Below are positions 1-64,000 of a stretch of 64,000 bases of DNA, one piece after another. The translations under genes and the position numbers were made by a program. The notes beneath the pieces were generated by a model that saw only the letters and a program-made list of their open reading frames with translations, was not told the origin of the DNA and searched no databases. Positions within the stretch are counted from its first letter, which is position 1, and every line of letters starts with the position of its first letter. This DNA comes from Nitrospira sp. (lineage in GTDB: Bacteria > Nitrospirota > Nitrospiria > Nitrospirales > Nitrospiraceae), in contig VGXF01000003.1 of assembly GCA_016873435.1 (NCBI GenBank), positions 62,001 through 126,000 on the forward strand, in the 5' to 3' direction.

Positions 1-1
1 G

Positions 2-637
2 CGCACGTTCGGGCTTATTCCGGCCGTGCCCCCGCCCCCGCCGGTCATCACGGCTGAGCCGACGCAGCGCGGCGAGCGGCGCGTGGAGGTGGAGTTCGAC
101 GCTGAGCCGATCGTGTTAATCGGCTGGCACAAGCCGGCGCTGAGCCATCCCGACGATTTCATTTTCGATGTCCTGGAATCGGTGCTAGCCGACGGCGTCA
201 CGTCCCGGCTCTACCATCGGCTCGTCCGCGAGAAGCGCGTGGCCACGGCCGTCAGCGCAGATGGCGGGTTCCCCGGCGTGATCGCGCCCAACCTCTTCAT
301 CGTCAGTGCGGTGCCGCTGGCGCCCCATACGACGGCCGAGATCGAAGCGGCGGTCTACGAGGAGATCGAACGGCTCAAAACCGAGCCGGTGGCGGCGAAG
401 GAACTGGAAAAGGTGCTGAACAATCTGGACGCCAACCTCGTGCGCGCGCTTCGCTCCAACGGTGGCCTCGCGGGGCAACTGGCCTATTTCCAGACGGTCG
501 CGAAGGACTGGCGCTACGTGCTCAAGGCGCGCGAGCGGATTGCCGCCGTGACACCGGCGGACATTCAGCGTACGGCAAAGACCTGGTTCACTAGGAACAA
601 CCGCACGGTGGCGACACTGGTCCGAACGAGAAAATGA
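2..637 (+). CDS. M16 family zinc metallopeptidase, C-terminal part (cut by window start)
   Basis: The frame is open from base 2, so the gene begins before the window; the GTG at 26 is an internal codon, preceded in frame by RTFGLIPA. What is visible is the C-terminal half of an M16 (pitrilysin/insulinase-like) peptidase: the proline-rich linker, the segment SRLYHRLVREKRVATAVSA that is typical of the second M16 domain, and a C-terminal helix ending in a basic tail. The zinc-binding HxxEH motif would lie in the missing N-terminal half. The stop codon overlaps the next gene, a second M16 protein, in an ATGA arrangement, so the two are probably translated together and form a heterodimer, as known for paired bacterial M16 proteins. 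The family call is firm; the substrate is unknown. Confidence 0.85.
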   Translation, partial: RTFGLIPAVPPPPPVITAEPTQRGERRVEVEFDAEPIVLIGWHKPALSHPDDFIFDVLESVLADGVTSRLYHRLVREKRVATAVSADGGFPGVIAPNLFIVSAVPLAPHTTAEIEAAVYEEIERLKTEPVAAKELEKVLNNLDANLVRALRSNGGLAGQLAYFQTVAKDWRYVLKARERIAAVTPADIQRTAKTWFTRNNRTVATLVRTRK

Positions 638-2226
638 TGCAAGATCAAGCCAGAACAATGAACGAAATAACAGGTACGGGCAGCATGAAGATGGAAACGC
701 TCACAACCGATAGTCGGGTCCGATGCGAACAGCGGCCGCCGACACATTCATCATTCGTCGTTCATGCGCCATCGTTCGGGCGCCGGTTTGTGCTCGCTGC
801 GTGGCTGAGCGCGGCGGTGATGATGACGGGCTGCGTCTTGCCGGCAGCTCAGGCGCCCGGTGACGGCGATCCGCGCACGATGCAGTTTGCCCCAGTGACT
901 TTCACGCCGCCGGAGCCTGAGCGCCTTGTCCTGGATAATGGCCTCGTCATCTATCTGCTGGAGGACCATGCGCTGCCGCTGGTCACGATCACAGCGACGA
1001 TCCGGACCGGTGCCTGGATGGACCCGTCCGATAAAATCGGCCTGGCAGGAATTGCCGGCGCGACGATGCGCACAGGCGGCACGAAAACCCTGTCCGCAGC
1101 CGCGCTGGATGAAGAGCTTGAGCACATGGCCGCGACGATCTCCACCGGCATCGGCACGGAGTCGGGCTCTGCGATGCTGGACGTGCTAGTCAAGGATCTG
1201 CCGCGTGGGGTGCGCCTCTTCGCTGATGTGCTGCAGGCGCCGGCCTTCGATCCGGCGCGGGTCGAACTGGCCAAACTCCAGACTATCGAGGGGATCCGCC
1301 GCCGCCAGGACCAGCCCCAGTCCATCGCCGGGCGCGAGTTCGCCAAGCTACTCTACGGATCGGACCATCCCTATGCGAGAGAAAGCACCGTCGCATCCGT
1401 CTCGAAAATCACCCGCGACGATCTGATCGCCTTCCACGCGAAGACCATCCATCCCAACGGCCTCATTCTGGGTGTCACGGGTGATTTTGACAAAACGGCG
1501 ATGCTCGTGCTGTTGAGAGAAATGTTCGGGAAATGGAAGCCGGGCAGTGTTTCGAACATCGCCTTCCCATCCCCAAGCGTAGACCCCGCGCGCGCTGATC
1601 AAACCGTCGTGCGGTTTGTCGGCAAGCGCACGTCACAGACGCATCTGCGTGTCGGGCATCTATCCATCAAAGAGGACGACCCCGACTATCCGGCGCTGGT
1701 CGTGCTCAATGATATTCTCGGTGGGAGCTCATTCCGCAGCCGCCTGTTTAACGATATCCGCACGAAGCGCGGGCTGGCCTACTCGGTCGGCAGCTCGTTG
1801 CGTATCGGCATGCGCGAGCGGGGCGTGTGGGCCATGCGGGCGGAAACGAAGGTGGAGTCCACGCAGGAAGCGATCGGCCGCTTTGCCGCTAACGTGGAGC
1901 GGCTGCGGACGGAGCCGGTAACCGATGAGGAGCTGGCCGAGGCTAAGGACGCCTTCGTGAACTCTTTTGTGTTTTCTTATTCGAGCGCCTCGGCAATTGT
2001 CGGCCGCCTCATCGCTCTGGAATACGACGGGCTGCCAAAGGATTTTCTCCAGCAGCTCCGCGACAAGGTGGTGCAGGCCACGAAGGACGATCTGCTGGCC
2101 GCGGGCCGGAGACACCTCCATCCTGAGCGGCTGCGTATTCTCGCCGTCGGGCCAGCCGAAAGCCTGGCCCGCGTCCTGTCCTCCTTTGGCGAGGCGAAGG
2201 AAATTTCGCTGTCGCCTGAGAGTTGA
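634..2226 (+). CDS. M16 family peptidase-like lipoprotein, probably the non-catalytic partner
   Basis: The product is an M16-fold protein of up to 530 residues. The N-terminal domain (LDNGLVIYLLEDHALPLV onward) lacks the HxxEH zinc motif: the expected place reads GLAGIAGATMRTGGT. The second domain keeps the substrate-binding region (FRSRLFNDIRTKRGLAYSVG). This is the pattern of the inactive subunit of a two-gene M16 peptidase, and the catalytic partner would be the gene just upstream, whose stop it overlaps. A hydrophobic stretch ending in MMTGC (Cys about 67) looks like a lipobox, so the protein is probably membrane anchored. The start is uncertain: 634 gives ATGA coupling, while ATGs at 658 and 685 are alternatives. 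The residues before the signal sequence are encoded partly by a heptamer-type repeat (745-779), so they may not be real protein. Confidence 0.85.
   Translation: MMQDQARTMNEITGTGSMKMETLTTDSRVRCEQRPPTHSSFVVHAPSFGRRFVLAAWLSAAVMMTGCVLPAAQAPGDGDPRTMQFAPVTFTPPEPERLVLDNGLVIYLLEDHALPLVTITATIRTGAWMDPSDKIGLAGIAGATMRTGGTKTLSAAALDEELEHMAATISTGIGTESGSAMLDVLVKDLPRGVRLFADVLQAPAFDPARVELAKLQTIEGIRRRQDQPQSIAGREFAKLLYGSDHPYARESTVASVSKITRDDLIAFHAKTIHPNGLILGVTGDFDKTAMLVLLREMFGKWKPGSVSNIAFPSPSVDPARADQTVVRFVGKRTSQTHLRVGHLSIKEDDPDYPALVVLNDILGGSSFRSRLFNDIRTKRGLAYSVGSSLRIGMRERGVWAMRAETKVESTQEAIGRFAANVERLRTEPVTDEELAEAKDAFVNSFVFSYSSASAIVGRLIALEYDGLPKDFLQQLRDKVVQATKDDLLAAGRRHLHPERLRILAVGPAESLARVLSSFGEAKEISLSPES
745..779. 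repeat. Degenerate heptamer-period repeat inside the predicted 5' end of the M16 lipoprotein gene
   Basis: Five consecutive 7-base units resemble CATTCGT: CATTCAT at 745, CATTCGT at 752, CGTTCAT at 759, and weaker units at 766 and 773. Similar units occur in the intergenic element at 16861-16904. Its place just before the lipoprotein signal suggests that the true translation start may lie downstream, or that the element was absorbed into the coding region. Confidence 0.5.
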
Positions 2227-2230
2227 CCCG

Positions 2231-2725
2231 GTGCAGATTACTATTGTGCAGGGCAGCATTCTTGACGCCAATGTGCAGGTGATCGTGAATGCGGGGAATA
2301 GTCTTGGCCTGATGGGCGGCGGGGTGGCCGGTGTGATCAAGCGCGCCGCCGGCGCCGAGGTCGAACGCGAGGCGGTGCAGAATTCGCCCATTCGCATCGG
2401 CAAGGCCGTGTTGACGTCCGGCGGCAAGACGAAATTCAAAGCCATCATTCATGCACCGACGATGGCGGAGCCGGGCCAGCGGATTCCCATCCAGAACGTC
2501 GTGTTTGCGACCAAGGCCGCGCTCCTGCTGGCGGACGAGAAGGGGATCGAATCCATTGCCATGCCCGGCATGGGGACGGGCGTGGGCGGCGTGGCGCCGG
2601 GCGATGCGGCTCGCGTGATGCTCGACATCGTGCAGGCCTTTCAGCCGCGCGCGCTCAAAACCGTCGTACTGGTGGACGTGGATCCGCAGATGATCGCGGC
2701 GTGGCGCGACGCCGCACACAAATAG
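2231..2725 (+). CDS. Macro-domain protein (ADP-ribose / O-acetyl-ADP-ribose binding or hydrolysis)
   Basis: A stand-alone macro domain of 164 residues. It starts VQITIVQGSILDANVQVIVN, followed by the glycine-rich loop GLMGGGVAGVI and, near the C-terminus, MPGMGTGVGG; these are the phosphate- and ribose-binding loops of macro domains. Known members bind ADP-ribose or deacetylate O-acetyl-ADP-ribose, or remove ADP-ribose from proteins; the sequence does not decide which. I chose the GTG at 2231, four bases after the upstream stop, because longer in-frame extensions only cover the preceding gene in another frame. It lies in a run of plus-strand genes and is followed closely by the HTH/metallo-hydrolase gene. 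Confidence 0.85.
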   Translation: MQITIVQGSILDANVQVIVNAGNSLGLMGGGVAGVIKRAAGAEVEREAVQNSPIRIGKAVLTSGGKTKFKAIIHAPTMAEPGQRIPIQNVVFATKAALLLADEKGIESIAMPGMGTGVGGVAPGDAARVMLDIVQAFQPRALKTVVLVDVDPQMIAAWRDAAHK

Positions 2726-2730
2726 TTGCC

Positions 2731-3567
2731 ATGCCGCTCGAAGACGATTTCTGCGACATCATCAAAAAAGCGCGCCGCGGGCACGGGCTCTCGGCCGGGG
2801 AGCTGGCGCAGGCCAGTGGCCTCTCCGCTGGGGATGTGACGATCCTGGAGCGCGCGGGGCGCCTGCCGGTTAAACAGGAAATCGAAGCGCTGGCCGCCGC
2901 GCTCCAGTTGCGCACAACGCCGCTGATGCAAATCGCGCTGGACCGCTGGATGCCGGCGCCACCGCGCGCCACGGGACCGGTCGAGACGGTCCTGGGCGAC
3001 CTCAACGGCTATGCAGTGAAGGGCTACGTCGTCTACGATGCGGGCGAGGCCGTTTTCGTGGATACGGCGTATAATGAAGAGGCCATGCTGGCCGTCTTGG
3101 ACCGACAGGCCCTCAAGCTGAAAGCCATCTGTTTGACGCACGGGCATTCGGATCATGCGAGTGGGCTGGACGTCCTGCTCCAACAGTATCGTGTCCCGGT
3201 CTATCTTGGGAAAGGCGACAAGCCGTTGCTCGACTGGATTCCTCCTACGGAGTTGATGAAACCGACCGAAGACGGCCAGATCATCAGCGTGGGGCGGCTG
3301 ACGATCCGGTTCGTCACGACGCCGGGCCACACGCCTGGCGGTATCTGTTACAAGGTGGAGGGGGCGGGTGCCGATCTCTGTTTCGTGGGCGACACGCTGT
3401 TTGCCGGGTCGATCGGCGGCTCAAACCCCGCCACGCTCTATCAGGCGCATCTCGAATCGGTCCGGACGCGCGTGCTGACGCTGCTGCCGGATACGATTTT
3501 GTTGCCCGGTCACGGACCGGCCACGACCGTCCGCGAGGAGCGGGCGCATAACCCGTTTGCGCAATGA
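2731..3567 (+). CDS. Fusion of an HTH domain with a metallo-beta-lactamase-fold hydrolase
   Basis: The product has 278 residues if it starts at the ATG at 2731; an in-frame start at 2701 would overlap the macro gene. Residues about 10-65 look like an XRE/Cro-type helix-turn-helix (LSAGELAQASGLSAGDVTIL). The rest is a metallo-beta-lactamase fold of the glyoxalase-II-like group, with the metal motif THGHSDHASG near residue 136, TPGHTPGG and GDTLFAGSIGG. Glyoxalase-II-like enzymes hydrolyse thioesters or similar substrates. An N-terminal HTH on this fold is unusual and may be a DNA-binding or protein-binding module. The gene follows the macro-domain gene by 5 bases, so they are likely co-transcribed. 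Confidence 0.85.
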   Translation: MPLEDDFCDIIKKARRGHGLSAGELAQASGLSAGDVTILERAGRLPVKQEIEALAAALQLRTTPLMQIALDRWMPAPPRATGPVETVLGDLNGYAVKGYVVYDAGEAVFVDTAYNEEAMLAVLDRQALKLKAICLTHGHSDHASGLDVLLQQYRVPVYLGKGDKPLLDWIPPTELMKPTEDGQIISVGRLTIRFVTTPGHTPGGICYKVEGAGADLCFVGDTLFAGSIGGSNPATLYQAHLESVRTRVLTLLPDTILLPGHGPATTVREERAHNPFAQ

Positions 3568-3575
3568 GCCAGGGG

Positions 3576-3638
3576 AATGGTTAATGGTTGATGTAGGGGC
3601 TCCTCCATTGCCCGCGAACTGTTCACCATCAACCAGGC
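3576..3638. repeat. Intergenic element with heptamer units and inverted arms
   Basis: The left arm carries AATGGTT twice in tandem (3576, 3583) followed by GATGTAG. The right arm contains the reverse complement, so that TGGTTGATG (3585-3593) pairs perfectly with CATCAACCA (3627-3635). The roughly 33-base spacer has no obvious unit. The element lies in the gap between the HTH/metallo-hydrolase gene and the M50 gene. Confidence 0.5.
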
Positions 3639-3651
3639 ATTTTGTGTGATT

Positions 3652-4647
3652 ATGGACGACGACCGGCAACAGCAGCTCTTTTCGAAACAACCGCCTGTCT
3701 ACGAGCGCGAGCTTGAGCCGCCTGAGCCGAAGCCGCTGCCGGTCCATCCGCTGTTGTTGTTGGACGAAGAAATCCGGAAACCCGGCTTCGCGGACTACGC
3801 CCTGCCCGCCGGGCTGTTTCTGCTCACAGCCCTCACCACGCTCTGGGCCGGGGCCTACCAGACCAACACGAATCCGTTCAAAGGCGCCTGGTCGTTTTTG
3901 ACGGAGAATCCCGCGGCACTGTGGGATGGCGTGCCTTTCGCGGCGACGCTGCTGGGCATTCTGGTGACGCACGAGTTCGGGCACTGGGTCCTCTCGCGGA
4001 TCCACGCCGTCCCGACGACGCTGCCACTGTTCATTCCCGGTCCGCCGCATTTCATCGGCACCTTCGGCGCGATCATCCACATGCGCGGTCCGATTTTGAA
4101 CCGCAAGGCGCTTTTCGATGTCGGTGTGGCCGGACCGATCGCAGGCTTCGTCGTGGCCGTCGCAGCGCTGGTCTACGGGATGCAGATGTCGCGCGTCGTG
4201 ATGGTGGAGTCCACCTACGGCATGCAACTGGGCGAGCCGCTGCTGCTGCAGTTAATTTCCTGGCTCGTGATCGGTCCGATCCCGGCGGGCTACGACGTGG
4301 TGCTGCATCCGGTGGCCTTTGCCGCTTGGTTCGGCCTGTTCGTCACGTCGCTCAATCTGATTCCCATTGGACAGTTGGATGGCGGCCACGTGGCCTATGC
4401 GCTCTGGGGCCGCCGCCAGCGGACCGTGGCGCTGGCGATGGTGCCCATCCTATTGGTGCTGGGCTTCGCCGGCTGGCCGGGCTGGATTCTCTGGGCCGGC
4501 ATGGCAAGCTTCTTGGGACTCGGCCACCCGCCCGTATTGGATCCGGAGACGGCGCTGGGTCGCACGCGCGTGGTGATCGGTTGGTGCGCGCTCCTCATCT
4601 TTGCCATCACGTTTTCCCCGTTTCCGTTCTTCTTTCCGAAATCATGA
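3652..4647 (+). CDS. Site-2 protease (M50) family intramembrane metalloprotease
   Basis: A polytopic membrane protein of 331 residues. The catalytic zinc motif THEFGHW sits near residue 107 and the second metal-ligand region [12 protein letters not shown] near residue 237, inside hydrophobic segments, as in S2P/RseP-like proteases. The cytoplasmic N-terminus is polar and proline-rich (about 50 residues). Between the motifs is [14 protein letters not shown], seen in the EGY1/S2P-like subgroup without a PDZ domain. Such enzymes cut within membranes to release regulators or degrade signal peptides; the substrate here is unknown. I preferred the ATG at 3652 over the GTG at 3646. Its stop overlaps the M20 remnant by four bases. 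Confidence 0.88.
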
Positions 4648-4886
4648 TCTACCCAACATGTCGCGGGGAGCAGCCGGACGGCGTCGCTGAGGGTGCGCGC
4701 CGTGGCGGCTCGATCGGTGCGGTGGCGACGATGCAGCAGGAATGGAAGGCGCCGGTTCTCTTTTTGGGCCTGAGCCTGCTGGAGCACGGCTATCACGCGC
4801 CCAACGAATATTCCGACTGGGGCCAGGCCTCGGGCGGGATAAACTCGGTTGCCGCGTATTTTTTAGAACTCACAAAGCTGCACTGA
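4644..4886 (+). pseudogene. 3' remnant of an M20 family peptidase gene
   Basis: Eighty codons are open, starting with an ATG that overlaps the M50 stop (ATGA). The translation matches only the extreme C-terminus of M20 dipeptidases and deacetylases: a GGSIGAV segment, a strand-loop [19 protein letters not shown] with the conserved HAPNE (its His is a substrate or metal ligand in the family), and a closing helix. Complete M20 enzymes have about 400-480 residues, and no matching upstream part is visible in any frame because the M50 gene occupies that space. It is therefore a truncated relic, unless the fragment is still translated by coupling. It stops four bases before the convergent next gene. 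Confidence 0.6.
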
Positions 4887-4889
4887 GCG

Positions 4890-6533
4890 TTATTTGTCCG
4901 TGAGCAGCGGCGCAAAAATCGGGTCCGCGTCTAGTACCATCTTCAACGATTCCGGACTCAATAGAAATTTCCACGATTCGGCTGAGGCGCCGCGCAGAGC
5001 GAGAAACAGTGTTCTCGCCTCCGTAAGCTTTTCCAACAGCTTCTGATTGTCCCGCTGCGGCATGAACAGCAGGCTGTAGGCCATCGTGTAGGTCGACACG
5101 AATTTATCGAGCGGCACATCGGTGAGTTGAAGGGCCTCCTCCGCTTCCTTGTAGGCCTGGAGGATGCCGGTGTCGCTGAACGTCCGGTTCCAGGCCACCT
5201 TGGCGATCCGCGACCAGGCCAGCTCGTTGAGCACGCGGGCCCTGACGGCGGTCCGCTGCGGAGGGATCTCCTTCAGCAGCGCCTCGTGCGTGGCGATTGC
5301 GATGAATTGATCAATGTTCCAGCGGTAGGCGCTGCCCAAGCGAAGCCGGTTTTCGAAATCCTGGGGGCGGATGGTTTCCAGTTGTTGCATGGCTGGCAGC
5401 AGGCGGTGAAGAAAATCGGCTGCGGAAGGCTGCGCCAGTCCGCCCATGTCCATGCCGAGCGACAGGTCCCAGCGCACCGTCTGGGCATAGGTGTTCCAAT
5501 AGAGCTCGTTGAAGATCATGAAGAGGGTCTGATCGCCCACTGGAATCCTGTGCGTGCGCGCCGCGATGTCGAGCAGCATGGTGTAGAGATCGTGGCTCAG
5601 CAGCGTCAGCGCCTCGGCCTGCGATGCATCAATGAGCAGCACGCGGTTGAGCATGGCCAGACGGTCGCGGAGCTCGGGAAACAGCGACGCGCGGGCAACG
5701 GCGGCGATCAGTACTCCGGGCGCGTCGTCCGCCTGCCACCAGCGCGCGGAGTCCTGTTCGTAGCCGGATCTCTCGGCCGCAAACGGCACGGTTTGCGCCG
5801 TGGCGGTGGCGTCTTTGACGGGAAGGTTCACGACGGCCACATCGGATGGAAAGCCCAGCTTCTTCAAATCGGAGAGCACGATCCATTTCAGCGTGACGCT
5901 CTTGAGCGCCTGACGCGGGCGGCGGGTCATGTCTGTCCACTGTTTTAAACCGGGCGCATGGGATGCCGGGGCGAGAAGAGGATCCTTGTAGCCTATGGAC
6001 AGCCGCACGAGCGTGGCTGGCGCGGCGAGGGTCGGGCCGCTGTCGCCGATTCGAAATGAGGCGGGAGGCAAACGGCGCTCGTCCAGTACGTCAATGAAAA
6101 GCCCGCCGCCCGGAGGAGAGAGCCCGAGCGCCTCCATGACGAAGACTGACGGCGTGTAGCGCGCGAAGTCCTCTGAGAAAAATACCAGCCGATCCTTGCC
6201 CGGCCACAGGACGTGCACGCCCTGATCAGTGTGCTGGATGACCGTGTCGTGCGCCCTGCCGATCGGTTCCCAGCAGGCAGTGTAGAGCGGGTCTGTATCG
6301 GGCGGGAATGTCTTGGCGCCCGCCGCGGCCAAGCGATACGAGCAGGCGAAGTCGAGTTTGGCGACCGCCGTCTGGTCACCGGCTGCCAGCGCGGACGTGA
6401 ACTGTTGCGCCGTTTCAACAGCTGGTGACGGCTTGAGCGGCCCTTTCTTTTTCGTCGGCGCGGCCTCGGCCGGGCTGGGGCCCGCTGTCAGGGCGGCTGC
6501 AAGCCCAATTAGTAGGACGAGCGCGTGGCGCAA
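4890..6533 (-). CDS. Secreted protein of unknown function
   Basis: The product has 547 residues with a clear signal peptide (RHALVLLIGLAAALTAG, probable cut after AEA) and then a Lys/Pro-rich linker. The mature part is rich in Ala, Leu and aromatic residues, with helical stretches in the C-terminal third, where it could form TPR-like helices (for example LNELAWSRIAKVAWN). I do not recognise a family. The only start that keeps the signal peptide is a TTG at 6533, with no convincing ribosome-binding site, so the start is tentative. The gene is convergent with the M50/M20 region and ends four bases from it. Confidence 0.75.
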   Translation of the reverse strand: MRHALVLLIGLAAALTAGPSPAEAAPTKKKGPLKPSPAVETAQQFTSALAAGDQTAVAKLDFACSYRLAAAGAKTFPPDTDPLYTACWEPIGRAHDTVIQHTDQGVHVLWPGKDRLVFFSEDFARYTPSVFVMEALGLSPPGGGLFIDVLDERRLPPASFRIGDSGPTLAAPATLVRLSIGYKDPLLAPASHAPGLKQWTDMTRRPRQALKSVTLKWIVLSDLKKLGFPSDVAVVNLPVKDATATAQTVPFAAERSGYEQDSARWWQADDAPGVLIAAVARASLFPELRDRLAMLNRVLLIDASQAEALTLLSHDLYTMLLDIAARTHRIPVGDQTLFMIFNELYWNTYAQTVRWDLSLGMDMGGLAQPSAADFLHRLLPAMQQLETIRPQDFENRLRLGSAYRWNIDQFIAIATHEALLKEIPPQRTAVRARVLNELAWSRIAKVAWNRTFSDTGILQAYKEAEEALQLTDVPLDKFVSTYTMAYSLLFMPQRDNQKLLEKLTEARTLFLALRGASAESWKFLLSPESLKMVLDADPIFAPLLTDK

Positions 6534-6602
6534 GGAGGTGCCCCCAAATAAGAGCGCCGCACTGTAGCATGCCCGGCCCGGTCGGAAAAGGGCTTGGCAG
6601 TG

Positions 6603-6675
6603 CTCGTTATGCGCGAAGCGTGAAGCGCATACGAGGCAGGTGCGTGATCCGCGTCACAAGCGACGAGCGACGGTA
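6603..6675. repeat. Intergenic element with hairpin and heptamer units
   Basis: A hairpin is formed by 6603-6614 and 6625-6635 (CTCGTTATGCGC against GCGCATACGAG, one bulged base). It overlaps tandem heptamers GCGAAGC and GTGAAGC (6613-6626). Further on, CACAAGC and GACGAGC (6655-6668) are again spaced by seven. The 10-mer ACGAGCGACG at 6663-6672 recurs at 60192-60201, inside a similar element. It lies between two minus-strand genes. Confidence 0.5.
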
Positions 6676-6687
6676 GTTTTTCTGGGA

Positions 6688-7116
6688 CTACTCGACGACA
6701 AGGGTCGCGCGCATTTCGTGGCCCGGCATGTCGCAGATGAAGGGGAAATGGCTCGGACGATCAAGGACAAAACGGAGTTCCGCGTGGCCGTCCGGCGGAA
6801 TGATGATACGGCGAAAGCCGTCATCGCCGAATTCGGGTGCGCCATTCCCGCTGATGTTGAGATTCACACCGGAGAAGAGCGTGAAGGGCATGAAGACATG
6901 CAGCTCAGCGTCCTGATTCTGGAAGACGAGTTTGGTTTTGCGACCAGCGTGCACGGTGACCGTGTCAGGAAGAAACTGTCGGCCCCGTATGATCACAAGG
7001 ATTTCCTCCTCCTCCGCGAGCGGGGCGGCCTGTGCCGACGCGCCATCCCAGAGCGCGGCGGCCAGTGTGAACAGGAGTGCAAAGAACAGCCGGGTCACCA
7101 CAACTCCGTCCGTCAT
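6688..7116 (-). CDS. Secreted cupredoxin-like (type-1 copper) protein
   Basis: The product has 142 residues with an N-terminal signal peptide (VVVTRLFFALLFTLAAALW) and one cupredoxin domain. Candidate copper ligands are the His in AELHVFMPF and the C-terminal cluster FICDMPGHEM, which supplies Cys, His and Met in the C-x4-H-x2-M spacing of small periplasmic cupredoxins. It probably carries electrons or copper in the periplasm. I chose the ATG at 7116 because it places the signal peptide at the N-terminus; upstream codons in this frame are low-complexity. It is the last gene of a minus-strand group with a 71-residue protein and a di-haem peroxidase, to which it may donate electrons. Confidence 0.8.
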   Translation of the reverse strand: MTDGVVVTRLFFALLFTLAAALWDGASAQAAPLAEEEEILVIIRGRQFLPDTVTVHAGRKTKLVFQNQDAELHVFMPFTLFSGVNLNISGNGAPEFGDDGFRRIIIPPDGHAELRFVLDRPSHFPFICDMPGHEMRATLVVE

Positions 7117-7153
7117 TGTCTTGTTCGACCTGCGGGTGTCAGGCGTGGGAGCA

Positions 7154-7369
7154 TTATAGTCGGGCGGCCGCCGCGCGGATGCGGCTCTGCAAGTTCGTTT
7201 TCTCCGCGAAGGCCAGCCGAGCGACGTCAATTTTCTTGCACAGATTGATCGTCCGCATGAACGCCTGCGCGAACCGGGCCATGTGATCCACATGATCACG
7301 GTAGAGTTGGGTGAGCGCGGCGGCTGACTGTTTGTCAGCCGCCGCGCCATTGCCAGAGGAACGTGTCAC
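7154..7369 (-). CDS. Small hypothetical protein coupled to the cytochrome c peroxidase gene
   Basis: A 71-residue, mainly helical, basic protein with no signal peptide (QLYRDHVDHMARFAQAF near the middle). Its GTG start overlaps the TGA stop of the upstream peroxidase gene (GTGA), which supports translation by coupling. I recognise no domain. The cupredoxin gene follows after 37 bases. Because a minus-strand gene with a signal peptide lies on either side, it may act in the same redox process, but this is only context. Confidence 0.5.
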   Translation of the reverse strand: MTRSSGNGAAADKQSAAALTQLYRDHVDHMARFAQAFMRTINLCKKIDVARLAFAEKTNLQSRIRAAAARL

Positions 7370-8406
7370 GGGAGCTTTGGAAGGGTGACTGTCACCGGCT
7401 CGCCGCTGAGCGCCTTGAGAAATTCGACAAGGTCCGCCTTGTCTTCCTTCGTCAGGTTCAGTTTTTTCATGAGAGGGCTGAGATGGGGATTCGCCCCGCC
7501 GCCCTGATCCAGAAAGTCCACCACGGCTTCCAGCGTACCGAAAGCGCCATCGTGCATGTAGGGCGCGGTCTCGGCGATGCTGCGGAGCGTCGGCGTCTTG
7601 AAGGCTCCCTTGTCAACTTCTCGCTTCGTCACGTAGTAGCGGCCGAGATCCTCCTTCATCGGACCGACCTGCGGTACGCCAAGATTGTGGAACTGGTTGT
7701 CTGTGAAGTTTGGCCCGTTGTGGCAGAGCAGGCAGCGGCCCTTGCCTTTAAAGACCGCCATGCCGCGGATTGCCGACTCGGTCAGGGCACGTTTGTCGCC
7801 CGTGACATATTTGTCGAAGGCAGAGTTGGTCGAGAGGACCGTCCGCTCGTAGGCCGCAATCGCGTCGGCGATGCCCTGGAGGTTCACATCAGCCCCGAAG
7901 ACGGCGCGGAACTGCTTGCGATACCCCTTGATCTTGTTCAGCTTGGCGACGACGTTTTCGTGCGTTTCCCCCATCTCGGTCGGACTCTGGATCGGTCCGA
8001 TCGCCTGTTCCTCCAGAGAGCCCGCGCGGCCATCCCAAAACTGCAGATGGTTAAACGCCGTGTTGAACACGGTCGGCGACTGGCGTCCGCCGACGGCACC
8101 ACCGATGCCAATGGAGGTCTGTCGTGGATCGGCGAATCCAGTTGCAGGATTGTGACAGAAGGCGCAGGAAATCGCGCCGTTCCCGGACAGCCGCCCGTCA
8201 AAATAGAGTTGCTTGCCCAATTCTACCTTGGCCGTGTAGTTGAGATTGTTCGGTGGTACCGGCACAGCGGTCGGCAGGGGACCGATGTCCGGAACGGCCA
8301 CGCCCCCCACGAGGATCAAATCGTCGGCGTGCACGGGCTCCATCGCGCCGGCCACCGCCAGCACCACGCCGGCGAGCAGCCATGCGGTCGTGCGCACAGA
8401 GTTCAT
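7366..8406 (-). CDS. Di-haem cytochrome c peroxidase / MauG family protein
   Basis: The product has 346 residues with a signal peptide (TTAWLLAGVVLAVAGAM). Two haem-binding motifs are present: CAFCH (about residue 80) and CLLCH (about residue 225). Other family landmarks include GKQLYFDGRLSGNGAISC, GAVGGRQSPTVFN and YMHDGAFGTLEAVVDF. Bacterial cytochrome c peroxidases reduce hydrogen peroxide in the periplasm with electrons from cytochrome c or cupredoxins; MauG relatives instead oxidise protein side chains. A good ribosome-binding site (GAAAGGAGG) precedes the ATG at 8406. It heads the operon that continues with the 71-residue protein and the cupredoxin. Confidence 0.9.
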   Translation of the reverse strand: MNSVRTTAWLLAGVVLAVAGAMEPVHADDLILVGGVAVPDIGPLPTAVPVPPNNLNYTAKVELGKQLYFDGRLSGNGAISCAFCHNPATGFADPRQTSIGIGGAVGGRQSPTVFNTAFNHLQFWDGRAGSLEEQAIGPIQSPTEMGETHENVVAKLNKIKGYRKQFRAVFGADVNLQGIADAIAAYERTVLSTNSAFDKYVTGDKRALTESAIRGMAVFKGKGRCLLCHNGPNFTDNQFHNLGVPQVGPMKEDLGRYYVTKREVDKGAFKTPTLRSIAETAPYMHDGAFGTLEAVVDFLDQGGGANPHLSPLMKKLNLTKEDKADLVEFLKALSGEPVTVTLPKLP

Positions 8407-8651
8407 GATGCGCCTCCTTTCAACAACAGCGTTTGCAGCGCTCTCCCATAAAACCGTTTTCTGACCTGCGTACGGATCATCTCTATGCAGGGGGGGTATT
8501 GCCGCGCAGCGACTCCAGCACGACGGTCCGTTGCGCCGTGACGGTCAGCGATGCGGACTGACTTTAGGATATTCGCGGCCGGGGTCATGTTTTTTACGAT
8601 AATTCTAAAAAGTGAAAATAGCAAGACCGCCCGCCGCGAGCGTGACCAAGG

Positions 8652-9971
8652 CTATTTCTTGCGGACGAGGAGGTGGATGGGCGTACCGGGGAGCCCGAAC
8701 TGCTCGCGGAGTCGGTTTTCGAGAAGCTTCAGGTAATTGGTCGTGATGTTTTCCGGATGGCCCACGAAGAAGGCAAAGGCCGGCGGCTTGGCGGCGACCT
8801 GCGTGATATAGGCCGAGAGCGTGGCCTTGCCAGGTCGGCCCTTTTTTACCGGCAGGGGATGTTGCGCGAGGACGTCCTGGAGGAACTTGTTCAACTGCCC
8901 AGTCGGGATGCGGCCGGTGAAGGCGGCATTCACACGGTCGAGCAACGGAAACACCTGTGCCACGGAATCCGGCTTTAGCGCTGAGCCAAAGAGCACCGGG
9001 GCCCAAGGAATGAAGGGTAGGCGGCGTTTCAATTCCTGCGTGTAGCGGTCACGCGCGCCAGCCTCGCCAGAACGCAGATCCCATTTGTTGACGAGGATCA
9101 CGCAGGCCCGACCCTGCTTGAGCAGGAGGCCGATGATCTTTGTGTCCTGCTCGGTGATCCCCTCCACGCCGTCGAGCACCAGCACGGCGATGTCGGACCG
9201 GCCCATCGCGCGCATGGCCCGCGCGACGCTGTAGCCCTCGATCCCACGCTCGACGCGCCCACGGCGGCGGATGCCCGCCGTGTCAGTGAACAGGTAGCGG
9301 CGTCCTTTATAGGCGACGATCGTATCGATGGAATCGCGTGTCGTGCCCGGCACGTCACTCACGACCATACGTTCCTGCCCCAGCAGCGTATTCACGAGCG
9401 TGGACTTGCCGGCATTGGGGCGACCCACCACCGCAATCTTCGGCATCTCCGCAGGCTCCGGTTCCTCGCCCGGCTGAGGCAGCAGCGGGACGAGGGCTTC
9501 CAGCAGGTCATCCACGCCGAGACTGTGCTCGGCCGACACCGGATACAGCGGATCGAATCCAAGTTGGTAGAAATCAGCCAGAAGCGATTCGGCCTTAGGC
9601 GTGTCGATTTTATTGACGGCGACGAAGAGCGGCTTCTTTGTGCCGCGCAAGAGGCCGACGATTTCCTCGTCGGCTGGCGTGAGGCCGGCGCGGCCGTCCA
9701 TTAACAGGATAAGAAAGTCGGCCTCGGCGATGGCGAGCTGCGACTGGTGCTTGATGAGCGCGACCATGCCCTCAGTGGAGCTGGGTTCGAGGCCGCCCGT
9801 GTCCACAAGTCGGAAGTGGCGGCCACGATAGGTCCCGTCCGCGTAGTGGCGGTCGCGCGTGACGCCGGGGACGTCGTCCACGATCGCGGCCTTCGTGCCA
9901 AGAATACGGTTAAACAGCGTGGATTTGCCGACGTTCGGCCGTCCGATGATAGCGATCAGCGGCGCGCGCAT
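8652..9971 (-). CDS. der: Ribosome-assembly GTPase Der (EngA)
   Basis: A double-GTPase protein of 439 residues. The first G domain begins with GRPNVGKST at residue 9 and contains DTGG and NKID. The second begins with GRPNAGKST (about residue 180) and contains DTAG and NKWD. A C-terminal KH-like domain ends in GTPIHLLVRKK. Der is an essential factor in 50S subunit maturation. The ATG at 9971 gives the usual start (MRAPLIAIIGRPNVG); the open frame extends further upstream but that part looks non-coding. It is divergent from the yrfG-like gene. Confidence 0.95.
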   Translation of the reverse strand: MRAPLIAIIGRPNVGKSTLFNRILGTKAAIVDDVPGVTRDRHYADGTYRGRHFRLVDTGGLEPSSTEGMVALIKHQSQLAIAEADFLILLMDGRAGLTPADEEIVGLLRGTKKPLFVAVNKIDTPKAESLLADFYQLGFDPLYPVSAEHSLGVDDLLEALVPLLPQPGEEPEPAEMPKIAVVGRPNAGKSTLVNTLLGQERMVVSDVPGTTRDSIDTIVAYKGRRYLFTDTAGIRRRGRVERGIEGYSVARAMRAMGRSDIAVLVLDGVEGITEQDTKIIGLLLKQGRACVILVNKWDLRSGEAGARDRYTQELKRRLPFIPWAPVLFGSALKPDSVAQVFPLLDRVNAAFTGRIPTGQLNKFLQDVLAQHPLPVKKGRPGKATLSAYITQVAAKPPAFAFFVGHPENITTNYLKLLENRLREQFGLPGTPIHLLVRKK

Positions 9972-10033
9972 GCGCCGGACCGTAACACAGCATCGGAGTG
10001 AAGACAAGAAACCGTGCGACCCCCGGCCTTGTG

Positions 10034-10039
10034 TATAAT
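10034..10039 (+). promoter_or_regulatory. Possible -10 box for the YrfG-like gene
   Basis: A perfect TATAAT lies 30 bases before the GTG start at 10069. The -35 region at the right distance (ACCGTG, 10011-10016) is poor, so only the -10 is supported. A Shine-Dalgarno sequence TTGGAGGA precedes the start. Confidence 0.35.
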
Positions 10040-10068
10040 ACCGCTGCCGAATTCTTTGGAGGACGCCG

Positions 10069-10728
10069 GTGCCCGACGCAATCGACTGGACACAGGTCGA
10101 CGACGTGCTGCTGGATATGGACGGCACGCTGCTCGACCGCGATTTTGACAATTTCTTCTTTGAAGAGGAACTGCCGCGCCGCTATGCGGCGCTCCAGGGG
10201 ATGGACGAATCGGCGGCGCGCGAGAAACTCTTTGCGCTCTACCGGTCGGTCGAGGGCGAATTGGCCTGGACCGACCTTCATTACTGGACGAAAACGACCG
10301 AGATCGATGTGGTGGCGCTGACGCGGGAATTCTCCCATCGCATCGGCTATCTGCCAGGCGCGGAGGACTTCCTGCGTGCGCTCCGTCTGCGCGGCAAGCG
10401 CGTCGTCATCCTGACCAACGCCCATGCTGAGGGCGTGGCCATCAAGTGCGCGAAAACGGGGCTCGACAAGCAGGTGGACCGGATCGTCAACGCCTTCGAA
10501 GTCGGCGCGCTAAAAATGCGCGAAGCCTATTGGCCGGCCTGCCAGCGGCGCCTCGGCTTCGATCCCGCCCGCGCTCTGTATATCGATGATGACGAAGCCT
10601 GCCTCGTCGCCGCCGACACCTTCGGCGTCCGGCACATCCGGCACAGTGCCAAATCCAGCACGAAGCGGCCCGCCTGCCTCTCGCGACACTATCCGTCGCT
10701 CGAACGGCTCACGGATCTGCTGGCATGA
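10069..10728 (+). CDS. yrfG: HAD-superfamily nucleotidase, YrfG-like (GMP/IMP nucleotidase)
   Basis: The product has 219 residues. It opens with the HAD catalytic motif LLDMDGTLLDRDFDNFFFEE, closely resembling E. coli YrfG, which dephosphorylates GMP and IMP. Motif II is ILTNAH, and the late motif is LYIDDDEACLVAA. The helical cap after motif I (IDWTQVDD...YW) also matches YrfG order. The GTG start is supported by a good Shine-Dalgarno sequence (TTGGAGGA). A very small frame overlaps its stop. The substrate assignment is by family similarity only. Confidence 0.8.
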   Translation: MPDAIDWTQVDDVLLDMDGTLLDRDFDNFFFEEELPRRYAALQGMDESAAREKLFALYRSVEGELAWTDLHYWTKTTEIDVVALTREFSHRIGYLPGAEDFLRALRLRGKRVVILTNAHAEGVAIKCAKTGLDKQVDRIVNAFEVGALKMREAYWPACQRRLGFDPARALYIDDDEACLVAADTFGVRHIRHSAKSSTKRPACLSRHYPSLERLTDLLA

Positions 10729-10883
10729 TGGATCGGCGCGACCGCCTGACCGGGTTCGTGTGGCCGCTCGTGCTGGTGTCGCTGGCAGGAGCGGCAACCG
10801 TCTTCGGGCAGGCGCCGCCCAGGCAATGGCCACTGCCGGGGCGTAGCGATTCCGTTTACGCCTGTTTCCCGGAAACGGCCTGA
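10725..10883 (+). CDS. Possible small single-pass membrane protein (52 residues)
   Basis: An ATG overlaps the stop of the nucleotidase gene (ATGA) and opens 52 codons. The translation has a charged start (MMDRRDRLTG), then one hydrophobic segment (FVWPLVLVSLAGAATVFG) and a polar tail. That arrangement is plausible for a small membrane protein. It overlaps the 3' end of the convergent methyltransferase gene by 28 bases, and I know no homologue, so it may be chance. Confidence 0.3.
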   Translation: MMDRRDRLTGFVWPLVLVSLAGAATVFGQAPPRQWPLPGRSDSVYACFPETA

Positions 10884-11536
10884 TTGCGATCGGCCGCTCC
10901 ACCCGGGGTGCCGATGGGCGTGTGCGGGGTGGCGATACCACGGTACATGGCGCCCGCCACGCGCGGGACGCCCTCCATTTGAAACCGTTCTAGTTGCGTG
11001 ATGATGAGGCCTGCCTGTCGAATGATTGCCTCGATTTGGCGGTTGAGGTGGCAGCCGCAGGCGATGAGACGCTGAAACGGTGTGAGGCGGTCCTGCCAGA
11101 GGGCGATCTTCGGATCAGGGCTCCTGCCGTGCTCCAGAAAAATGAACTGCCCGTCCGGTTTGAGCACACGCCGGACCTCTCGCAGGGCAGCGACCGGATC
11201 GGGAATCGTGCAGAGGGTCCAGGTGCTCACGGCCCAGTCGAACCGGCCTGATTCGAACGGCAGGGTCTCCGCACTGCGACGAAGCAGCTTGACGGGAATG
11301 GCCCCCTCCGCGGGGTGCTTGTGCACGAGCGCGTCTGGAAAATTTGCGGGATCCACGGCGGTCAGCCACGTGACGCTCTTCGCATAGTGCGGCAGATTCA
11401 ATCCGGTTCCGAATCCGATTTCCAGCACGTCCCCCCGCGCGGGTGCCAGCGCCTGTTGGCGCAGCTCCTGAAAATGGGGCGCGCGCATGATCCAGTCCAT
11501 TGCGCGCGGGAAAATCCGGTCGGCGTAGAAGCTCAT
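10856..11536 (-). CDS. Class I SAM-dependent methyltransferase (UbiE/METTL7-like)
   Basis: A methyltransferase of 226 residues. The SAM-binding motif VLEIGFGTGLNLPHY lies near residue 38, followed by an acidic post-motif (TAVDPANFP), the DWAVSTWTLCTIPD segment and VLKPDGQFIFLEHGRSPD, all typical of the UbiE/methyltransferase-11 group. The N-terminal FYADRIFPRAMDWIM is shared with METTL7-type proteins that methylate thiols or lipids. The substrate cannot be told. Its gene is convergent with the YrfG-like gene and divergent from leuS. Confidence 0.85.
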   Translation of the reverse strand: MSFYADRIFPRAMDWIMRAPHFQELRQQALAPARGDVLEIGFGTGLNLPHYAKSVTWLTAVDPANFPDALVHKHPAEGAIPVKLLRRSAETLPFESGRFDWAVSTWTLCTIPDPVAALREVRRVLKPDGQFIFLEHGRSPDPKIALWQDRLTPFQRLIACGCHLNRQIEAIIRQAGLIITQLERFQMEGVPRVAGAMYRGIATPHTPIGTPGGAADRNQAVSGKQA

Positions 11537-11620
11537 GGCAGGTTACGCAGTATAACAAACCGCGCCGTACGCAATCTTGTGAGCCCCTGCGCCGTGTGTT
11601 AGATTCGCCTCGGTCCGCGC

Positions 11621-14062
11621 ATGGGTAACACCTATGATCATACGGCCATCGAGGCCAAGTGGCAGGCCTGGTGGGAACGGGCACGCGTGTTTCGCGCGAC
11701 GGACGATCCCGCCAAGCCCAAGTTCTACTGCCTTGACATGTTTCCCTATCCTTCGGGGTCGGGGCTTCACGTCGGGCATCTCGAAGGCTACACGGCCACC
11801 GACATCGTGGCCCGCTATAAGCGTATGTGCGGCTTCAACGTGCTGCATCCGATGGGCTGGGACGCGTTTGGGCTTCCGGCCGAGCAGTACGCCGTGAAGA
11901 CGGGCGTGCATCCCGCCACAACCACTGCGCAAAACATTGCCACCTTCAAGCGCCAGATGCAGCGCGCAGGGCTCTCCTACGACTGGGACCGCGAACTCAG
12001 CACGACCGATCCGGCCTATTACCGCTGGACGCAGTGGATTTTTCTCAAGCTTTTCGAGCGTGGACTCGCCTACGTGGCCGAGGTACCAGTCAATTGGTGT
12101 CCGGCACTGGGAACAGTGCTGGCCAACGAGGAGATCGTCGATGGCAAGAGCGAAGTGGGCGGCTTCGACGTCGTGCGCAAGCCCATGCGGCAGTGGGTCC
12201 TGAAGATCACTGCCTACGCGGACCGGCTGCTGGAAGATCTGAAACTGGTGGACTGGCCGGCTAGCACGCTCGAGATGCAGAAAAACTGGATCGGCCGCTC
12301 GATCGGCGCGGAAGTGGAGTTCGCGCTGGCCGGCATGAACGGCAGCCTCCGCATCTTCACCACCCGGCCCGACACGCTGTTCGGCGCGACCTATATGGTG
12401 CTAGCGCCCGAACATCCGCTGGTGGACGTCGTCACGACAACCGATCGGAGCCAAGAAGTCGCAGCCTATCGCGCGGCGGCGTCGCGCAAGAGCGATCTGC
12501 AGCGTCAAGAGCTGGACAAGGACAAGACCGGCGTCTTCACCGGCAGTTACGCCATCAATCCGGTCAACGGCGAGCGGCTGCCGGTCTGGATCGCCGATTA
12601 CGTGCTCATGAGCTACGGGACCGGCGCGATCATGGCCGTGCCCGCGCACGACGAGCGCGACTGGGCCTTCGCGCGCACGTACAACTTGCTGATCCGCGAG
12701 GTGATCCACGGCGGCGACGTGTCGAAGGCCGCCTTCGTCGAAACCGGTCGCGGGACCGTGGTGAATTCTACGACGCCTGACGGCTCTTTCTCGATTGACG
12801 CTCTCACGCCGGCCGACGCGAGTCCGAAAATCACCGCCTGGCTTGAGAAGAGGGGGAAGGGCAGGAAGGCGATCAATTATAAGTTGCGCGACTGGCTTTT
12901 CGCGCGCCAGCGCTACTGGGGCGAGCCCTTTCCGATCGTCTGGACGGACGGCGAAGCGAAGCCAATCCCGGAAGAGCAACTGCCGTTGCCGCTGCCTGAA
13001 ACGAAGAACTTTAAGCCGTCGGGAAGCGGCGAGAGTCCGCTGGCAAATCTCGAGGACTGGCTGGTGACAACCGATCCGAAGACTGGACAGCCAGCCCGCC
13101 GCGAAACCAACACGATGCCGCAGTGGGCCGGCTCCTGCTGGTACTACCTGCGGTTCATCGATCCGAAAAATTCCAGCTGCTTGGTCGATCCCGCCAAAGA
13201 GCGCTACTGGATGCCGGTGGACCTCTACATCGGCGGCAGCGAGCACGCGGTGCTGCATCTGCTCTATTCGCGCTTCTGGCATAAGGTCCTACTCGACATC
13301 GGCGTCGTGAGCACGCCCGAGCCGTTCAAGAAACTGGTGCATCAGGGCATCGTGCTGGGCGAGGACAACCAGAAGATGTCCAAGTCACGCGGTAACGTCG
13401 TCAATCCCGACGAGATGATAGACCGCTTCGGTGCCGATGCGGTGCGGATGTACGAGATGTTCATGGGGCCGCTCGAGGCGATGAAGCCTTGGAGTACACG
13501 CGGCGTCGAGGGCGTGACACGGTTTCTGGACCGCGTCTGGCGGATGCTCGTCCACGAGGACGGGACATTGAGCCCGGCCATCGTTACCACTGCGCCGACC
13601 GCCGAGCAGCTCCGGCTGCTGCATCAGACGATCAAGAAGGTCACGGACGACCTCGAAGGCCTGCGGTTCAACACGGCCATTTCGCAGATGATGATTTTCA
13701 CCAATGAGATGACGAAGTTCGAGCGTCGTTCGCGCGCCCTGCTGGAGCCGTTCGTCCTCCTGCTGGCGCCCTTCGCACCGCATCTCTGCGAAGAGCTGTG
13801 GGAGAAGCTGGGAGGCAAGCCCAGCGTCTCGCAACAGTCCTGGCCGGCCTTCGACCCGGCGCGCGTGGTATCCACGCGGGTCGAAATTCCGCTGCAAGTC
13901 AACGGCAAATTGAGGAGTAAAATCGAGGTGCCGGCCGACTGGACGGAGGCGCAGGTCGTCGAACTGGCCAAACAGGACGCGAAACTGACAGAGTGGCTGC
14001 AGGGCCAGCCGCTGAAAAAAGTGATCTATGTGCCGAAGAAACTAGTCAACTTTGTGGTGTGA
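11621..14062 (+). CDS. leuS: Leucyl-tRNA synthetase
   Basis: The product has 813 residues, the usual bacterial length. The class I signature is seen as HVGH in [12 protein letters not shown] (residue about 50) and [13 protein letters not shown] (about 584). The editing domain includes [20 protein letters not shown], with the threonine-rich editing region; the C-terminal anticodon-binding helices follow, and the C-terminal tail ends in [15 protein letters not shown]. It charges tRNA-Leu. The gene starts the conserved leuS-lptE-holA group, and the next gene follows after 19 bases. Confidence 0.97.
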
Positions 14063-14081
14063 ATAGAGCGGAGAGTGATCC

Positions 14082-14762
14082 GTGAACAGTTCTCAGCTCG
14101 CAGCTTTTTTAAGGATTCAGGCGGGGTGCGTCCGACTGATCGCGGTGTACTGTCTGCTGAGCGGGGCATCGTGCGGCTACCAGTTCCGCGTCGAGGGGGC
14201 CGGGCCGACCATTGGAGGGAGCAAGCCGTCGCCTCAGGCGGACGTGCTGCGGTTGAAGATCGTCAACTTTGAAAACAAGACCAGCGTTCCGAACATCGAA
14301 CTGAAATACATCGGGTATGCCCGCCGGGAATTCGCCGTGGGCAGCGGCACGCGCGTGGTGAGCGACGGCGAGCCCGCCGATCTGATTCTTAAGGGCACAG
14401 TCAACGCCGCGGGCGGGGGAGGGGCGCTGAGCTTCTCGCTCCAGGGGACGTTCGAGAGCCGGGCAACGGCGAGCGTGAGCGTCACGGTAGAGGAGGTAAA
14501 GACAGGGAAAAAAATCTGGACTCAGGCCGCCACCGCTTCGGCAGAGTATTTTCTGACAAACGATCTGCAATTCAATCAGGTGCTGGAAACGCGTGCGATC
14601 GAGCAGGCGGGCCGTTTGGCGGCGCAGGATCTCGCCACGCGCTTCCAGAATTTTCTGGATCTACGGGGGCGGCAGGCGCCCGCCGCTGGGCCCAGCGCGC
14701 CGCCCACCGGCACGGGGGGCGACAGAACCGTGGCGCCGAACGCGAGCGGAAAGACGCCATGA
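14082..14762 (+). CDS. lptE: LptE-like outer-membrane lipoprotein (LPS assembly)
   Basis: The product has 226 residues. A hydrophobic N-terminus ends in a Cys (LLSGASCGYQFRVEG) that serves as the lipobox, and CGYxF after the lipidated Cys is the hallmark of LptE/RlpB. The mature part is beta-rich (VEEVKTGKKIWTQAAT) with a Pro/Ala-rich tail. LptE plugs LptD and helps insert lipopolysaccharide in the outer membrane. Its place between leuS and holA is the classic context. Its 3' end overlaps holA by four bases. Sequence similarity in this family is weak, so context carries much of the call. Confidence 0.8.
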   Translation: MNSSQLAAFLRIQAGCVRLIAVYCLLSGASCGYQFRVEGAGPTIGGSKPSPQADVLRLKIVNFENKTSVPNIELKYIGYARREFAVGSGTRVVSDGEPADLILKGTVNAAGGGGALSFSLQGTFESRATASVSVTVEEVKTGKKIWTQAATASAEYFLTNDLQFNQVLETRAIEQAGRLAAQDLATRFQNFLDLRGRQAPAAGPSAPPTGTGGDRTVAPNASGKTP

Positions 14763-15787
14763 ACGCCTGTGATCTCGAGGCGACGATTCAGCGGCAGGGC
14801 GTGGCGCCGCTCTATCTGGCGCTAGGTGAGGAGGACTGTCTGCGCGATCAGGCCCTGGCCGTTCTCAAGAGGGCGGTGCTGGGCGACGCATCCGGCGACG
14901 GCGGTCCAGCATCGGGATTGAGCGTGTTTAACTATAACGTGCTCTATGCTGACGAGAGCGATGCCTCGGAAATTCTCGCGAGCGCCGGGCAGGCACCGGT
15001 CTTCGCGGAACGCCGCTATGTCGTCGTCAAATCGGTGGAGAAGCTATCGGCGAAAGACGGCGAAGCGCTGCTCGATTATCTCAAGGAGCCGTGCGCATCT
15101 ACCACGCTGGTGTTCGCTGCCGCCAAGTTGGACAAGCGGCTGAAGTTCTCGAAGGAACTGCTGGACCGCGCCATCACCATCGACTGCGCGCCGCTGCCGG
15201 AGGCCCGCCTGGTGGAATGGATCCGGCAGGAAAGCGTTCATGCTGGCGTCCAGTTGAACGCGGAGGCGACGACGGCACTGGCCCAGCTCGTGCTCTCCTT
15301 AAAAGGAGACGCAGGCGGTGCGTTGAACTTGCTGCGCCGCGAACTGGAAAAGCTGGCATCCTATGTGCCGTCGGGCTCGACTGCTGGCGTGAAGGACGTC
15401 GATGCGGTGCGGGGCGGGGAGCCGGGCGCTTCGGTGTTCGATCTGGCCCGTGCCATCGCCGGGCGACACGAGGGCCAGGCGCTCTGGATTCTGGCAAGAA
15501 ATATCGATGCGGGGGAGGAGCCGCTGCGGATTCTGGGCGCGCTGGCTTGGCAGTTCCGCGCCATCTGGAAGGCAAAGGACCAGCGCCGGTTCAGCGGGCC
15601 GGGCGCCGATCTAAGCGGCGCCTTCACGGAGCCCGATCTGGCCACGGCGCTGCGGCTTTTTGCCGAAGCGGATACGAAATTGAAGGGTGGCGCGTCGGGA
15701 TCGTCTAAGCGGCTGGTGCTGGAACGGGTGGTGCTGGGCCTGTGCCGGTTCGAGCGGGATCGGGGCGCGCGGCCGCGCGCGTCGTGA
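14759..15787 (+). CDS. holA: DNA polymerase III subunit delta
   Basis: A HolA-type clamp-loader protein of 342 residues. It begins with the LYLALGEEDCLRDQAL segment, followed by a region rich in FAERRYVVVKSVEKL, and has the AAA+-like arrangement of delta subunits without a Walker A motif. The middle carries VEWIRQESVHAGVQL, and the C-terminal helical domain includes RILGALAWQFRAIWKAK. Delta opens the beta clamp during loading. It overlaps lptE by ATGA and is convergent with rpsT. Confidence 0.92.
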   Translation: MNACDLEATIQRQGVAPLYLALGEEDCLRDQALAVLKRAVLGDASGDGGPASGLSVFNYNVLYADESDASEILASAGQAPVFAERRYVVVKSVEKLSAKDGEALLDYLKEPCASTTLVFAAAKLDKRLKFSKELLDRAITIDCAPLPEARLVEWIRQESVHAGVQLNAEATTALAQLVLSLKGDAGGALNLLRRELEKLASYVPSGSTAGVKDVDAVRGGEPGASVFDLARAIAGRHEGQALWILARNIDAGEEPLRILGALAWQFRAIWKAKDQRRFSGPGADLSGAFTEPDLATALRLFAEADTKLKGGASGSSKRLVLERVVLGLCRFERDRGARPRAS

Positions 15788-15796
15788 CGGCGGAAA

Positions 15797-16072
15797 CTAC
15801 GCCTTGGCGGCCAGTTGATTGACCCTGATGGCGAGACGGGAGATCCGGCGGGACACTGTGTTGCGGCGCAGGATGCCCTTGCTGCGCGCCTTGCTCAGGG
15901 CCGCGGTGGCTTCGCGCAGGGCAGTCTTGGCGGCCGCCGCGTTCTTGGATTCGAGGGCGGCCAGGACCTTCTTGATGACATTCTTGACCGAGCTCATCGC
16001 GGCCCGGTTGCGCGCAGCGCGCCGTTCGGCCTGTCGCGCCCGTTTGATCGTCGATTTGTGTACGACTGGCAT
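15797..16072 (-). CDS. rpsT: Ribosomal protein S20
   Basis: A 91-residue, strongly basic and helical protein: KSTIKRARQAERRAARNR at the start and GILRRNTVSRRISRLA near the end match S20, which binds 16S rRNA in the 30S body. Length and composition fit the family. It is transcribed alone, against holA, and its start faces pyrF across a 60-base divergent gap. Confidence 0.96.
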   Translation of the reverse strand: MPVVHKSTIKRARQAERRAARNRAAMSSVKNVIKKVLAALESKNAAAAKTALREATAALSKARSKGILRRNTVSRRISRLAIRVNQLAAKA

Positions 16073-16132
16073 GATCCGGCTCCAAATTTATGAGAGAAAC
16101 GAGGGGCAGTTTGTAACACAGAAAGGAACACC

Positions 16133-16855
16133 ATGGCAAGCGTGAACGCCAGAGACCGGCTGATCCTCGCAATGGACGTCCCGTCGGGCGACGAGGCGGA
16201 GCGCCTGATGGCGCGCGTCGGCGACTCCGTGCGGTTCGTCAAGATCGGGCTGGAGCTCTACACGGCGGCGGGATCGGCGATCGTGGAATCCGCGCTCGCG
16301 CAGGGCAAGCGCGTGTTTCTCGATCTGAAGTTCCTCGACATCGAGGAGACGGTGCGCCGCGCCACGGCGCGCGTGGCGGCCATGGGCGTGGATTTCCTGA
16401 CCGTGCACGCCAACCGCAAGGCGCTGACCGCGGCAGTCATTGGGCGCGGCGCGCGGCGGGCCGACGGCCTCAAGCTGCTCGCCGTGACGGTCCTGACCAA
16501 TTTCGACGCCAACGATCTGCGCGACATGGGCATGCAATGGAGCGTGGCCGACCTTGTGGCTGCGCGCGCGAAGCTGGCGCACGAGGTCGGCTGCGACGGC
16601 GTCATCGCTTCCGGTGAGGAGCCGGCGGCCATCCGTCAGAAGGTCGGCGGAAACTTTCTGATCGTGACGCCGGGCATCCGGCCGTCCGGTATGGGCGCCG
16701 ACGACCATGCGCGTGTGACGACGCCGACGCAAACCATCAAGGCCGGCGCGGACTATCTCGTCGTGGGCCGGCCCATTCGGGATGCCGCTGATCCGTGTGA
16801 AGCGGCCGACGCCATCGTCCGCGAAATGCAGGCCGCCTTCGACGCGCGCGGGTGA
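16133..16855 (+). CDS. pyrF: Orotidine 5'-phosphate decarboxylase
   Basis: A type 1 OMP decarboxylase of 240 residues. The catalytic lysine/aspartate motif is visible as FLDLKFLDIEETVRRA (residues 62-77), where the usual reading is DLKxxDIPxTV; the phosphate-binding end reads VTPGIRPSGMGADDHARV and DYLVVGRPI. It makes UMP in the last step of pyrimidine synthesis. A ribosome-binding site (GAAAGGA) sits seven bases before the ATG. Leu-Asp in place of the common His-Asp next to the catalytic site is normal variation. Confidence 0.95.
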   Translation: MASVNARDRLILAMDVPSGDEAERLMARVGDSVRFVKIGLELYTAAGSAIVESALAQGKRVFLDLKFLDIEETVRRATARVAAMGVDFLTVHANRKALTAAVIGRGARRADGLKLLAVTVLTNFDANDLRDMGMQWSVADLVAARAKLAHEVGCDGVIASGEEPAAIRQKVGGNFLIVTPGIRPSGMGADDHARVTTPTQTIKAGADYLVVGRPIRDAADPCEAADAIVREMQAAFDARG

Positions 16856-16860
16856 GGTCC

Positions 16861-16904
16861 GTGATTCGTCAATTGTCATTCGCCCCGCCGGTTGACGATT
16901 GACC
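16861..16904. repeat. Intergenic heptamer element with inverted arms
   Basis: Left arm: GTGATTC (16861), GTCAATT (16868) and GTCATTC (16875), a period of seven. After a GC-rich spacer (GCCCCGCC), the right arm has GGTTGAC (16890) and GATTGAC (16897), which are related to the reverse complement of the left units. It lies directly after pyrF. Confidence 0.5.
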
Positions 16905-16948
16905 GGAGACGCGGTTCGCTTGTAGGATGCAGTCCTGCCATGCAGAAG

Positions 16949-17018
16949 CAGGTTGAGGTCAAGGTCGAGGTTGCGGAAGAAAAATCCTTCCTCTCTTCAT
17001 CCCCAGCCTCAACCTGAA
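16949..17018. repeat. Intergenic hexamer element with inverted arms
   Basis: The left arm has units of six resembling TTGAGG (TTGAGG 16953, TCAAGG 16959, TCGAGG 16965, TTGCGG 16971). The right arm reads as their reverse complement (CCTCAA, CCTGAA), so CAGGTTGAGG (16949-16958) pairs with CCTCAACCTG (17007-17016). A related element occurs at 24001-24073. It lies just ahead of the tRNA gene. Confidence 0.5.
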
Positions 17019-17036
17019 CCGTAGTCTTTCCCGTGT

Positions 17037-17113
17037 GGTGGGTGTAGCTCAAGGGTTAGAGCGCCTGGCTGTGGCCCAGGAGGTTGCGGGTTCGAAACCC
17101 GTCACTCACCCCA
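17037..17113 (+). tRNA. tRNA-His (anticodon GTG)
   Basis: A full cloverleaf can be folded. The acceptor 17038-17044 (GTGGGTG) pairs with 17103-17109 (CACTCAC, one G-T pair). The anticodon arm CCTGG-CTGTGGC-CCAGG shows anticodon GTG, and the T arm is GCGGG-TTCGAAA-CCCGT. The extra G at 17037 and discriminator C at 17110 are the special identity elements of tRNA-His. CCA is encoded at 17111-17113. The 422 bases between pyrF and the DUF429 gene hold only this tRNA and the two repeat elements. Confidence 0.95.
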
Positions 17114-17277
17114 ACATCTCTCCGTTGAACGCTCGGCTACTCTGGTGATTCCTCGTCACGTCCCACCTGATGGGGACCGACTGGTTGCGCCGGGGGTGCG
17201 GATTGAGCCTGGCAGGTCTGTGCAGCGCCTTGGCACGTTTGAGGATGGCGGGCAGCATAGGAGATTTTAATCCCGGC

Positions 17278-17937
17278 ATGCGTGGTCAGTCTAAACAGGC
17301 AGTTGTGGGAATTGATGTGGGTGGGGAACGAAAGGGGTTTCACGCTGTTGCCTTGCTTGGCGGCATAGTGTTGGACAAAAAGACCGATCCCGATCCCAAA
17401 GTGATTGTTGATTGGTGTCTTGATCACAAAGCCATGGTGGTCGCCGTGGATGCCCCGTGCCGGTGGAGCCAATCAGGCTCTTCCCGTCTAGCTGAGCAGA
17501 AATTAGAGTTGCGGGGAAAGAAGATTTATTGCTTCTCGACGCCGACGCGAGCCCGCGCATTGCACCGAAATTTCTACAAATGGGTATTCAACGGGGAGAG
17601 GCTTTACCGACTCTTAGCAGCCCAGTACGTTCTGTTCAGCGGGCAGTGGGCAAACAGACCGATGTGCATTGAGACATTTCCTCATGCCGTTACCTGCGCC
17701 ATAGCAGGGCGGGTAGTTGCAACGAAGCCCAAAGCAACGGTGCGCCGGGCGGCGCTACAGAAGAGAGGGTACGGAGTCCACGATCTTTCCAATATTGATT
17801 TTGTCGATGCAGCCCTCTGCGCCGTGGCGGCCGAGGGATTTCGTAGTCGCCACTACCAGCAATATGGTGACCGCCGGGAAGGTTTCATTGTCGTGCCGGC
17901 CCCCAGCGTCTCGATCGCTTCAAGCAAGTACCTATAG
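17278..17937 (+). CDS. DUF429 family protein (RNase H-like fold)
   Basis: The product has 219 residues. It starts with a Gly-Ile-Asp-Val strand (QAVVGIDVGGERKGFHAVAL) and continues with a second acidic strand (MVVAVDAPCRW), CIETFPHAV and a late IDFVDAALCAVAAEG, the order of acidic residues expected for the RNase H-like DUF429 family. The function of that family is not established; nuclease-like activity is assumed from the fold. I took the ATG at 17278, but 17245 is an in-frame option. The DNA is more AT-rich than the housekeeping genes around it, and the gene sits behind tRNA-His with umuDC, so it may have been acquired. Confidence 0.75.
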   Translation: MRGQSKQAVVGIDVGGERKGFHAVALLGGIVLDKKTDPDPKVIVDWCLDHKAMVVAVDAPCRWSQSGSSRLAEQKLELRGKKIYCFSTPTRARALHRNFYKWVFNGERLYRLLAAQYVLFSGQWANRPMCIETFPHAVTCAIAGRVVATKPKATVRRAALQKRGYGVHDLSNIDFVDAALCAVAAEGFRSRHYQQYGDRREGFIVVPAPSVSIASSKYL

Positions 17938-18254
17938 CCTCTGACAAGCAGCCAGGTGGGAAAGTGGCACACTACAATGCCTATACGCAGGCGATGTAAG
18001 CGCAGCGCGGAGAAGTATCCAGAATTTCTTTATCTTAACGGCGATGTCGTTGAGGCGGTCTGTCAGCTTTCCGGTGCCGACGGGGGCCGGTCGACGAACT
18101 CGGCATCCAAGTTTTTACGAAATGGAGACCTGTGCCATGTGCAAAATCGCCAATACCCCCCACAGTGACCTCTTCCAAGGCGTGGAGCCCGGCTAGGCTT
18201 TTCAAGCCGCTCCTGTTCAGTTACACTACTCGCGTTCCCAAAGAGGTTCTTGCC
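17938..18254. other. Gap of 317 bases between the DUF429 gene and umuD, no convincing gene
   Basis: There is a 70-codon open frame (17956-18168) and a 24-codon one (18122-18196, containing CAMC, two cysteines), but neither has a convincing ribosome-binding site or family resemblance. The end of the gap should carry the umuD promoter; I see no clear LexA-type palindrome. The stretch could be decayed sequence of a mobile islet. Confidence 0.4.
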
Positions 18255-18686
18255 ATGACCACCAAGGTTGACGTCGTCTACAGCCCCGATCTCTCAACAG
18301 TCTGTCAGCTTCCAGTCTTTCTGGAGCGGGTACCTGCTGGTTTTCCCTCGCCGGCTGGTGACTACATGGAGGGCAAGCTCGACCTGAACCAGTACCTTGT
18401 TAAGCATCCCGCCGCCACGTTCTTTGTCCGGGTCACCGGCGATTCCATGATTGAGAAGGGCATTCATTCGGGCGACATTTTGATTGTAGACAGGTCACTG
18501 GACCCCAAGGACGGCAACATCGTGATCGCGGTAGTGGATAGCGAGCCGACCGTCAAACAACTTGAAAAAAGAAATGGGAAGCTCCGGCTGCTTCCGGCCA
18601 ACAAGAACTATGAGCCGGTAGAGGTTTCCGAGCAGCAGTCCTTTGAGATATGGGGGATTGTCACGAACGTCATCCACCCTCTCTGA
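18255..18686 (+). CDS. umuD: UmuD-like SOS mutagenesis protein (S24 peptidase)
   Basis: The product has 143 residues. The S24 fold carries the nucleophile in VTGDSMIEKGIHSGD and the general-base lysine in EPTVKQLEK. An Ala-Gly at residues 28-29 (RVPAGFPSPAGD) fits the self-cleavage site, after which UmuD' joins UmuC to form the error-prone polymerase V. No DNA-binding domain precedes it, which separates it from LexA. The ATG at 18255 gives the usual UmuD length. It is followed by umuC six bases later, as expected for a umuDC operon. Confidence 0.9.
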   Translation: MTTKVDVVYSPDLSTVCQLPVFLERVPAGFPSPAGDYMEGKLDLNQYLVKHPAATFFVRVTGDSMIEKGIHSGDILIVDRSLDPKDGNIVIAVVDSEPTVKQLEKRNGKLRLLPANKNYEPVEVSEQQSFEIWGIVTNVIHPL

Positions 18687-18692
18687 GGCGCT

Positions 18693-19961
18693 ATGCCCGT
18701 CGTTGCCCTGGTCGACTGCAACAACTTCTACGTGTCCTGCGAGCGGGTGTTTAACCTCAAGCTCGCTGGGAAGCCCGTACTCGTGCTCGGGAACAATGAT
18801 GGAATCGTAGTTGCCCGGTCGAACGAGGCCAAGGCCCTAGGCATTCCGATGGGCGCGCCGGTCTTCAAGTACCAGCCGCTTATTCGCCGGCACGACGTCC
18901 AAGTGTTCTCCTCGAACTATGCCCTCTACGGCGACATGTCCCAGCGAGTGATAGAGACCCTGCAACAGTTCAGCCCCGAGGTCGAGGTCTACTCGATCGA
19001 CGAAGCCTTCCTCAATCTCTCAGGATTCACCCGCACCAGCCTCACTGACTACGGGCGCCGGGTCAGTGCGACCGTGAAGCAGTGGACCGGCATTCCCGTC
19101 TCGGTCGGGATCGCTGAGACCAAGACCTTGGCCAAGATCGCCAACCGCCACGCCAAGCAGGCCACGGAATCAGCCGGCGTGTTCGACCTGACAACCTGGC
19201 CCGATCGAGATAGTCTCCTGGCCCGGGTGCCGGTCGAGGACGTGTGGGGTATCGGGGCGGCCCATGCGCGGAGGCTAAAGCGCCAGGGGATCACGACCGC
19301 CCTGGGCCTGCGGGGAGCAGACGATCACTGGATCCGCAAACAAATGGGGGTGGTCGGGCTCAGGACCGTCCAGGAGCTGCGCGGGACTTCCTGCCTCCCC
19401 CTCGAGCAGTGCCCGCCCCCCAAGCAGGGTATTACCTGTTCTCGGTCGTTCGGCCGGCCGGTGACGACGTTGGCTGAGATGCGGGAGGCCGTGGCAGCCT
19501 ATACTGCCCGGGCGGCTGAAAAGCTACGGGGAGAGCACTTGGCGGCTGCCGCCCTGACCGTGTTCTTGACGACCAATCCGTTCACGGATGAGTCGCAGTA
19601 CAGTAACGCCCTGACACTCAGATTGCCGGTGGCCACCGATGTAACCACCGACTTGTTGCATCTGGCCTTGAAGAGCGTGGAATCTATCTACCGTGACGGC
19701 TATCGGTACAAGAAGGCCGGCGTGATGCTGTTGGGACTAGTCCCGGTTGGCCAGGTACAGGCGAACCTGTTTGAGTGTACCGATCGGGAACGATCCACAC
19801 GGCTGATGAGAGCCGTAGACGCAGTGAACACCCGCCAAGGCGCAGACACGGTTCGATTTGCCGCCGCAGGGCTGACCCGACGCTGGCGAACACGATTTGC
19901 GAGGCGCTCCCCGGCATATACCACCAGGTGGCATGAGATTCCGCAGGTGCAGGCCTCATAA
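18693..19961 (+). CDS. umuC: UmuC-like Y-family DNA polymerase
   Basis: A translesion polymerase of 422 residues. It has the first metal motif (ALVDCNNFYVSCERVF), the YSIDEAFL motif around residue 98 with the catalytic Asp-Glu, and helix-hairpin-helix-like text (VWGIGAAHARRLKRQGI). The C-terminal little-finger region (YRYKKAGVMLLGLVP) is shared by UmuC proteins. It copies damaged DNA when activated by UmuD'. It forms an operon with umuD and is the last gene of the probable islet beyond tRNA-His. Confidence 0.94.
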   Translation: MPVVALVDCNNFYVSCERVFNLKLAGKPVLVLGNNDGIVVARSNEAKALGIPMGAPVFKYQPLIRRHDVQVFSSNYALYGDMSQRVIETLQQFSPEVEVYSIDEAFLNLSGFTRTSLTDYGRRVSATVKQWTGIPVSVGIAETKTLAKIANRHAKQATESAGVFDLTTWPDRDSLLARVPVEDVWGIGAAHARRLKRQGITTALGLRGADDHWIRKQMGVVGLRTVQELRGTSCLPLEQCPPPKQGITCSRSFGRPVTTLAEMREAVAAYTARAAEKLRGEHLAAAALTVFLTTNPFTDESQYSNALTLRLPVATDVTTDLLHLALKSVESIYRDGYRYKKAGVMLLGLVPVGQVQANLFECTDRERSTRLMRAVDAVNTRQGADTVRFAAAGLTRRWRTRFARRSPAYTTRWHEIPQVQAS

Positions 19962-19984
19962 CCTGCCCACTACACTGCCGATGG

Positions 19985-20236
19985 ATGTGGCGGCCACAAA
20001 CGGACGCCGCCGGGGCTGGAGACTCCCGTCCACGCACTGACGATTGTGACGTCGGAGGTACCGCTGCTCGCCGCCGCTCGTTTGATCCAGCCGCACGGGA
20101 GTTTTATTCCGTCACGAACGAGGGCCTGCAAGTCTGCGGAATCGCCCGGCGCGCCAACTCATGGCCCCTCTTCTATCAGATGACGATCATCGACAGCCCC
20201 CGCGAGGGCACGCCGCGGATCACGATTTCAAAGTAA
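19985..20236 (+). pseudogene. Possible coding remnant after umuC, unrecognised
   Basis: An open frame of 83 codons ends just before the RlmI gene. The last 50 residues look like ordinary protein sequence (REFYSVTNEGLQVCGIARR, then a stretch with WPLFYQMTIID), whereas the first 30 do not. I cannot name the family. It may be the tail of a truncated gene left at the boundary of the umuDC islet. The 303 bases between umuC and the RlmI gene contain nothing else I can support. Confidence 0.3.
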
Positions 20237-20264
20237 ATTTGCCCATGAGCGAGCGCCAATTCTC

Positions 20265-21461
20265 ATGACCATTCCCACCAAACAAGTGTCCGGCCGCGTA
20301 TGCCTCGTGCGGGGGCGCGAGCGGACGCTCCCTCCCGGCTATCTCTGGCTCTATGCCGGGCTCATCGAGTCGGTGGATGGCGCGCCGGCGGCCGGTGATC
20401 TGGTGGACGTCTGCACCGCGTCGGGCCGGTTCGTCGGGCGGGGCTTCTTCAATCCGCACTCGAAAATACGCGTCCGCCTGCTGACCGGACAAACCGAGCC
20501 GATTGACAAAGCATTCTGGGCCGCACGCATCGCGGAGGCAGCGGCCCTGCGCCGTCGCATCGTGGCCGACACAACGGCCTACCGGCTGATCCACGGAGAG
20601 AGCGATCTGCTGCCGGGGTTGATCGTGGATTGCTACGGGGACGTGCTGGTCATGCAGGCCCTCTCGTTCGGCATGGACCGGCGGCAGGAACTGCTAGCCG
20701 ATCTACTGTTGGCAGAAACCGGCGCCCGCGCGGTCTATCTGCGCAATGACGTTCATGCGCGCTCGCTTGAAGGCCTGCCGGAAGGAACAGGATTTCTGCG
20801 CGGCGGCGGCCTAACGACAATCGACATTCAAGAAGGCCCGGCGTGGTTCACGGTGGACATCGAACGCGGACAGAAGACCGGCTGGTTCTGCGACCAGCGG
20901 GAAAACCGGCTCGCAGTGGCGTCGTTGGCCGAAGGCGCCACGGTACTGGAAGCCTTCTGCCACACCGGCGCTTTCGGCATCCACGCCGCGTTGCGCGGGG
21001 CCGTCTCGGTGCTCGGGCTAGACGTGAGCGGCGAGGTTATTACGAAGGCCCGCGCCCATGCAGAGCGCAACGGCATGGCGGGACGCTGCGACTACCGCCA
21101 AGCGGACGCCTTCGACGAACTGCGCAGGCTTGAACGCAAGGGCGACCGCTTCAATCTGGTCATTCTCGATCCACCGTCCTTCGCGCGGACGAAACAGTCT
21201 GTGCCGCAGGCACTGGCCGGGTATAAGCAGATCAATCTGCGGGCATTGAAATTGGTGAAGCCGCGCGGATTTCTGGCGACCTGCTCCTGCTCGCACCACG
21301 TGAGCGAAGATGCGTTCTGGCAGATGGTGCAGGAGGCGGCGCACGACGCGAAGCGGACGCTGCGTCTCATCGAGCGGCGTTCCCAGGCGCGCGACCATCC
21401 CGTGCTGGCGGCGATGCCGGAAACGCGCTATCTTAAATGTGTCATCGTGCAGGTGTGGTAA
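20265..21461 (+). CDS. rlmI: RlmI-like 23S rRNA cytosine methyltransferase
   Basis: The product has 398 residues. The N-terminal third is a PUA-like domain (PPGYLWLYAGLIESVDG, FVGRGFFNPHSKIRVRLL). The middle carries the RlmI-type ASGYxxR-like region and the catalytic SAM-binding core: VLEAFCHTGAFGIHAAL, then NLVILDPPSFAR and FLATCSCSHHVSEDAF. The Cys in TCSCSHHV corresponds to the nucleophile region of 5-methylcytosine RNA methyltransferases. In E. coli, RlmI modifies C1962 of 23S rRNA; the target here is inferred. It is transcribed after the umuC islet. Confidence 0.88.
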   Translation: MTIPTKQVSGRVCLVRGRERTLPPGYLWLYAGLIESVDGAPAAGDLVDVCTASGRFVGRGFFNPHSKIRVRLLTGQTEPIDKAFWAARIAEAAALRRRIVADTTAYRLIHGESDLLPGLIVDCYGDVLVMQALSFGMDRRQELLADLLLAETGARAVYLRNDVHARSLEGLPEGTGFLRGGGLTTIDIQEGPAWFTVDIERGQKTGWFCDQRENRLAVASLAEGATVLEAFCHTGAFGIHAALRGAVSVLGLDVSGEVITKARAHAERNGMAGRCDYRQADAFDELRRLERKGDRFNLVILDPPSFARTKQSVPQALAGYKQINLRALKLVKPRGFLATCSCSHHVSEDAFWQMVQEAAHDAKRTLRLIERRSQARDHPVLAAMPETRYLKCVIVQVW

Positions 21462-21680
21462 AGGCCGGCAGGCTGGACGGGTATCTTGCTTTCGTTTTGG
21501 CACCGTGCTACCGTTTTGCCGCTTCGCGGTCGGGGCCTGGCGGTGGAGCGAATTAGAGAGAAGGCCCGTTGAGTTGTGTGTCGTTGCGCCCGGGAATGTG
21601 ACGGAAGTCTGACCAGGTCGCCTATTGATGCGCCTTCGGCTGATTCCTCCCTGTGTCGTTCTCGAGCCAAGACATCATGC

Positions 21681-21687
21681 TAAGGAG
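21681..21687 (+). promoter_or_regulatory. Strong Shine-Dalgarno of the RRM protein gene
   Basis: AAGGAGG sits eight bases before the ATG at 21696. It is among the strongest ribosome-binding sites in the window and is preceded by a 234-base gap with no gene, which leaves room for a long leader such as those that regulate RRM or cold-shock type genes. Confidence 0.6.
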
Positions 21688-21695
21688 GACCCCGC

Positions 21696-22010
21696 ATGGG
21701 TTCTAAAATTTACGTGGGTGGGTTGCCCTATTCCACCACCGAGCAGGAACTGAGCGAGCTCTTCTCTGCGCACGGCGCGGTTCAGTCGGCCCGGATCATC
21801 ATGGACAAATTTACGGGGAAGTCGCGCGGCTTCGGCTTCGTCGAAATGACGACGGATGAAGAGGTCAAGGCGGCCATCGCGGCGCTCAACGCCACGCAAC
21901 TGGGCGGGCGGACGCTGACGGTCAACGAAGCGCGTCCCCAGGAGCCTCGGGCTGGTGGCGGCGGCGGTCGAGGTGGATTCGGCGGGGGCGGCGGCCGCGA
22001 CCGCTGGTAG
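21696..22010 (+). CDS. RRM-type RNA-binding protein with glycine-rich tail
   Basis: The product has 104 residues with one RNA-recognition motif: RNP2 as KIYVGGLPY at the start and RNP1 as SRGFGFVEM near residue 48. The tail is glycine-rich (GGGGGRGGFGGGGGRD). Small bacterial RRM proteins of this design are often cold-induced and act as RNA chaperones; that function is inferred from the family. It is expressed as a single gene with a long leader. Confidence 0.92.
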   Translation: MGSKIYVGGLPYSTTEQELSELFSAHGAVQSARIIMDKFTGKSRGFGFVEMTTDEEVKAAIAALNATQLGGRTLTVNEARPQEPRAGGGGGRGGFGGGGGRDRW

Positions 22011-22082
22011 GTTCAGTCGCACGATGACTCGACGGAGCCGCCTCCTGGCGGCCTCGTTCCTATCCTCCGGAGTTGCAGAGGT

Positions 22083-22586
22083 ATGTTCCATCTTCTCCGT
22101 ACAATGTTGCTTGCCGGGCTGCTGCTTGGCCTACACGCGTTGTCCGCCTCCGCGGCCGACGTCGTCGTGGCCGACGGCCTCTCCGTGTCACTGGAGTACA
22201 CAATGTTTCTGGCCGACGGCACGAAAATGGAGTCCAACGTCGGGCAGAAGCCGCTGACCTTCGTGCAGGGCTCGCAGCATCTCGTGCCTGGCCTGGAGAG
22301 GGCTATCGAGGGGATGAAAGCCGGTGAGAAGAAGCACGTCGAGGTGCCGGCGGCGCTGGCCTACGGCGAATATGATGCCTCCAACCAGCTGCGGGTGCCC
22401 AGACAAAAAGTTCCGCCCACGGTGAAGGTTGGCGACGTGCTGGCGCGACCGTCCGGCCGCCAGCCGCTGAAAGTCGTCGAAATCACCAATGACACCGTCG
22501 TCATGGATGCCAACCATCGGCTGGCCGGTAAAAATCTCGTTTTCGACGTCAAGATCCTCAAAATCGAACCTGCATCCAAACCGTGA
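22083..22586 (+). CDS. Periplasmic FKBP-type peptidyl-prolyl isomerase (SlyD-like)
   Basis: The product has 167 residues. A signal peptide (LLRTMLLAGLLLGLHALSA) is followed by a SlyD-like FKBP: GLSVSLEYTMFLADGTKMES, then LVPGLERAIEGMKAGEKK and YGEYDASNQLRVPRQKV. The chaperone-like insert is present, but there is no His-rich tail. It helps protein folding outside the cytoplasm. Its last bases overlap the next methyltransferase gene (GTGA). Confidence 0.87.
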   Translation: MFHLLRTMLLAGLLLGLHALSASAADVVVADGLSVSLEYTMFLADGTKMESNVGQKPLTFVQGSQHLVPGLERAIEGMKAGEKKHVEVPAALAYGEYDASNQLRVPRQKVPPTVKVGDVLARPSGRQPLKVVEITNDTVVMDANHRLAGKNLVFDVKILKIEPASKP

Positions 22587-23218
22587 CTGTCCGCCGTCGT
22601 GCGGATGTGGTGGAACAAACCGCGCGCGCCTATTCGGCACACGCGGAGGACTTTCTCCGTCGCTGGGGCCGGCGAACGTATAAACTGCCTCCGTTATTGC
22701 GCGACTGGCTCAAACAGCTTCCTCAAGGGTCCCTCGTCCTCGATCTGGGGTGCGGCGCCGGCCAAGATGCCCGGTATCTGGCCTCGCGGCGGCACCGTGT
22801 GGTCGGCCTCGACCGCACGAGACCATTGCTGGAGTTCGCGCGCCGGCGGGCCCATCGGCTTCCGCTCGTGCAGGCCGATATGCGCCGCTTGCCGTTTCGG
22901 GTACGATCTTTCGACGCCGTGTGGGCGGCCGCGTCTCTGATCCATCTGCCCAAACCGGCTGCACGCCGGCTTTTTCGCGATCTTGGCGCGCTAGTGCCGC
23001 CGGGTGGCTGGCTGGCTGCGACGGTTGCGCACGGGCGGGCGGCCGGCTGTCTGCGCAGGGGCTGGATTCCGGGACGCTATTTTTCCCGTTGGTCTAAAGA
23101 CGAGTTGGCGCGGGCGTTTCGGCGAGCTGGCTGGGAGATCATTACGCTGAAAACGGTGACGGGCAGGGAGCGGAAGGGGCGCTGGCTGAACCTGCTGGCC
23201 CGGCGGCGATCCGCCTAG
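22583..23218 (+). CDS. Class I SAM-dependent methyltransferase
   Basis: A methyltransferase of 211 residues. The SAM motif is VLDLGCGAGQDARYLA (about residue 52), followed by an acidic VVGLDRTRPLLEFA and ADMRRLPFRVRSFDAVWAA, then LVPPGGWLAATVAHGR. The N-terminus (YSAHAEDFLRRW) is typical of small-molecule methyltransferases of the Methyltransf_25 or _11 type. The GTG start overlaps the FKBP stop, so translation is probably coupled. The substrate is unknown. Confidence 0.82.
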   Translation: MTVRRRADVVEQTARAYSAHAEDFLRRWGRRTYKLPPLLRDWLKQLPQGSLVLDLGCGAGQDARYLASRRHRVVGLDRTRPLLEFARRRAHRLPLVQADMRRLPFRVRSFDAVWAAASLIHLPKPAARRLFRDLGALVPPGGWLAATVAHGRAAGCLRRGWIPGRYFSRWSKDELARAFRRAGWEIITLKTVTGRERKGRWLNLLARRRSA

Positions 23219-23302
23219 ATCGGCTGTCTCCTGGCCTTGACTCCCCACGACGGTTTAAACACAATCATTCTGTCATGGCTCGAGAGAGGGAGGACTAGAC
23301 GC

Positions 23303-23989
23303 ATGAAAAGCGAAATTCTCTATCCGGGCGCCTTTCCCGTCGCGCGCGTGGAGCTGGCGCAGGGGGAAAGCTGCAAGGCCGAGTCGGGCGCGATGGTGGC
23401 CATGTCACCGACGCTTGACGTCGAGAGCAAGGTCGAGGGCGGATTTCTGAGCGCGCTGTCCCGCCGCGTTCTCTCCGGCGAGCATTTTTTCTTCCAGACG
23501 TTAAAGGCGACGCGCGGCCCCGGCGAGGCACTGCTCGCGCCGACCGTACCGGGCGAGCTCGTCATCATCGAACTGGACGGCGTGAACGACTATCTGGTGC
23601 AAAAGGACGGCTTTCTTGGCGGCGCCGCAACCGTGAACATCGAGAGTAAGGTGCAGTCTTTGAGCCGTGGTCTGCTTGGCGGCGAGGGGTTTTTCATCCT
23701 GAAGATCAGCGGGACAGGCGCACTGATCCTGAACAGCTTCGGCGCGATCCATAAGATCGAGCTCAAGCCGGGGCAGGAATACATCGTGGACAATTCGCAC
23801 TTGGTCGCTTGGAGCGGCACGACGTCCTACTCCATCGAAAAAGCGTCCTCCGGATGGATTTCCAGTTTCACGTCCGGCGAGGGCTTCGTCTGTCGGTTTC
23901 GCGGTCCCGGTCTTGTGTATATCCAGACACGCAATCCGCGGGGCTTCGGCGCCTGGCTCCGCCAGTTCATCCCCGCCGCGTCCGAATAG
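23303..23989 (+). CDS. AIM24 / TIGR00266 family protein
   Basis: The product has 228 residues and the beta-rich repetitive structure of the AIM24 family: EILYPGAFPVARVELAQGE, GFLSALSRRVLSGEHFFFQ, and again GLLGGEGFFILKISG, then QEYIVDNSHLVAWS and FVCRFRGPGLVYIQTRNP. The family is widely distributed, with a role in yeast mitochondria, but its bacterial function is not known. I chose the ATG at 23303 because residues upstream are not conserved text, and a GGGAGG lies before it. Confidence 0.85.
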   Translation: MKSEILYPGAFPVARVELAQGESCKAESGAMVAMSPTLDVESKVEGGFLSALSRRVLSGEHFFFQTLKATRGPGEALLAPTVPGELVIIELDGVNDYLVQKDGFLGGAATVNIESKVQSLSRGLLGGEGFFILKISGTGALILNSFGAIHKIELKPGQEYIVDNSHLVAWSGTTSYSIEKASSGWISSFTSGEGFVCRFRGPGLVYIQTRNPRGFGAWLRQFIPAASE

Positions 23990-24000
23990 GAAGATTGCGA

Positions 24001-24073
24001 TTGAGGTTGAGGCTCAGGTCGAGGAAAACTCAAATCCGGCCCGCGGCACGGAGTCTCAGCCTTACCCGCAACT
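24001..24073. repeat. Intergenic hexamer element with inverted arms
   Basis: Left arm: TTGAGG (24001), TTGAGG (24007), CTCAGG (24013), TCGAGG (24019), a period of six. Right arm (24052-24073) carries CTCAG, CCTTAC and CCGCAA, which resemble the reverse complement of the same units. It matches the layout of the element at 16949-17018 and lies between the AIM24-like and M48 genes. Confidence 0.5.
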
Positions 24074-24077
24074 TGCC

Positions 24078-25217
24078 ATGACGACTAGTCCCAACGCCCT
24101 CTGTTTCGGTTCCGATCTCCCCGGTAGCGGAGTGCCGTGTCGTGTCGCCATCTCGCCAGCAGGGCTGACCGTGCGCCTCTCCGACGCTGCTGCCCCGGCG
24201 GCGGTCGCTTTTTCGTCGCTGACCATGGAAGCTGGCGGATTTGACCACGATCAGCTCATCGTGAAATGGAACGACGGGGCCACAGACCGCACGCTCTATA
24301 TCAAGGACATCGCGACCATCACGGCGTTTCGGGAGGCCGCGCCGCCGGAACTCACGGCGCAGCTGAACCAGGCCGCACAGTCTGTCCGCTCCACGCGGAC
24401 GAGCCGTCGTACGGTGCTGCTGGCGTCGGGGGGCGCTGTACTGGCGGTCCTGCTCGGTCTCTGGTTCGGTTCCGATATCCTGGTTGAACAGACCGTCGCG
24501 CGCATTCCCGTCGACTGGGAGCAGCAACTCGGTGAATCGGCGCTGCACGAAGCGCTGGCGGGGCGCACGATCCTGACGGAGGGCCCCGCAGTCGAGGCGG
24601 TGCAGGAAATCACGAAACGGCTGACCGAGCAGATTCCCAGTAGCCCGTACAAATTTCAGGTCTGGATCGTGAAAGAACCGGTCGTCAACGCCTTCGCGCT
24701 GCCCGGCGGGTATGTCGTCGTGTTCACAGGTCTGTTGCAAGATGCCAAGTCACCGGAAGAAGTCGCTGGGGTGCTTGGGCACGAGATCAACCATGTGCTC
24801 CAGCGGCACGGCATGGAGCGGATCGTCAAAACGCTCGGCGTCATGGCGGTAGCCGCCATCGTGATGGGGGATCAACAAGGCCTGATCGGGCTGGTGAAGC
24901 AGTTGGGCGTCGAGATCCTCACGCTCAAATACAATCGGGATCAGGAGACGGAGGCGGACCTCACGGGGGTGCGGCTTGTGCACAAGGCAAAGATTGAGCC
25001 GGAGGGGATGATCACGTTCTTCGAGCGGCTGGCGCACTCGGAGAAGGAAAAGAACCGCGTCGAAATGCTCTCCACGCATCCGATGAGCACGCACCGCGCC
25101 GAACGGCTGCGGGCCGAACTTAAGACGCTGCCGGCAATGGTGTCTGAGCCGTTCACCTTTGACTGGGAGAGGGTGCAGGGGGCGGTGCAGCTCGGGGAGG
25201 GCGTATCTAAGCCGTAA
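24078..25217 (+). CDS. M48 family zinc metalloprotease
   Basis: The product has 379 residues. An N-terminal DUF-like domain (about 90 residues) precedes one transmembrane helix (AVLAVLLGLWFGSDILV), then the M48 catalytic domain with LGHEINHVLQRHG, FALPGGYVVVFTGLL before it and DQETEADLTGVRLVHKA after it supplying the third ligand. It probably acts in membrane protein quality control or envelope stress. I chose the ATG at 24078 because the part further upstream overlaps the hexamer element. Confidence 0.87.
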   Translation: MTTSPNALCFGSDLPGSGVPCRVAISPAGLTVRLSDAAAPAAVAFSSLTMEAGGFDHDQLIVKWNDGATDRTLYIKDIATITAFREAAPPELTAQLNQAAQSVRSTRTSRRTVLLASGGAVLAVLLGLWFGSDILVEQTVARIPVDWEQQLGESALHEALAGRTILTEGPAVEAVQEITKRLTEQIPSSPYKFQVWIVKEPVVNAFALPGGYVVVFTGLLQDAKSPEEVAGVLGHEINHVLQRHGMERIVKTLGVMAVAAIVMGDQQGLIGLVKQLGVEILTLKYNRDQETEADLTGVRLVHKAKIEPEGMITFFERLAHSEKEKNRVEMLSTHPMSTHRAERLRAELKTLPAMVSEPFTFDWERVQGAVQLGEGVSKP

Positions 25218-25314
25218 GCGCGTGAGCCGACGCAGACTCTCCCTTACGGTGCGCGCGTAGGGGCAACGGCCGAGACGGTTGAGAGCGGGGGCGCCCGCTG
25301 AGCCACCCTGACAC

Positions 25315-25344
25315 TTGGTTCCACCGAGTGAATTCTGGTACAGT
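25315..25344 (+). promoter_or_regulatory. Possible promoter for mlaA
   Basis: TTGGTT (25315-25320) and TACAGT (25339-25344) are spaced by 18 bases and lie 32 bases before the ATG at 25376. The match is moderate and rests on spacing and position only. Confidence 0.35.
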
Positions 25345-25375
25345 GCGCGACCATTTATCGCGCGCCCATCACAAT

Positions 25376-26404
25376 ATGAACAGGCCCGACATTCTGCGAG
25401 TAGTCCTGCTGGGGCTCGCTCTAGCGGCGGCCCAGGGCTGCGCCGCGCTCTCAGAGGGTCTTCCCAGCGCCTCGACCGATCTGACCGCGCCGCTGGCCGA
25501 CCCGGCGCCTATCGAGTTGCCGGGTTCGGTGCCTGCGCCAGCGGGGGAACCGGCCGACGCGCCAGCGGGAAATGCCGCGCCGGCTCAGGACGCTCCTCCT
25601 GATGCGATCATCGCGGCGCCCGACCCGGCGCCTTCCGAGCCACCGGCGGTCAATCCGTCCGAGATATCCCAAAAGGACAAGGACACCGACGAATTCTACG
25701 ATCCCTTCGCCAAGAAAGGGGAGGTCACCGACGAGACGGGCGCCGATCCCTGGGAAGGCTTCAACTCGGCCATGTTCGAGTTCAACCGGAAATTCGACAA
25801 GTACGCGCTCAAGCCAGCGGCGAAGGTCTATGACAAGATCATGCCCAACGCACTGCAGAAGGGGATCAGCAACTTCTATTACAACAATATCCACTTCGGG
25901 CCGCGCTTCATTAACAATCTGCTCCAATTCAAAATTAAGGAGGCCGGTATCGAACTCGGCCGGCTTGTGATCAACGACGTCATCGGGTTGGCCGGGTTCT
26001 TCGATCCGGCCCTGCACTGGCTCGAGATCGATAAGCCTCCCCAGGAGGATGCCGGGCAGACCCTCGGCGCCTACGGCGTGCCACCGGGACCCTATCTGGT
26101 GCTGCCGCTACTCCCGCCGTTCACGCTGCGGGACTTCTTCGGCTATCTTCTTGATTTCGGGGCGAACCCCGTGAACTATTTCCTGCTGCCCACGTTCGAG
26201 GTGGACCACTGGCCCTCGGCCATCCCGCACAAGAATCGCGACACGACGACCATCCTCCAGCTCGGCCGCACCTTCGAAGAGCTTGTCAACTACCGGTCGC
26301 TCAATCTCGAGACCTTCGAAAGCATGGAGGAGGCGACCGTGGATTTCTACAGCACCGTCCGCAACGCCTATCTCCAGAAGCGCGCCAGGGCCGTCCGGGA
26401 ATAG
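25376..26404 (+). CDS. mlaA: MlaA/VacJ family outer-membrane lipoprotein
   Basis: The product has 342 residues. The signal ends in a lipobox (LALAAAQGCAALS). A Pro/Ala-rich linker of about 90 residues follows, then the MlaA core: DPWEGFNSAMFEFNRKFDK, ISNFYYNNIHFGPRFINN and GAYGVPPGPYLVLPLLPP. MlaA removes mislocalised phospholipids from the outer leaflet of the outer membrane and passes them to MlaC; no other mla gene lies in the window. Start at 25376 preserves the lipoprotein signal. Confidence 0.9.
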   Translation: MNRPDILRVVLLGLALAAAQGCAALSEGLPSASTDLTAPLADPAPIELPGSVPAPAGEPADAPAGNAAPAQDAPPDAIIAAPDPAPSEPPAVNPSEISQKDKDTDEFYDPFAKKGEVTDETGADPWEGFNSAMFEFNRKFDKYALKPAAKVYDKIMPNALQKGISNFYYNNIHFGPRFINNLLQFKIKEAGIELGRLVINDVIGLAGFFDPALHWLEIDKPPQEDAGQTLGAYGVPPGPYLVLPLLPPFTLRDFFGYLLDFGANPVNYFLLPTFEVDHWPSAIPHKNRDTTTILQLGRTFEELVNYRSLNLETFESMEEATVDFYSTVRNAYLQKRARAVRE

Positions 26405-26615
26405 CCCGGTTCGCAACCGACTTCTTCTTGCCGTTGCAGGGGGTCCAGCTAGACTGATTCGCGAGGGATCAGGAAAGATCGTGCGTCCTTAAAGACACTC
26501 AACCGTCATGCCCACTGGTAATTTACTATGGCACAGCCTCGGGGAGCTTGCTATGCTGCGCACAGTTGCAAGCGCGAAGCGGCACGGGACACGGAAGAAA
26601 CGGAGGGCGGGACAG

Positions 26616-27221
26616 ATGATACGCATGGGACAGATCGGACTCCTGGCTGGCATGCTGGTCGGCCTGTGGGCCGTCACGGCAGAGGCCGAGATGGCCCGCT
26701 ACGACGTGGACATGGACCATTCGACCATCGGCTTCAGCGTGGCGCACATGGTGGTGTCGAAGACGACTGGACGGTTCATGGAAGCAACTGGCGTCGTCGA
26801 GATGGACGCAGAAGCCCGGCAGTTCAAAACCATCGAGGCGACGATCAAGACGGCCTCGATCAATACGAATCATCAAAAGCGCGATAGCCATCTGCGCGCT
26901 CCAGACTTTTTTGATGTCGAGCAGTTTCCGACCATCACTTTCAAAATGAAAACCTATCAGACGGCTGGTGACAGGTATACGGCCGTCGGCGACCTGACGC
27001 TGCGAGGCGTCACGAGGGAAATCACGCTGTCGGGGACGTTCAATGGTGTCAGCAAGGACCCCTGGGGCAACACCCGCGCGGGCTTCGCGGCGACCGGGAA
27101 GATCAACCGCAAGGATTTCGGCATGGTCTGGAACAAGACGCTCGACACGGGCGGTGTGGCCGTGGGCGAGGACGTGACGATCCAGCTCGACATCGAATGC
27201 ATCAAGGCCAAGGCCCGGTAA
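26616..27221 (+). CDS. YceI family secreted protein
   Basis: The product has 201 residues with a signal peptide (GLLAGMLVGLWAVTAEA). The YceI barrel is clear: ARYDVDMDHSTIGFSVAHMV, then GVVEMDAEARQFKTIEA, HLRAPDFFDVEQFPTITF and LRGVTREITLSGTF. YceI proteins bind lipids such as polyisoprenoids in a lipocalin-like barrel and are secreted to the periplasm. The ATG at 26616 gives the signal peptide; an in-frame start at 26625 is also possible. The Rieske oxygenase gene follows after 4 bases and is probably co-transcribed. Confidence 0.9.
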   Translation: MIRMGQIGLLAGMLVGLWAVTAEAEMARYDVDMDHSTIGFSVAHMVVSKTTGRFMEATGVVEMDAEARQFKTIEATIKTASINTNHQKRDSHLRAPDFFDVEQFPTITFKMKTYQTAGDRYTAVGDLTLRGVTREITLSGTFNGVSKDPWGNTRAGFAATGKINRKDFGMVWNKTLDTGGVAVGEDVTIQLDIECIKAKAR

Positions 27222-27225
27222 GACG

Positions 27226-28269
27226 ATGATCGAAGGCTTCTGGTACGTGGCGTGCGAGAGCCAGGCAGTGCAAACGGGCCGCCCCGTCGCGGCCATGCTC
27301 TGCAACCGGCCGCTGGTCCTCTTCCGCGATGCGGCGGGCCGCGTGCGCGCGCTCGACGACCGCTGCTCGCACAAGGGCGTCCCATTATCGTCGGGCTGGC
27401 AAGAGGGTGATACGCTTCGCTGCCGGTTCCATGGGTGGCGGTTCGACGGCGGAGGCGCCTGCGTGGAAGTACCGGCACTCTCCGGCGCGGCGCATCCGTC
27501 GCCGGCCTCGGCCTGCGTACAGACGTTCCCGGTCGACGAACGCGACGGATGGATCTGGGTTTACGTCGGCAACGACCGCTGTCCCAAACCAACTGCCCCG
27601 CCGCCGACGCTGCCCACGCCGCCCGATGGTAGCCCGTTGGTGTCGGTGCGACAATCCGCCGTCGTGAAGGCCCGGTGGAATTTCACCGTGGACAGTCTGG
27701 CAGATCCGGCGCACGTGCCATTTGTCCACAACAAATATTTCCGTCAGCAGCAGGTGGCGAAGAAAAAGGAGAAGGTCTTCACCCGGCTGCCGTTGGGTTT
27801 CCGCACCGTGTCGCACAACGTGCTGCTGCCGGACACGTTCATTTTCCGGTTTCTCTCGCCGAATCTCGGTTCCGCCACAGCGACGGTGGATTTTGTCCTG
27901 CCCGGCATCCATTTCGAGAAATGGGAAATGGGCAATCGGTTTGCGTCCGTGATGCTGATCGCGACGCCGCTGACTGATAGGACGAGTCGACTGGATATCA
28001 GCGTCGGCTGGAATTTTCTCCGCTGGGTCCCGATCGGTTGGTTTGCCCGCCGCACGATGGCAACGACGATTGGCCAGGACCGCGAGGTGCTGGAACTGCA
28101 GGAGCAGGGCTTCGGTGGGAAGGAGGGCGGGATGCTATTGAATCTTGAGCCAGACCAACTGGTCGTCTGGTTCCGGCAGTTGCGAAAATACCATCAGGAG
28201 TGCCTGGCAGGCGCTGCGGCGCCCGCGCACCCGATCCCGGAAAAGACCACCTTGCGGTGGACGACCTGA
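27226..28269 (+). CDS. Rieske non-haem iron oxygenase, terminal component
   Basis: The product has 347 residues. The N-terminal Rieske domain binds 2Fe-2S through CSHKG and CRFHGW (Cys-x-His and Cys-x2-His). The catalytic domain carries the mononuclear iron ligands in SLADPAHVPFVHNKYF (two His; the Asp is further on). It resembles phthalate/pheophorbide-type or vanillate-like oxygenases that hydroxylate or demethylate substrates with a separate reductase. No reductase lies beside it; a Rieske ferredoxin is 31 kb away. The gene follows yceI closely. In-frame sequence after the stop continues open for 44 codons. Confidence 0.85.
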   Translation: MIEGFWYVACESQAVQTGRPVAAMLCNRPLVLFRDAAGRVRALDDRCSHKGVPLSSGWQEGDTLRCRFHGWRFDGGGACVEVPALSGAAHPSPASACVQTFPVDERDGWIWVYVGNDRCPKPTAPPPTLPTPPDGSPLVSVRQSAVVKARWNFTVDSLADPAHVPFVHNKYFRQQQVAKKKEKVFTRLPLGFRTVSHNVLLPDTFIFRFLSPNLGSATATVDFVLPGIHFEKWEMGNRFASVMLIATPLTDRTSRLDISVGWNFLRWVPIGWFARRTMATTIGQDREVLELQEQGFGGKEGGMLLNLEPDQLVVWFRQLRKYHQECLAGAAAPAHPIPEKTTLRWTT

Positions 28270-28504
28270 ACAGGAGACGGCGGGGACGATCACGAACGCC
28301 CCGCGTTTATCGAGTCCCTGCCCGAGCCCTGCGCGCCAATCGATCCGGTCCTCATCCTGTCCGACAAGGTGCTGGGAATGCGCGGCCTCCATTTCGGAGT
28401 CTAGCCCCCCTCAAGAGGGCCGTCATCCGTTTGACGAGTCAGAACTTGTCGAGTCAATCGACCGCCCTTGCCGGAGGCTGGAACGTCTTTGTACACTGGG
28501 ACCT
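28270..28504. other. Gap of 235 bases with an open frame continuing after the Rieske stop
   Basis: After the TGA at 28267, the same frame stays open to a TAG at 28402. The translation ends in protein-like text (IDPVLILSDKVLGMRGLHFG). It could be the residue of a longer oxygenase C-terminus, or chance. I see no strong promoter in this stretch. Confidence 0.25.
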
Positions 28505-29098
28505 ATGAAACATTTTGTTTGCATGGGTGTCGCCGGTCTGCTCTGGTTCGTGGATGCCTCCGGCGCTGCGGCGCTAGAGTTCACGGCCGACCAGATCACC
28601 AAGATCAACGGGCGCAACCGCACGGCCAACATCTACTACCGGGACGAGATGTGGCGGCTGGAGCACTACGATCCAGGACCGGTCAACATCACGATCGTGC
28701 GCAAGGACAAGCAGGTGATGTGGCTGCTGCTCTCGCGCATGAAGCATTTCAAGACGCTGCCCTACGATCCGGAGCAGGCCCCAAAAGTGGCGGAACGGCT
28801 GGAGGGCGAGATCACGCGGGAGGAGATCGGCACGGAAACGCTGGACGGACACCCCACGACGCTGTACCAGATCACAGTCCAACAGGGCGACCGGACGGCC
28901 ATCTATTATCAATGGTTAGCGACGGACATTCGTTTTCCGCTGAAGCTGGCCAGGCAGGACGGAAACTGGATCGTCGAATACCGCCACGTGAAATTGCGCG
29001 CTGTATCGGACTCCATGTTTCAACTGCCGCTGAATTTTCAACCCCTTGAGGAGTTCGACAAGGGCACGGAGAGAAAGCCGCCCTGGCAGACGATGTAA
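28505..29098 (+). CDS. Secreted LolA-fold-like protein (DUF4412-type)
   Basis: The product has 197 residues. A signal peptide (KHFVCMGVAGLLWFVDASG) precedes a beta-rich mature protein with repeated strand text: YYRDEMWRLEHY, TIVRKDKQVMWLLLS, TLDGHPTTLYQITVQQGDR, YYQWLATDIRFPLKLA. This matches the half-barrel of LolA/DUF4412 outer-membrane lipoprotein-sorting relatives in pattern, though not in firm identity. It is followed by the first SUMF1-fold gene in the same orientation, so both exported proteins may act together. Confidence 0.65.
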   Translation: MKHFVCMGVAGLLWFVDASGAAALEFTADQITKINGRNRTANIYYRDEMWRLEHYDPGPVNITIVRKDKQVMWLLLSRMKHFKTLPYDPEQAPKVAERLEGEITREEIGTETLDGHPTTLYQITVQQGDRTAIYYQWLATDIRFPLKLARQDGNWIVEYRHVKLRAVSDSMFQLPLNFQPLEEFDKGTERKPPWQTM

Positions 29099-29148
29099 AT
29101 TCGTATTCCCTTTCCAGCGCGTATCCATTTTTTTCAAGAGGGGTGTCG

Positions 29149-30078
29149 GTGAAAAGGTTTGTCGCACACATGGTTCTTCTGATGATGGGGGGGGTCACCG
29201 GTGCCGTCTGGGCGCTGGATGTGGCGGACATGACGATTGAGTGGACGCCGGAGGGGAAAAGGCTGGCGGCGGAGCGGATCAAGCTGCCGTCGCACGACGA
29301 GATGGTGCTGGTCCCGGCCGGGCCGTTTCTGATGGGGAGCGACAAGAAGGTAGATCCGAAGGCCTATCTGACCGAAATGCCCCAGCATACGGTCCATCTC
29401 GACGCCTACGAGATCGACAAACACGAAGTGACCACCGTGCAGTTCTTGAAGTTCGTCCTGGCGACGGCCCGCGCACCCTTGATCGACTGGCGCTACGACG
29501 GGGGTAATTTCCAGGACACGATGGTGAACCATCCCGTCATGCACGTGTCCTGGCAGGAGGCGACCGACTACTGCACCTGGGCCGGGAAACGGCTGCCCAC
29601 AGAAGCTGAATGGGAAAAGGCCGCGCGCGGGGAAGACGGGCGCATCTATCCCTGGGGCGACCAGCCGGCCGGTCTCTCGCGCGCCAACTTCGGCCGCGGC
29701 GGCCTGTCCGGACCGGTCCGCGACCGCCCGGAGCGCCTGATGCTCTATCCGCCGATCATATCCGTGGACAAGTACGAGAACGCCCTCAGCCCCTACGGCG
29801 CGCACCAGATGGCAGGCAACGTCGCCGAGTGGGTGGCCGACTGGTACGACAAGGAGTATTACAAAACGGCGCCGGACAAAAATCCGAAGGGACCCGAGAA
29901 GGGGACGCAGCGGGCCTTCCGCGGCGGCGGCTGGATCGACAGCACACCCAGCGTGCGCGTGGCGCAGCGCAACGGCACGGAGCCAACTACGAAGATGAAC
30001 TGGCTAGGATTCCGCTGCGCGCGGGACGTAAAGGCGGCCGAGCAGCCGGTCGGTCCTCAGGCGGTGGGTTTACGCTGA
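29149..30078 (+). CDS. SUMF1 / formylglycine-generating-enzyme-fold protein, likely non-catalytic
   Basis: The product has 309 residues with a signal peptide (FVAHMVLLMMGGVTGAVWA). The SUMF1 domain spans residues 45-285: VPAGPFLMGSDKK, MHVSWQEATDYCTWAGKRLP, TEAEWEKAARG, AGNVAEWVADWYD and FRGGGWIDS. Real formylglycine-generating enzymes carry two active-site cysteines after GGSW; here the text is GGGWIDSTPSVRVAQ, with none. It therefore probably acts as a binding or structural protein. I chose GTG 29149 because AAGAGGGG precedes it by five bases; GTG 29143 is also in frame. A second SUMF1 gene lies nearby on the other strand. Confidence 0.88.
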   Translation: MKRFVAHMVLLMMGGVTGAVWALDVADMTIEWTPEGKRLAAERIKLPSHDEMVLVPAGPFLMGSDKKVDPKAYLTEMPQHTVHLDAYEIDKHEVTTVQFLKFVLATARAPLIDWRYDGGNFQDTMVNHPVMHVSWQEATDYCTWAGKRLPTEAEWEKAARGEDGRIYPWGDQPAGLSRANFGRGGLSGPVRDRPERLMLYPPIISVDKYENALSPYGAHQMAGNVAEWVADWYDKEYYKTAPDKNPKGPEKGTQRAFRGGGWIDSTPSVRVAQRNGTEPTTKMNWLGFRCARDVKAAEQPVGPQAVGLR

Positions 30079-30912
30079 CCGTTTCTGTTTGAGCAGGATG
30101 CGGGCCTGCTCGCTGACTTCCTTGACGAGCGTGCCCATTTTGGGGTGGGACGGCTCGACATCCACGGGCCAGCCGTATTGCCGGAGCCGTTCACTGACGA
30201 CCGGCCCCACCGAGGCGACGACCACGCGTCTGAGGGCGTGTTTGAAGCGGTCGATGTTGCCGTCCTTTTCCAGCACCTGCATCACGTGGTCCACCTGTAC
30301 GGCGTTCGTGAGTAGCGCGATGTCCACCTGGCCGGCCATGATGGCCGTCAGGGCGTCGTGCAGCCGGTCCAGATTGTCCGGCAGCGCCCACTTGTAGACG
30401 GGGACGCGGATCACCGTCGCCCCCCGTTCGCGTAATTGCTCCAGCAGCTCGACATTGGTTGAGCCGTATTCCTGCAGCGCCACGCGCAGGCCCCGCACGG
30501 GCTGGTTCTCGTCGAGCATTTTCAACAGATCCCGCCAGGTGTTCGGTTCCGGCACGGTGAGTTGGCGCGTCAGGCCAAGGCTCTTCAACACGGCGGCAGG
30601 TTTCGGCCCGCGCGCCACCAGCGTGATCTGGCCGAGGGCTGCTTTGATCGTGTCGAGCGAGTGGCGCGTTTGCAGGACCCTCAGAAGGGTTTCGAAGCCT
30701 GCGCCGGTCAAGAGGATCAGCATGTCGACGTGGCCGTTCAGCAAACGCTCGCCGAACTCGAGCGCGTCGGGGTTGTCCTCCAGCGGCACCTCGCGCAGCG
30801 CGGGCGCAACCATCGGGCGGCCCCCCTGGCGTTCGATGAGTCCCGTCATCTCGGTGGCCAGGCGGCTTTCGAAGGACGCGACGGTCAGGTCCTCAAAACC
30901 CTTCGCGCTCAT
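30070..30912 (-). CDS. HemD-like (uroporphyrinogen-III synthase fold) protein
   Basis: The product has 280 residues in two alternating alpha/beta halves as in HemD: an N-terminal region with VASFESRLATEMTGLIERQ, a core with LLTGAGFETLLRVLQ, then ARGPKPAAVLKSLGL and, later, DIALLTNAVQVDHVMQVL and ASVGPVVSERLRQYG. HemD closes the tetrapyrrole ring of uroporphyrinogen III. The usual hemC/hemB neighbours are absent; instead it is translated from an ATG that overlaps the stop of a SUMF1 gene. It may be a second, specialised HemD or a HemD-fold protein with another role. Confidence 0.75.
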   Translation of the reverse strand: MSAKGFEDLTVASFESRLATEMTGLIERQGGRPMVAPALREVPLEDNPDALEFGERLLNGHVDMLILLTGAGFETLLRVLQTRHSLDTIKAALGQITLVARGPKPAAVLKSLGLTRQLTVPEPNTWRDLLKMLDENQPVRGLRVALQEYGSTNVELLEQLRERGATVIRVPVYKWALPDNLDRLHDALTAIMAGQVDIALLTNAVQVDHVMQVLEKDGNIDRFKHALRRVVVASVGPVVSERLRQYGWPVDVEPSHPKMGTLVKEVSEQARILLKQKRSA

Positions 30913-31718
30913 TGCGCTGCGTCGATTGCGCAGCGGAAGCCGGTGGATTCGTTGCGGATCGTCGGGGTGCTCTTGACGCGCGTGAAGATGCGGACCAGTG
31001 GTGTCTCGACGGCCCAGCCGGAACTGCGCAGCACCTTGTCCGTGCCGGTGGCAGGGCCAGGCGGATTTTTGGCCGGGCTTTTTTCGTAGTAGCGGTCTTC
31101 GTACCAGTCGGCGACCCATTCCCAGACGTTGCCCGCCATGTCGTAGGCGCCGTAGGGGCTCTTGCCTGCCTCGTAGCTGCCGACGGGCATGAGGGTCTTT
31201 TCGCCGATCCACTGCTGGTTGAAATTCAGATGCTTCGGGGTCGGCTCGACATTGCCCCAGGGAAATCGCCGGTCCTCGGTGCCCTTGGCGGCCTTCTCCC
31301 ATTCGGCTTCCGTCGGCAGCCGTTTGCCGGCCCACTTGCAGTAGGCGGCGGCGTCGTGCCAGTCCACATTGACCGCGGGCCGCTCGGCGACAGCGGGCGA
31401 CACCCGGCTGTCCTTCCACAGCGTGCGTGCGGGATTGGTCGGGTGCAGCGGGATGCGGTGGCCGGTCGCCTTCACAAATTCCAGGTAGCGTGCGTTGTTC
31501 ACTTCGTAGGCGTCGATGTAAAAGGCGTCGAGCTCGACCGTATGGCGCGGGTACTCGTCGCGCCCACCGTCACGGTCCCCGTGGGGCACGCCCATGGGGA
31601 AGGGACCCGCTGGCACCAGGACCATCGGGGCCCCGTCTTTGCTGGCCGGTTGCGCAGCCTGCGCGGGAGATGGTCCACTGAGCAACAGCATGAGAAGAAT
31701 CAACAACGATGCGTGCAT
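30909..31718 (-). CDS. SUMF1-fold secreted protein, translationally coupled to the HemD-like gene
   Basis: The product has 269 residues with a signal peptide (HASLLILLMLLLSGPSPA). The SUMF1 domain follows: VPAGPFPMGVPHGDRD, VDWHDAAAYCKWAGKRLPT, EAEWEKAAKGTEDRRFPWG, MAGNVWEWVADWYEDRYY and LRSSGWAVETPLVRIF. The position of the two catalytic cysteines of true formylglycine-generating enzymes holds Val-Glu-Thr-Pro, so it is probably not catalytic. The ATG at 31718 is preceded by AGGAG. Its TGA overlaps the ATG of the HemD-like gene (ATGA). The two products go to different compartments unless the HemD-like protein is also exported. Confidence 0.87.
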   Translation of the reverse strand: MHASLLILLMLLLSGPSPAQAAQPASKDGAPMVLVPAGPFPMGVPHGDRDGGRDEYPRHTVELDAFYIDAYEVNNARYLEFVKATGHRIPLHPTNPARTLWKDSRVSPAVAERPAVNVDWHDAAAYCKWAGKRLPTEAEWEKAAKGTEDRRFPWGNVEPTPKHLNFNQQWIGEKTLMPVGSYEAGKSPYGAYDMAGNVWEWVADWYEDRYYEKSPAKNPPGPATGTDKVLRSSGWAVETPLVRIFTRVKSTPTIRNESTGFRCAIDAAQ

Positions 31719-31823
31719 GGGACTCCTGTTGCGTGAATCAATCTTGAGCAGATGGTACCATAACGTTTCCGGTTGACGCCATTCGACCCGCATCATATAA
31801 CAATTGGGCGAGGGAATTACGTC

Positions 31824-32246
31824 ATGGCGGAGGCAGGTATCCGGGGCATGCGGCATCTGGCCTTGAAGGTCACAGACCTGCCACGCTCGCGGAAATTTTA
31901 CGAAGAACTTTTCGATATGCGCACTGTCTGGGAACCGGACCCGGATAACGTCTATCTGAGCTCGGGCGTCGACAACCTCGCGTTGCATCAGATTCCGGCT
32001 GCCGAGATTGCCGCGCATCGTGCGGTAGAGCATCACTGGCTGGACCATCTCGGATTCATCATGGAGTCGCCGGCCTCGGTGGACCGTCTGTTGAAACAGG
32101 CCGTGCGGTTCGGCGCCCCGATCGTCAAGCAACCGCAGCACCATCGAGACGGCAGCTATTCGTTTTACATGACTGATCCGGATGGCACCGTCGTGCAGGT
32201 CCTCTACGAACCCACCATCAGCAAGCAAACCTTCAAGACTGAGTAG
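31824..32246 (+). CDS. VOC superfamily (glyoxalase / dioxygenase fold) protein
   Basis: The product has 140 residues with one VOC fold: GIRGMRHLALKVTDLPRSRK with the first metal-ligand His, a second His in HWLDHLGFIME, and SYSFYMTDPDGTVVQVLYE with the terminal Glu. Members include glyoxalase I, methylmalonyl-CoA epimerase and dioxygenases; the substrate is not decided here. The ATG at 31824 gives a natural start before the first strand. Next comes the metallo-beta-lactamase-fold gene, only seven bases away. Confidence 0.85.
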   Translation: MAEAGIRGMRHLALKVTDLPRSRKFYEELFDMRTVWEPDPDNVYLSSGVDNLALHQIPAAEIAAHRAVEHHWLDHLGFIMESPASVDRLLKQAVRFGAPIVKQPQHHRDGSYSFYMTDPDGTVVQVLYEPTISKQTFKTE

Positions 32247-32253
32247 CCAAGCC

Positions 32254-33882
32254 ATGAGCGTCTGGGATTCTTTCAAGAGCGACCAGTGCGTCGGCCTTGC
32301 GCCGTGGGTCTGGATTCAACTGGAGAGTCCGGACGATCCCGGCCCCTTCCCCTACGTCGGCGGCGTGGATCCGGCCGTCGTGGCTGCGCTGCACGAAGCG
32401 CACAATCTGTTGCAGAGCGGAATCGATACGATCATCGGCGACGTGTTTTCGCACCGTGCCCCCCTGGATGAGCCGGCGCGCCGGGCCCGAGTGGAGGATG
32501 CCTATGCCGAACTCGTGAACTCGCGGCCGCACCTCCAGCAGCACATCCAGTGCGGGCGCAAGCCCGACGGCACTTTTCAGTGGGACTTCGCGAAGGATCC
32601 AACCAAATCAGCCACGATGACCTATATGGGCCTGCACGTCTTTCACGCGGTCGCGCGGCAGAAGATCCCCATTGGGTTCGAACGGCCGCTCGCGCCCACG
32701 ACGGGGAAATTTCTGGGTTACCTGGACGGCACGCACCGCGCGGCAGAACTGAAGACTATCGCGCTGGCCTCGGGCCGCGAAGGCGCGCGGCTCCTGACCC
32801 AGTTGATGGAAGTGCTGCACAAGCACGAGTGCCTGAGTTTCTCCGCGAAGATGACCGTGCGGGACCGATGGCTGGAACGGACGCGCGATCAGGACATGGT
32901 CCATCTGGGCCACGCGGCCTTGATGTACCGGCAAGCGGACCGGTTTTTTTTGTTCGATCCGTGGCTGCTGCCATGGCTCGCGGAATCGCCCGTGCCGTCC
33001 CTTTGGGGCCGGCTGCTGCCGCGCCCCGCCGCGATTTTTCTCACGCACGACCACGACGACCACGTGGACCCGCGCACGCTGCTGCATCTGCCCAAGGACG
33101 TCCCTGTCGTCATTCCGAGCAAGCGCAACCGCACTGCACTTTTTTTTGATTATCCAGCGCTGCTGCGCGAGCTGGGTTTCGGCCAGATCGTCGAACTGGC
33201 GCATGGGGAGAGCTGGTCGTTCGATGGAGGCGCGGTCGTCTCGGTGCCGTTTTATGGCGAGGATCCCTGCGACCTCGCCATGCCCCGCAACTGTTATTTG
33301 ATCAACGACCGCGGTCGGAACACGCTCGTCCACGTTGACAGCGGGCCGACCAACGACGGCAAATCGGTTGTGAAAGAGGGTGTAATGGGCGATCTGGTGA
33401 AGACATACGGCCCGGTATCCACGCTTTTCGCTTCGCAGCAGCAATTATTGGAACTGCGCACTCATGCGGCGCATGCCTGCCTCTCCCATCCGGGCCGCTG
33501 GCTCGAAACCGGGGAGAACGGCTATCTCACGAACACCTATTTGTCTGAACTGGCCGCTGCCGCGCAGGCAAAACTCTTTGTCTCCTATGCCACTGGCGGG
33601 GCAGACTGGTATCCGGACCACCTCTCGTTCATGTTCAGCCAGCGAAATCCGGCGCGCACGGCGCTGCTGACGGCACATTGGGAACGGCCGGAGCAACTCA
33701 AGGACCTGCTGGCCCCGAAGGGCTGCGGCTATCACTACACACAGGCACTGGATATTTTCCGCACGCAGGCTGATGGTGGCACCGAGGTCGTGTCCGAAGC
33801 TGATGCGCTGTCGCCGCTTTCGCTCTACCGATTGGACTGCGGCGATCCGCCGTTCATGAAACCGGGCCCGGGGAGGCGCTGA
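32254..33882 (+). CDS. Large metallo-beta-lactamase-fold protein with an N-terminal extra domain
   Basis: The product has 542 residues. Residues 1 to about 225 are not recognisable to me ([20 protein letters not shown] near the start). From about residue 235 a metallo-beta-lactamase core of the UlaG/NAPE-PLD-like type appears: [14 protein letters not shown] as the HxHxDH motif and [16 protein letters not shown] with a further ligand region. Such enzymes hydrolyse lactones, phosphodiesters or related bonds. Its stop overlaps the start of the epimerase gene by one base, so coupling is likely, but a functional link is not shown. Confidence 0.75.
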
Positions 33883-34907
33883 TGGTGACGAAAGCCGCTC
33901 CGCCCATTCTGGTCACCGGCGCCGCCGGGTTCATCGGCTACCACGTCGCGCGCCGCCTGCTCGAGTGCGGGGGCGCCGTGCTCGGCCTCGACAACCTCAA
34001 CAGCTATTACGACGTGCGGCTCAAGAAGGCGCGGCTCGCGCAGCTCAAATCGTTCCCGGCGTTCCGGTTCGTCAAGCTGGACCTCGGCGACCGGAAAAAA
34101 ATGGCGGCGCTGTTCAAGGCGCACGGGTTCCGCCGCGTTGTGCATCTGGCAGCGCAAGCTGGTGTGCGCTACTCGCTTGTGCGCCCCCACGCCTACACGG
34201 ACAGCAACGTCGTCGGATTTCTAAACGTACTGGAAGGCTGCCGGCACGCGAAGGTTGAACATCTGGTCTATGCCTCGACCAGCTCGGTCTACGGAGCGAA
34301 CACGCGCATGCCCTTTTCGGTGCACGATAACGTGGACCATCCGATCTCGCTTTACGCGGCGACAAAGAAGGCCACCGAGCTCATGGCCCACGCCTACGCG
34401 CATCTCTATCAGATTCCCTGCACCGGTTTGCGGTTTTTCACCGTCTACGGGCCTTGGGGACGCCCCGACATGGCGTTATTCCTGTTCACGAAGGCGATTC
34501 TCGCGGGCAAGCCGATCGAGGTGTTCAACCATGGAAAGATGCAGCGCGACTTTACCTACATTGATGACATTGTTGAGGGTGTAGTTCGGGTGCTGGACCG
34601 TCCGGCCATGCCCGATCCGACCTGGTCCGGCGGACAGCCGAACGCCGCGACCAGCGCGGCGCCCTGGCGGCTCTACAACATCGGTAACCATCAGCCGGTC
34701 GAACTGTTGCGGATGATCGAGGTGCTGGGGCGGGCGCTTGGAAAGACCGCGAAGCAGCGGTTCCTGCCGATCCAGCCCGGTGATGTGCCGGCGACCTATG
34801 CCGACGTGCAGGATCTGATCAACGATGTTGGCTTCAAGCCGGCTACGCCGCTCGAAGTTGGGATCAAACGGTTCGTCGAGTGGTACCGTTCCTACTACAA
34901 GGTCTAG
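33882..34907 (+). CDS. NAD-dependent sugar epimerase, UDP-glucuronate 4-epimerase type
   Basis: A short-chain epimerase of 341 residues. The Rossmann motif is [17 protein letters not shown]; the catalytic YxxxK is in [12 protein letters not shown]. The end of the first domain shows [15 protein letters not shown], and [19 protein letters not shown] and [13 protein letters not shown] are typical of UDP-glucuronate 4-epimerases (CapI/WbpP-like). It should interconvert UDP-glucuronate and UDP-galacturonate for surface polysaccharide. The enzyme making UDP-glucuronate, Ugd, is at 53969-55285. Confidence 0.88.
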
Positions 34908-34910
34908 CCG

Positions 34911-35603
34911 CTAGTTTCCACACAACCGGTCGAGTTCCGCCGGGCTGACAGCGGTCAGATTGGGATAGACTGCGTCGGCACCCTGCAATTTCTCGGGCGG
35001 GTAGGTGGTGGCCAAGCCGAGGACCTTCATGCCAGCTGCCTTCGCCGATTGAATGCCGGCCAGCGAATCTTCGATCACCAGACACTCGGCCGCCTTCAGT
35101 AGAGGCTCTGGTGGTGGAGCGAGCGCGGTCAATTTCTCGAGCGTCAGGCGATAGATGTGTGGGTCGGGTTTGCCGATGGGTGTATCCTCGGCGGTCACGA
35201 TCAACGGGAAGGCCCGCTCGATCGGGGTGTCCTTGAGGGCCGCCGCGACCTGGTCACGGTTGCCGCCTGAGGCGACGGCAATCCGGTATCGCCTCTTTGC
35301 TTCCAGTACGAAGTTCACCACACCGGAGAACAAGACGGGTGGGTGCGAGGCCGTGTAGGCTCTGAACAGTGCCACTTTGCGGTCGTGAATGCGCTGCGCG
35401 AGTGTCGGGTCCGTGCGTCCGGCTTTCTTCAACAGCGCAGTCAGGCAGTTGCGCTCGTCCATCCCGAGGTAGGTGCCATAGTAGTCGTCTCTAGTCAGTG
35501 GCAGGCCCTCTTCTCGAAGTGCCTGCTGAAACATGAGGAAATGGGACGTTTCGTCGTCGGCGATCACACCGTTAAAATCGAAGATGATCACGCGGAACGG
35601 CAT
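34911..35603 (-). CDS. HAD family phosphatase (beta-phosphoglucomutase-like)
   Basis: The product has 230 residues. Motif I is VIIFDFNGVIADDE, motif II is in IAVASGGNR, and the last motif is CLVIEDSLAGIQSAKAAGM. The helical cap (DYYGTYLGMDERNCLTALL) is that of the DhaD/PGMB group. Substitution of the second Asp of DxD by Asn (DFNGV) is common in phosphatase or phosphatase-like variants but may reduce mutase activity. It probably dephosphorylates a sugar phosphate. It is convergent with the epimerase gene; the ATG at 35603 gives the natural N-terminus. Confidence 0.83.
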   Translation of the reverse strand: MPFRVIIFDFNGVIADDETSHFLMFQQALREEGLPLTRDDYYGTYLGMDERNCLTALLKKAGRTDPTLAQRIHDRKVALFRAYTASHPPVLFSGVVNFVLEAKRRYRIAVASGGNRDQVAAALKDTPIERAFPLIVTAEDTPIGKPDPHIYRLTLEKLTALAPPPEPLLKAAECLVIEDSLAGIQSAKAAGMKVLGLATTYPPEKLQGADAVYPNLTAVSPAELDRLCGN

Positions 35604-35675
35604 GGGGTGAAGGTAGCACGGCGAATTTCGGAGTGACAAGGAGATGGTGTATAGTCCTGAGCCTACGGAGGGGCC

Positions 35676-37463
35676 GTGACTGACGTCGGAATTCTGACCG
35701 ATCTCCTAGTCATCTTCGCGATCTCGATCGGAATCGTCTTCGTTTTTTATCAATTCCGTCTGCCTCCGATCGCCGGATTTCTGGCGGCGGGGGCACTCAT
35801 CGGCCCCCATGGGCTCAATCTCGTCTCCGACATCGAGCAGGTCAAGGTCCTAGCCGAGATCGGTGTCGTCCTGCTGCTGTTCACGATCGGTGTGGAGTTT
35901 TCGCTCGCGCATCTGACCGCGGCGCGCCGCCTGCTGCTGATCGGGGGGCCGCTGCAAGTCACGGGGTCGCTCCTACTGGCCGCCGCCGTGGGCATCGCCG
36001 TGGGCCTGCCGGTGCAGCAGGCGCTCTTGTGGGGCTGCCTCCTGTCCTTGAGCAGCACGGCCATCGTGCTCAAGGCCCTGGCGGAGCGCGGCGAGAGCGA
36101 CACATTGCATGGCCGCGCCACGGTCGGCATTCTGATTTTCCAGGACCTCGCCGTCGTGCCGATGATACTCCTGCTGCCGCTGCTCGCCAATTCGGGCAAC
36201 AGTCTGCGGCCCGAGATCCTGCTGCCGCTCGGCAAGTCGGTCGTACTCGTTGGCGCACTGATGGCGGTGTCTTGGTTCGTGGTGCCGAAACTGCTCGAGC
36301 AGATCGTACGCCACCGGAGCCGCGAGCTGTTTCTCCTGACGACTATCGTGCTCTGCCTGGGCATCGCGTGGCTGACGGCGTTGAGCGGCCTGTCGCTTGC
36401 ACTGGGTGCCTTCATCGCCGGGCTAGTCATCTCCGAGTCCGAATACAGCCATCAGGCGCTGGCGGAGGTGCTACCGTTCCGGGACAGTTTCAACAGCCTC
36501 TTTTTCGTCTCCATCGGCATGCTGATGGATGTCCGCACGTTGCTGGCCCATCCGGTTCTCGTGGCCGCGCTGGTCGGCGCGGTGCTTGTCGGCAAGTTTG
36601 TGACCGGCGCGATTCCCGTGGTGGCCTCGGGCTATCCGCCGCGCGTCGGCATTCTGAGTGGCATCGCGCTGGCGCAGGTCGGGGAATTCAGTTTTGTCGT
36701 GGCGCAACAGGGCGAACGGATCGGTCTGCTGACGGGCGAGCCCTATCAGGTTTTTCTCGTCGTGTCGGTTTTGACTATGGTGATCACGCCCTTTCTGATG
36801 CAGGGGGCGCCCTATGTCGCGCGAAAGGCCGAGGCGATCCAGTGGCTACGGCAGTGGTCTGCTGACCGGACGATCGCGCATCAGACGCAGGCGGCGCCGG
36901 GCGAACTCAAGATCCGCGACCACGTGATCGTGCTGGGGTACGGATTGAGTGGGCGCAACCTCGTCCGCGTGCTGAAAGAGACCGACATTCCCTACGTGGC
37001 GCTTGACCTCGACAGCGAGATCGTCCGGCGCGAGGCGCAGACCGGTGCAAAAATCATCTACGGCGACGCGACCAGCCCCGGCGTGCTCCATCACGTGCGG
37101 ATCGGCGACGCCCGCGTGCTGGTGGTCGCTATCTCGGATCCCTCCGCGGCCCGGCACATCGTGCCTATTGCGCGGGGGCTCAATCCCACGATTCACATCG
37201 TCGTACGCACGCGGTATCTCCGCGAAATGGACGACCTCCATCAATTAGGGGCCGACGAGGTCGTGCCAGAGGAGTTTGAAGCGTCGATCGAAATCTTCGC
37301 GCTGGTGCTGCAGACTTACAAGATGCCGCTGGCGGTGATCGCGCAGAAGGCGGAGCAGATCCGGAAGGACGGCTATGCGCTGCTGCGGCGGGACGCTCAC
37401 GGACGTGCAGGGGGAGACCTGCTGCATCGAGGCCGATCCCCCCGCGGGGGGCTGGCGCATTAG
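35676..37463 (+). CDS. Kef/CPA2-type monovalent cation:proton antiporter, frameshifted near its 3' end
   Basis: The readable frame has 595 residues. Residues 1-380 form the multi-pass CPA2 exchanger (FYQFRLPPIAGFLAAG, VGILIFQDLAVVPMILL). Residues about 415-530 form a TrkA-N domain with the NAD-binding motif VIVLGYGLSGRNLVRVL. The expected C-terminal TrkA-C domain continues in another frame (see 37387-37719), and the last 20 or so residues here (after YALLRR) are a frameshift artefact. KefB/C-type proteins control potassium efflux and are gated by the TrkA domains. GTG at 35676 follows GGAGGGG. The shift is either a real mutation, a read error or, less likely, recoding. Confidence 0.85.
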   Translation: MTDVGILTDLLVIFAISIGIVFVFYQFRLPPIAGFLAAGALIGPHGLNLVSDIEQVKVLAEIGVVLLLFTIGVEFSLAHLTAARRLLLIGGPLQVTGSLLLAAAVGIAVGLPVQQALLWGCLLSLSSTAIVLKALAERGESDTLHGRATVGILIFQDLAVVPMILLLPLLANSGNSLRPEILLPLGKSVVLVGALMAVSWFVVPKLLEQIVRHRSRELFLLTTIVLCLGIAWLTALSGLSLALGAFIAGLVISESEYSHQALAEVLPFRDSFNSLFFVSIGMLMDVRTLLAHPVLVAALVGAVLVGKFVTGAIPVVASGYPPRVGILSGIALAQVGEFSFVVAQQGERIGLLTGEPYQVFLVVSVLTMVITPFLMQGAPYVARKAEAIQWLRQWSADRTIAHQTQAAPGELKIRDHVIVLGYGLSGRNLVRVLKETDIPYVALDLDSEIVRREAQTGAKIIYGDATSPGVLHHVRIGDARVLVVAISDPSAARHIVPIARGLNPTIHIVVRTRYLREMDDLHQLGADEVVPEEFEASIEIFALVLQTYKMPLAVIAQKAEQIRKDGYALLRRDAHGRAGGDLLHRGRSPRGGLAH

Positions 37464-37719
37464 ACAGTTGTCGATTCGCCCGTGCACCGGGCCCTCGGTA
37501 ATCGCGCGGACGCGGTGCGGCTCGACCGACTCCAATCTGAAGGAAAATCTTATCCTGGAGGAAGGCGACGTCTTGTCGCTGCGGGGGGCCCGCAATCCGA
37601 TCTGGCGGGCGATCGGAGTGCTAGTGGGGGAAAATCGGCGTAACGGCACGCTCACGCATAATTCGCGCAGAAGGGCTTTGTCCACAATCCGCTCAATAGG
37701 CGGGCTTGCTCAGGATTGA
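37387..37719 (+). pseudogene. Out-of-frame continuation of the antiporter (TrkA-C-like domain)
   Basis: In the +1 frame relative to the upstream antiporter, the sequence encodes a segment that reads like TrkA-C: TDVQGETCCIEADPPAGG, LSIRPCTGPSVIARTR and LILEEGDVLSLRGARNP. The join would be around CGGCGGG (37385-37392), where removing one base restores the frame. It then runs to a stop at 37719. It has no own start with a ribosome-binding site. Confidence 0.6.
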
Positions 37720-37745
37720 CAGTCCGAAGAAACGCAGCCTATAGT
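37716..37745 (+). promoter_or_regulatory. Promoter candidate for the dsrE2-tusA pair
   Basis: TTGACA (37716-37721) matches the -35 consensus exactly. TATAGT (37740-37745) is a 5/6 match to the -10 box. The spacer is 18 bases, and the GTG start follows at 37784. This is one of the best sigma-70-like promoters in the window. Confidence 0.6.
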
Positions 37746-37783
37746 GACTTTCGCGTGCGCCCAGGACCCGTGAGGTCAATCCG

Positions 37784-38314
37784 GTGGATCCCACAAAACT
37801 CGAGCCGGCGGTAGCGCTGGCGGAACTGCGGAACAGCAAAACGGAGCGGGTGACGATCGTCGTCCTGAGCGGGGACTTCGACCGCGTCATGGCGGCCTTC
37901 ATCATCGCCACCGGCGCGGCGGCGATGGGCATGACCGTTACGATGTTCTTCACCTTCTGGGGGCTCAACGTCATCCGCAAGGAGGGCGCGACGAGCGGTG
38001 CCAAGGACCTACTGCGCCGGATGTTCGGGTTCTTGAACAAGGGCGGGGCCGGCCGCCTGCCGCTCTCGCGGTTCCACTTCGGGGGCTTGGGCACGAGCAT
38101 GATGAAACGTGTCATGGAGCAAAACCGAATGCCGGGCATTCCGGAGTTGCGCGAGACGGCGTTGGACCTAGGTGTGAAGTTCATCGCCTGCACGACCACG
38201 ATGGGCATGATGGGCGTGACCAAGGACACGCTGATCGAAGGTGTGGACCAGCTTGCCGGAGTCAGCACCTATCTTGCTGAGGCCCGCCAGGGTAGCGTCA
38301 ATTTGTTCATCTGA
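37784..38314 (+). CDS. DsrE2-type sulfur carrier protein
   Basis: The product has 176 residues of the DsrE/DsrF/DsrH superfamily, DsrE2 branch. It begins with VTIVVLSGDFDRVMAAFIIA, has the hydrophobic segment MGMTVTMFFTFWGLNVI, which is typical of the membrane-associated DsrE2 subgroup, and then the region VKFIACTTTMGMMGV, whose Cys may bind persulfide. DsrE2 normally works with TusA and a rhodanese to deliver sulfur. A tusA-like gene follows after 19 bases, and no rhodanese gene is nearby. Start is the GTG at 37784. Confidence 0.87.
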   Translation: MDPTKLEPAVALAELRNSKTERVTIVVLSGDFDRVMAAFIIATGAAAMGMTVTMFFTFWGLNVIRKEGATSGAKDLLRRMFGFLNKGGAGRLPLSRFHFGGLGTSMMKRVMEQNRMPGIPELRETALDLGVKFIACTTTMGMMGVTKDTLIEGVDQLAGVSTYLAEARQGSVNLFI

Positions 38315-38333
38315 GTCCGCGGAGAACACGCAC

Positions 38334-38579
38334 ATGATTCGTTCCGATGTGCAGCTCGACACACTGGGCTACTTCTGCCCCATGCCGATCATCATGACCT
38401 CCAAGAAAATCAAGGAGCTGACGATCGGGCAGGTGCTGGAAGTGGTGTCCGACGACGAGGGCATCAAGAAGGACATGCCAGCCTGGTGCGTGACGACCGG
38501 CCATGAAATGGTCGGGCTTGAAGAAGCCACGGGCAACGACGGACCGATCTTCAAAGCTTTTGTCAAAAAAACCAAGTAA
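38334..38579 (+). CDS. tusA: TusA-like sulfurtransferase
   Basis: The product has 81 residues with the TusA signature: YFCPMPIIMTSKKIKEL, with the persulfide-carrying Cys in CPMP. The rest follows the TusA fold (QVLEVVSDDEGIKKDM), ending with a lysine-rich tail. TusA relays sulfur for tRNA thiolation, molybdenum cofactor synthesis or sulfur oxidation. The position directly after the DsrE2 gene argues for a sulfur-trafficking operon, probably ended by the terminator at 38603. Confidence 0.92.
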   Translation: MIRSDVQLDTLGYFCPMPIIMTSKKIKELTIGQVLEVVSDDEGIKKDMPAWCVTTGHEMVGLEEATGNDGPIFKAFVKKTK

Positions 38580-38602
38580 TACGATCTGTTCGCGACAGGA
38601 TG

Positions 38603-38641
38603 GGGCCGGTGAAGCGCTGTTTCAGCGGCCCTATTTTTTTC
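38603..38641 (+). terminator. Intrinsic terminator after tusA
   Basis: GGGCCG (38603-38608) pairs with CGGCCC (38626-38631); an inner TGAA/TTCA extends the stem after a G-G mismatch, and a run of T (38633-38641) follows. The structure lies 24 bases after the tusA stop. Confidence 0.75.
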
Positions 38642-38706
38642 TTCCTTCCCGTCACAAGCTGTGGCGGGCTCAATGCTCTGTGTATACCCCATATTGTGGT
38701 TTTTTG

Positions 38707-38735
38707 TTGACACCCCTACGAGGGTTTGCTATGTA
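38707..38735 (+). promoter_or_regulatory. Promoter candidate upstream of the unknown gene at 38974
   Basis: TTGACA (38707-38712) fits the -35 consensus exactly, with a 17-base spacer, and TATGTA (38730-38735) as a weak -10 box preceded by TGC (extended -10). It would give an untranslated leader of over 200 bases if translation starts at 38974. Confidence 0.5.
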
Positions 38736-38973
38736 GTTCACCCCAAGTATCCCTGAAGTAGGCCGAACTGAAGAGTGTAGCGCCCCCATTGTGAGTCCCC
38801 CAAACAGCGGGAGGGCTCGAGGAGGTGCGATGCCAGGAACGGTCAAGCTCAACCGCCCTCCACGGGCCGCATCGCGGTACCGGACATTTCTTCGCCACTC
38901 GATTCGTGCGCTTTCCTCGGCAATCATTGCGCGGTCTCCGTCCGCACCGTCATTGCAACTAGGAGGTGGACGC

Positions 38974-39327
38974 ATGGGCAGTCGCGGTCTCGTCGTGAAC
39001 GAATACGTCTCTAAGGTTGCCTACCAGGCTGTCGCTCGGGCCGGTGAATCCACGCTGCTACCGATCTTGAATCAGGGCAGCGGTGAGCCAGAGGGTGTGC
39101 TCGTGGCCTCCTCGTTGGAGCGCATCGTGGTCTGCGGCCGCGAACAGGCGCTGCTGTCGATGGAGGACATCCGCGCCGTGCAGCGCACCATGGTGCGCGT
39201 GCAGGCGCGCCGCGCAGTGATCTACGTGCCAGCCGAAATAACGATCCCGAATCCCGTCATGCTGCTGGCCACGCTTTCACAGGTCGATATCGTGCGCATG
39301 GCACCTGCGTCGTCCGCGCCGTCGTGA
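38974..39327 (+). CDS. Conserved-looking hypothetical protein, coupled to a GIY-YIG-like gene
   Basis: The product has 117 residues from ATG 38974, which follows AGGAGGTGG. The sequence is a mixed alpha/beta protein: LVVNEYVSKVAYQAVARAG and GVLVASSLERIVVCGREQA, then RRAVIYVPAEITIPNP and a last hydrophobic strand VDIVRM. I recognise no family. An in-frame ATG at 38830, also with a good Shine-Dalgarno, would add 48 residues of low-complexity basic text. Its TGA overlaps the GTG of the GIY-YIG-like gene, so the two are coupled. Confidence 0.65.
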   Translation: MGSRGLVVNEYVSKVAYQAVARAGESTLLPILNQGSGEPEGVLVASSLERIVVCGREQALLSMEDIRAVQRTMVRVQARRAVIYVPAEITIPNPVMLLATLSQVDIVRMAPASSAPS

Positions 39328-39704
39328 GTAGGCTGGACGTGACGCGTACCACGAAGCCCTCTATGCTCGGCCCCGTTCTCCTCAAGTACGCGCATCTGTT
39401 CGTGAGTGCGCTATCAACCGGTACCTTCATCCTATCCCGCAACGGGCGGACGGCCGACTATGTCGGCGCCACCTCTGACGATCTCGCGGGGACGCTCGGG
39501 CGCTTCGCGCGGCAGAGCGATTACCGGTATTTCTGGTGCATCGAGACCCACTCGGCGCAGGAGGCGTCGGAGATCGAAAAAGCCTGGCGGCACCGGTACT
39601 GCCCGACGGATAACGCCACGCGCGCTGGGGCTGCGCACGGCGACGGCTGGCGTTGTCTGGCCGAAGGCTGTCCCACCTGCGCACTCGCGGGCTTGGCACG
39701 CTGA
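39324..39704 (+). CDS. GIY-YIG-like nuclease-fold protein (tentative)
   Basis: The product has 126 residues. The core reads FILSRNGRTADYVGATSDDL, where the strand-loop with Tyr-Val-Gly resembles the second strand of GIY-YIG nucleases, followed by an Arg-rich helix (LGRFARQSDYRYFWCIE) and a helix with Glu (SEIEKAWRHRY). The C-terminal region has CxxCxxx-like cysteines (CLAEGCPTCALAG). The GTG start overlaps the upstream stop. Family assignment is by pattern only; catalytic activity is unproven. Confidence 0.55.
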   Translation: MSRLDVTRTTKPSMLGPVLLKYAHLFVSALSTGTFILSRNGRTADYVGATSDDLAGTLGRFARQSDYRYFWCIETHSAQEASEIEKAWRHRYCPTDNATRAGAAHGDGWRCLAEGCPTCALAGLAR

Positions 39705-39761
39705 GCGGGTGCTTTCCTCCTGCAGCTTGACCCGTCCCTTTCGCGCCCGTAGCATGCCGTC

Positions 39762-40673
39762 ATGTTCAGCCCCCTCGTCGAATGTGTCCCCAATTTCAGC
39801 GAAGGGCGCAAGGACACCGTCATCCGCGCGTTGATCGATGCCGTGCAGGCTGTCCCTGGCGTGCGGCTGCTCGATCACACCCGCGATGCCGACCACCACC
39901 GCTGCGTGCTGACCTTTGCCGGCGCGCCGGACGCGGTCGGGGAAGCAGCCTTCCGTGCCACTGTGGGTGCCGCGGCGCGCATCGACCTGCGTACGCACAC
40001 GGGCGTGCATCCGCGCGTGGGCGCAACGGACGTGATTCCCTTCGTGCCGCTGCGCGGCGTGACGATGGACGAGTGTGTGTCGCTGGTCAAGCAGGTCGGC
40101 AAACGCATCGGCGAGGAGCTCAAGATTCCGGTGATCCTCTATGAAGCCGCTGCGACGAATCCTCTGAGGGCCAATCTGGCAGAGATCCGCCGCGGCGGCC
40201 TGGAGCATCTCACCGCCCGCATGGCCTGTGACTCCAACTGGGCGTCGGACTTTGGTCCGGCCACACCCCATCAGACCGCCGGCGTCACGATTGTCGGAGT
40301 CCGGGGTATCCTGGTCGCCTTCAACGTGGGGCTCGCTACCAACGATCTGGCTGTCGCCAAGGCAATTGCCAGGGCTGTTCGTCAGTCGAGCGGCGGCCTG
40401 CCGTCCGTCAAAGCCATCGGCGTGCCGCTGTCCGGCCGCAGCCAGGTGCAGGTGGCGATGAACTTGGTCAATATTGACGAGACACCGGTCCACGTTGCCT
40501 TCGAGGCGGTGTGCCGGGAAGCCGAGCAGCGGGGGGTTCGAATAACGGGCAGCGAGTTGATCGGTCTTGTGCCCCGGCGGGCGATGGAACAGGCCCGGGC
40601 CGCCGGCATCGCGATCGCCTCGCTGGAGCCGTCCTCAACACTCGAAACAAGGCTCGAACAGGCCGGATTCTGA
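39762..40673 (+). CDS. ftcD: Glutamate formimidoyltransferase
   Basis: The product has 303 residues, the size of the transferase domain alone without the cyclodeaminase. It begins with LVECVPNFSEGRKDTVI and includes LLDHTRDADHHRCVLTF, RTHTGVHPRVGATDVIPF (with the conserved His pair) and VAFNVGLATNDLAVAK. In histidine breakdown it transfers the formimino group from formiminoglutamate to tetrahydrofolate. No hut genes lie near, so it may instead move one-carbon units as known for stand-alone forms. Confidence 0.9.
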   Translation: MFSPLVECVPNFSEGRKDTVIRALIDAVQAVPGVRLLDHTRDADHHRCVLTFAGAPDAVGEAAFRATVGAAARIDLRTHTGVHPRVGATDVIPFVPLRGVTMDECVSLVKQVGKRIGEELKIPVILYEAAATNPLRANLAEIRRGGLEHLTARMACDSNWASDFGPATPHQTAGVTIVGVRGILVAFNVGLATNDLAVAKAIARAVRQSSGGLPSVKAIGVPLSGRSQVQVAMNLVNIDETPVHVAFEAVCREAEQRGVRITGSELIGLVPRRAMEQARAAGIAIASLEPSSTLETRLEQAGF

Positions 40674-40686
40674 TCCGCCGAAAAGC

Positions 40687-40716
40687 TTGTAGGCGGTCGA
40701 AGCGCTGTGGTAGACT
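40687..40716 (+). promoter_or_regulatory. Promoter candidate for rpsU
   Basis: TTGTAG (40687-40692) and TAGACT (40711-40716) are spaced by 18 bases and lie about 50 bases before the rpsU start. The match is moderate. Confidence 0.4.
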
Positions 40717-40764
40717 CCGGCCCGTTAGGAATCCAAATTCCAGAGGAACGGGGCGCACAGAACA

Positions 40765-40959
40765 ATGGAAATTAAAGTTTTTAACAACAATGTCGAAAAG
40801 GCCCTCAAGGTCGCCAAGAAGAAGCTGGCGGGCGAGGGGCTCTTCCGCGAGCTGAAGCGGCGCCGGTATTACGAGAAGCCCAGTGTCCGTAAGAAAGCCA
40901 AGCAGCGCGAGGCACAGCGCCGCCGGCAGAAGTGGCTCTCGAAGCGGCGGATGGACTAG
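40765..40959 (+). CDS. rpsU: Ribosomal protein S21
   Basis: The product has 64 residues, strongly basic: KVFNNNVEKALKVAKKK at the start, then a typical GLFRELKRRRYYEKPS segment and a basic tail. S21 binds the 30S subunit near the anti-Shine-Dalgarno region and helps initiation. Length and composition fit. Confidence 0.95.
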   Translation: MEIKVFNNNVEKALKVAKKKLAGEGLFRELKRRRYYEKPSVRKKAKQREAQRRRQKWLSKRRMD

Positions 40960-41020
40960 TCGGTCGTTTGCCCCTCCGACTCTCTTAACTCCTGACAGCC
41001 GTCCCCGTACCTAACGCGCG

Positions 41021-41677
41021 ATGCGCCCGCTCGAAATCCACCCTGCGATCAGGATTCTCCGCAAGGAAATCGCGCAGTGGCAGGAGCCCATAGTGGGGGT
41101 TGTGGCCAAACAGTCGCGCGACCCCTTTTGTGTCCTCATTGCCTGCGTCCTGAGCCTCCGTACCAAGGATAAGACGACGGCGGAAGCCAGCGCGCGGCTC
41201 TTCAAGCTGGCCCGCACGCCGCGCACATTACTCACCCTGCCGGTCAGGACTATCGAGAAAGCCATTTTCCCCGTCGGGTTCTACCGCAACAAGGCGAAAC
41301 AGATTCACGACATCTGCCGGCGCATTCTAGACGTCTACGATGGCCGTACGCCGGATACGCTCGAGGAGCTATTGACCCTGAATGGGGTGGGGCGGAAAAC
41401 GGCCAACCTGACGGTCACGGTCGGCTACGGCAAGCCTGGCATCTGCGTGGACATCCATGTGCACCGGATCAGCAACCGCTGGGGCTATGTGAAGACAAAG
41501 ACGCCGGAAGAAACGGAAGAGGCCCTGCGCACGAAACTGCCGAAGCAATACTGGATCACCTACAACGATCTGCTCGTGCCCTACGGGCAAAATCTCTGCC
41601 AGCCGGTCTCGCCCTGGTGCAGCAAGTGCAAGCTGACGCAATACTGTGACCGCGTCGGCGTCACGAAATCACGTTAA
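41021..41677 (+). CDS. nth: Endonuclease III (DNA glycosylase/AP lyase)
   Basis: The product has 218 residues. The helix-hairpin-helix motif LNGVGRKTANLTV holds the catalytic Lys; the catalytic Asp is in CVDIHVHRIS. A 4Fe-4S cluster is formed by Cys in the order C-x6-C-x2-C-x5-C (CQPVSPWCSKCKLTQYC). It excises oxidised pyrimidines in base excision repair. Confidence 0.95.
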   Translation: MRPLEIHPAIRILRKEIAQWQEPIVGVVAKQSRDPFCVLIACVLSLRTKDKTTAEASARLFKLARTPRTLLTLPVRTIEKAIFPVGFYRNKAKQIHDICRRILDVYDGRTPDTLEELLTLNGVGRKTANLTVTVGYGKPGICVDIHVHRISNRWGYVKTKTPEETEEALRTKLPKQYWITYNDLLVPYGQNLCQPVSPWCSKCKLTQYCDRVGVTKSR

Positions 41678-41757
41678 GCGTGCCACAAATCTTGTGAAGC
41701 GCCGGGGCAAAAGGGGCGTTTCTGTACCATACCAACGACGGGATACGAGTGAGGGGC

Positions 41758-42177
41758 TTAGATAAACAGCGTCGTCTCCGCGTCGGCAGTGAGATTTAAA
41801 ATAGCAGGCAGGCCCATCACTTCATCCACGTTCTTCTTGACCACGCCCTCGTCCACGCCCATGTATTCCAGCCCCGCGCTACAGGCCACGATGCGGAAAT
41901 GCCCAACCTGCTTTGCCTCCGCGAACATCTCGGAAATCTTCGGCACGTTCTTTTCCTTGAGCAGTCGCGCCACGGCCTGGCCGTCCACGTGGTGCTCGGG
42001 GGAAAAGTTCAGCTCGTCGAGCCGCCCGTCGGACAGTTTCTTGATCGCCCAGAACATCAGCACGACAGTGACCTGCTTACCCATGGCCGCTGCCGTGAGG
42101 CCGAGGGTAGCCACCTGATGCAGGGCATCGTACGAGGAATTATGCGCGAAGATGATGAAGCGGTGTTTCTGGCTCAT
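41758..42177 (-). CDS. DsrE/DsrF-like family protein
   Basis: The product has 139 residues of the DsrE fold. It starts RFIIFAHNSSYDALHQVATLG, then MGKQVTVVLMFWAIKKL, and includes FRIVACSAGLEYMGV with a Cys at the typical persulfide-binding place. It is smaller than DsrE2 and lacks its membrane-like segment. Such proteins act as sulfur carriers or in peroxide/sulfide metabolism. The gene stands alone, 3.2 kb beyond the dsrE2-tusA pair. Confidence 0.82.
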   Translation of the reverse strand: MSQKHRFIIFAHNSSYDALHQVATLGLTAAAMGKQVTVVLMFWAIKKLSDGRLDELNFSPEHHVDGQAVARLLKEKNVPKISEMFAEAKQVGHFRIVACSAGLEYMGVDEGVVKKNVDEVMGLPAILNLTADAETTLFI

Positions 42178-42242
42178 GCCGGGTTGCTCACAGGTGGCGG
42201 ATTATAGCGCCCGTCTGCTGGTGGGACAAGCGCAGCGTCCGC

Positions 42243-42596
42243 TCATCTCTTCTTCAATTTGCCCTGCGTGGTCACGCTGGATACGAAGGCGTCGATCGCT
42301 GCGTTGACCTCGTCGGCCGTCATAGCGCGGTCGTGTGTCTCGCTCTCGTCGACGATGAAAACGTCCTTGAGCTTTTCTTGCCGGATGATGACCGTGTTCT
42401 CCGGCGTGACCTCAATCATCATGAACCATTCCTTGGGGCCCTTCGTGATTACCGCCTCCTTGCCGAGTCCCTTTTTCGACACCTCGACGTGGTAATCCGA
42501 AGCCGGCTCGGTGGCTGGAGCGGGCAGTGCCCAGGCCAGAGCAATTAACAGGGCTGCGGGCAGGAACATCCGGGCACGGCGAGAGGGGTGGGTCAT
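42243..42596 (-). CDS. Small secreted protein of unknown function
   Basis: The product has 117 residues. A signal peptide (MFLPAALLIALAWALPAPA) precedes a mixed mature protein with VSKKGLGKEAVITKGPK and a strand MMIEVTPENTVIIRQ, ending with a basic tail. I recognise no family. The ATG at 42596 gives a charged start RRARM before the hydrophobic stretch. It lies between the DsrE-like gene and the divergent membrane-protein gene, with no overlap. Confidence 0.6.
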   Translation of the reverse strand: MTHPSRRARMFLPAALLIALAWALPAPATEPASDYHVEVSKKGLGKEAVITKGPKEWFMMIEVTPENTVIIRQEKLKDVFIVDESETHDRAMTADEVNAAIDAFVSSVTTQGKLKKR

Positions 42597-42694
42597 GGCG
42601 GGCCTCCGAACCCGTGTGCGCCGAGTATAGCGCAACCTCCGTCCGGCGGAAAGCGGTCTTTACCTGATCCCCAGCGCCTTGTTACGATAGGCCA

Positions 42695-43126
42695 ATGGAC
42701 GCCCTGCTGGCCCAGATTCAGCCGTTCCTGACAAAAGAATTGATGACCGGGCTTGGCGTCTCCTCCGTCATCTTTTTTGTTGGCACGCTCATCGCCATCC
42801 CCGCTATCCTCATCCGCTTGCCGCCACACTATTTCGATGAGCGCCACCCACGGCCCTGGATGTCTGGTTATCATCCTGTCGTGCGCACCAGCGGCTTCAT
42901 CCTGAAAAATTTCGCCGGCCTCGTGTTTCTTCTGGTCGGAATCGCGCTCCTCTTTTTGCCAGGGCAGGGCATCCTCACGATCCTGCTCGGCATCTCGCTC
43001 ATGGATTTCCCCGGCAAGCGCTATTGCGAGCGCAAAATTGTCGGCCAGCCGACAGTGCTCAACGCGATCAATGCCCTGCGCGCCAGGCACCAGAAGCCGC
43101 CGCTCACCGTGCAGGACGATTCATAA
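42695..43126 (+). CDS. Small integral membrane protein (PGPGW-like)
   Basis: The product has 143 residues with two or three hydrophobic segments: VSSVIFFVGTLIAIPAILI near the start, FAGLVFLLVGIALLFLPGQG and ILTILLGISLMDFPGK. The Pro-Gly turns between the last two (FLPGQGIL) resemble the PGPGW transmembrane family. The C-terminal soluble tail is basic. The function is unknown. polA follows after 5 bases, so co-transcription is likely. Confidence 0.72.
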   Translation: MDALLAQIQPFLTKELMTGLGVSSVIFFVGTLIAIPAILIRLPPHYFDERHPRPWMSGYHPVVRTSGFILKNFAGLVFLLVGIALLFLPGQGILTILLGISLMDFPGKRYCERKIVGQPTVLNAINALRARHQKPPLTVQDDS

Positions 43127-43131
43127 GCCCC

Positions 43132-45798
43132 ATGGCTGCCCCGCCCGCCACGTCACGCCGCACCTGCTACCTGATCGACGGCAGCACCTACATCTACCGC
43201 GCCTTCTTCGCGCTGCCCGCGCTGTCCAATTCCAAGGGCCTACCGACCAATGCGGTCTACGGCTTCACGACGATGCTCATGAAGATCCTGCGCGAGCGTA
43301 AGCCGGACTGCCTCGCCATCACCTTCGATGAGAAGGGCCCCACGCATCGCCACGAGGCGTACAAGGAGTACAAGGCGCATCGCCCGCCCATGCCCGACGG
43401 CATGCAGGCGCAGGTCCCGTATATTCATCAAATGGTCGAGGCGTTCGGCATCCCGGTCGTCAGGAAGCAAGGCTATGAGGCGGACGATCTGATCGGCACG
43501 CTGGCGACGCAGGCCGCGGCGGCCGGCTTCGAGGTCGTCATCGTCACCGGTGACAAGGACATGTTCCAACTTGTCACCGACGCCGTCCGCATCTACGATC
43601 CGGTCAAGGACCGGTGGCTCGGCGAAGCGGAGTGCCGTGCGAAGTTCGGTGTCGAGCCCGCGCGTGTGGTTGAGGTCATGGGCCTCATGGGCGACACGAC
43701 CGACAATATTCCAGGTGTGAAAGGCATCGGCGAGAAGACGGCCCTGAAGCTCATCGCCGAATTTCACACGATCGAGAATGTGTTGGAACACGTGGATGAC
43801 GTGAAGCCGCCCCGGACGCAGATGCTGCTCAAGGAACAGGCCGAACAGGCGCGCCTGAGCCGCAAGCTCGCCACCATCCAGACGGACAGCCCGATCACGT
43901 TTGATGCCAAAGTTTTCCACACACATCCGCCCGATCCGGAACGGCTGGCGCCGCTCCTGCGCGAGCTGGAATTCACCAAGCTGCTCAAGACCATCCAGAC
44001 GGCATCGGACTCGACTCCATCCGGCGAGCCGGTTGCTGTTGAAACTGAACTCCTCAAAGACGACAAATCAGCCAAGCGCGTGGTCGACCGCGCCGCAAAG
44101 GACAGGCTGGTTGGTCTCTTTGTCGCGCCGCAGAGCACGGGGGGCAGCGCGACGCCGGGCGGCCTAGCCCTCGCCACGCCGGATGACCACGCGGCCTTCG
44201 CGCCGCGACTCTCTGGGCCACTCAAGGATTTATTGGCGGACCATAAAACGGTCAAGGCGGCGCACGATCTCAAGCGGACGCTGCTGGCCCTGCACCGCCG
44301 CGGCGTGGACACAGTCGAGCCGGCCTTCGATACGATGCTCGCGGCCTACCTGCTCAATCCCAACAAGCGGGACCATTCGCTCGAAACTGTTGCCGCGGAA
44401 CTGTTGGGCTATCAATTTGTGAGCGGGCAGACAAACAAGAAAGAGAAACCGACCGACCTCTTTGGAAGCGAAGACGACGGCGTATCCCCTGAATCAGCGG
44501 CGGAAGCGGCCGCAGTCATCTGCCGACTGGTGCCCGTCTTGAAGGCAAAGCTGGAGGACCAGGGAAGTCTGGGCCTGTTTGAAACCATCGAGATGCCACT
44601 GGTGCCGGTGCTGGCCGAGATCGAGCGTAACGGCTTCGGCCTTGATATTGAAACTCTCCACGCGCAGGGCAAGGAGCTGGAGCACGAGCTGGAGCAGATG
44701 ATGGAGAATATCACGCGGCTCGCGGGCCAGGAGTTCAACGTCAATTCGCCCAAGCAGCTCGCCACCGTGCTGTTTGAAAAACTCGGATTGAAACCGCTTC
44801 GCAAAACCAAGACCGGCTATTCGACGGACGAGGACACGCTCACGCAACTGGCGCCACAGCACGAGCTGCCCGCCCGGATTTTAAATTATCGTTCGCTCAG
44901 CAAGCTCAAGTCCACCTACGTGGATGCGCTGCCCGAATTGGTCAATCCGGAAACGAGCCGCCTGCACACGTCATTGAACCAAACTGTCGCGGCGACCGGA
45001 CGGCTTTCCTCCACGGAGCCAAATCTGCAAAATATCCCGATCAAGGGCGAACACGGCTTTCGTATCCGCGAGGCCTTCATCGCCGCTACAGGCCACACCC
45101 TGCTCTGTGCGGACTACAGCCAGATCGAGCCGCGCATCCTGGCGCATCTCTCCAACGATCCGAAATTGAAAAAAGTCTTCGAGCAGGGTGAGGACATTCA
45201 CACTGCGACCGCGGTCGAAATTTTCAAGCTGCCACCCGAGAAAGTCACGAAGGAGATGCGGCGCGTGGCTAAGACCGTCGTCTTCGGCATCGTCTACGGC
45301 ATCAGCCCGTTTGGATTGGCCTCAAACATCGGCGTCTCGCAAGCCGACGCAAAGAAATACATCGACACCTACTTTGAGCGGTACGCGGGCGTGAAAGCCT
45401 TCATTAACCGGACAATTGAGGAGGCGAAACGGCAGGGCTACACGACGACCATCGCGGGCCGTCGGCGGCCGATTCCGGAATTGCAGGGCTCCGACTCGGC
45501 GCAGCGGAATTATGGCGAACGGCAAGCCGTCAATAGTCCGATCCAGGGCTCGGCGGCGGACGTCATCAAGGTCGCCATGATCGCTGTGCACAAGAAGCTC
45601 CACGCCGCCCTGCCGGCCACCAAGATGATCCTCCAAGTGCATGACGAACTCATCTTCGACGTGCCGGAACAGGACGTGGCCACGGCCAGGACGCTGGTGA
45701 AGGGGGAAATGGAAGCGACGGGGGCGAAGCTGGGGCTCTCCGTACCGCTCAAGGTGGATTTGGGCGTTGGCAGGAACTGGAGAGAAGCGCATCCGTAG
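43132..45798 (+). CDS. polA: DNA polymerase I
   Basis: The product has 888 residues. The 5'-3' exonuclease domain (1-295) is intact: YLIDGSTYIYRAFFALP, GYEADDLIGTLA and VTGDKDMFQLV. The polymerase domain contains DYSQIEPRILAHLS (motif A), RRVAKTVVFGIVYGIS (motif B) and LQVHDELIFDVP (motif C). The middle domain has lost the proofreading residues: the place of the DxE motif reads RLVGLFVAPQ, and the other acidic residues are not conserved (VKAAHDLKRTLLAL). It replaces RNA primers and fills repair gaps. ATG 43132 gives the normal N-terminus. Confidence 0.95.
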   Translation: MAAPPATSRRTCYLIDGSTYIYRAFFALPALSNSKGLPTNAVYGFTTMLMKILRERKPDCLAITFDEKGPTHRHEAYKEYKAHRPPMPDGMQAQVPYIHQMVEAFGIPVVRKQGYEADDLIGTLATQAAAAGFEVVIVTGDKDMFQLVTDAVRIYDPVKDRWLGEAECRAKFGVEPARVVEVMGLMGDTTDNIPGVKGIGEKTALKLIAEFHTIENVLEHVDDVKPPRTQMLLKEQAEQARLSRKLATIQTDSPITFDAKVFHTHPPDPERLAPLLRELEFTKLLKTIQTASDSTPSGEPVAVETELLKDDKSAKRVVDRAAKDRLVGLFVAPQSTGGSATPGGLALATPDDHAAFAPRLSGPLKDLLADHKTVKAAHDLKRTLLALHRRGVDTVEPAFDTMLAAYLLNPNKRDHSLETVAAELLGYQFVSGQTNKKEKPTDLFGSEDDGVSPESAAEAAAVICRLVPVLKAKLEDQGSLGLFETIEMPLVPVLAEIERNGFGLDIETLHAQGKELEHELEQMMENITRLAGQEFNVNSPKQLATVLFEKLGLKPLRKTKTGYSTDEDTLTQLAPQHELPARILNYRSLSKLKSTYVDALPELVNPETSRLHTSLNQTVAATGRLSSTEPNLQNIPIKGEHGFRIREAFIAATGHTLLCADYSQIEPRILAHLSNDPKLKKVFEQGEDIHTATAVEIFKLPPEKVTKEMRRVAKTVVFGIVYGISPFGLASNIGVSQADAKKYIDTYFERYAGVKAFINRTIEEAKRQGYTTTIAGRRRPIPELQGSDSAQRNYGERQAVNSPIQGSAADVIKVAMIAVHKKLHAALPATKMILQVHDELIFDVPEQDVATARTLVKGEMEATGAKLGLSVPLKVDLGVGRNWREAHP

Positions 45799-45847
45799 TC
45801 GCGGAACGGGCGTCCCCTGCCTCAAGGACGGAGTCTAGTTAGGGGCG

Positions 45848-47095
45848 TTACGCCGGGCAGAGCACCCGGACGATCTCGCCGGTGTTGAAGAGCATGGCGT
45901 GTGTGCGCGTGTAGGCGGCGTGGCCGAACAGGTGATCGCGCGCGCTGGTGGAGCCAGTCGAATCCTTGTAATCCACGAGCAGGCACTGTCCGTCGTTTTG
46001 GCAGCGTGTGGTTCGTCGCGCGCATTCCAGCCAGCGCTCGAAGCCGTCCCAGGGTTCCAGCAGTTCCCAGAGCGCCTTGTTGACGGCGGTGCTTTGCTCA
46101 GAAGCCGTGATGGCATCGCTGCCGGCTACGGCCAGTTGCTGGACGTAATCGCCCCCCCAGGCGATAGGCATCTCCATTGTGATCTGCGGCAATTCCATCT
46201 TCGCGAGCCAGCGTTTGCCGTCTGCCCGCAGCATGCGGTGATTGACGACGTGGAGCAGCCTGCCGATACCGGACACATCCCAGCCGTAGCGCACCGGCGT
46301 CCCGAAGGTGATGATGTCGAGTGCTGTGCCATTCAACAGGCTGCCGCTCGGGCCAAGCGATTCGAGCAAGGCGATCTCGTCGTGCGGCATGATAACCTTG
46401 AGCTGCGTCAGTATCGCGTCGCGCATGGTCGACTTGCCTGGCGCCATGAGGTTGGACAGTAGCGCCAGGACCAACCCCGCCTGGCCGTGGGCCTGAATCA
46501 GGAGGCGATCGCCGCTACCGAACCCGTGTTCAGTGCACAGCGCGCGCAGCCGGTGGAGCAGCCGCACAGCGGCCCCGGCGCGCCCCAGATGGTGGTGCTC
46601 GCAGGACCAGAGGCTGCGCGAACAGAAAATCGGCCGCCCCGCGTCGCGCGCGAGAGCCTTCTTGAACAGCCCCACATAGGCGTTCGTGAAATTACCGGCG
46701 TCGCCAGCCTGCTCATCGAGCAGTTTTTGGGTGGTCTCGTCGTCTGTATAGGGCGGCGTGGCGCCGCCGGGCATGGCCGGGACGCCGTTGGTCTCCTCGC
46801 GCATGAGCGCGAGCAGTGCTTCCATGCCCGGAATGCCACGCGAATAGCCGCGCTTGAGACCGCCGACCTGGTCCAGCCGCCCCATGCCGAAGAGATCCGT
46901 GCCCAAATGAGTCCCGTGCAGGAAGATGACCGCCCGGACGCCGGCGCCGGCCAGTTTTTTCCCGTGCTCGGCCATGGCATCGAGCCAGGCGGGCGAGTCC
47001 GGCTGGGCGCTCGCGCCCAACTCGCAGTAGTTCACGCGCGCGCCCGGGTCTTTGCGGCTGTATTCCGAATGCTGGAAGTTGTTTCCGGCAGGCAT
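45848..47095 (-). CDS. Alpha/beta-hydrolase-fold-like protein lacking the usual nucleophile
   Basis: The product has 415 residues. The oxyanion region HGTHLGTDLFGMG and other features such as SRSLWSCEHHHLGRAG suggest an alpha/beta-hydrolase fold. At the expected nucleophile elbow, where a GxSxG is normal, it reads LLIQAHGQAGLVLALL, with Gly in place of Ser. It may therefore be a pseudoenzyme or a member with a different nucleophile. No signal peptide is visible. I do not recognise a specific family. Confidence 0.6.
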   Translation of the reverse strand: MPAGNNFQHSEYSRKDPGARVNYCELGASAQPDSPAWLDAMAEHGKKLAGAGVRAVIFLHGTHLGTDLFGMGRLDQVGGLKRGYSRGIPGMEALLALMREETNGVPAMPGGATPPYTDDETTQKLLDEQAGDAGNFTNAYVGLFKKALARDAGRPIFCSRSLWSCEHHHLGRAGAAVRLLHRLRALCTEHGFGSGDRLLIQAHGQAGLVLALLSNLMAPGKSTMRDAILTQLKVIMPHDEIALLESLGPSGSLLNGTALDIITFGTPVRYGWDVSGIGRLLHVVNHRMLRADGKRWLAKMELPQITMEMPIAWGGDYVQQLAVAGSDAITASEQSTAVNKALWELLEPWDGFERWLECARRTTRCQNDGQCLLVDYKDSTGSTSARDHLFGHAAYTRTHAMLFNTGEIVRVLCPA

Positions 47096-47138
47096 GGAGG
47101 GTCTTTTAGCAGAAGGATTCCACTTATTGCTAGGGGAG

Positions 47139-47168
47139 TTGACTGGCCAGAAAACTGCATGCTACGGT
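47139..47168 (+). promoter_or_regulatory. Promoter candidate for the phosphodiesterase-fold gene
   Basis: TTGACT (47139-47144) and TACGGT (47163-47168) are spaced by 18 bases, and the ATG at 47179 follows. The -10 is poor, so confidence is moderate. Confidence 0.35.
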
Positions 47169-47178
47169 GAGCCCTGTT

Positions 47179-48153
47179 ATGCGAAAACGAATCATCGTCC
47201 TCGCACTCATTGGAGCTTTCATGTTGGCGGGGCCCGGGCCGGGGGCCGCCGCGCCACCGGCGGTCGTGCAGCCCGAGCACGTGGTCATCTTCGTGCTCGA
47301 AGGCTTCGGCCAGGACGCGCTGAAGAACAACGCCATGCCGGTCATAAGCAAGTTGGTGCAGACCGGTGCGGTGGCCTGGGCCGCGACCGCGGTGAATCCG
47401 CCGCTGCGCCTGCCGACCATGGCCTCGCTGATCCTAGGCCTGCCGGTCGAGCAGCATGGCATCGACTGGGAGACTTTCGATTTTGCCCGCGGCTATCCGC
47501 GGTCCCCGTCGATGTTCGACTACATTGACCTGGGTGGCGGCAAGGACACGGCCGTCTTCTTCATGGACGAGGCACTCTACCAGCTCGCGCGGCCAGCGTC
47601 CTTCATCGACTATCAGCTCTGCGGGAAGTTGCGACCGGAGTGTAAAGCGGCGACTGTTGTCTCCTATGTCCGCGAATATTTCAAGAAGGGCTCGCAGGGC
47701 GGCTACAATCATTATGTGTATGCGCTGCCGCATCTGTTGATCGTTCACCTGCCCGACGCGGGCCGGATTGGCGAGGAGCAGGGCTATACGTCCAGGGCCT
47801 ACAAGGATGCGTCCAAGAACGTGGATGATGCAATTGGGGCCATTCTAGGCATCTATAAACAGTACAAGCTGCTCGACGACACGATGGTGATCGTGACCGC
47901 ACTCAACGGCATGGGCGCGGCCCCGGCCAACGGGGCGCTGCCGCAGGTGCCGTGGATCGTCTCCGGCGCGAACGTCAAGGCCGGCCACACGATCGCCGGG
48001 CCCGTCTCGATCATGGACACGGGCGCCACGGTCATGCGCGCCTTCGGCCTGGAGACCCACACGGAGTGGCAGAGCCGCGCTATCGAGGAGATCTTCCGTG
48101 CCCCCCGCGCGATCGTCCACAACGCGCCAGCGATCAATCTCCATGGGTACTAA
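47179..48153 (+). CDS. Alkaline-phosphatase-superfamily (phosphodiesterase/NPP) fold protein, probably inactive
   Basis: The product has 324 residues with a signal peptide (RKRIIVLALIGAFMLAGP). The fold is that of type I phosphodiesterases: VVIFVLEGFGQDALK at the N-terminus, SLILGLPVEQHGID, and the closing MVIVTALNGMGAA. Several metal and catalytic positions have changed: the Asp in LDGF is Glu, the Thr nucleophile region reads PLRLPTM, the DxxxH of the family is DAGRI, and the closing Asp-His of DHGM is Leu-Asn. It is probably a binding or structural relative. The next gene overlaps by 11 bases. Confidence 0.7.
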   Translation: MRKRIIVLALIGAFMLAGPGPGAAAPPAVVQPEHVVIFVLEGFGQDALKNNAMPVISKLVQTGAVAWAATAVNPPLRLPTMASLILGLPVEQHGIDWETFDFARGYPRSPSMFDYIDLGGGKDTAVFFMDEALYQLARPASFIDYQLCGKLRPECKAATVVSYVREYFKKGSQGGYNHYVYALPHLLIVHLPDAGRIGEEQGYTSRAYKDASKNVDDAIGAILGIYKQYKLLDDTMVIVTALNGMGAAPANGALPQVPWIVSGANVKAGHTIAGPVSIMDTGATVMRAFGLETHTEWQSRAIEEIFRAPRAIVHNAPAINLHGY

Positions 48154-48580
48154 AGCATTCCAGCTGGCGCTGGGTCTTTTTGCGCTGCTCGCGGTGACGC
48201 CAGCTGTGCTCTCTGAGGCCGCGCCGCCTCCGGCGCATCTCAAGGAATATGAAATCACCTTCGACGCCACGGCGCTCCATCCGCCGACGAGGTGGCAGGT
48301 GCCAGGCATCACACCGCTAATCCTGACGCTCGATCCGGACTACACCGACGCCTACAAGAGCACCGACAAGCGGACGCTGATGCTCAAGCCCGGCTCCTAT
48401 AAGTTCGGCACCTTCAGCTTCGATTTTCCCTTCCAGCTCACGCTGGACGGCAAACTGAACTTTGCGAAGTCCCTCGACCAGTGCGTGGCGGGCCGCGACA
48501 CGCAGACGCTCACGGTCAAGTGCAGCCGCACGTATCCATACGGCGGTCGGCGCGATTACGACTACAAAGACGCGCAGTAA
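48143..48580 (+). CDS. Small secreted protein of unknown function
   Basis: The product has 145 residues with a signal peptide (AFQLALGLFALLAVTPAVL). The mature part contains ITFDATALHPPTRW and a beta-like region around LMLKPGSYKFGTFSF, ending with two Cys and DYKDAQ. I recognise no family. It overlaps the phosphodiesterase-fold gene and precedes the HEAT-repeat cluster by eight bases, so it may be co-transcribed with it. Confidence 0.6.
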   Translation: MGTKAFQLALGLFALLAVTPAVLSEAAPPPAHLKEYEITFDATALHPPTRWQVPGITPLILTLDPDYTDAYKSTDKRTLMLKPGSYKFGTFSFDFPFQLTLDGKLNFAKSLDQCVAGRDTQTLTVKCSRTYPYGGRRDYDYKDAQ

Positions 48581-48588
48581 GGCTCGGC

Positions 48589-49962
48589 ATGGCGCAATCC
48601 GTTGACGATCTCCTGGAAGCGCTCGAAGACGTGGACGACGCGACTCGCGAGGAGGCCGCCAAGGCCCTCGCTGAACGTGCCGACCCGAAAACCCTCGACG
48701 CTCTGCTGAACGCCGTCGGCGACGACTTCTGGGCGGTGCGGGCGCATGTGGGCTGGGGCGTTGCGAAGATCGGCGGGCCGAAGGCGGTGGCCGCGCTGAT
48801 CACGCTCTTTAACGATCCGATCATGGAAGTGCGCAACGAGGCGGTGGCGTCCATGGCGCACCTGGGCCGCGGCACCGTGGACCAGCTGATCGCCTGTCTC
48901 AAGGACGAGAAATGGCGCGTGCGCGAGCATGCGGCCAAGGTCTGTGGCGAGTTGAAAGATGCCCGGGCGGTGGACGCGTTGATCGCCGTGTGCCGCGACC
49001 GCGACGGGGCGGTCAAGAGCGCGGCGGCCGAGGCGCTGGGGAAAATCGGTGACCCCAGGGTCGTCCCGGCGCTCATCAAGCTGTTCCGCGATTCCTCCAA
49101 GATCGTCCGCGAAACGGCGGGCACCGCACTGGTGGCTATCGGAGAGCCGTCCATCGATCCGCTGATCGAGTGTTTTAAGGACAAGGATTTCGTTGTCCGC
49201 TGCCACGGCGCCCGCGCGCTGGGGGGGATGACGACCGACTACCAGATCGGCCGTGCCTGGGCCAGAGACGCCAAGGTGGTGGACGCGCTGATCGCCGCGT
49301 TGAAAGATTCCGACCGGGCTGTGCGTGAGGATGCCACGATCGCGCTGGGGATGATCGGCAGCCCGCGCGCGATCGATGCGCTGATCGAGGCCATGAAGGA
49401 CGGGGCAGTGAAGCGGCACGCGATCATGTCGCTCGGTATGATCGGCGATGCGCGCGCGCTGCCGGCGGTGATGAACGCGCTGAAGGGCAAGGGTATTCGG
49501 CAGGATGGTACGCCGACCCCTGGCTGCATCGTGAGCGAAGACGCATTTATTAAAGAGGCTGCCGCCACGGCGCTGGGCCATTTTCGCGATCCCCGCGTGA
49601 TTCCCGATCTCATCATGCTGCTCAAGGATCAAAACTTAAGGGAGCGGGCGGCACCATCGCTCGTGCTCATCGGCGACACGGCCATCGAGCCGTTGGTGGC
49701 GTTTCTGCACGATCCGAAGGCCTCGGAAGTGGAATCGGAGGGGGAGCGAGTCGTGTCGTTTGCCACGGCGCGCCTCACGGCTGTGGACGCGCTCAAGCAG
49801 ATCACGCTCGACACACTCAAGAAGTTGGGTTGGGAGCCACCGTCCGGCAACGAAGAATGGGTGGTGGATTCGAGCCGCGCGGACAACCTCAGGACCCATC
49901 AACCCCTCGGTGACACGGGACGGTTCGGCCCCACAGGCGATATCCCAAAAGGCAGGGTCTAG
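48589..49962 (+). CDS. HEAT-repeat protein 1 of the cluster
   Basis: The product has 457 residues, made of about ten HEAT (PBS-lyase-type) repeats of around 31 residues: for example KALAERADPKTLDALLNAV, KVCGELKDARAVDALIAVC and EALGKIGDPRVVPALIKLF. HEAT repeats form superhelical scaffolds that bind proteins. An irregular insert is present near residues 210-240 (DYQIGRAWARDAKVVD). The protein ends after LKKLGWEPPSGNEEW with a long polar tail that the other members lack. It starts eight bases after the small secreted protein. Confidence 0.9.
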   Translation: MAQSVDDLLEALEDVDDATREEAAKALAERADPKTLDALLNAVGDDFWAVRAHVGWGVAKIGGPKAVAALITLFNDPIMEVRNEAVASMAHLGRGTVDQLIACLKDEKWRVREHAAKVCGELKDARAVDALIAVCRDRDGAVKSAAAEALGKIGDPRVVPALIKLFRDSSKIVRETAGTALVAIGEPSIDPLIECFKDKDFVVRCHGARALGGMTTDYQIGRAWARDAKVVDALIAALKDSDRAVREDATIALGMIGSPRAIDALIEAMKDGAVKRHAIMSLGMIGDARALPAVMNALKGKGIRQDGTPTPGCIVSEDAFIKEAAATALGHFRDPRVIPDLIMLLKDQNLRERAAPSLVLIGDTAIEPLVAFLHDPKASEVESEGERVVSFATARLTAVDALKQITLDTLKKLGWEPPSGNEEWVVDSSRADNLRTHQPLGDTGRFGPTGDIPKGRV

Positions 49963-50060
49963 CGGTTGCTAACCCGCTCGCTGACCGGTTTCCCCTCTGG
50001 TTTGACCCCCTAAAAAAGTCTGTGTTACCGTTTGAATCCGATTTAGTGCGCGCGGAGTAA

Positions 50061-51149
50061 ATGGGTATGGGTGACACGGTGCTCGAACAGATTGCCGCGT
50101 TGCAGGACGGCGACTGGGCGGTCCGCGAAGAGGCGGCCCAGCGGCTGGGCTCCTTCCGCGACCACCGGGCGGTGGAACCGTTGATCGTTGTCCTGCGAGA
50201 CTCCGATCGTGCCGTGCGGGAGGCGGCCATTGCCGCTCTGACTGCCCTTGGCGCACCGGCGGTCGAGTCGCTCGGGGCCTGTCTGCGCGATGCCAATCTG
50301 ATTGTGCAGGAATCGGCCGCGGCGATCCTCTCGGCCATCGGCGACGCGCGCGTGGCGGACGGACTGATCGCGTCGCTGGCCAGCGCCGATTGGGTGGTGC
50401 GCATGCACGCCGCTAAGGCGCTGGGGCGCATCGCTGAGGCCCGCGCAGTGCCGGCGCTTGTCCCGCTGTTGCAAGACAAGGTCAAGGCCGTGCGCGAGGA
50501 GGCCGGCACCGCGCTGGCCCGACTCGGCCCGGCGGCGCTCCCGGTGCTGGTCGAGGCGCTCGGCCATGCGGAATGGCTGGTGCGGCTCCACGCGGTCGAA
50601 GCATTGGGTAAGACCAAGTCGCCGGAAGCCGTCGCGGCGCTGCTCCAATTGCTCTTCAACGACCGCGACTCGTCGCTCAAGGAGGATGCCGTGCGGGCGC
50701 TCGGCGAAATCGGCCACGTGAGCGCCGTCGAGTTTCTGCTAACAGCGATGAAGGAGCCGGGCTTGCGCCCACTCGTGGCCGAGGCGCTGGGGAAGATCGG
50801 CGATGCGAAAGCGGTGCCGGCTCTTGTGGCCGTGGTGGAAGGCACGAGCCAGCCAGACCTGAGCCGTGTCGTGACCGGCTGCGGGGACAAGTGGACAGAG
50901 GAGATGGCGGTTCAAACCGCGGCGACCAAGTCGCTCGGCCAAATTCGGGATGCCTCGACCATTCCCGTCCTTGTGGCGGCGCTGAAAAATACTGTGACGC
51001 GGGCGGAAGCCGCTGCGGCTCTAGTGGCGTTCGGCCAAGCCGCGATTCCGCCCCTCCTATCCGTTTTAAAGCACGAGCAGGACGACAATATTCTGTTTCA
51101 CGTCAAGGAAGCATTGACAGAGTTGGGCTGGAGGCAGGGCCGGATTTAG
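50061..51149 (+). CDS. HEAT-repeat protein 2 of the cluster
   Basis: The product has 362 residues with HEAT repeats from the start to the end: EEAAQRLGSFRDHRAVEPL, KALGRIAEARAVPALVPLL, EALGKTKSPEAVAALLQLL and EALGKIGDAKAVPALVAVV. It closes with VKEALTELGWRQGRI, the same Leu-Gly-Trp cap as other members. The gene follows protein 1 after 98 bases, which could hold its own promoter (TTGACC at 50002 with a weak -10). No enzymatic domain is visible. Confidence 0.9.
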   Translation: MGMGDTVLEQIAALQDGDWAVREEAAQRLGSFRDHRAVEPLIVVLRDSDRAVREAAIAALTALGAPAVESLGACLRDANLIVQESAAAILSAIGDARVADGLIASLASADWVVRMHAAKALGRIAEARAVPALVPLLQDKVKAVREEAGTALARLGPAALPVLVEALGHAEWLVRLHAVEALGKTKSPEAVAALLQLLFNDRDSSLKEDAVRALGEIGHVSAVEFLLTAMKEPGLRPLVAEALGKIGDAKAVPALVAVVEGTSQPDLSRVVTGCGDKWTEEMAVQTAATKSLGQIRDASTIPVLVAALKNTVTRAEAAAALVAFGQAAIPPLLSVLKHEQDDNILFHVKEALTELGWRQGRI

Positions 51150-51283
51150 GCGGAATCTATTTCAAGAATACATGCATATGCAAGAAAACATGCGCATCCT
51201 GTGTAAAGGTTTCTAGCCGCTCAAGTGGGTTCTAGCTCGTGAATTCGCTAGGTGGGTTTTGAGAATCCCCAGGTAGGCAGGCG
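51150..51283. other. 134-base gap with short repeats inside the HEAT cluster
   Basis: It contains a 10-base palindrome TGCATATGCA (51173-51182) and two related motifs, AAGTGGGTTCT and AGGTGGGTTTT, about 28 bases apart. It is AT-rich compared with the genes on either side. A promoter for protein 3 may lie here, but I see no clear one. Confidence 0.35.
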
Positions 51284-52387
51284 ATGGCCAAAGAGCCGAT
51301 TGAAACGTTGATACCCGAGCTGGTCCACGAGGAGGACTGGCGACGCATGCGCGCCATGGCAGCCTGTGTCCAGGGGGGCACAAAGGCGGTGGTAGCTCTG
51401 CTCCAGGCACTGGCCACGGCGCCGCCTCCCTTAAAGGTAGAGATCGCCGGCATGCTGGCACGCTTGAAGGATCCGAAGGGCGGCGTGCCGCTGGTGGGGC
51501 TTCTGCGCGATCCAGATGAGACGGTCTGCAAGGCGGCGGCGCTCGCGCTTGAGCAAATGGCCGGCGTGCTGGATGCGGCGGCGGCGGAGGCGCTGGTGCA
51601 CGACCTCTCGTCCGCGCAGGAGGAGGGGTCGCGCCAGATCGTGACAAAGCTGATCGGCGCCATGCCGAACGCGGTCGGCCCCGTCTGCGCCATGCTCAAA
51701 CATGGCGACCCGGCCGTCCGGCAGACAGCAGTTGCGATGCTCGACCACCTGCTGGAGCCCACGTCGGCCGATGCACTGGTGGATGCGATGATGGATCCGG
51801 CGCTCCGCGAGCCGGCCACGCGGACACTGAAAAAGCTCAGCGCGATCCGCGACCGCATCGAGAGCGTCTTCACCATGCTGCGCAACATCGAGGGCTCGGC
51901 CGAGCGGGAAGAGGCGCGCATGGCGACGGTGATCGAGCTACTGCCGATCGGCCGGCCCAGCGTGGATATCCTGATCGAAAATTTGGAGGACGACGACTGG
52001 TTGGTCCGTGAGGCGGCAGCGGATTTGCTGGGCAAGATTGCCGACCTCCGGTCGGTGGAACCGCTGATGGAACGCCTCCGAAAGGACAAGGACACGGGCG
52101 TGAAGGAGCTGGCGCTCAAGGCGCTCGGTCTGATCGGCGACGCGCGGCCGTTGGAGATCTATATCGAAGCGATTCCGATCCGGCCGCTGCGCGTCTTCGC
52201 GATGGAGGCGCTGGCCAAGATCAAGGACGTGGAAACGCTCCGGCCCTATCAGGATCTCTTTGAGCGATTGAAAACGGACCGGGACGGGCTAGTCGCGTAC
52301 AATGCCGGAATGATCGTGGACAAGCTGGCCGCGCTGACGATGCAGGCGGAGGTCCAGGCTGGCGAGGGCGGAGGAGAGGAGACATGA
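51284..52387 (+). CDS. HEAT-repeat protein 3 of the cluster
   Basis: The product has 367 residues. The first half has divergent HEAT-like helices (MLARLKDPKGGVPLVGLLR); the second half has clearer ones (DLLGKIADLRSVEPLMERL, KALGLIGDARPLEIYIEA). It does not end in the Leu-Gly-Trp cap found in proteins 1, 2 and 4, but in a long Glu/Gly-rich tail. The start ATG at 51284 follows a gap rather than overlapping a gene. Its last codons overlap the next gene by four bases (ATGA), so they are translated together. Confidence 0.88.
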   Translation: MAKEPIETLIPELVHEEDWRRMRAMAACVQGGTKAVVALLQALATAPPPLKVEIAGMLARLKDPKGGVPLVGLLRDPDETVCKAAALALEQMAGVLDAAAAEALVHDLSSAQEEGSRQIVTKLIGAMPNAVGPVCAMLKHGDPAVRQTAVAMLDHLLEPTSADALVDAMMDPALREPATRTLKKLSAIRDRIESVFTMLRNIEGSAEREEARMATVIELLPIGRPSVDILIENLEDDDWLVREAAADLLGKIADLRSVEPLMERLRKDKDTGVKELALKALGLIGDARPLEIYIEAIPIRPLRVFAMEALAKIKDVETLRPYQDLFERLKTDRDGLVAYNAGMIVDKLAALTMQAEVQAGEGGGEET

Positions 52388-53148
52388 GCGACGCAGTACA
52401 GCGGGAACGGATCGAGCAGCTGCTCTCGGCCCTGCGGGACGAGAATGAGGCCCTGCGCGGGCACGCCATCGCGAGCTTGGCGCAGATTGGCATGCCGGCG
52501 CTACCGCATCTCATTAATATGCTGACGGACGAGGACGCGGTCATCCGCGAGGCGATCACGAGCGCGATCGTGCGGATCGGCCCGGAGACCGTGGAGCCGA
52601 TTATCGCAGCGCTGCACGAAGACGAATGGTCTGTGCGCGAGCAGGCAGCCTCGGCCTTGGGCAAACTTAAAGATCCACGCGGCGTCGAGCCGTTGATCAA
52701 GGCCTTGAAGGATCGTGACGGCGCGGTGCGGACCGCGGCGGTCTGGGCATTGGAACGCATCGGCGATCCGCGGGCGGTGCCCGGGCTCGTGGACGCGCTC
52801 AACGACAGCCTCGTGCGCGAGGATGTGGCCCGCGTGCTGAAGAAAATCGGCGACGTGCGCGCGGTCGAGGCACTGATCGAGGGCCTAAACGGGAACAACT
52901 GGATGGTGCGCCGCCACGCGGCCGAGGCGCTGGGGAAAATCGGCGACGTGCGCAGCTTCGATTCGCTGGTCGGGGCGCTTCAGGATGAGGACTGGCTCGT
53001 CCGGCGTAACGCGGCCGAGTCGCTGGCCCGGCTGGGCGACAAGCGGGCGGTGGATCCCCTCCTGCCCTTGTTGGAAGACGAAAATGAGATGGTGCAGGAA
53101 ACGGCCGAAGGCGCGCTTTCGAGTTTGGGGTGGAAACGCAAGGAGTAA
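52384..53148 (+). CDS. HEAT-repeat protein 4 of the cluster
   Basis: The product has 254 residues with eight regular HEAT repeats: SALGKLKDPRGVEPLIKAL, WALERIGDPRAVPGLVDAL, RVLKKIGDVRAVEALIEGL and EALGKIGDVRSFDSLVGAL. It ends with LSSLGWKRKE. The start codon overlaps the stop of protein 3. It is the most regular of the five and has the layout of CpcE/PBS-lyase-like proteins, but no phycobilin context is present in the window. Confidence 0.92.
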   Translation: MSDAVQRERIEQLLSALRDENEALRGHAIASLAQIGMPALPHLINMLTDEDAVIREAITSAIVRIGPETVEPIIAALHEDEWSVREQAASALGKLKDPRGVEPLIKALKDRDGAVRTAAVWALERIGDPRAVPGLVDALNDSLVREDVARVLKKIGDVRAVEALIEGLNGNNWMVRRHAAEALGKIGDVRSFDSLVGALQDEDWLVRRNAAESLARLGDKRAVDPLLPLLEDENEMVQETAEGALSSLGWKRKE

Positions 53149-53186
53149 ACGTACTACAGTAGTACCTTTGCGAAGGGATTTACTCA

Positions 53187-53906
53187 ATGGCAAACGAAAC
53201 GCCAGAACAACCGGTTAAGCTGATCCAGATTGGCCCGAAAGGCGGGGCCAAGCAAGACGGGTTTAATCTCGTCACGGAAAAAGTCGTCGCCGTTAACCCG
53301 GCCGCCAAGCAGCTTGAAGTGGAGCTCCTGGCGTATGACGGCAAAACCGTCGTGCTCGATGTGGCCGAGGAAGCGCTCGCCGATCTTCAGAAGGTCAAGC
53401 CGGGCGATGGGGCGACGATCCGCGTCGTCGAGGAAAACGGCAAGCGTGTCGCCAAGAGCTTTAAGATCCGTGCGAAGGATCCAAACACCGCCAAGGCCGA
53501 CGCGATGCTGGTGGATCTCAAGGATACGCACTGGCTAAACCGTAAATATGCGGCTGAGTCGCTGGGCGAACTAAAGGATGCGCGTGCCGTCGGGCCGCTG
53601 GTGGAGGCGCTGACCGACGAGGTAGGCGACGTGCGGCAGCGGGCCTACGATTCGCTAATTAAGCTGGGGGGCGCGGCGGTCCCCTCGCTGGTGGGACTCC
53701 TGGTGTCGGATGAAGACGAGCTCCGGCAGTCGGCCACGGAAATCATCCGCAAGATCGGCAAGCCGTCGGTCGAGCCGCTGGCCATCGCACTCGAGAGCGC
53801 GGACGACCGGCTCAAGACTCGTATCATGAAGGTGCTGGACCGGATGGGGTACAAGCCGAAGACGACGACGGCGGAAGTCGTCAAGCAGATCGGGCAGCAG
53901 ACGTGA
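53187..53906 (+). CDS. HEAT-repeat protein 5 of the cluster, with an N-terminal beta domain
   Basis: The product has 239 residues. Residues 1 to about 100 form a beta-rich domain (GFNLVTEKVVAVNPAAKQL, KPGDGATIRVVEENGKR) that looks like an OB or SH3-like binding module. HEAT repeats follow (ESLGELKDARAVGPLVEAL, DSLIKLGGAAVPSLVGLL), and the protein closes with VLDRMGYKPKT, a Met-Gly-Tyr version of the cap. The additional domain could anchor or recruit the cluster's scaffold. It starts 38 bases after protein 4 and ends before the convergent ugd gene. Confidence 0.85.
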   Translation: MANETPEQPVKLIQIGPKGGAKQDGFNLVTEKVVAVNPAAKQLEVELLAYDGKTVVLDVAEEALADLQKVKPGDGATIRVVEENGKRVAKSFKIRAKDPNTAKADAMLVDLKDTHWLNRKYAAESLGELKDARAVGPLVEALTDEVGDVRQRAYDSLIKLGGAAVPSLVGLLVSDEDELRQSATEIIRKIGKPSVEPLAIALESADDRLKTRIMKVLDRMGYKPKTTTAEVVKQIGQQT

Positions 53907-53968
53907 GAATTCAGTACGTATCCCCGGTCGGAACACGGGGCCAGATCCCGACGTTCCCCCAGCGTACT

Positions 53969-55285
53969 TTATTTCGGTAGTCTCTCCGGGCGTCCCACCG
54001 CGACATAGCGAAATCCCATTCCCGCCACGCGCTCCGGTTCATAGACATTGCGTAGGTCGATGAGCAGCGGCTGGCGCAGCAGTGCCTTGAGGCGATCGAA
54101 CTCCAGATTCCGAAACTCATTCCATTCCGTCATGATCACGAGGGCGTCGCTGCCCGTGGCGACTTCGTAGGGGTCGGCGCAAGGCGTGATCGTCGGCAGC
54201 AACTTCGTGCCTTCTTCCATCGCTGCGGGATCATACACCCGGACTGCGCAGCCTTCCTGTTGCAGCCCCTCGATGATCATCAAGGCCGGCGCTTCGCGCA
54301 GGTCGTTGGTGTTCGGCTTGAACGAAAGGCCCAACACACCGACCGTCTTGCCCTGGAGCCCTCCGAGCGCCTGTCGGATCTTGCCAACCATAGCCTTCTT
54401 CTGCAGTGTGTTGACCTCGGCGGCCGCCTTGGCGATCCGCATCTCCAAACCCTGCCGGGCGCCGGTCTGGATCAGCGCAGCCACGTCCTTCGGAAAGCAG
54501 GAGCCGCCGAAGCCGGGCCCCGCATGGAGAAACTTCGAGCCGATACGGTGGTCTAGCCCCATGCCCTTGGCCACGGTCTGCACGTCTGCCCCGACCTTTT
54601 CGCAGAGGGTTGCGATCTCGTTGATGAACGACACCTTCGTGGCGAGGAAGGTGTTGGAGGCGTACTTGATCATCTCAGCGGAGGCGAGGTCGGTGATGAG
54701 GATGGGCGTCTCGATTAAATAGAGCGGGCGGTACAGGGCCTTCATGAGCGCGACGGCTTCGGAGCTGTCGGCGCCGATGACGACGCGGTTGGGCCGCATG
54801 AAGTCCTCGATGGCCGACCCTTCGCGCAAAAACTCCGGATTTGACACGATGTCGAACCGAACCGGTTTCTTCTGGGTCTTCTTGATGACCTCACGGAGCC
54901 TCTCTCCAGTGCCGACCGGGACGGTGGATTTGGTGGCGATGACCTTATAGCTGGTCATGTGCTCGGCGATCCCGAGGCCGACTTTTTCGACATACGAGAG
55001 GTCGGCGGAGCCGTCCTCTCGCGAGGGCGTGCCCACGGCAATGAAGATGACCAGGGCCTCGGCCACCGCCTTGGCGATGTCGGTGGTGAACGTCAGACGG
55101 CCGTCGCGAATGCCTTTGGACACCAGCTCCGTGATGCCCGGCTCGTAGAAGGGCACCGTGCCCTTTTCAAGCGTGCCGATCCGCCTGGCGTCGGCGTCCA
55201 TGCAGGTCACGTTCAGACCGAATTCGGCAAAGCAGGCTCCGGTCACCAGTCCGACGTAGCCCGTTCCGATTACACTAATGTGCAT
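53969..55285 (-). CDS. ugd: UDP-glucose 6-dehydrogenase
   Basis: The product has 438 residues. The NAD-binding motif is ISVIGTGYVGLVTGACFAEF, the catalytic Cys is in GPGFGGSCFPKDVAAL, and VLGLSFKPNTNDLREAP closes the domain. It oxidises UDP-glucose to UDP-glucuronate. Together with the 4-epimerase at 33882-34907 it would supply UDP-galacturonate. It starts from a well-placed ATG at 55285. Confidence 0.95.
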   Translation of the reverse strand: MHISVIGTGYVGLVTGACFAEFGLNVTCMDADARRIGTLEKGTVPFYEPGITELVSKGIRDGRLTFTTDIAKAVAEALVIFIAVGTPSREDGSADLSYVEKVGLGIAEHMTSYKVIATKSTVPVGTGERLREVIKKTQKKPVRFDIVSNPEFLREGSAIEDFMRPNRVVIGADSSEAVALMKALYRPLYLIETPILITDLASAEMIKYASNTFLATKVSFINEIATLCEKVGADVQTVAKGMGLDHRIGSKFLHAGPGFGGSCFPKDVAALIQTGARQGLEMRIAKAAAEVNTLQKKAMVGKIRQALGGLQGKTVGVLGLSFKPNTNDLREAPALMIIEGLQQEGCAVRVYDPAAMEEGTKLLPTITPCADPYEVATGSDALVIMTEWNEFRNLEFDRLKALLRQPLLIDLRNVYEPERVAGMGFRYVAVGRPERLPK

Positions 55286-55466
55286 GGGGCGGCCCTAGAA
55301 GAATTAGGAACTAGCTCAAAGGTGTTCGGTGCGATGTATTGTTATCGGTTGCCGGCGACTATAGCACAAGGCCGTATCAGGCACGAACGTTTGTCGCAAT
55401 GGAACGGAGGGTACAGAGGAATGGATTGGCGACAGGCACCGATAGGAAGGGCATCGGTCCCCGTAA

Positions 55467-55495
55467 TTGACTCGCTCTTCGGCCTTCAGTAGACT
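55467..55495 (+). promoter_or_regulatory. Promoter candidate for the CBS-domain gene
   Basis: TTGACT (55467-55472) and TAGACT (55490-55495) are spaced by 17 bases, and the ATG at 55520 follows after 25 bases. Both boxes fit well, so this is a likely sigma-70-type promoter. Confidence 0.5.
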
Positions 55496-55519
55496 GCCCG
55501 CACAGAAGGAGCGTCCGTC

Positions 55520-55930
55520 ATGGCGTCACAAGGCGGCACGATGATACGGCCCCTGGCCGTGATGATGAAGCGGAACCCCCGGTCCATTAGTCCGGAGGCG
55601 ACGCTCGCCGAAGCTGCGGCCAGGATGCGGGATGCACGGGTCGGCGCGATTCTGGTCGCGGAGCACGGCACGTTCGTAGGAATCATCAGCGAGACGGATC
55701 TGGTCCGCAAAGCCATGGCGAGCCATCTGAATCCCGCGCAGGTGACGGTGCGGTCGGTCATGAGCAGTCCGGTCATCGCGATCGATCAGGACCGCTCCGC
55801 GCACGACGCGAGCGATCTCATGGCTGAAAAAGGTATCCGGCATCTGGGGGTGACGGAGGATGGACGCATCGTTGGAATCGTGACCGTCCGGGATTTGCTG
55901 AGATATTTCAAAAACTGGGGCCCGCACTAA
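55520..55930 (+). CDS. CBS-domain pair protein
   Basis: The product has 136 residues, two CBS domains. The first: RSISPEATLAEAAARMRDA and VGIISETDLVRKAMA; the second: VIAIDQDRSAHDASDLMAE and IVGIVTVRDLLRYF. Paired CBS domains bind adenosine nucleotides and sense energy state or regulate partner proteins. It stands alone with its own promoter; no partner is identified. Confidence 0.9.
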   Translation: MASQGGTMIRPLAVMMKRNPRSISPEATLAEAAARMRDARVGAILVAEHGTFVGIISETDLVRKAMASHLNPAQVTVRSVMSSPVIAIDQDRSAHDASDLMAEKGIRHLGVTEDGRIVGIVTVRDLLRYFKNWGPH

Positions 55931-55958
55931 ACTCACCGCGACAGAGTTTCCTTCACGC

Positions 55959-57560
55959 ATGGCGACTTCATCCGCGACGTCCCCGCGCCTCTGGCTCTTT
56001 GCGACCGCTTTCGTAAGCGGCGCCGCCGTCATGGCGCTGGAAATTCTCGGCAGCCGCCTGCTCGCGCCGGTCTTCGGCAATTCGCTGTTCGTCTGGGGCG
56101 CGCTCATTGGCGTGATCCTCGCCGCAATGAGCAGCGGCTACGCGATGGGCGGCTGGCTGGCGGACCGCCACAAGGGCGCCGTCGTGCTGGCGGGGCTCTT
56201 GCTCGGTGCCGGGGCCTGGACGTTACTGCTGGCCTGGGCGGGACAGCCGGTGATGCTCACCTTCGCGAGCTGGATCGACGATCCACGCTGGGGGCCGTGC
56301 CTTGCCGCAAGCGTGCTGCTGGCCCCACCGGCCTTCGGGTTGAGTGGCGTGTTGCCGGCGCTGCTGCGGCTTTCCATTGCAGACATGGGGCATCTCGGCC
56401 GCCACACTGGCTTGATGATTGCCGTCTCCACGGTCGGCAGTCTAGTCGGCACGTGGGGGACCGCCTTCTATCTGTTGACCTGGCTGGGCAGCGCGGCGAT
56501 GGTGGCGCTGCTGGGTGTCGTGCAAATCGTTCTCGGCCTGCTCTGGGGCTGGCAGGCGTCGGTCGGCGCGCGGGCGGCGGCGCCGGTGCTAAGCGGCCTC
56601 GGGCTGCTCTTCTGGCTGGCAGCCCATCCGGGACTGGCGCTGCCGGAGAACCTCAAGAAACTGATTCCCCCGACGCCGATCCATCAGGAGGACAGCCCCT
56701 ATCAGCAAGTGCGCGTGCGGGACGACAAGGACGAAGTTTTCCGCTACCTGATCCTCGACCGTACCTTTCACGCGGTCATGTGGACGGTGGATCCGAACGC
56801 CCTGTTCCTACCCTACAGCCAGATGATGATGACGGCGCTGGCGCTACCGCACGAGCCGAAGCGGGGACTGATCCTCGGCCATGGCGGCGGCTCGCTGGCC
56901 AAGTGGCTGGCGCACTACTGGCCGGAGATGGAGCTGGACACGGTGGAGGTGGATCCCGCGGTCGTCCAGGCGGCCGCAACCTATTTCGGCTACGCACCGC
57001 CAGCACAGCATCACGTCTACGTGAAAGACGCGCGGATGTTTCTACGCGGGGCGACCGCCACCTACGACGTCATCTGGCTTGACGTCTTTGCGCGGCACCT
57101 CATTCCGTTTCACCTGACCACACAGGAGTTTTTTCGAGAGTTGCGCGCCCATTTGAATCCAGATGGGGTGCTGGCTGTGAATCTGGCCTCGTCGGGCGAA
57201 GGGCCGGACCAGTTGCGGGCCCAATCCGTGGTGGCGACTATGAAGACGGTCTTTCCCGCGATTCTCTCGTATGGCGTCAAAGGGCCGTGGAAAACGATGC
57301 CGCAGACCAGGGCCGAAAACCTCATTTTCTTTGCCGGCGCCCCGGTGGAGCGCCTCGCCCCCGAGACTCTCAAGTCCAAGGTCAGCGCCTTGCTGCTCCA
57401 GCGGCGCCTGCCGATCGAGGCGGAGGAACTGCAGGCGACCCGGATTACGCAGGATTGGCCGGCCGGGACGGTCCTGACGGACGACTATGCCCCCTACGAT
57501 CTGCTGATCGGGGGCACCGGCGCGCCCCCCCGCCCAGGAGGGGCCGGAGCCCCGCACTAA
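55959..57560 (+). CDS. Membrane-fused spermidine-synthase-like protein
   Basis: The product has 533 residues. The N-terminal half (1 to about 225) is membrane-embedded, with six or seven hydrophobic segments (GALIGVILAAMSSGYAMGG, LLTWLGSAAMVALLGVVQ). The C-terminal half is a spermidine-synthase-like SAM domain (GLILGHGGGSLAKWLAHYW, TVEVDPAVVQAAATYFGYA, TYDVIWLDVFARHLIPFHL). This fusion type is found widely; the methyl or aminopropyl substrate is unknown. A Gly-Ala-Pro tail ends it. Confidence 0.85.
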   Translation: MATSSATSPRLWLFATAFVSGAAVMALEILGSRLLAPVFGNSLFVWGALIGVILAAMSSGYAMGGWLADRHKGAVVLAGLLLGAGAWTLLLAWAGQPVMLTFASWIDDPRWGPCLAASVLLAPPAFGLSGVLPALLRLSIADMGHLGRHTGLMIAVSTVGSLVGTWGTAFYLLTWLGSAAMVALLGVVQIVLGLLWGWQASVGARAAAPVLSGLGLLFWLAAHPGLALPENLKKLIPPTPIHQEDSPYQQVRVRDDKDEVFRYLILDRTFHAVMWTVDPNALFLPYSQMMMTALALPHEPKRGLILGHGGGSLAKWLAHYWPEMELDTVEVDPAVVQAAATYFGYAPPAQHHVYVKDARMFLRGATATYDVIWLDVFARHLIPFHLTTQEFFRELRAHLNPDGVLAVNLASSGEGPDQLRAQSVVATMKTVFPAILSYGVKGPWKTMPQTRAENLIFFAGAPVERLAPETLKSKVSALLLQRRLPIEAEELQATRITQDWPAGTVLTDDYAPYDLLIGGTGAPPRPGGAGAPH

Positions 57561-57621
57561 AGCGCAACCGAGGGCCTGTTTTTGAGGTCGTGAGGGGGGG
57601 CGACGGGGCAAAGAAAGTTGC

Positions 57622-57650
57622 TTGCTTCCCTTTGTGCCCTATGCTATAAG
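57622..57650 (+). promoter_or_regulatory. Promoter candidate for the cupredoxin gene
   Basis: TTGCTT (57622-57627) and TATAAG (57645-57650) are spaced by 17 bases, with an extended -10 (TGC before the box). The ATG lies 108 bases downstream, so the leader would be long. Confidence 0.45.
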
Positions 57651-57757
57651 TTCCGCGGTTTCAGGGTGTCTTGTCCCCACGAAACTCGCGCATAATTAGA
57701 TTCAGGATTTCGTTTTTCACTATTAATCACCGCCTTTTTATTGCAAGGAGGTTGGCA

Positions 57758-58246
57758 ATGGGCAAGATGATGGTGTCAGTGTTCTTCGGCCTCATGCTAG
57801 TGATGGCCGGGGCATCAGCGGCGTTCGCGTTGCAGGCTGGCGGTGTGGAAATCGGTGATCTGGAGACCGGCTCGGTGGTTGGCCAGCCGTTTAAGTCGTT
57901 GGACGTGGACGTGGAATTGTTCGCGCTTGAGCTGGGAGGCGATCGCGGCAAGAAGGTGTGGTATCCGCCAACAGCCGTGGTGGACTTCAAGGTGCGTCCG
58001 GGCCGGCCCTTCCTGATGAAGGTGACCAATAACAGCATGGTCGAGCATGGCTTTATGTTCACGGCGGATGAGAACCAGGCCGCTCCGACCGTGCTGAAGG
58101 CGAAGGTCGTGCTGGCTCCGGGCGAGAGCAAGTACATCGGCATCCCGACCAGCGACCTCTTCTACGCCACGACGGGCAACGTGCTCTATTATAAATGCCA
58201 TCTGCATCCGGCCCATGTCGGGGGGCGGCTGGTGATGCTGAAGTAG
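57758..58246 (+). CDS. Secreted cupredoxin-like protein
   Basis: The product has 162 residues with a signal peptide (KMMVSVFFGLMLVMAGASA). The cupredoxin domain has the typical late ligand set: a His in EHGFMFTADE and the cluster YYKCHLHPAHVGG with Cys and two His; a normal Met is replaced or further on. AAGGAGG precedes the ATG by six bases. It is probably a periplasmic electron carrier or copper binder. The gene is single, with a terminator at 58271. Confidence 0.82.
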   Translation: MGKMMVSVFFGLMLVMAGASAAFALQAGGVEIGDLETGSVVGQPFKSLDVDVELFALELGGDRGKKVWYPPTAVVDFKVRPGRPFLMKVTNNSMVEHGFMFTADENQAAPTVLKAKVVLAPGESKYIGIPTSDLFYATTGNVLYYKCHLHPAHVGGRLVMLK

Positions 58247-58270
58247 TTCCGTTCCTAACGGTGAGTCACG

Positions 58271-58315
58271 GCAACGCCCTGTCTGCTGAATGCAGGCAGG
58301 GCGTTGTTGCTTTTT
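58271..58315 (+). terminator. Intrinsic terminator after the cupredoxin gene
   Basis: A long stem is formed by CAACGCCCTG and CAGGGCGTTG with inner CTGC/GCAG, loop TGAA, followed by TTTTT (58311-58315). Confidence 0.8.
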
Positions 58316-58362
58316 GCGGACCCTGTTGGCGGCTGAGGCGTGGGACTGTGGACGAAGGGCAA

Positions 58363-58398
58363 ACAAAAACGCCCCGGCTCGTATGAGCCGGGGCGTTT
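58363..58398 (-). terminator. Intrinsic terminator of the ferredoxin gene
   Basis: A 12-base perfect stem (ACGCCCCGGCTC with GAGCCGGGGCGT, loop of four) is followed on the minus strand by a T run (58365-58369 on the plus strand is AAAAA). It lies 25 bases beyond the ferredoxin stop. Confidence 0.8.
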
Positions 58399-58422
58399 CA
58401 CGGTCAGACAAAATCGGAGCGA

Positions 58423-58758
58423 TTAGTTCCGGACGCCGCTCCAGACCTTGGCCGGATCAATGGTCTTGTCCGGGTTCAGCTTCTTAGCCTTGTCCAGCAG
58501 GACCTCGGTCTTCTCGGGATAAGCCGGGTCGGAGATGCAGCAGTTGTCCACCGGGCAGACGGCTGCGCACTGCGGCTCGTCGAAGTGGCCCACGCACTCG
58601 GTGCAGCGCTCGTGCGTGATTACATAGTCGCCCTGACCTTCGCCCACATGGTGCCCCTTGGCCTCGGCGTCGGCGCGGCTTTCGAAGATGGCTTCGTTAG
58701 GGCACTCCGGCACGCAGGCGCCGCAGGAGATGCATTCAGACGTAATCAGTAGCGACAT
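58423..58758 (-). CDS. Ferredoxin with two 4Fe-4S clusters
   Basis: The product has 111 residues. The first cluster motif is [12 protein letters not shown], the second [18 protein letters not shown], where the first two Cys are separated from the third by a longer loop, as in YfhL-type ferredoxins. The C-terminal part ([16 protein letters not shown]) is helical. It is a cytosolic electron carrier. AAGGAG precedes the ATG at 58758; the terminator lies downstream. Confidence 0.92.
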
Positions 58759-58783
58759 GATAAAGTCTCCTTCGCAAACAGTA

Positions 58784-58812
58784 TTGACAATGACGTCAAA
58801 CCGATATTCAAT
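58784..58812 (+). promoter_or_regulatory. Possible plus-strand promoter with TTGAC/GTCAA palindrome
   Basis: TTGACA (58784-58789) and TTCAAT (58807-58812) are spaced by 17 bases. The -35 half overlaps a short palindrome TTGAC-N6-GTCAA (58784-58799). It sits between the ferredoxin and DUF192 genes and may serve either. Confidence 0.3.
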
Positions 58813-58937
58813 CTACTCAACGGGCGCCATTCTAGACCGCGCCACTTTTTCAAGTCAACCACGGAGCAGCGGGCAGAAGACCTAGCCAAATACCCCATTG
58901 GGCCTAGTTTGCAAAGAAGGCGATCCCACTCATTTCT

Positions 58938-59438
58938 ATGAACATTTTACGGCCGCAGGAAGGCAAGCCGGATCGGCGTCGGATCGTGCTGCTGATCGTG
59001 CTGGCGGTGGGCGTGCTGACAGCCAGCTGGTTTCTGACCAGCCCCAAGCAGGCTGATACCATTCTAGTCACCTTTCCCAGCGGGACCATGATGGAAACAG
59101 AAGTGGCCGACACGCCGGAGAAACTTCTCTTCGGGCTGGCCTTTCGGGATGCGTTGCCGCCGGCCTCTGGGATGCTGTATATCTTCGAGCAGTCGGATCG
59201 CCACAAGGTCTGGACTAAGGGATTCCGGTTCCCGGTCGACATGATCTGGGCGGACGAGAGCCGGCATGTGGTACATCTGGTGGAGCGCGCGGCGCCCTGC
59301 GAAACGGATCCCTGTGCAACGTATGGGCCCCCGCCGACCAATGCCCGGTATATTATTGAGACCGATGCGGGGTTTATTCAGAAGGAAAAACTGGTGACCG
59401 GGGCCGAATTGAAATTCACGCTAAAGCTGGACCTATGA
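58938..59438 (+). CDS. DUF192 family protein
   Basis: The product has 166 residues. A basic start and one hydrophobic segment (IVLLIVLAVGVLTASWFLT) anchor it in the membrane. The DUF192 domain follows: EVADTPEKLLFGLAFRDAL and GMLYIFEQSDRHKVW, then FPVDMIWADESRHVVHLVE and a final EKLVTGAELKFTLKLDL. The family's function is not established. Its stop overlaps the start of the Rieske ferredoxin gene. Confidence 0.88.
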   Translation: MNILRPQEGKPDRRRIVLLIVLAVGVLTASWFLTSPKQADTILVTFPSGTMMETEVADTPEKLLFGLAFRDALPPASGMLYIFEQSDRHKVWTKGFRFPVDMIWADESRHVVHLVERAAPCETDPCATYGPPPTNARYIIETDAGFIQKEKLVTGAELKFTLKLDL

Positions 59439-59785
59439 GCGGATCTGCCAAGACAGTGGGGATGGAAGGCTTCACGCGCATCGCGCGCGAGGACGAAATT
59501 CCGGTCGGCACCGCCAAGGTGGCCACGGTCAACGGCCGCGAGCTTGCCATCTTCAACGTCAACGGCACCTTCTACGCTGTCTATAATATCTGCCCCCATC
59601 AGGGCGGGCCACTCGCCGAAGGGACGCTCAAGGGCCATACGGTCTCCTGTCCCTGGCACGATCTGGCCTTCGACGTACGGACCGGGCTGGCCTCCGACGG
59701 CGGTGGGAATTGCGTGGGGAGCTACGAAGTGAAGGTCAAGGAGCACGACGTCTTCGTCGGGCCCCGCCGCCGAGTCCAGGATTAA
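59435..59785 (+). CDS. Rieske 2Fe-2S ferredoxin
   Basis: The product has 116 residues with the Rieske motifs ICPHQGGPLAEG and CPWHDLAFD (Cys-x-His and Cys-x2-His). It resembles soluble Rieske ferredoxins that feed electrons to oxygenases or NirD-type domains. The ATG overlaps the DUF192 stop (ATGA). It could supply the Rieske oxygenase encoded 31 kb away, but no link is shown here. Confidence 0.9.
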   Translation: MSGSAKTVGMEGFTRIAREDEIPVGTAKVATVNGRELAIFNVNGTFYAVYNICPHQGGPLAEGTLKGHTVSCPWHDLAFDVRTGLASDGGGNCVGSYEVKVKEHDVFVGPRRRVQD

Positions 59786-59802
59786 CTCTCGGAGCCGACG
59801 CG

Positions 59803-60135
59803 ATGGCTGCATCAGATGGCCCCGCAGGAGAAACAAAGCACGTGGCGGTGCAAATCGGCCAGCCCTTTCCCATTACATTGTGGGAGGACCGGACACGGGG
59901 CGAGCAGTGGGTGCCAACCTACGATACGGCAGCCGTAGCGCTGGTCAGCGATGACTATCACCGCGTAGCTGGAAATAACGCTGTGGACAACGGCACGCGG
60001 GTCTTCGCCTTCCGGGCACTCGGCCCCGGTGCGCACAAGATTCTGTTCGAAAAGCGCATGGGCTGGAAATTCACTGCCGAAGACCGCCGGGTGTTTCTCG
60101 TCACCGCGACGGACGGCTCGACACGCGGTTCGTGA
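59803..60135 (+). CDS. Chagasin-like protease inhibitor (I42), tentative
   Basis: The product has 110 residues. The spacing of strands and the central segment TRVFAFRALGPGAHKILFEK with MGWKF behind it fit the inhibitor family I42 (chagasin), which blocks papain-type cysteine proteases with three loops. The usual NPTTGY loop is replaced by EDRTRGEQW, so activity is not certain. No signal peptide is present. It starts 17 bases after the Rieske ferredoxin gene, apparently co-transcribed. Confidence 0.55.
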   Translation: MAASDGPAGETKHVAVQIGQPFPITLWEDRTRGEQWVPTYDTAAVALVSDDYHRVAGNNAVDNGTRVFAFRALGPGAHKILFEKRMGWKFTAEDRRVFLVTATDGSTRGS

Positions 60136-60208
60136 CGCGTGCAGCAGAGCTTGTAAGGCAGGCGCAGTTTCCTTCACGCGCTTCACGAGATACGAGCGAC
60201 GAGAGGCG
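60129..60208. repeat. Heptamer-type element before the aminotransferase gene
   Basis: Units of seven are CTTCACG (60181), AGATACG (60188), AGCGACG (60195) and AGAGGCG (60202). TTCGTGACGCGTG (60129-60141) resembles the reverse complement of CTTCACGCGCTTCACG (60172-60187). The 10-mer ACGAGCGACG (60192-60201) is shared with the element at 6603-6675, and both carry a GGCAGG followed by a short G/C run. Confidence 0.5.
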
Positions 60209-60213
60209 CAATC

Positions 60214-61053
60214 ATGCCGGACATTGGGTTCGTCAACGGCCGCTTCAGTCCGCTCGCGGAAGCGACCGTCTCTGTGGAAGACCGCGGCTTCCAGTTCGGC
60301 GACGGCATCTACGAAGTCCTCCGCACCTACCACGGCATGCTCTTTCATCTCGATGCGCACCTGGCCCGGCTGGAGCGCAGCGCGCAGGCCATCGAACTGC
60401 CGCTGCTCTGGACGCGTTCACAGTGGGCGGCCTATGTACAGGAAGGCGTCACACGCGCCGGCTACCCTGAGAGCAAGGTTTACCTGCAACTGACACGCGG
60501 GGCGGCGCCGCGCGACCATGCTTTCCCGGTCTCAGCGAACCCGACCGCCGTCATAACCGTGCGTGCAATGAAACCGATGGATTCGGCCATTCAAACATCC
60601 GGCGTCTCCGTCATGACCTTGGACGACTGGCGCTGGGGCCGCTGCGACATCAAAAGCGTCAATTTGCTGCCCAACGTCATGGCCCGGCAGAAGGCTAAAC
60701 AGGCGGGCGCCTTCGAAGCCCTGTTTGTGCGAAACGGCCAGGTGACCGAAGGCGCGGTCAGCAACGTGATGATCGTCCAGGCCGGCCGCGTCAGTACAGC
60801 ACCGGAAGGCGAGCGTATTCTCTCCGGCGTCACGCGGACGCTCGTGCTGGAGCTCGCCCGGAAGGAAGGTATCCCCGTCGAAGAGCGCTTCGTCACGCTA
60901 AGTGAATTGCTCAAGGCTGACGAAGTCTTCCTCAGCGGCACCACCGTCGAAGTGCTCCCTGTCATTCGCGTAGACAATCAACCGATCGGCTCCGGCACGC
61001 CGGGCGCTATTACGCGGAAGCTCCAAGCCGGTTTCAGACGTCTTACTGGATAG
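60214..61053 (+). CDS. Class IV aminotransferase (D-amino-acid / branched-chain type)
   Basis: The product has 279 residues. The PLP lysine is expected in DIKSVNLLPNV. Other markers are VEDRGFQFGDGIYEVLRTY, GQVTEGAVSNVMIVQAG, ERILSGVTRTLVLELARKEG and ADEVFLSGTTVEVLPV, which together point to the D-alanine aminotransferase branch (or branched-chain aminotransferases or aminodeoxychorismate lyase). The N-terminus MPDIGFVNGRF is normal. A heptamer-type element precedes it. Confidence 0.88.
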   Translation: MPDIGFVNGRFSPLAEATVSVEDRGFQFGDGIYEVLRTYHGMLFHLDAHLARLERSAQAIELPLLWTRSQWAAYVQEGVTRAGYPESKVYLQLTRGAAPRDHAFPVSANPTAVITVRAMKPMDSAIQTSGVSVMTLDDWRWGRCDIKSVNLLPNVMARQKAKQAGAFEALFVRNGQVTEGAVSNVMIVQAGRVSTAPEGERILSGVTRTLVLELARKEGIPVEERFVTLSELLKADEVFLSGTTVEVLPVIRVDNQPIGSGTPGAITRKLQAGFRRLTG

Positions 61054-61128
61054 GCGCCAGTTAAAAAAGATCAAGGAAGCCGGGGGGCGCGGCGGTCGTG
61101 GGCAGGAGAGTGGAAACTGACTGACGCC

Positions 61129-61147
61129 CCGTGATCGCCGATCACGG
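61129..61147. promoter_or_regulatory. 19-base palindrome in the gap before rimP (operator candidate)
   Basis: CCGTGATCG-C-CGATCACGG is a perfect inverted repeat of nine bases around one central base. It lies 195 bases before the rimP start and 75 bases after the aminotransferase gene. No protein is known to me to bind it; it may be an operator or just a hairpin. Confidence 0.35.
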
Positions 61148-61280
61148 TGGAAGGAATTTCAAAAGGCGTCTGTCCGCGATCGCCCGACAGGGTCGCTTCG
61201 AAAGGCACGGAAGTGGCCCGGCGCGCCGCCCCTTCTCTGCTTGCCTTCATCCCCCCAACATGGTAGGTTGTGCCACGTGA

Positions 61281-61307
61281 AAGTGGGCCTCTGGCCCACT
61301 TTTTGTT
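61281..61307 (+). terminator. Terminator-like hairpin in the leader of rimP-nusA-infB
   Basis: AAGTGGGCC (61281-61289) pairs perfectly with GGCCCACTT (61293-61301) across a loop of three, followed by a T-rich run (61300-61307). It is 16 bases ahead of the rimP start. Such a structure in front of rimP-nusA can act as an attenuator that NusA itself influences. Confidence 0.65.
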
Positions 61308-61323
61308 TGAGGCGAGCGCACAG

Positions 61324-61839
61324 ATGAGCTGGAGCACGCAGGAGCCGGCCGATCGGGCCAGGGGGCGCGAGGCCCAGTTCATTGCCGAGCGCGTCCGGAC
61401 CATTGCCGATCCCATCGCCCGCGCGCTGGGTGTCCACGTGGTGGACGTCGAATGTGTCGGCCAGGGGCAGCGGACGCTGGTCCGGGTCTTCCTTGACACG
61501 CCGGGCGGCGTGAGCCTGAACGAATGCGAACAGGTGCACGTGTCGCTGGGCCATGCGCTGGACATCGAGGATCCGATCGCGCATGCCTACACGCTCGAAG
61601 TTTCGTCCCCGGGGCTCGACCGGCCCTTCAAGCGTCGCGAACAGTACCATCGGGCCTTGGGCACGCCGGTCAACCTTAAGCTCCGGACCCCGATCAACGG
61701 GCAGTGGCGAGTGATCGGCACGCTGCGCGAGGTGCGCGACGAGGGGGTCACGCTCGCGGTGGAGGAGAAGAAGACGGAGCAGCTTGTGCCCCTGACGTGG
61801 GACCAAATTGCGGAAGGACGTCCGCACGTAACGTTTTGA
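61324..61839 (+). CDS. rimP: Ribosome maturation factor RimP
   Basis: The product has 171 residues in the order of RimP: an N-terminal domain with HVVDVECVGQGQRTLVRVF and GGVSLNECEQVHVSLG, then the conserved YTLEVSSPGLDRPFKRREQY and a C-terminal SH3-like domain. RimP binds the 30S subunit late in its maturation. ATG 61324 starts the rimP-nusA-infB operon; upstream in the same frame lies the leader hairpin. Confidence 0.95.
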   Translation: MSWSTQEPADRARGREAQFIAERVRTIADPIARALGVHVVDVECVGQGQRTLVRVFLDTPGGVSLNECEQVHVSLGHALDIEDPIAHAYTLEVSSPGLDRPFKRREQYHRALGTPVNLKLRTPINGQWRVIGTLREVRDEGVTLAVEEKKTEQLVPLTWDQIAEGRPHVTF

Positions 61840-61882
61840 GAACGAGACAGCACCGCAGTGATTAGCAAGTGAGGACGAGACC

Positions 61883-63046
<1,164 letters not shown>

Positions 63047-63226
63047 GAGGATGCTGGCCAAGACCTCCGACGGCGTTGTCGCATGGCGCGAAGGCGCACC
63101 GTACGCGAAGACGTACGCCCCGCGCTCTTGCTCGATGCGGCCTTGCGGGCAGGTCTTGTTGAGCATCCAGGGCCAACTAAGATTTCTAAACGTTCACGAT
63201 TGAGGAGCCGTAGGTAGCAAGAAACC

Positions 63227-64000
63227 ATGTCCGGCACCAGAGTGCATGACCTCGCCAAGCAGCTTGGGATGGAGAGCAAGGCATTGCTCGCCGATCTCAA
63301 GAAGCTGGGCATCGCCGTGAAGTCGCACAGCAGCACGCTGGACGATGACACCGTGCAGACGGTGACGAAGAAGCTGGGCGGCGCCCAGCCCGCCGCGCAG
63401 GATGCGACCAAGCCGGCAGCGAAGAAAGCCGCGGTCGTGACGAGGGACGGGAAGCCCGCACCGGCTTCTGTCGAAGACCCTCCCAAGGCCGACAAGAAGC
63501 GGCTCCTCTTCAAAAAGAAAAAGGATGACGAACTGGTTGCGGAACCGGAAACAGCGCCGCAGCCGATGTCGCCGATGCACCCGGCTCCCCAGCCGGTGGT
63601 CGAGCCGGAGGGGCCCGCAGCGGTCGTCGAGCAGCCAACTCCCGCACCGGCACCGGCTAGCGCACCCGCACAAACCGCAGCTCCTATCGCTGCACCGGCC
63701 GCTCCCGCGCCAGCGGCCGACATTGCTGGGCGGAAGAAGCCGGAACTGGGGCCGGTTCCGGACGAAGGCCTTAAGGACAAGCTCAAAAAGAGCAAAAAGA
63801 CCGGACGGGTGAAGGACGAGGACGATCTGCGGTTCCGAGCAGATGCGGCCCGCTGGCAGGACCTGCGCGCGATCCCCATCCATCGCCGCGAGGACCGCTC
63901 CCGCCATCAGCCGGTTTCGACCGTCACCGAGATCACCAAGCCTCGGCAGAAGGCCGTGAAGCTCACGGCCGGGCTCACCGTGAAGGAATTTTCAGAAGTG
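63227..64000 (+). CDS. infB: Translation initiation factor IF-2, N-terminal part (cut by window end)
   Basis: The first 258 residues of IF-2 are visible. The IF2_N-type start (VHDLAKQLGMESKALLADL) is followed by a long Ala/Pro/Lys-rich linker, then a second IF2_N-like region beginning KLTAGLTVKEFSEV at the window edge. The GTPase domain would follow outside. IF-2 places the initiator tRNA on the ribosome. The gap from nusA (180 bases) has a 50-codon frame (63051-63203) but no clear ylxR-like gene. Confidence 0.93.
   Translation, partial: MSGTRVHDLAKQLGMESKALLADLKKLGIAVKSHSSTLDDDTVQTVTKKLGGAQPAAQDATKPAAKKAAVVTRDGKPAPASVEDPPKADKKRLLFKKKKDDELVAEPETAPQPMSPMHPAPQPVVEPEGPAAVVEQPTPAPAPASAPAQTAAPIAAPAAPAPAADIAGRKKPELGPVPDEGLKDKLKKSKKTGRVKDEDDLRFRADAARWQDLRAIPIHRREDRSRHQPVSTVTEITKPRQKAVKLTAGLTVKEFSEV

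Follow-up and report, generated by a model that had tools for sequence, protein, structure and literature searches.

Within a 64,000-nucleotide stretch of a Nitrospira sp. genome (hereafter the window), a gene for a stand-alone HemD-like protein encodes an extra HemD protein and not the housekeeping uroporphyrinogen III synthase (U3S), and it represents an uncharacterised HemD subfamily that is kept order-wide in Nitrospirales. The reading favoured here, at a probability of roughly 0.4, is that the product is a cytosolic tetrapyrrole-binding accessory or sensor protein and that the SUMF1-fold genes on either side of it are syntenic neighbours; a second active synthase comes next. The locus is composed of the following features:

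28505–29098, plus strand: small protein of the F7 family with a signal-like N-terminus, recognised by synteny (it follows SUMb in relatives); the whole ORF, 28145–29098, has no Pfam match
29143–30078, plus strand: SUMb, a SUMF1-fold gene convergent with the HemD-like gene (FGE-sulfatase, PF03781, 202.6 bits; signal peptide by eye)
30070–30912, minus strand: HemD-like gene, 280 aa (HEM4, 133.5 bits; start read from the DNA; without signal sequence)
30909–31718, minus strand: SUMa, a SUMF1-fold gene upstream of the HemD-like gene and overlapping it (PF03781, 196.3 bits; signal peptide by eye)
31824–32246, plus strand: divergent VOC (glyoxalase-superfamily) gene (PF00903, 60.4 bits; start by homology, the ORF opening at 31773)
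32254–33882, plus strand: metallo-beta-lactamase-fold protein of 542 aa, distantly akin to CmlA (start by homology, the ORF opening at 32182)

As a preliminary description of this DNA had stated, the HemD-like gene is flanked by SUMF1 genes on opposite strands, and the one on the minus strand overlaps it by an ATGA, common to the stop of SUMa and the start codon of the HemD-like gene (spacing −4, read from the DNA); SUMb and the HemD-like gene also overlap tail to tail, at 30070–30078. The same description saw no other haem-synthesis gene, and this holds for the 47 window ORFs that were scanned with Pfam, none of which belongs to another tetrapyrrole-synthesis family. Chance is ruled out by the strong family scores and by conservation across the order. 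Most analyses of the HemD-like protein used 30070–30906, which is the protein minus its first two residues. Elsewhere in the window, five HEAT or PBS-lyase-like repeat proteins are encoded in succession (48481–53906, plus strand).

The 1.72 Mb genome, 98.5% complete, has two PF02602 matches: the window gene (cut-off 27.5 bits) and C2:167119–167811, which lies 1.1 kb from hemC and is the C-terminal half of a fusion protein, CobA-HemD. A second hemD accompanied by hemC, whose existence the preliminary description had proposed to check, is thereby located, and the idea of a single hemD at the window site, with the HemD-like gene as the genome's only HemD, is rejected. Since a separate CobA-HemD stands beside hemC, the HemD-like protein is extra and not the housekeeping synthase. 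Clear orthologues of it, at E below 1e-60 in a single-protein search, are present in 48 of 61 relatives (the genome itself included), which are not independent of one another. A canonical HEM4 copy occurs in 56 of the 61; among the 48 carriers it is present in 46, and the two that lack it are 72–73% complete. Every carrier that is at least 90% complete (40/40) has both the HemD-like gene and CobA-HemD, and 10 of the 61 relatives have the canonical copy without the HemD-like gene. Four relatives (G008, G029, G030 and G034) show yet another HEM4 match, their third, within an ORF of about 500–550 aa that is perhaps a second CobA-HemD fusion. Across 21 genomes (210 pairs), median pairwise identity is 58.5% for the HemD-like protein versus 55.2% for the canonical HemD domain and 72.6% for the CobA half of the fusion, which points to purifying selection on the HemD-like protein similar to that acting on the synthase domain.

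When the search was extended to the phylum with a profile (148 genomes), strong matches (E below 1e-128) came from 36 genomes, all in the family or order of the window organism, of which the listing shows 37, and from none of the 111 others; the rest of the matches had lower scores, in keeping with canonical HemD. Where hits from this sample show apparent stop codons, these probably lie before the start, as L079, the one locus read, opens just there. A set of 80 loci, which repeats in part genomes already compared, includes the cultured N. moscoviensis, where the locus is present (L110). Two orthologues, L153 and L148, are found on contigs titled Acidobacteria and Nitrospinota, where mis-binning is possible, or transfer.

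The best NCBIfam model for the HemD-like protein is PRK07239.1, at 148.5 bits and under the cut-off of 273. In a tree of 36 sequences, the Nitrospirales HemD-like proteins group with Deinococcus proteins encoded next to nirD (support 100/99), and this group stands apart from canonical HemD (100/100); in this tree the Nitrospirales paralogue clade itself reaches only 93/76, the placement of a long Thermus row is poor, and the composition of four rows is unusual. A recent duplication of the local CobA-HemD is rejected by the tree as the origin of the gene. The protein belongs to the same branch as actinobacterial NnaR, Thermus U3S and the Deinococcus nirD neighbour, which is its nearest outside kin. 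The latter, annotated as uroporphyrinogen-III synthase, is likewise stand-alone and is 38% identical over 95%, but it is encoded with nirBD, whereas the window gene keeps company with SUMF1, VOC and CmlA-like genes. The predicted structure (pLDDT 94.7) is that of a stand-alone, two-lobed HemD fold, the best structural match being the U3S of Thermus thermophilus (Z 23.5, rmsd 5.6, 251 residues), to which there is also a profile match (E 7.7e-16). The two share the fold but differ in that identity is about 24% and in that the housekeeping role in the window organism belongs to the CobA-HemD fusion. Tyr171, which we take to be the catalytic tyrosine of uroporphyrinogen III synthase, is kept in 25 of 25 HemD-like orthologues, and the same tyrosine is kept in the NnaR HemD domains (6 sequences examined). 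With this presumed catalytic residue invariant, sequence alone therefore cannot decide between a synthase and an accessory or sensor protein.

It is against this background that a second active uroporphyrinogen III synthase must be weighed, one that would serve a separate pool, for example sirohaem for nitrite or sulfite reductase; this is possible, although less probable than the accessory or sensor reading. The whole HemD fold, its likeness to the Thermus enzyme and the invariant Tyr171 would all suit such an enzyme, as would two ORFs with sirohaem-type reductase domains in the organism's own genome. Among the outside kin, those of Deinococcus adjoin nirBD, and a Thermus plasmid copy has genes for a nitrite/sulfite reductase and for a sirohaem ferrochelatase next to it, which points in the same direction. 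A tblastn search of plasmids gave 23 records with a match, Deinococcus best; all 7 of the Deinococcus records have nirD at or next to the matching stretch. Fifteen outside regions were fetched, and of the 8 that carried annotation, 5 have a nitrite or sulfite reductase gene close by. In the window, no sirohaem-related gene adjoins the HemD-like gene. Moreover, the HemD-like protein never replaces the CobA-HemD fusion in the carriers of at least 90% completeness, and the NnaR HemD domain keeps the same tyrosine and yet is reported to be inactive.

NnaR combines a HemD domain with an OmpR-type winged helix (PRK07239). Its HemD domain belongs to the same branch, and the RGPK and late R/K-M/L-G motifs are, by eye, common to both proteins. 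NnaR differs in carrying a Trans_reg_C winged helix, seen in the Tsukamurella protein, whereas the window protein consists of one domain only; Tsukamurella NnaR also scores 514.3 bits to PRK07239, far above the window protein, which lies nearer to the Deinococcus proteins in the tree and is encoded outside any nitrate/nitrite gene cluster. Of two mycobacterial reports, one states that NnaR of Streptomyces is without HemD activity (PMC6277429); the other describes the HemD domain of NnaR as inactive with an unclear role and states its function as open (PMC11162112). A sensing role for the domain has been proposed (PMC11162112, PMC6277429). With no nitrite-use gene in the window locus and no DNA-binding domain attached, a direct NnaR-like role is impossible as such.

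Gene neighbourhoods were compared in the window and the loci of 39 relatives, loci cut by a contig end being counted as unreadable. Of 39 readable genomes, 32 have the divergent VOC gene next to the HemD-like gene, and 30 of 37 have the CmlA-like gene there, so that both are steadier neighbours than SUMF1, which stands directly before the HemD-like gene in 25 of 39. The product of 32254–33882 matches CmlA (4jo0) over about 180 residues (residues 213–396; phmmer E 5.1e-10) and Lactamase_B_2 at 24.1 bits, under the cut-off of 27; it is a distant relative of the diiron oxygenase CmlA, kept beside VOC in most Nitrospirales. A DnfA-type hydroxylamine oxidase was dropped as a candidate for this neighbour, DnfA being kin of CmlI and AurF and not of CmlA (PMC9478400). 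It is conceivable, yet unlikely, that the HemD-like protein works in a metabolic unit with the VOC and CmlA-like proteins and binds a non-tetrapyrrole ligand: both neighbours persist in lineages without SUMF1 at the locus, but both are missing next to the HemD-like gene in 7 of 39 readable genomes, which come from families f2 and f4 and from part of f3, and a conserved divergent neighbour can reflect a mere shared promoter. In one distant family (L074:7428–8846), the HemD-like gene follows directly on a glutamine synthetase gene, and downstream of it lies a gene whose product has four PCP_red repeats.

Turning to the SUMF1 genes, the preliminary description was right that neither product has the cysteine pair of formylglycine-generating enzymes (FGE). 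Both proteins share the SUMF1 fold with FGE but lack the catalytic cysteines together with the loop between them: when SUMa was aligned to FGE 6muj and SUMb to FGE 5nxl, both cysteines were missing in each case, as was the CxxxxC stretch of the solved chains. Such loss is the rule here, since none of the 11 SUMF1 domains in the 1.72 Mb genome, read at the catalytic-loop stretch, has the pair. Among relatives, only the later GFRC cysteine is found in 66 of 66 SUMa-orthologue and 47 of 47 SUMb-orthologue blocks, counts that comprise pattern-readable rows from overlapping sets of loci, unreadable rows having been dropped beforehand. An FGE identity is rejected for the flanking proteins, the pair being absent in both and in the readable orthologues.

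The special coupling between SUMF1 and HemD-like proteins that had been suggested is not supported, although the two genes do co-occur in relatives. Over the 61 genomes, 39 have both, 9 only the HemD-like gene, 3 only SUMF1 and 10 neither (Fisher p 0.0002, ignoring the kinship of the genomes). In 43 of 66 measured loci, a set that partly overlaps the 39 readable genomes, they overlap or lie no more than 54 bases apart, and the convergent SUMF1 gene is present in 19 of 35 readable loci. These figures would fit a single working unit of SUMF1 and HemD-like proteins, but of the 14 genomes that lack an adjacent SUMF1 gene, 10 carry its orthologue at another site, and the orthologue is missing from 9 of the 48 carriers. 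In addition, both SUMF1 proteins look destined for export and the HemD-like protein has no signal sequence, which would put them in different compartments; and among the 15 regions fetched around outside HemD-like kin, the 8 with annotation show no SUMF1 gene nearby. Such a unit is improbable. The association is genuine but loose; the SUMF1 genes, whose products look exported, are common neighbours and probably not working partners of the HemD-like protein. No literature joining Nitrospira, uroporphyrinogen-III synthase and formylglycine-generating was found, and Nitrospira was absent among the matches listed for literature pairing Nitrospira, sulfatase-modifying factor and formylglycine.

In the favoured accessory or sensor reading, the HemD-like protein would still bind a linear or cyclic tetrapyrrole between its lobes, with hydroxymethylbilane, uroporphyrinogen III or a sirohaem precursor as candidate ligands, and would report or hand on tetrapyrrole supply for nitrogen metabolism instead of taking the housekeeping synthase's place. 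The SUMF1 proteins, which look exported and are not FGEs, may be periplasmic binding or scaffold proteins without action on tetrapyrroles, and their genes may share an ancestral locus with the HemD-like gene, at times as one operon. The presence of two HEM4 genes, selection like that on the synthase, the placement on the NnaR branch, the nirD-linked kin and the HemD domain of NnaR, described as inactive, all argue for this reading. Against it count the invariance of the presumed catalytic tyrosine, the filing of Thermus U3S, placed on the same branch, as an enzyme, and a link to nitrite that is confined to distant kin.

Some orthologues have a different domain make-up. In one locus (L068:8076–10562, minus strand), a single frame joins the HemD-like domain to an APH kinase and an AAA_33 domain; two relatives have the APH/AAA_33 gene as a separate ORF that follows. 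Three further HemD-like proteins (L063:9157–10425, L070:8955–10220 and L073:9561–10832) have about 130 extra N-terminal residues, one of them with a weak four-helix-bundle match (23S_rRNA_IVP) below the cut-off. These fusions, few and from assembled genomes, would fit a domain that binds a ligand and serves more than one kind of output.

A bolder proposal, speculative and rather unlikely, is that the non-catalytic, stand-alone HemD fold serves as a tetrapyrrole gauge that ties the supply of sirohaem or haem precursors to nitrogen metabolism and works with the VOC and CmlA-like oxygen-dependent proteins; it would be a sensor of the NnaR kind that has shed its DNA-binding domain and that some lineages have linked to other output domains. 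In practical terms, caution is advised in that not every HEM4 match in Nitrospira should be annotated as haem synthesis. An order-wide, stand-alone HemD relative that is kept beside a normal synthase is a clean protein with which to ask whether the HemD fold senses tetrapyrrole.
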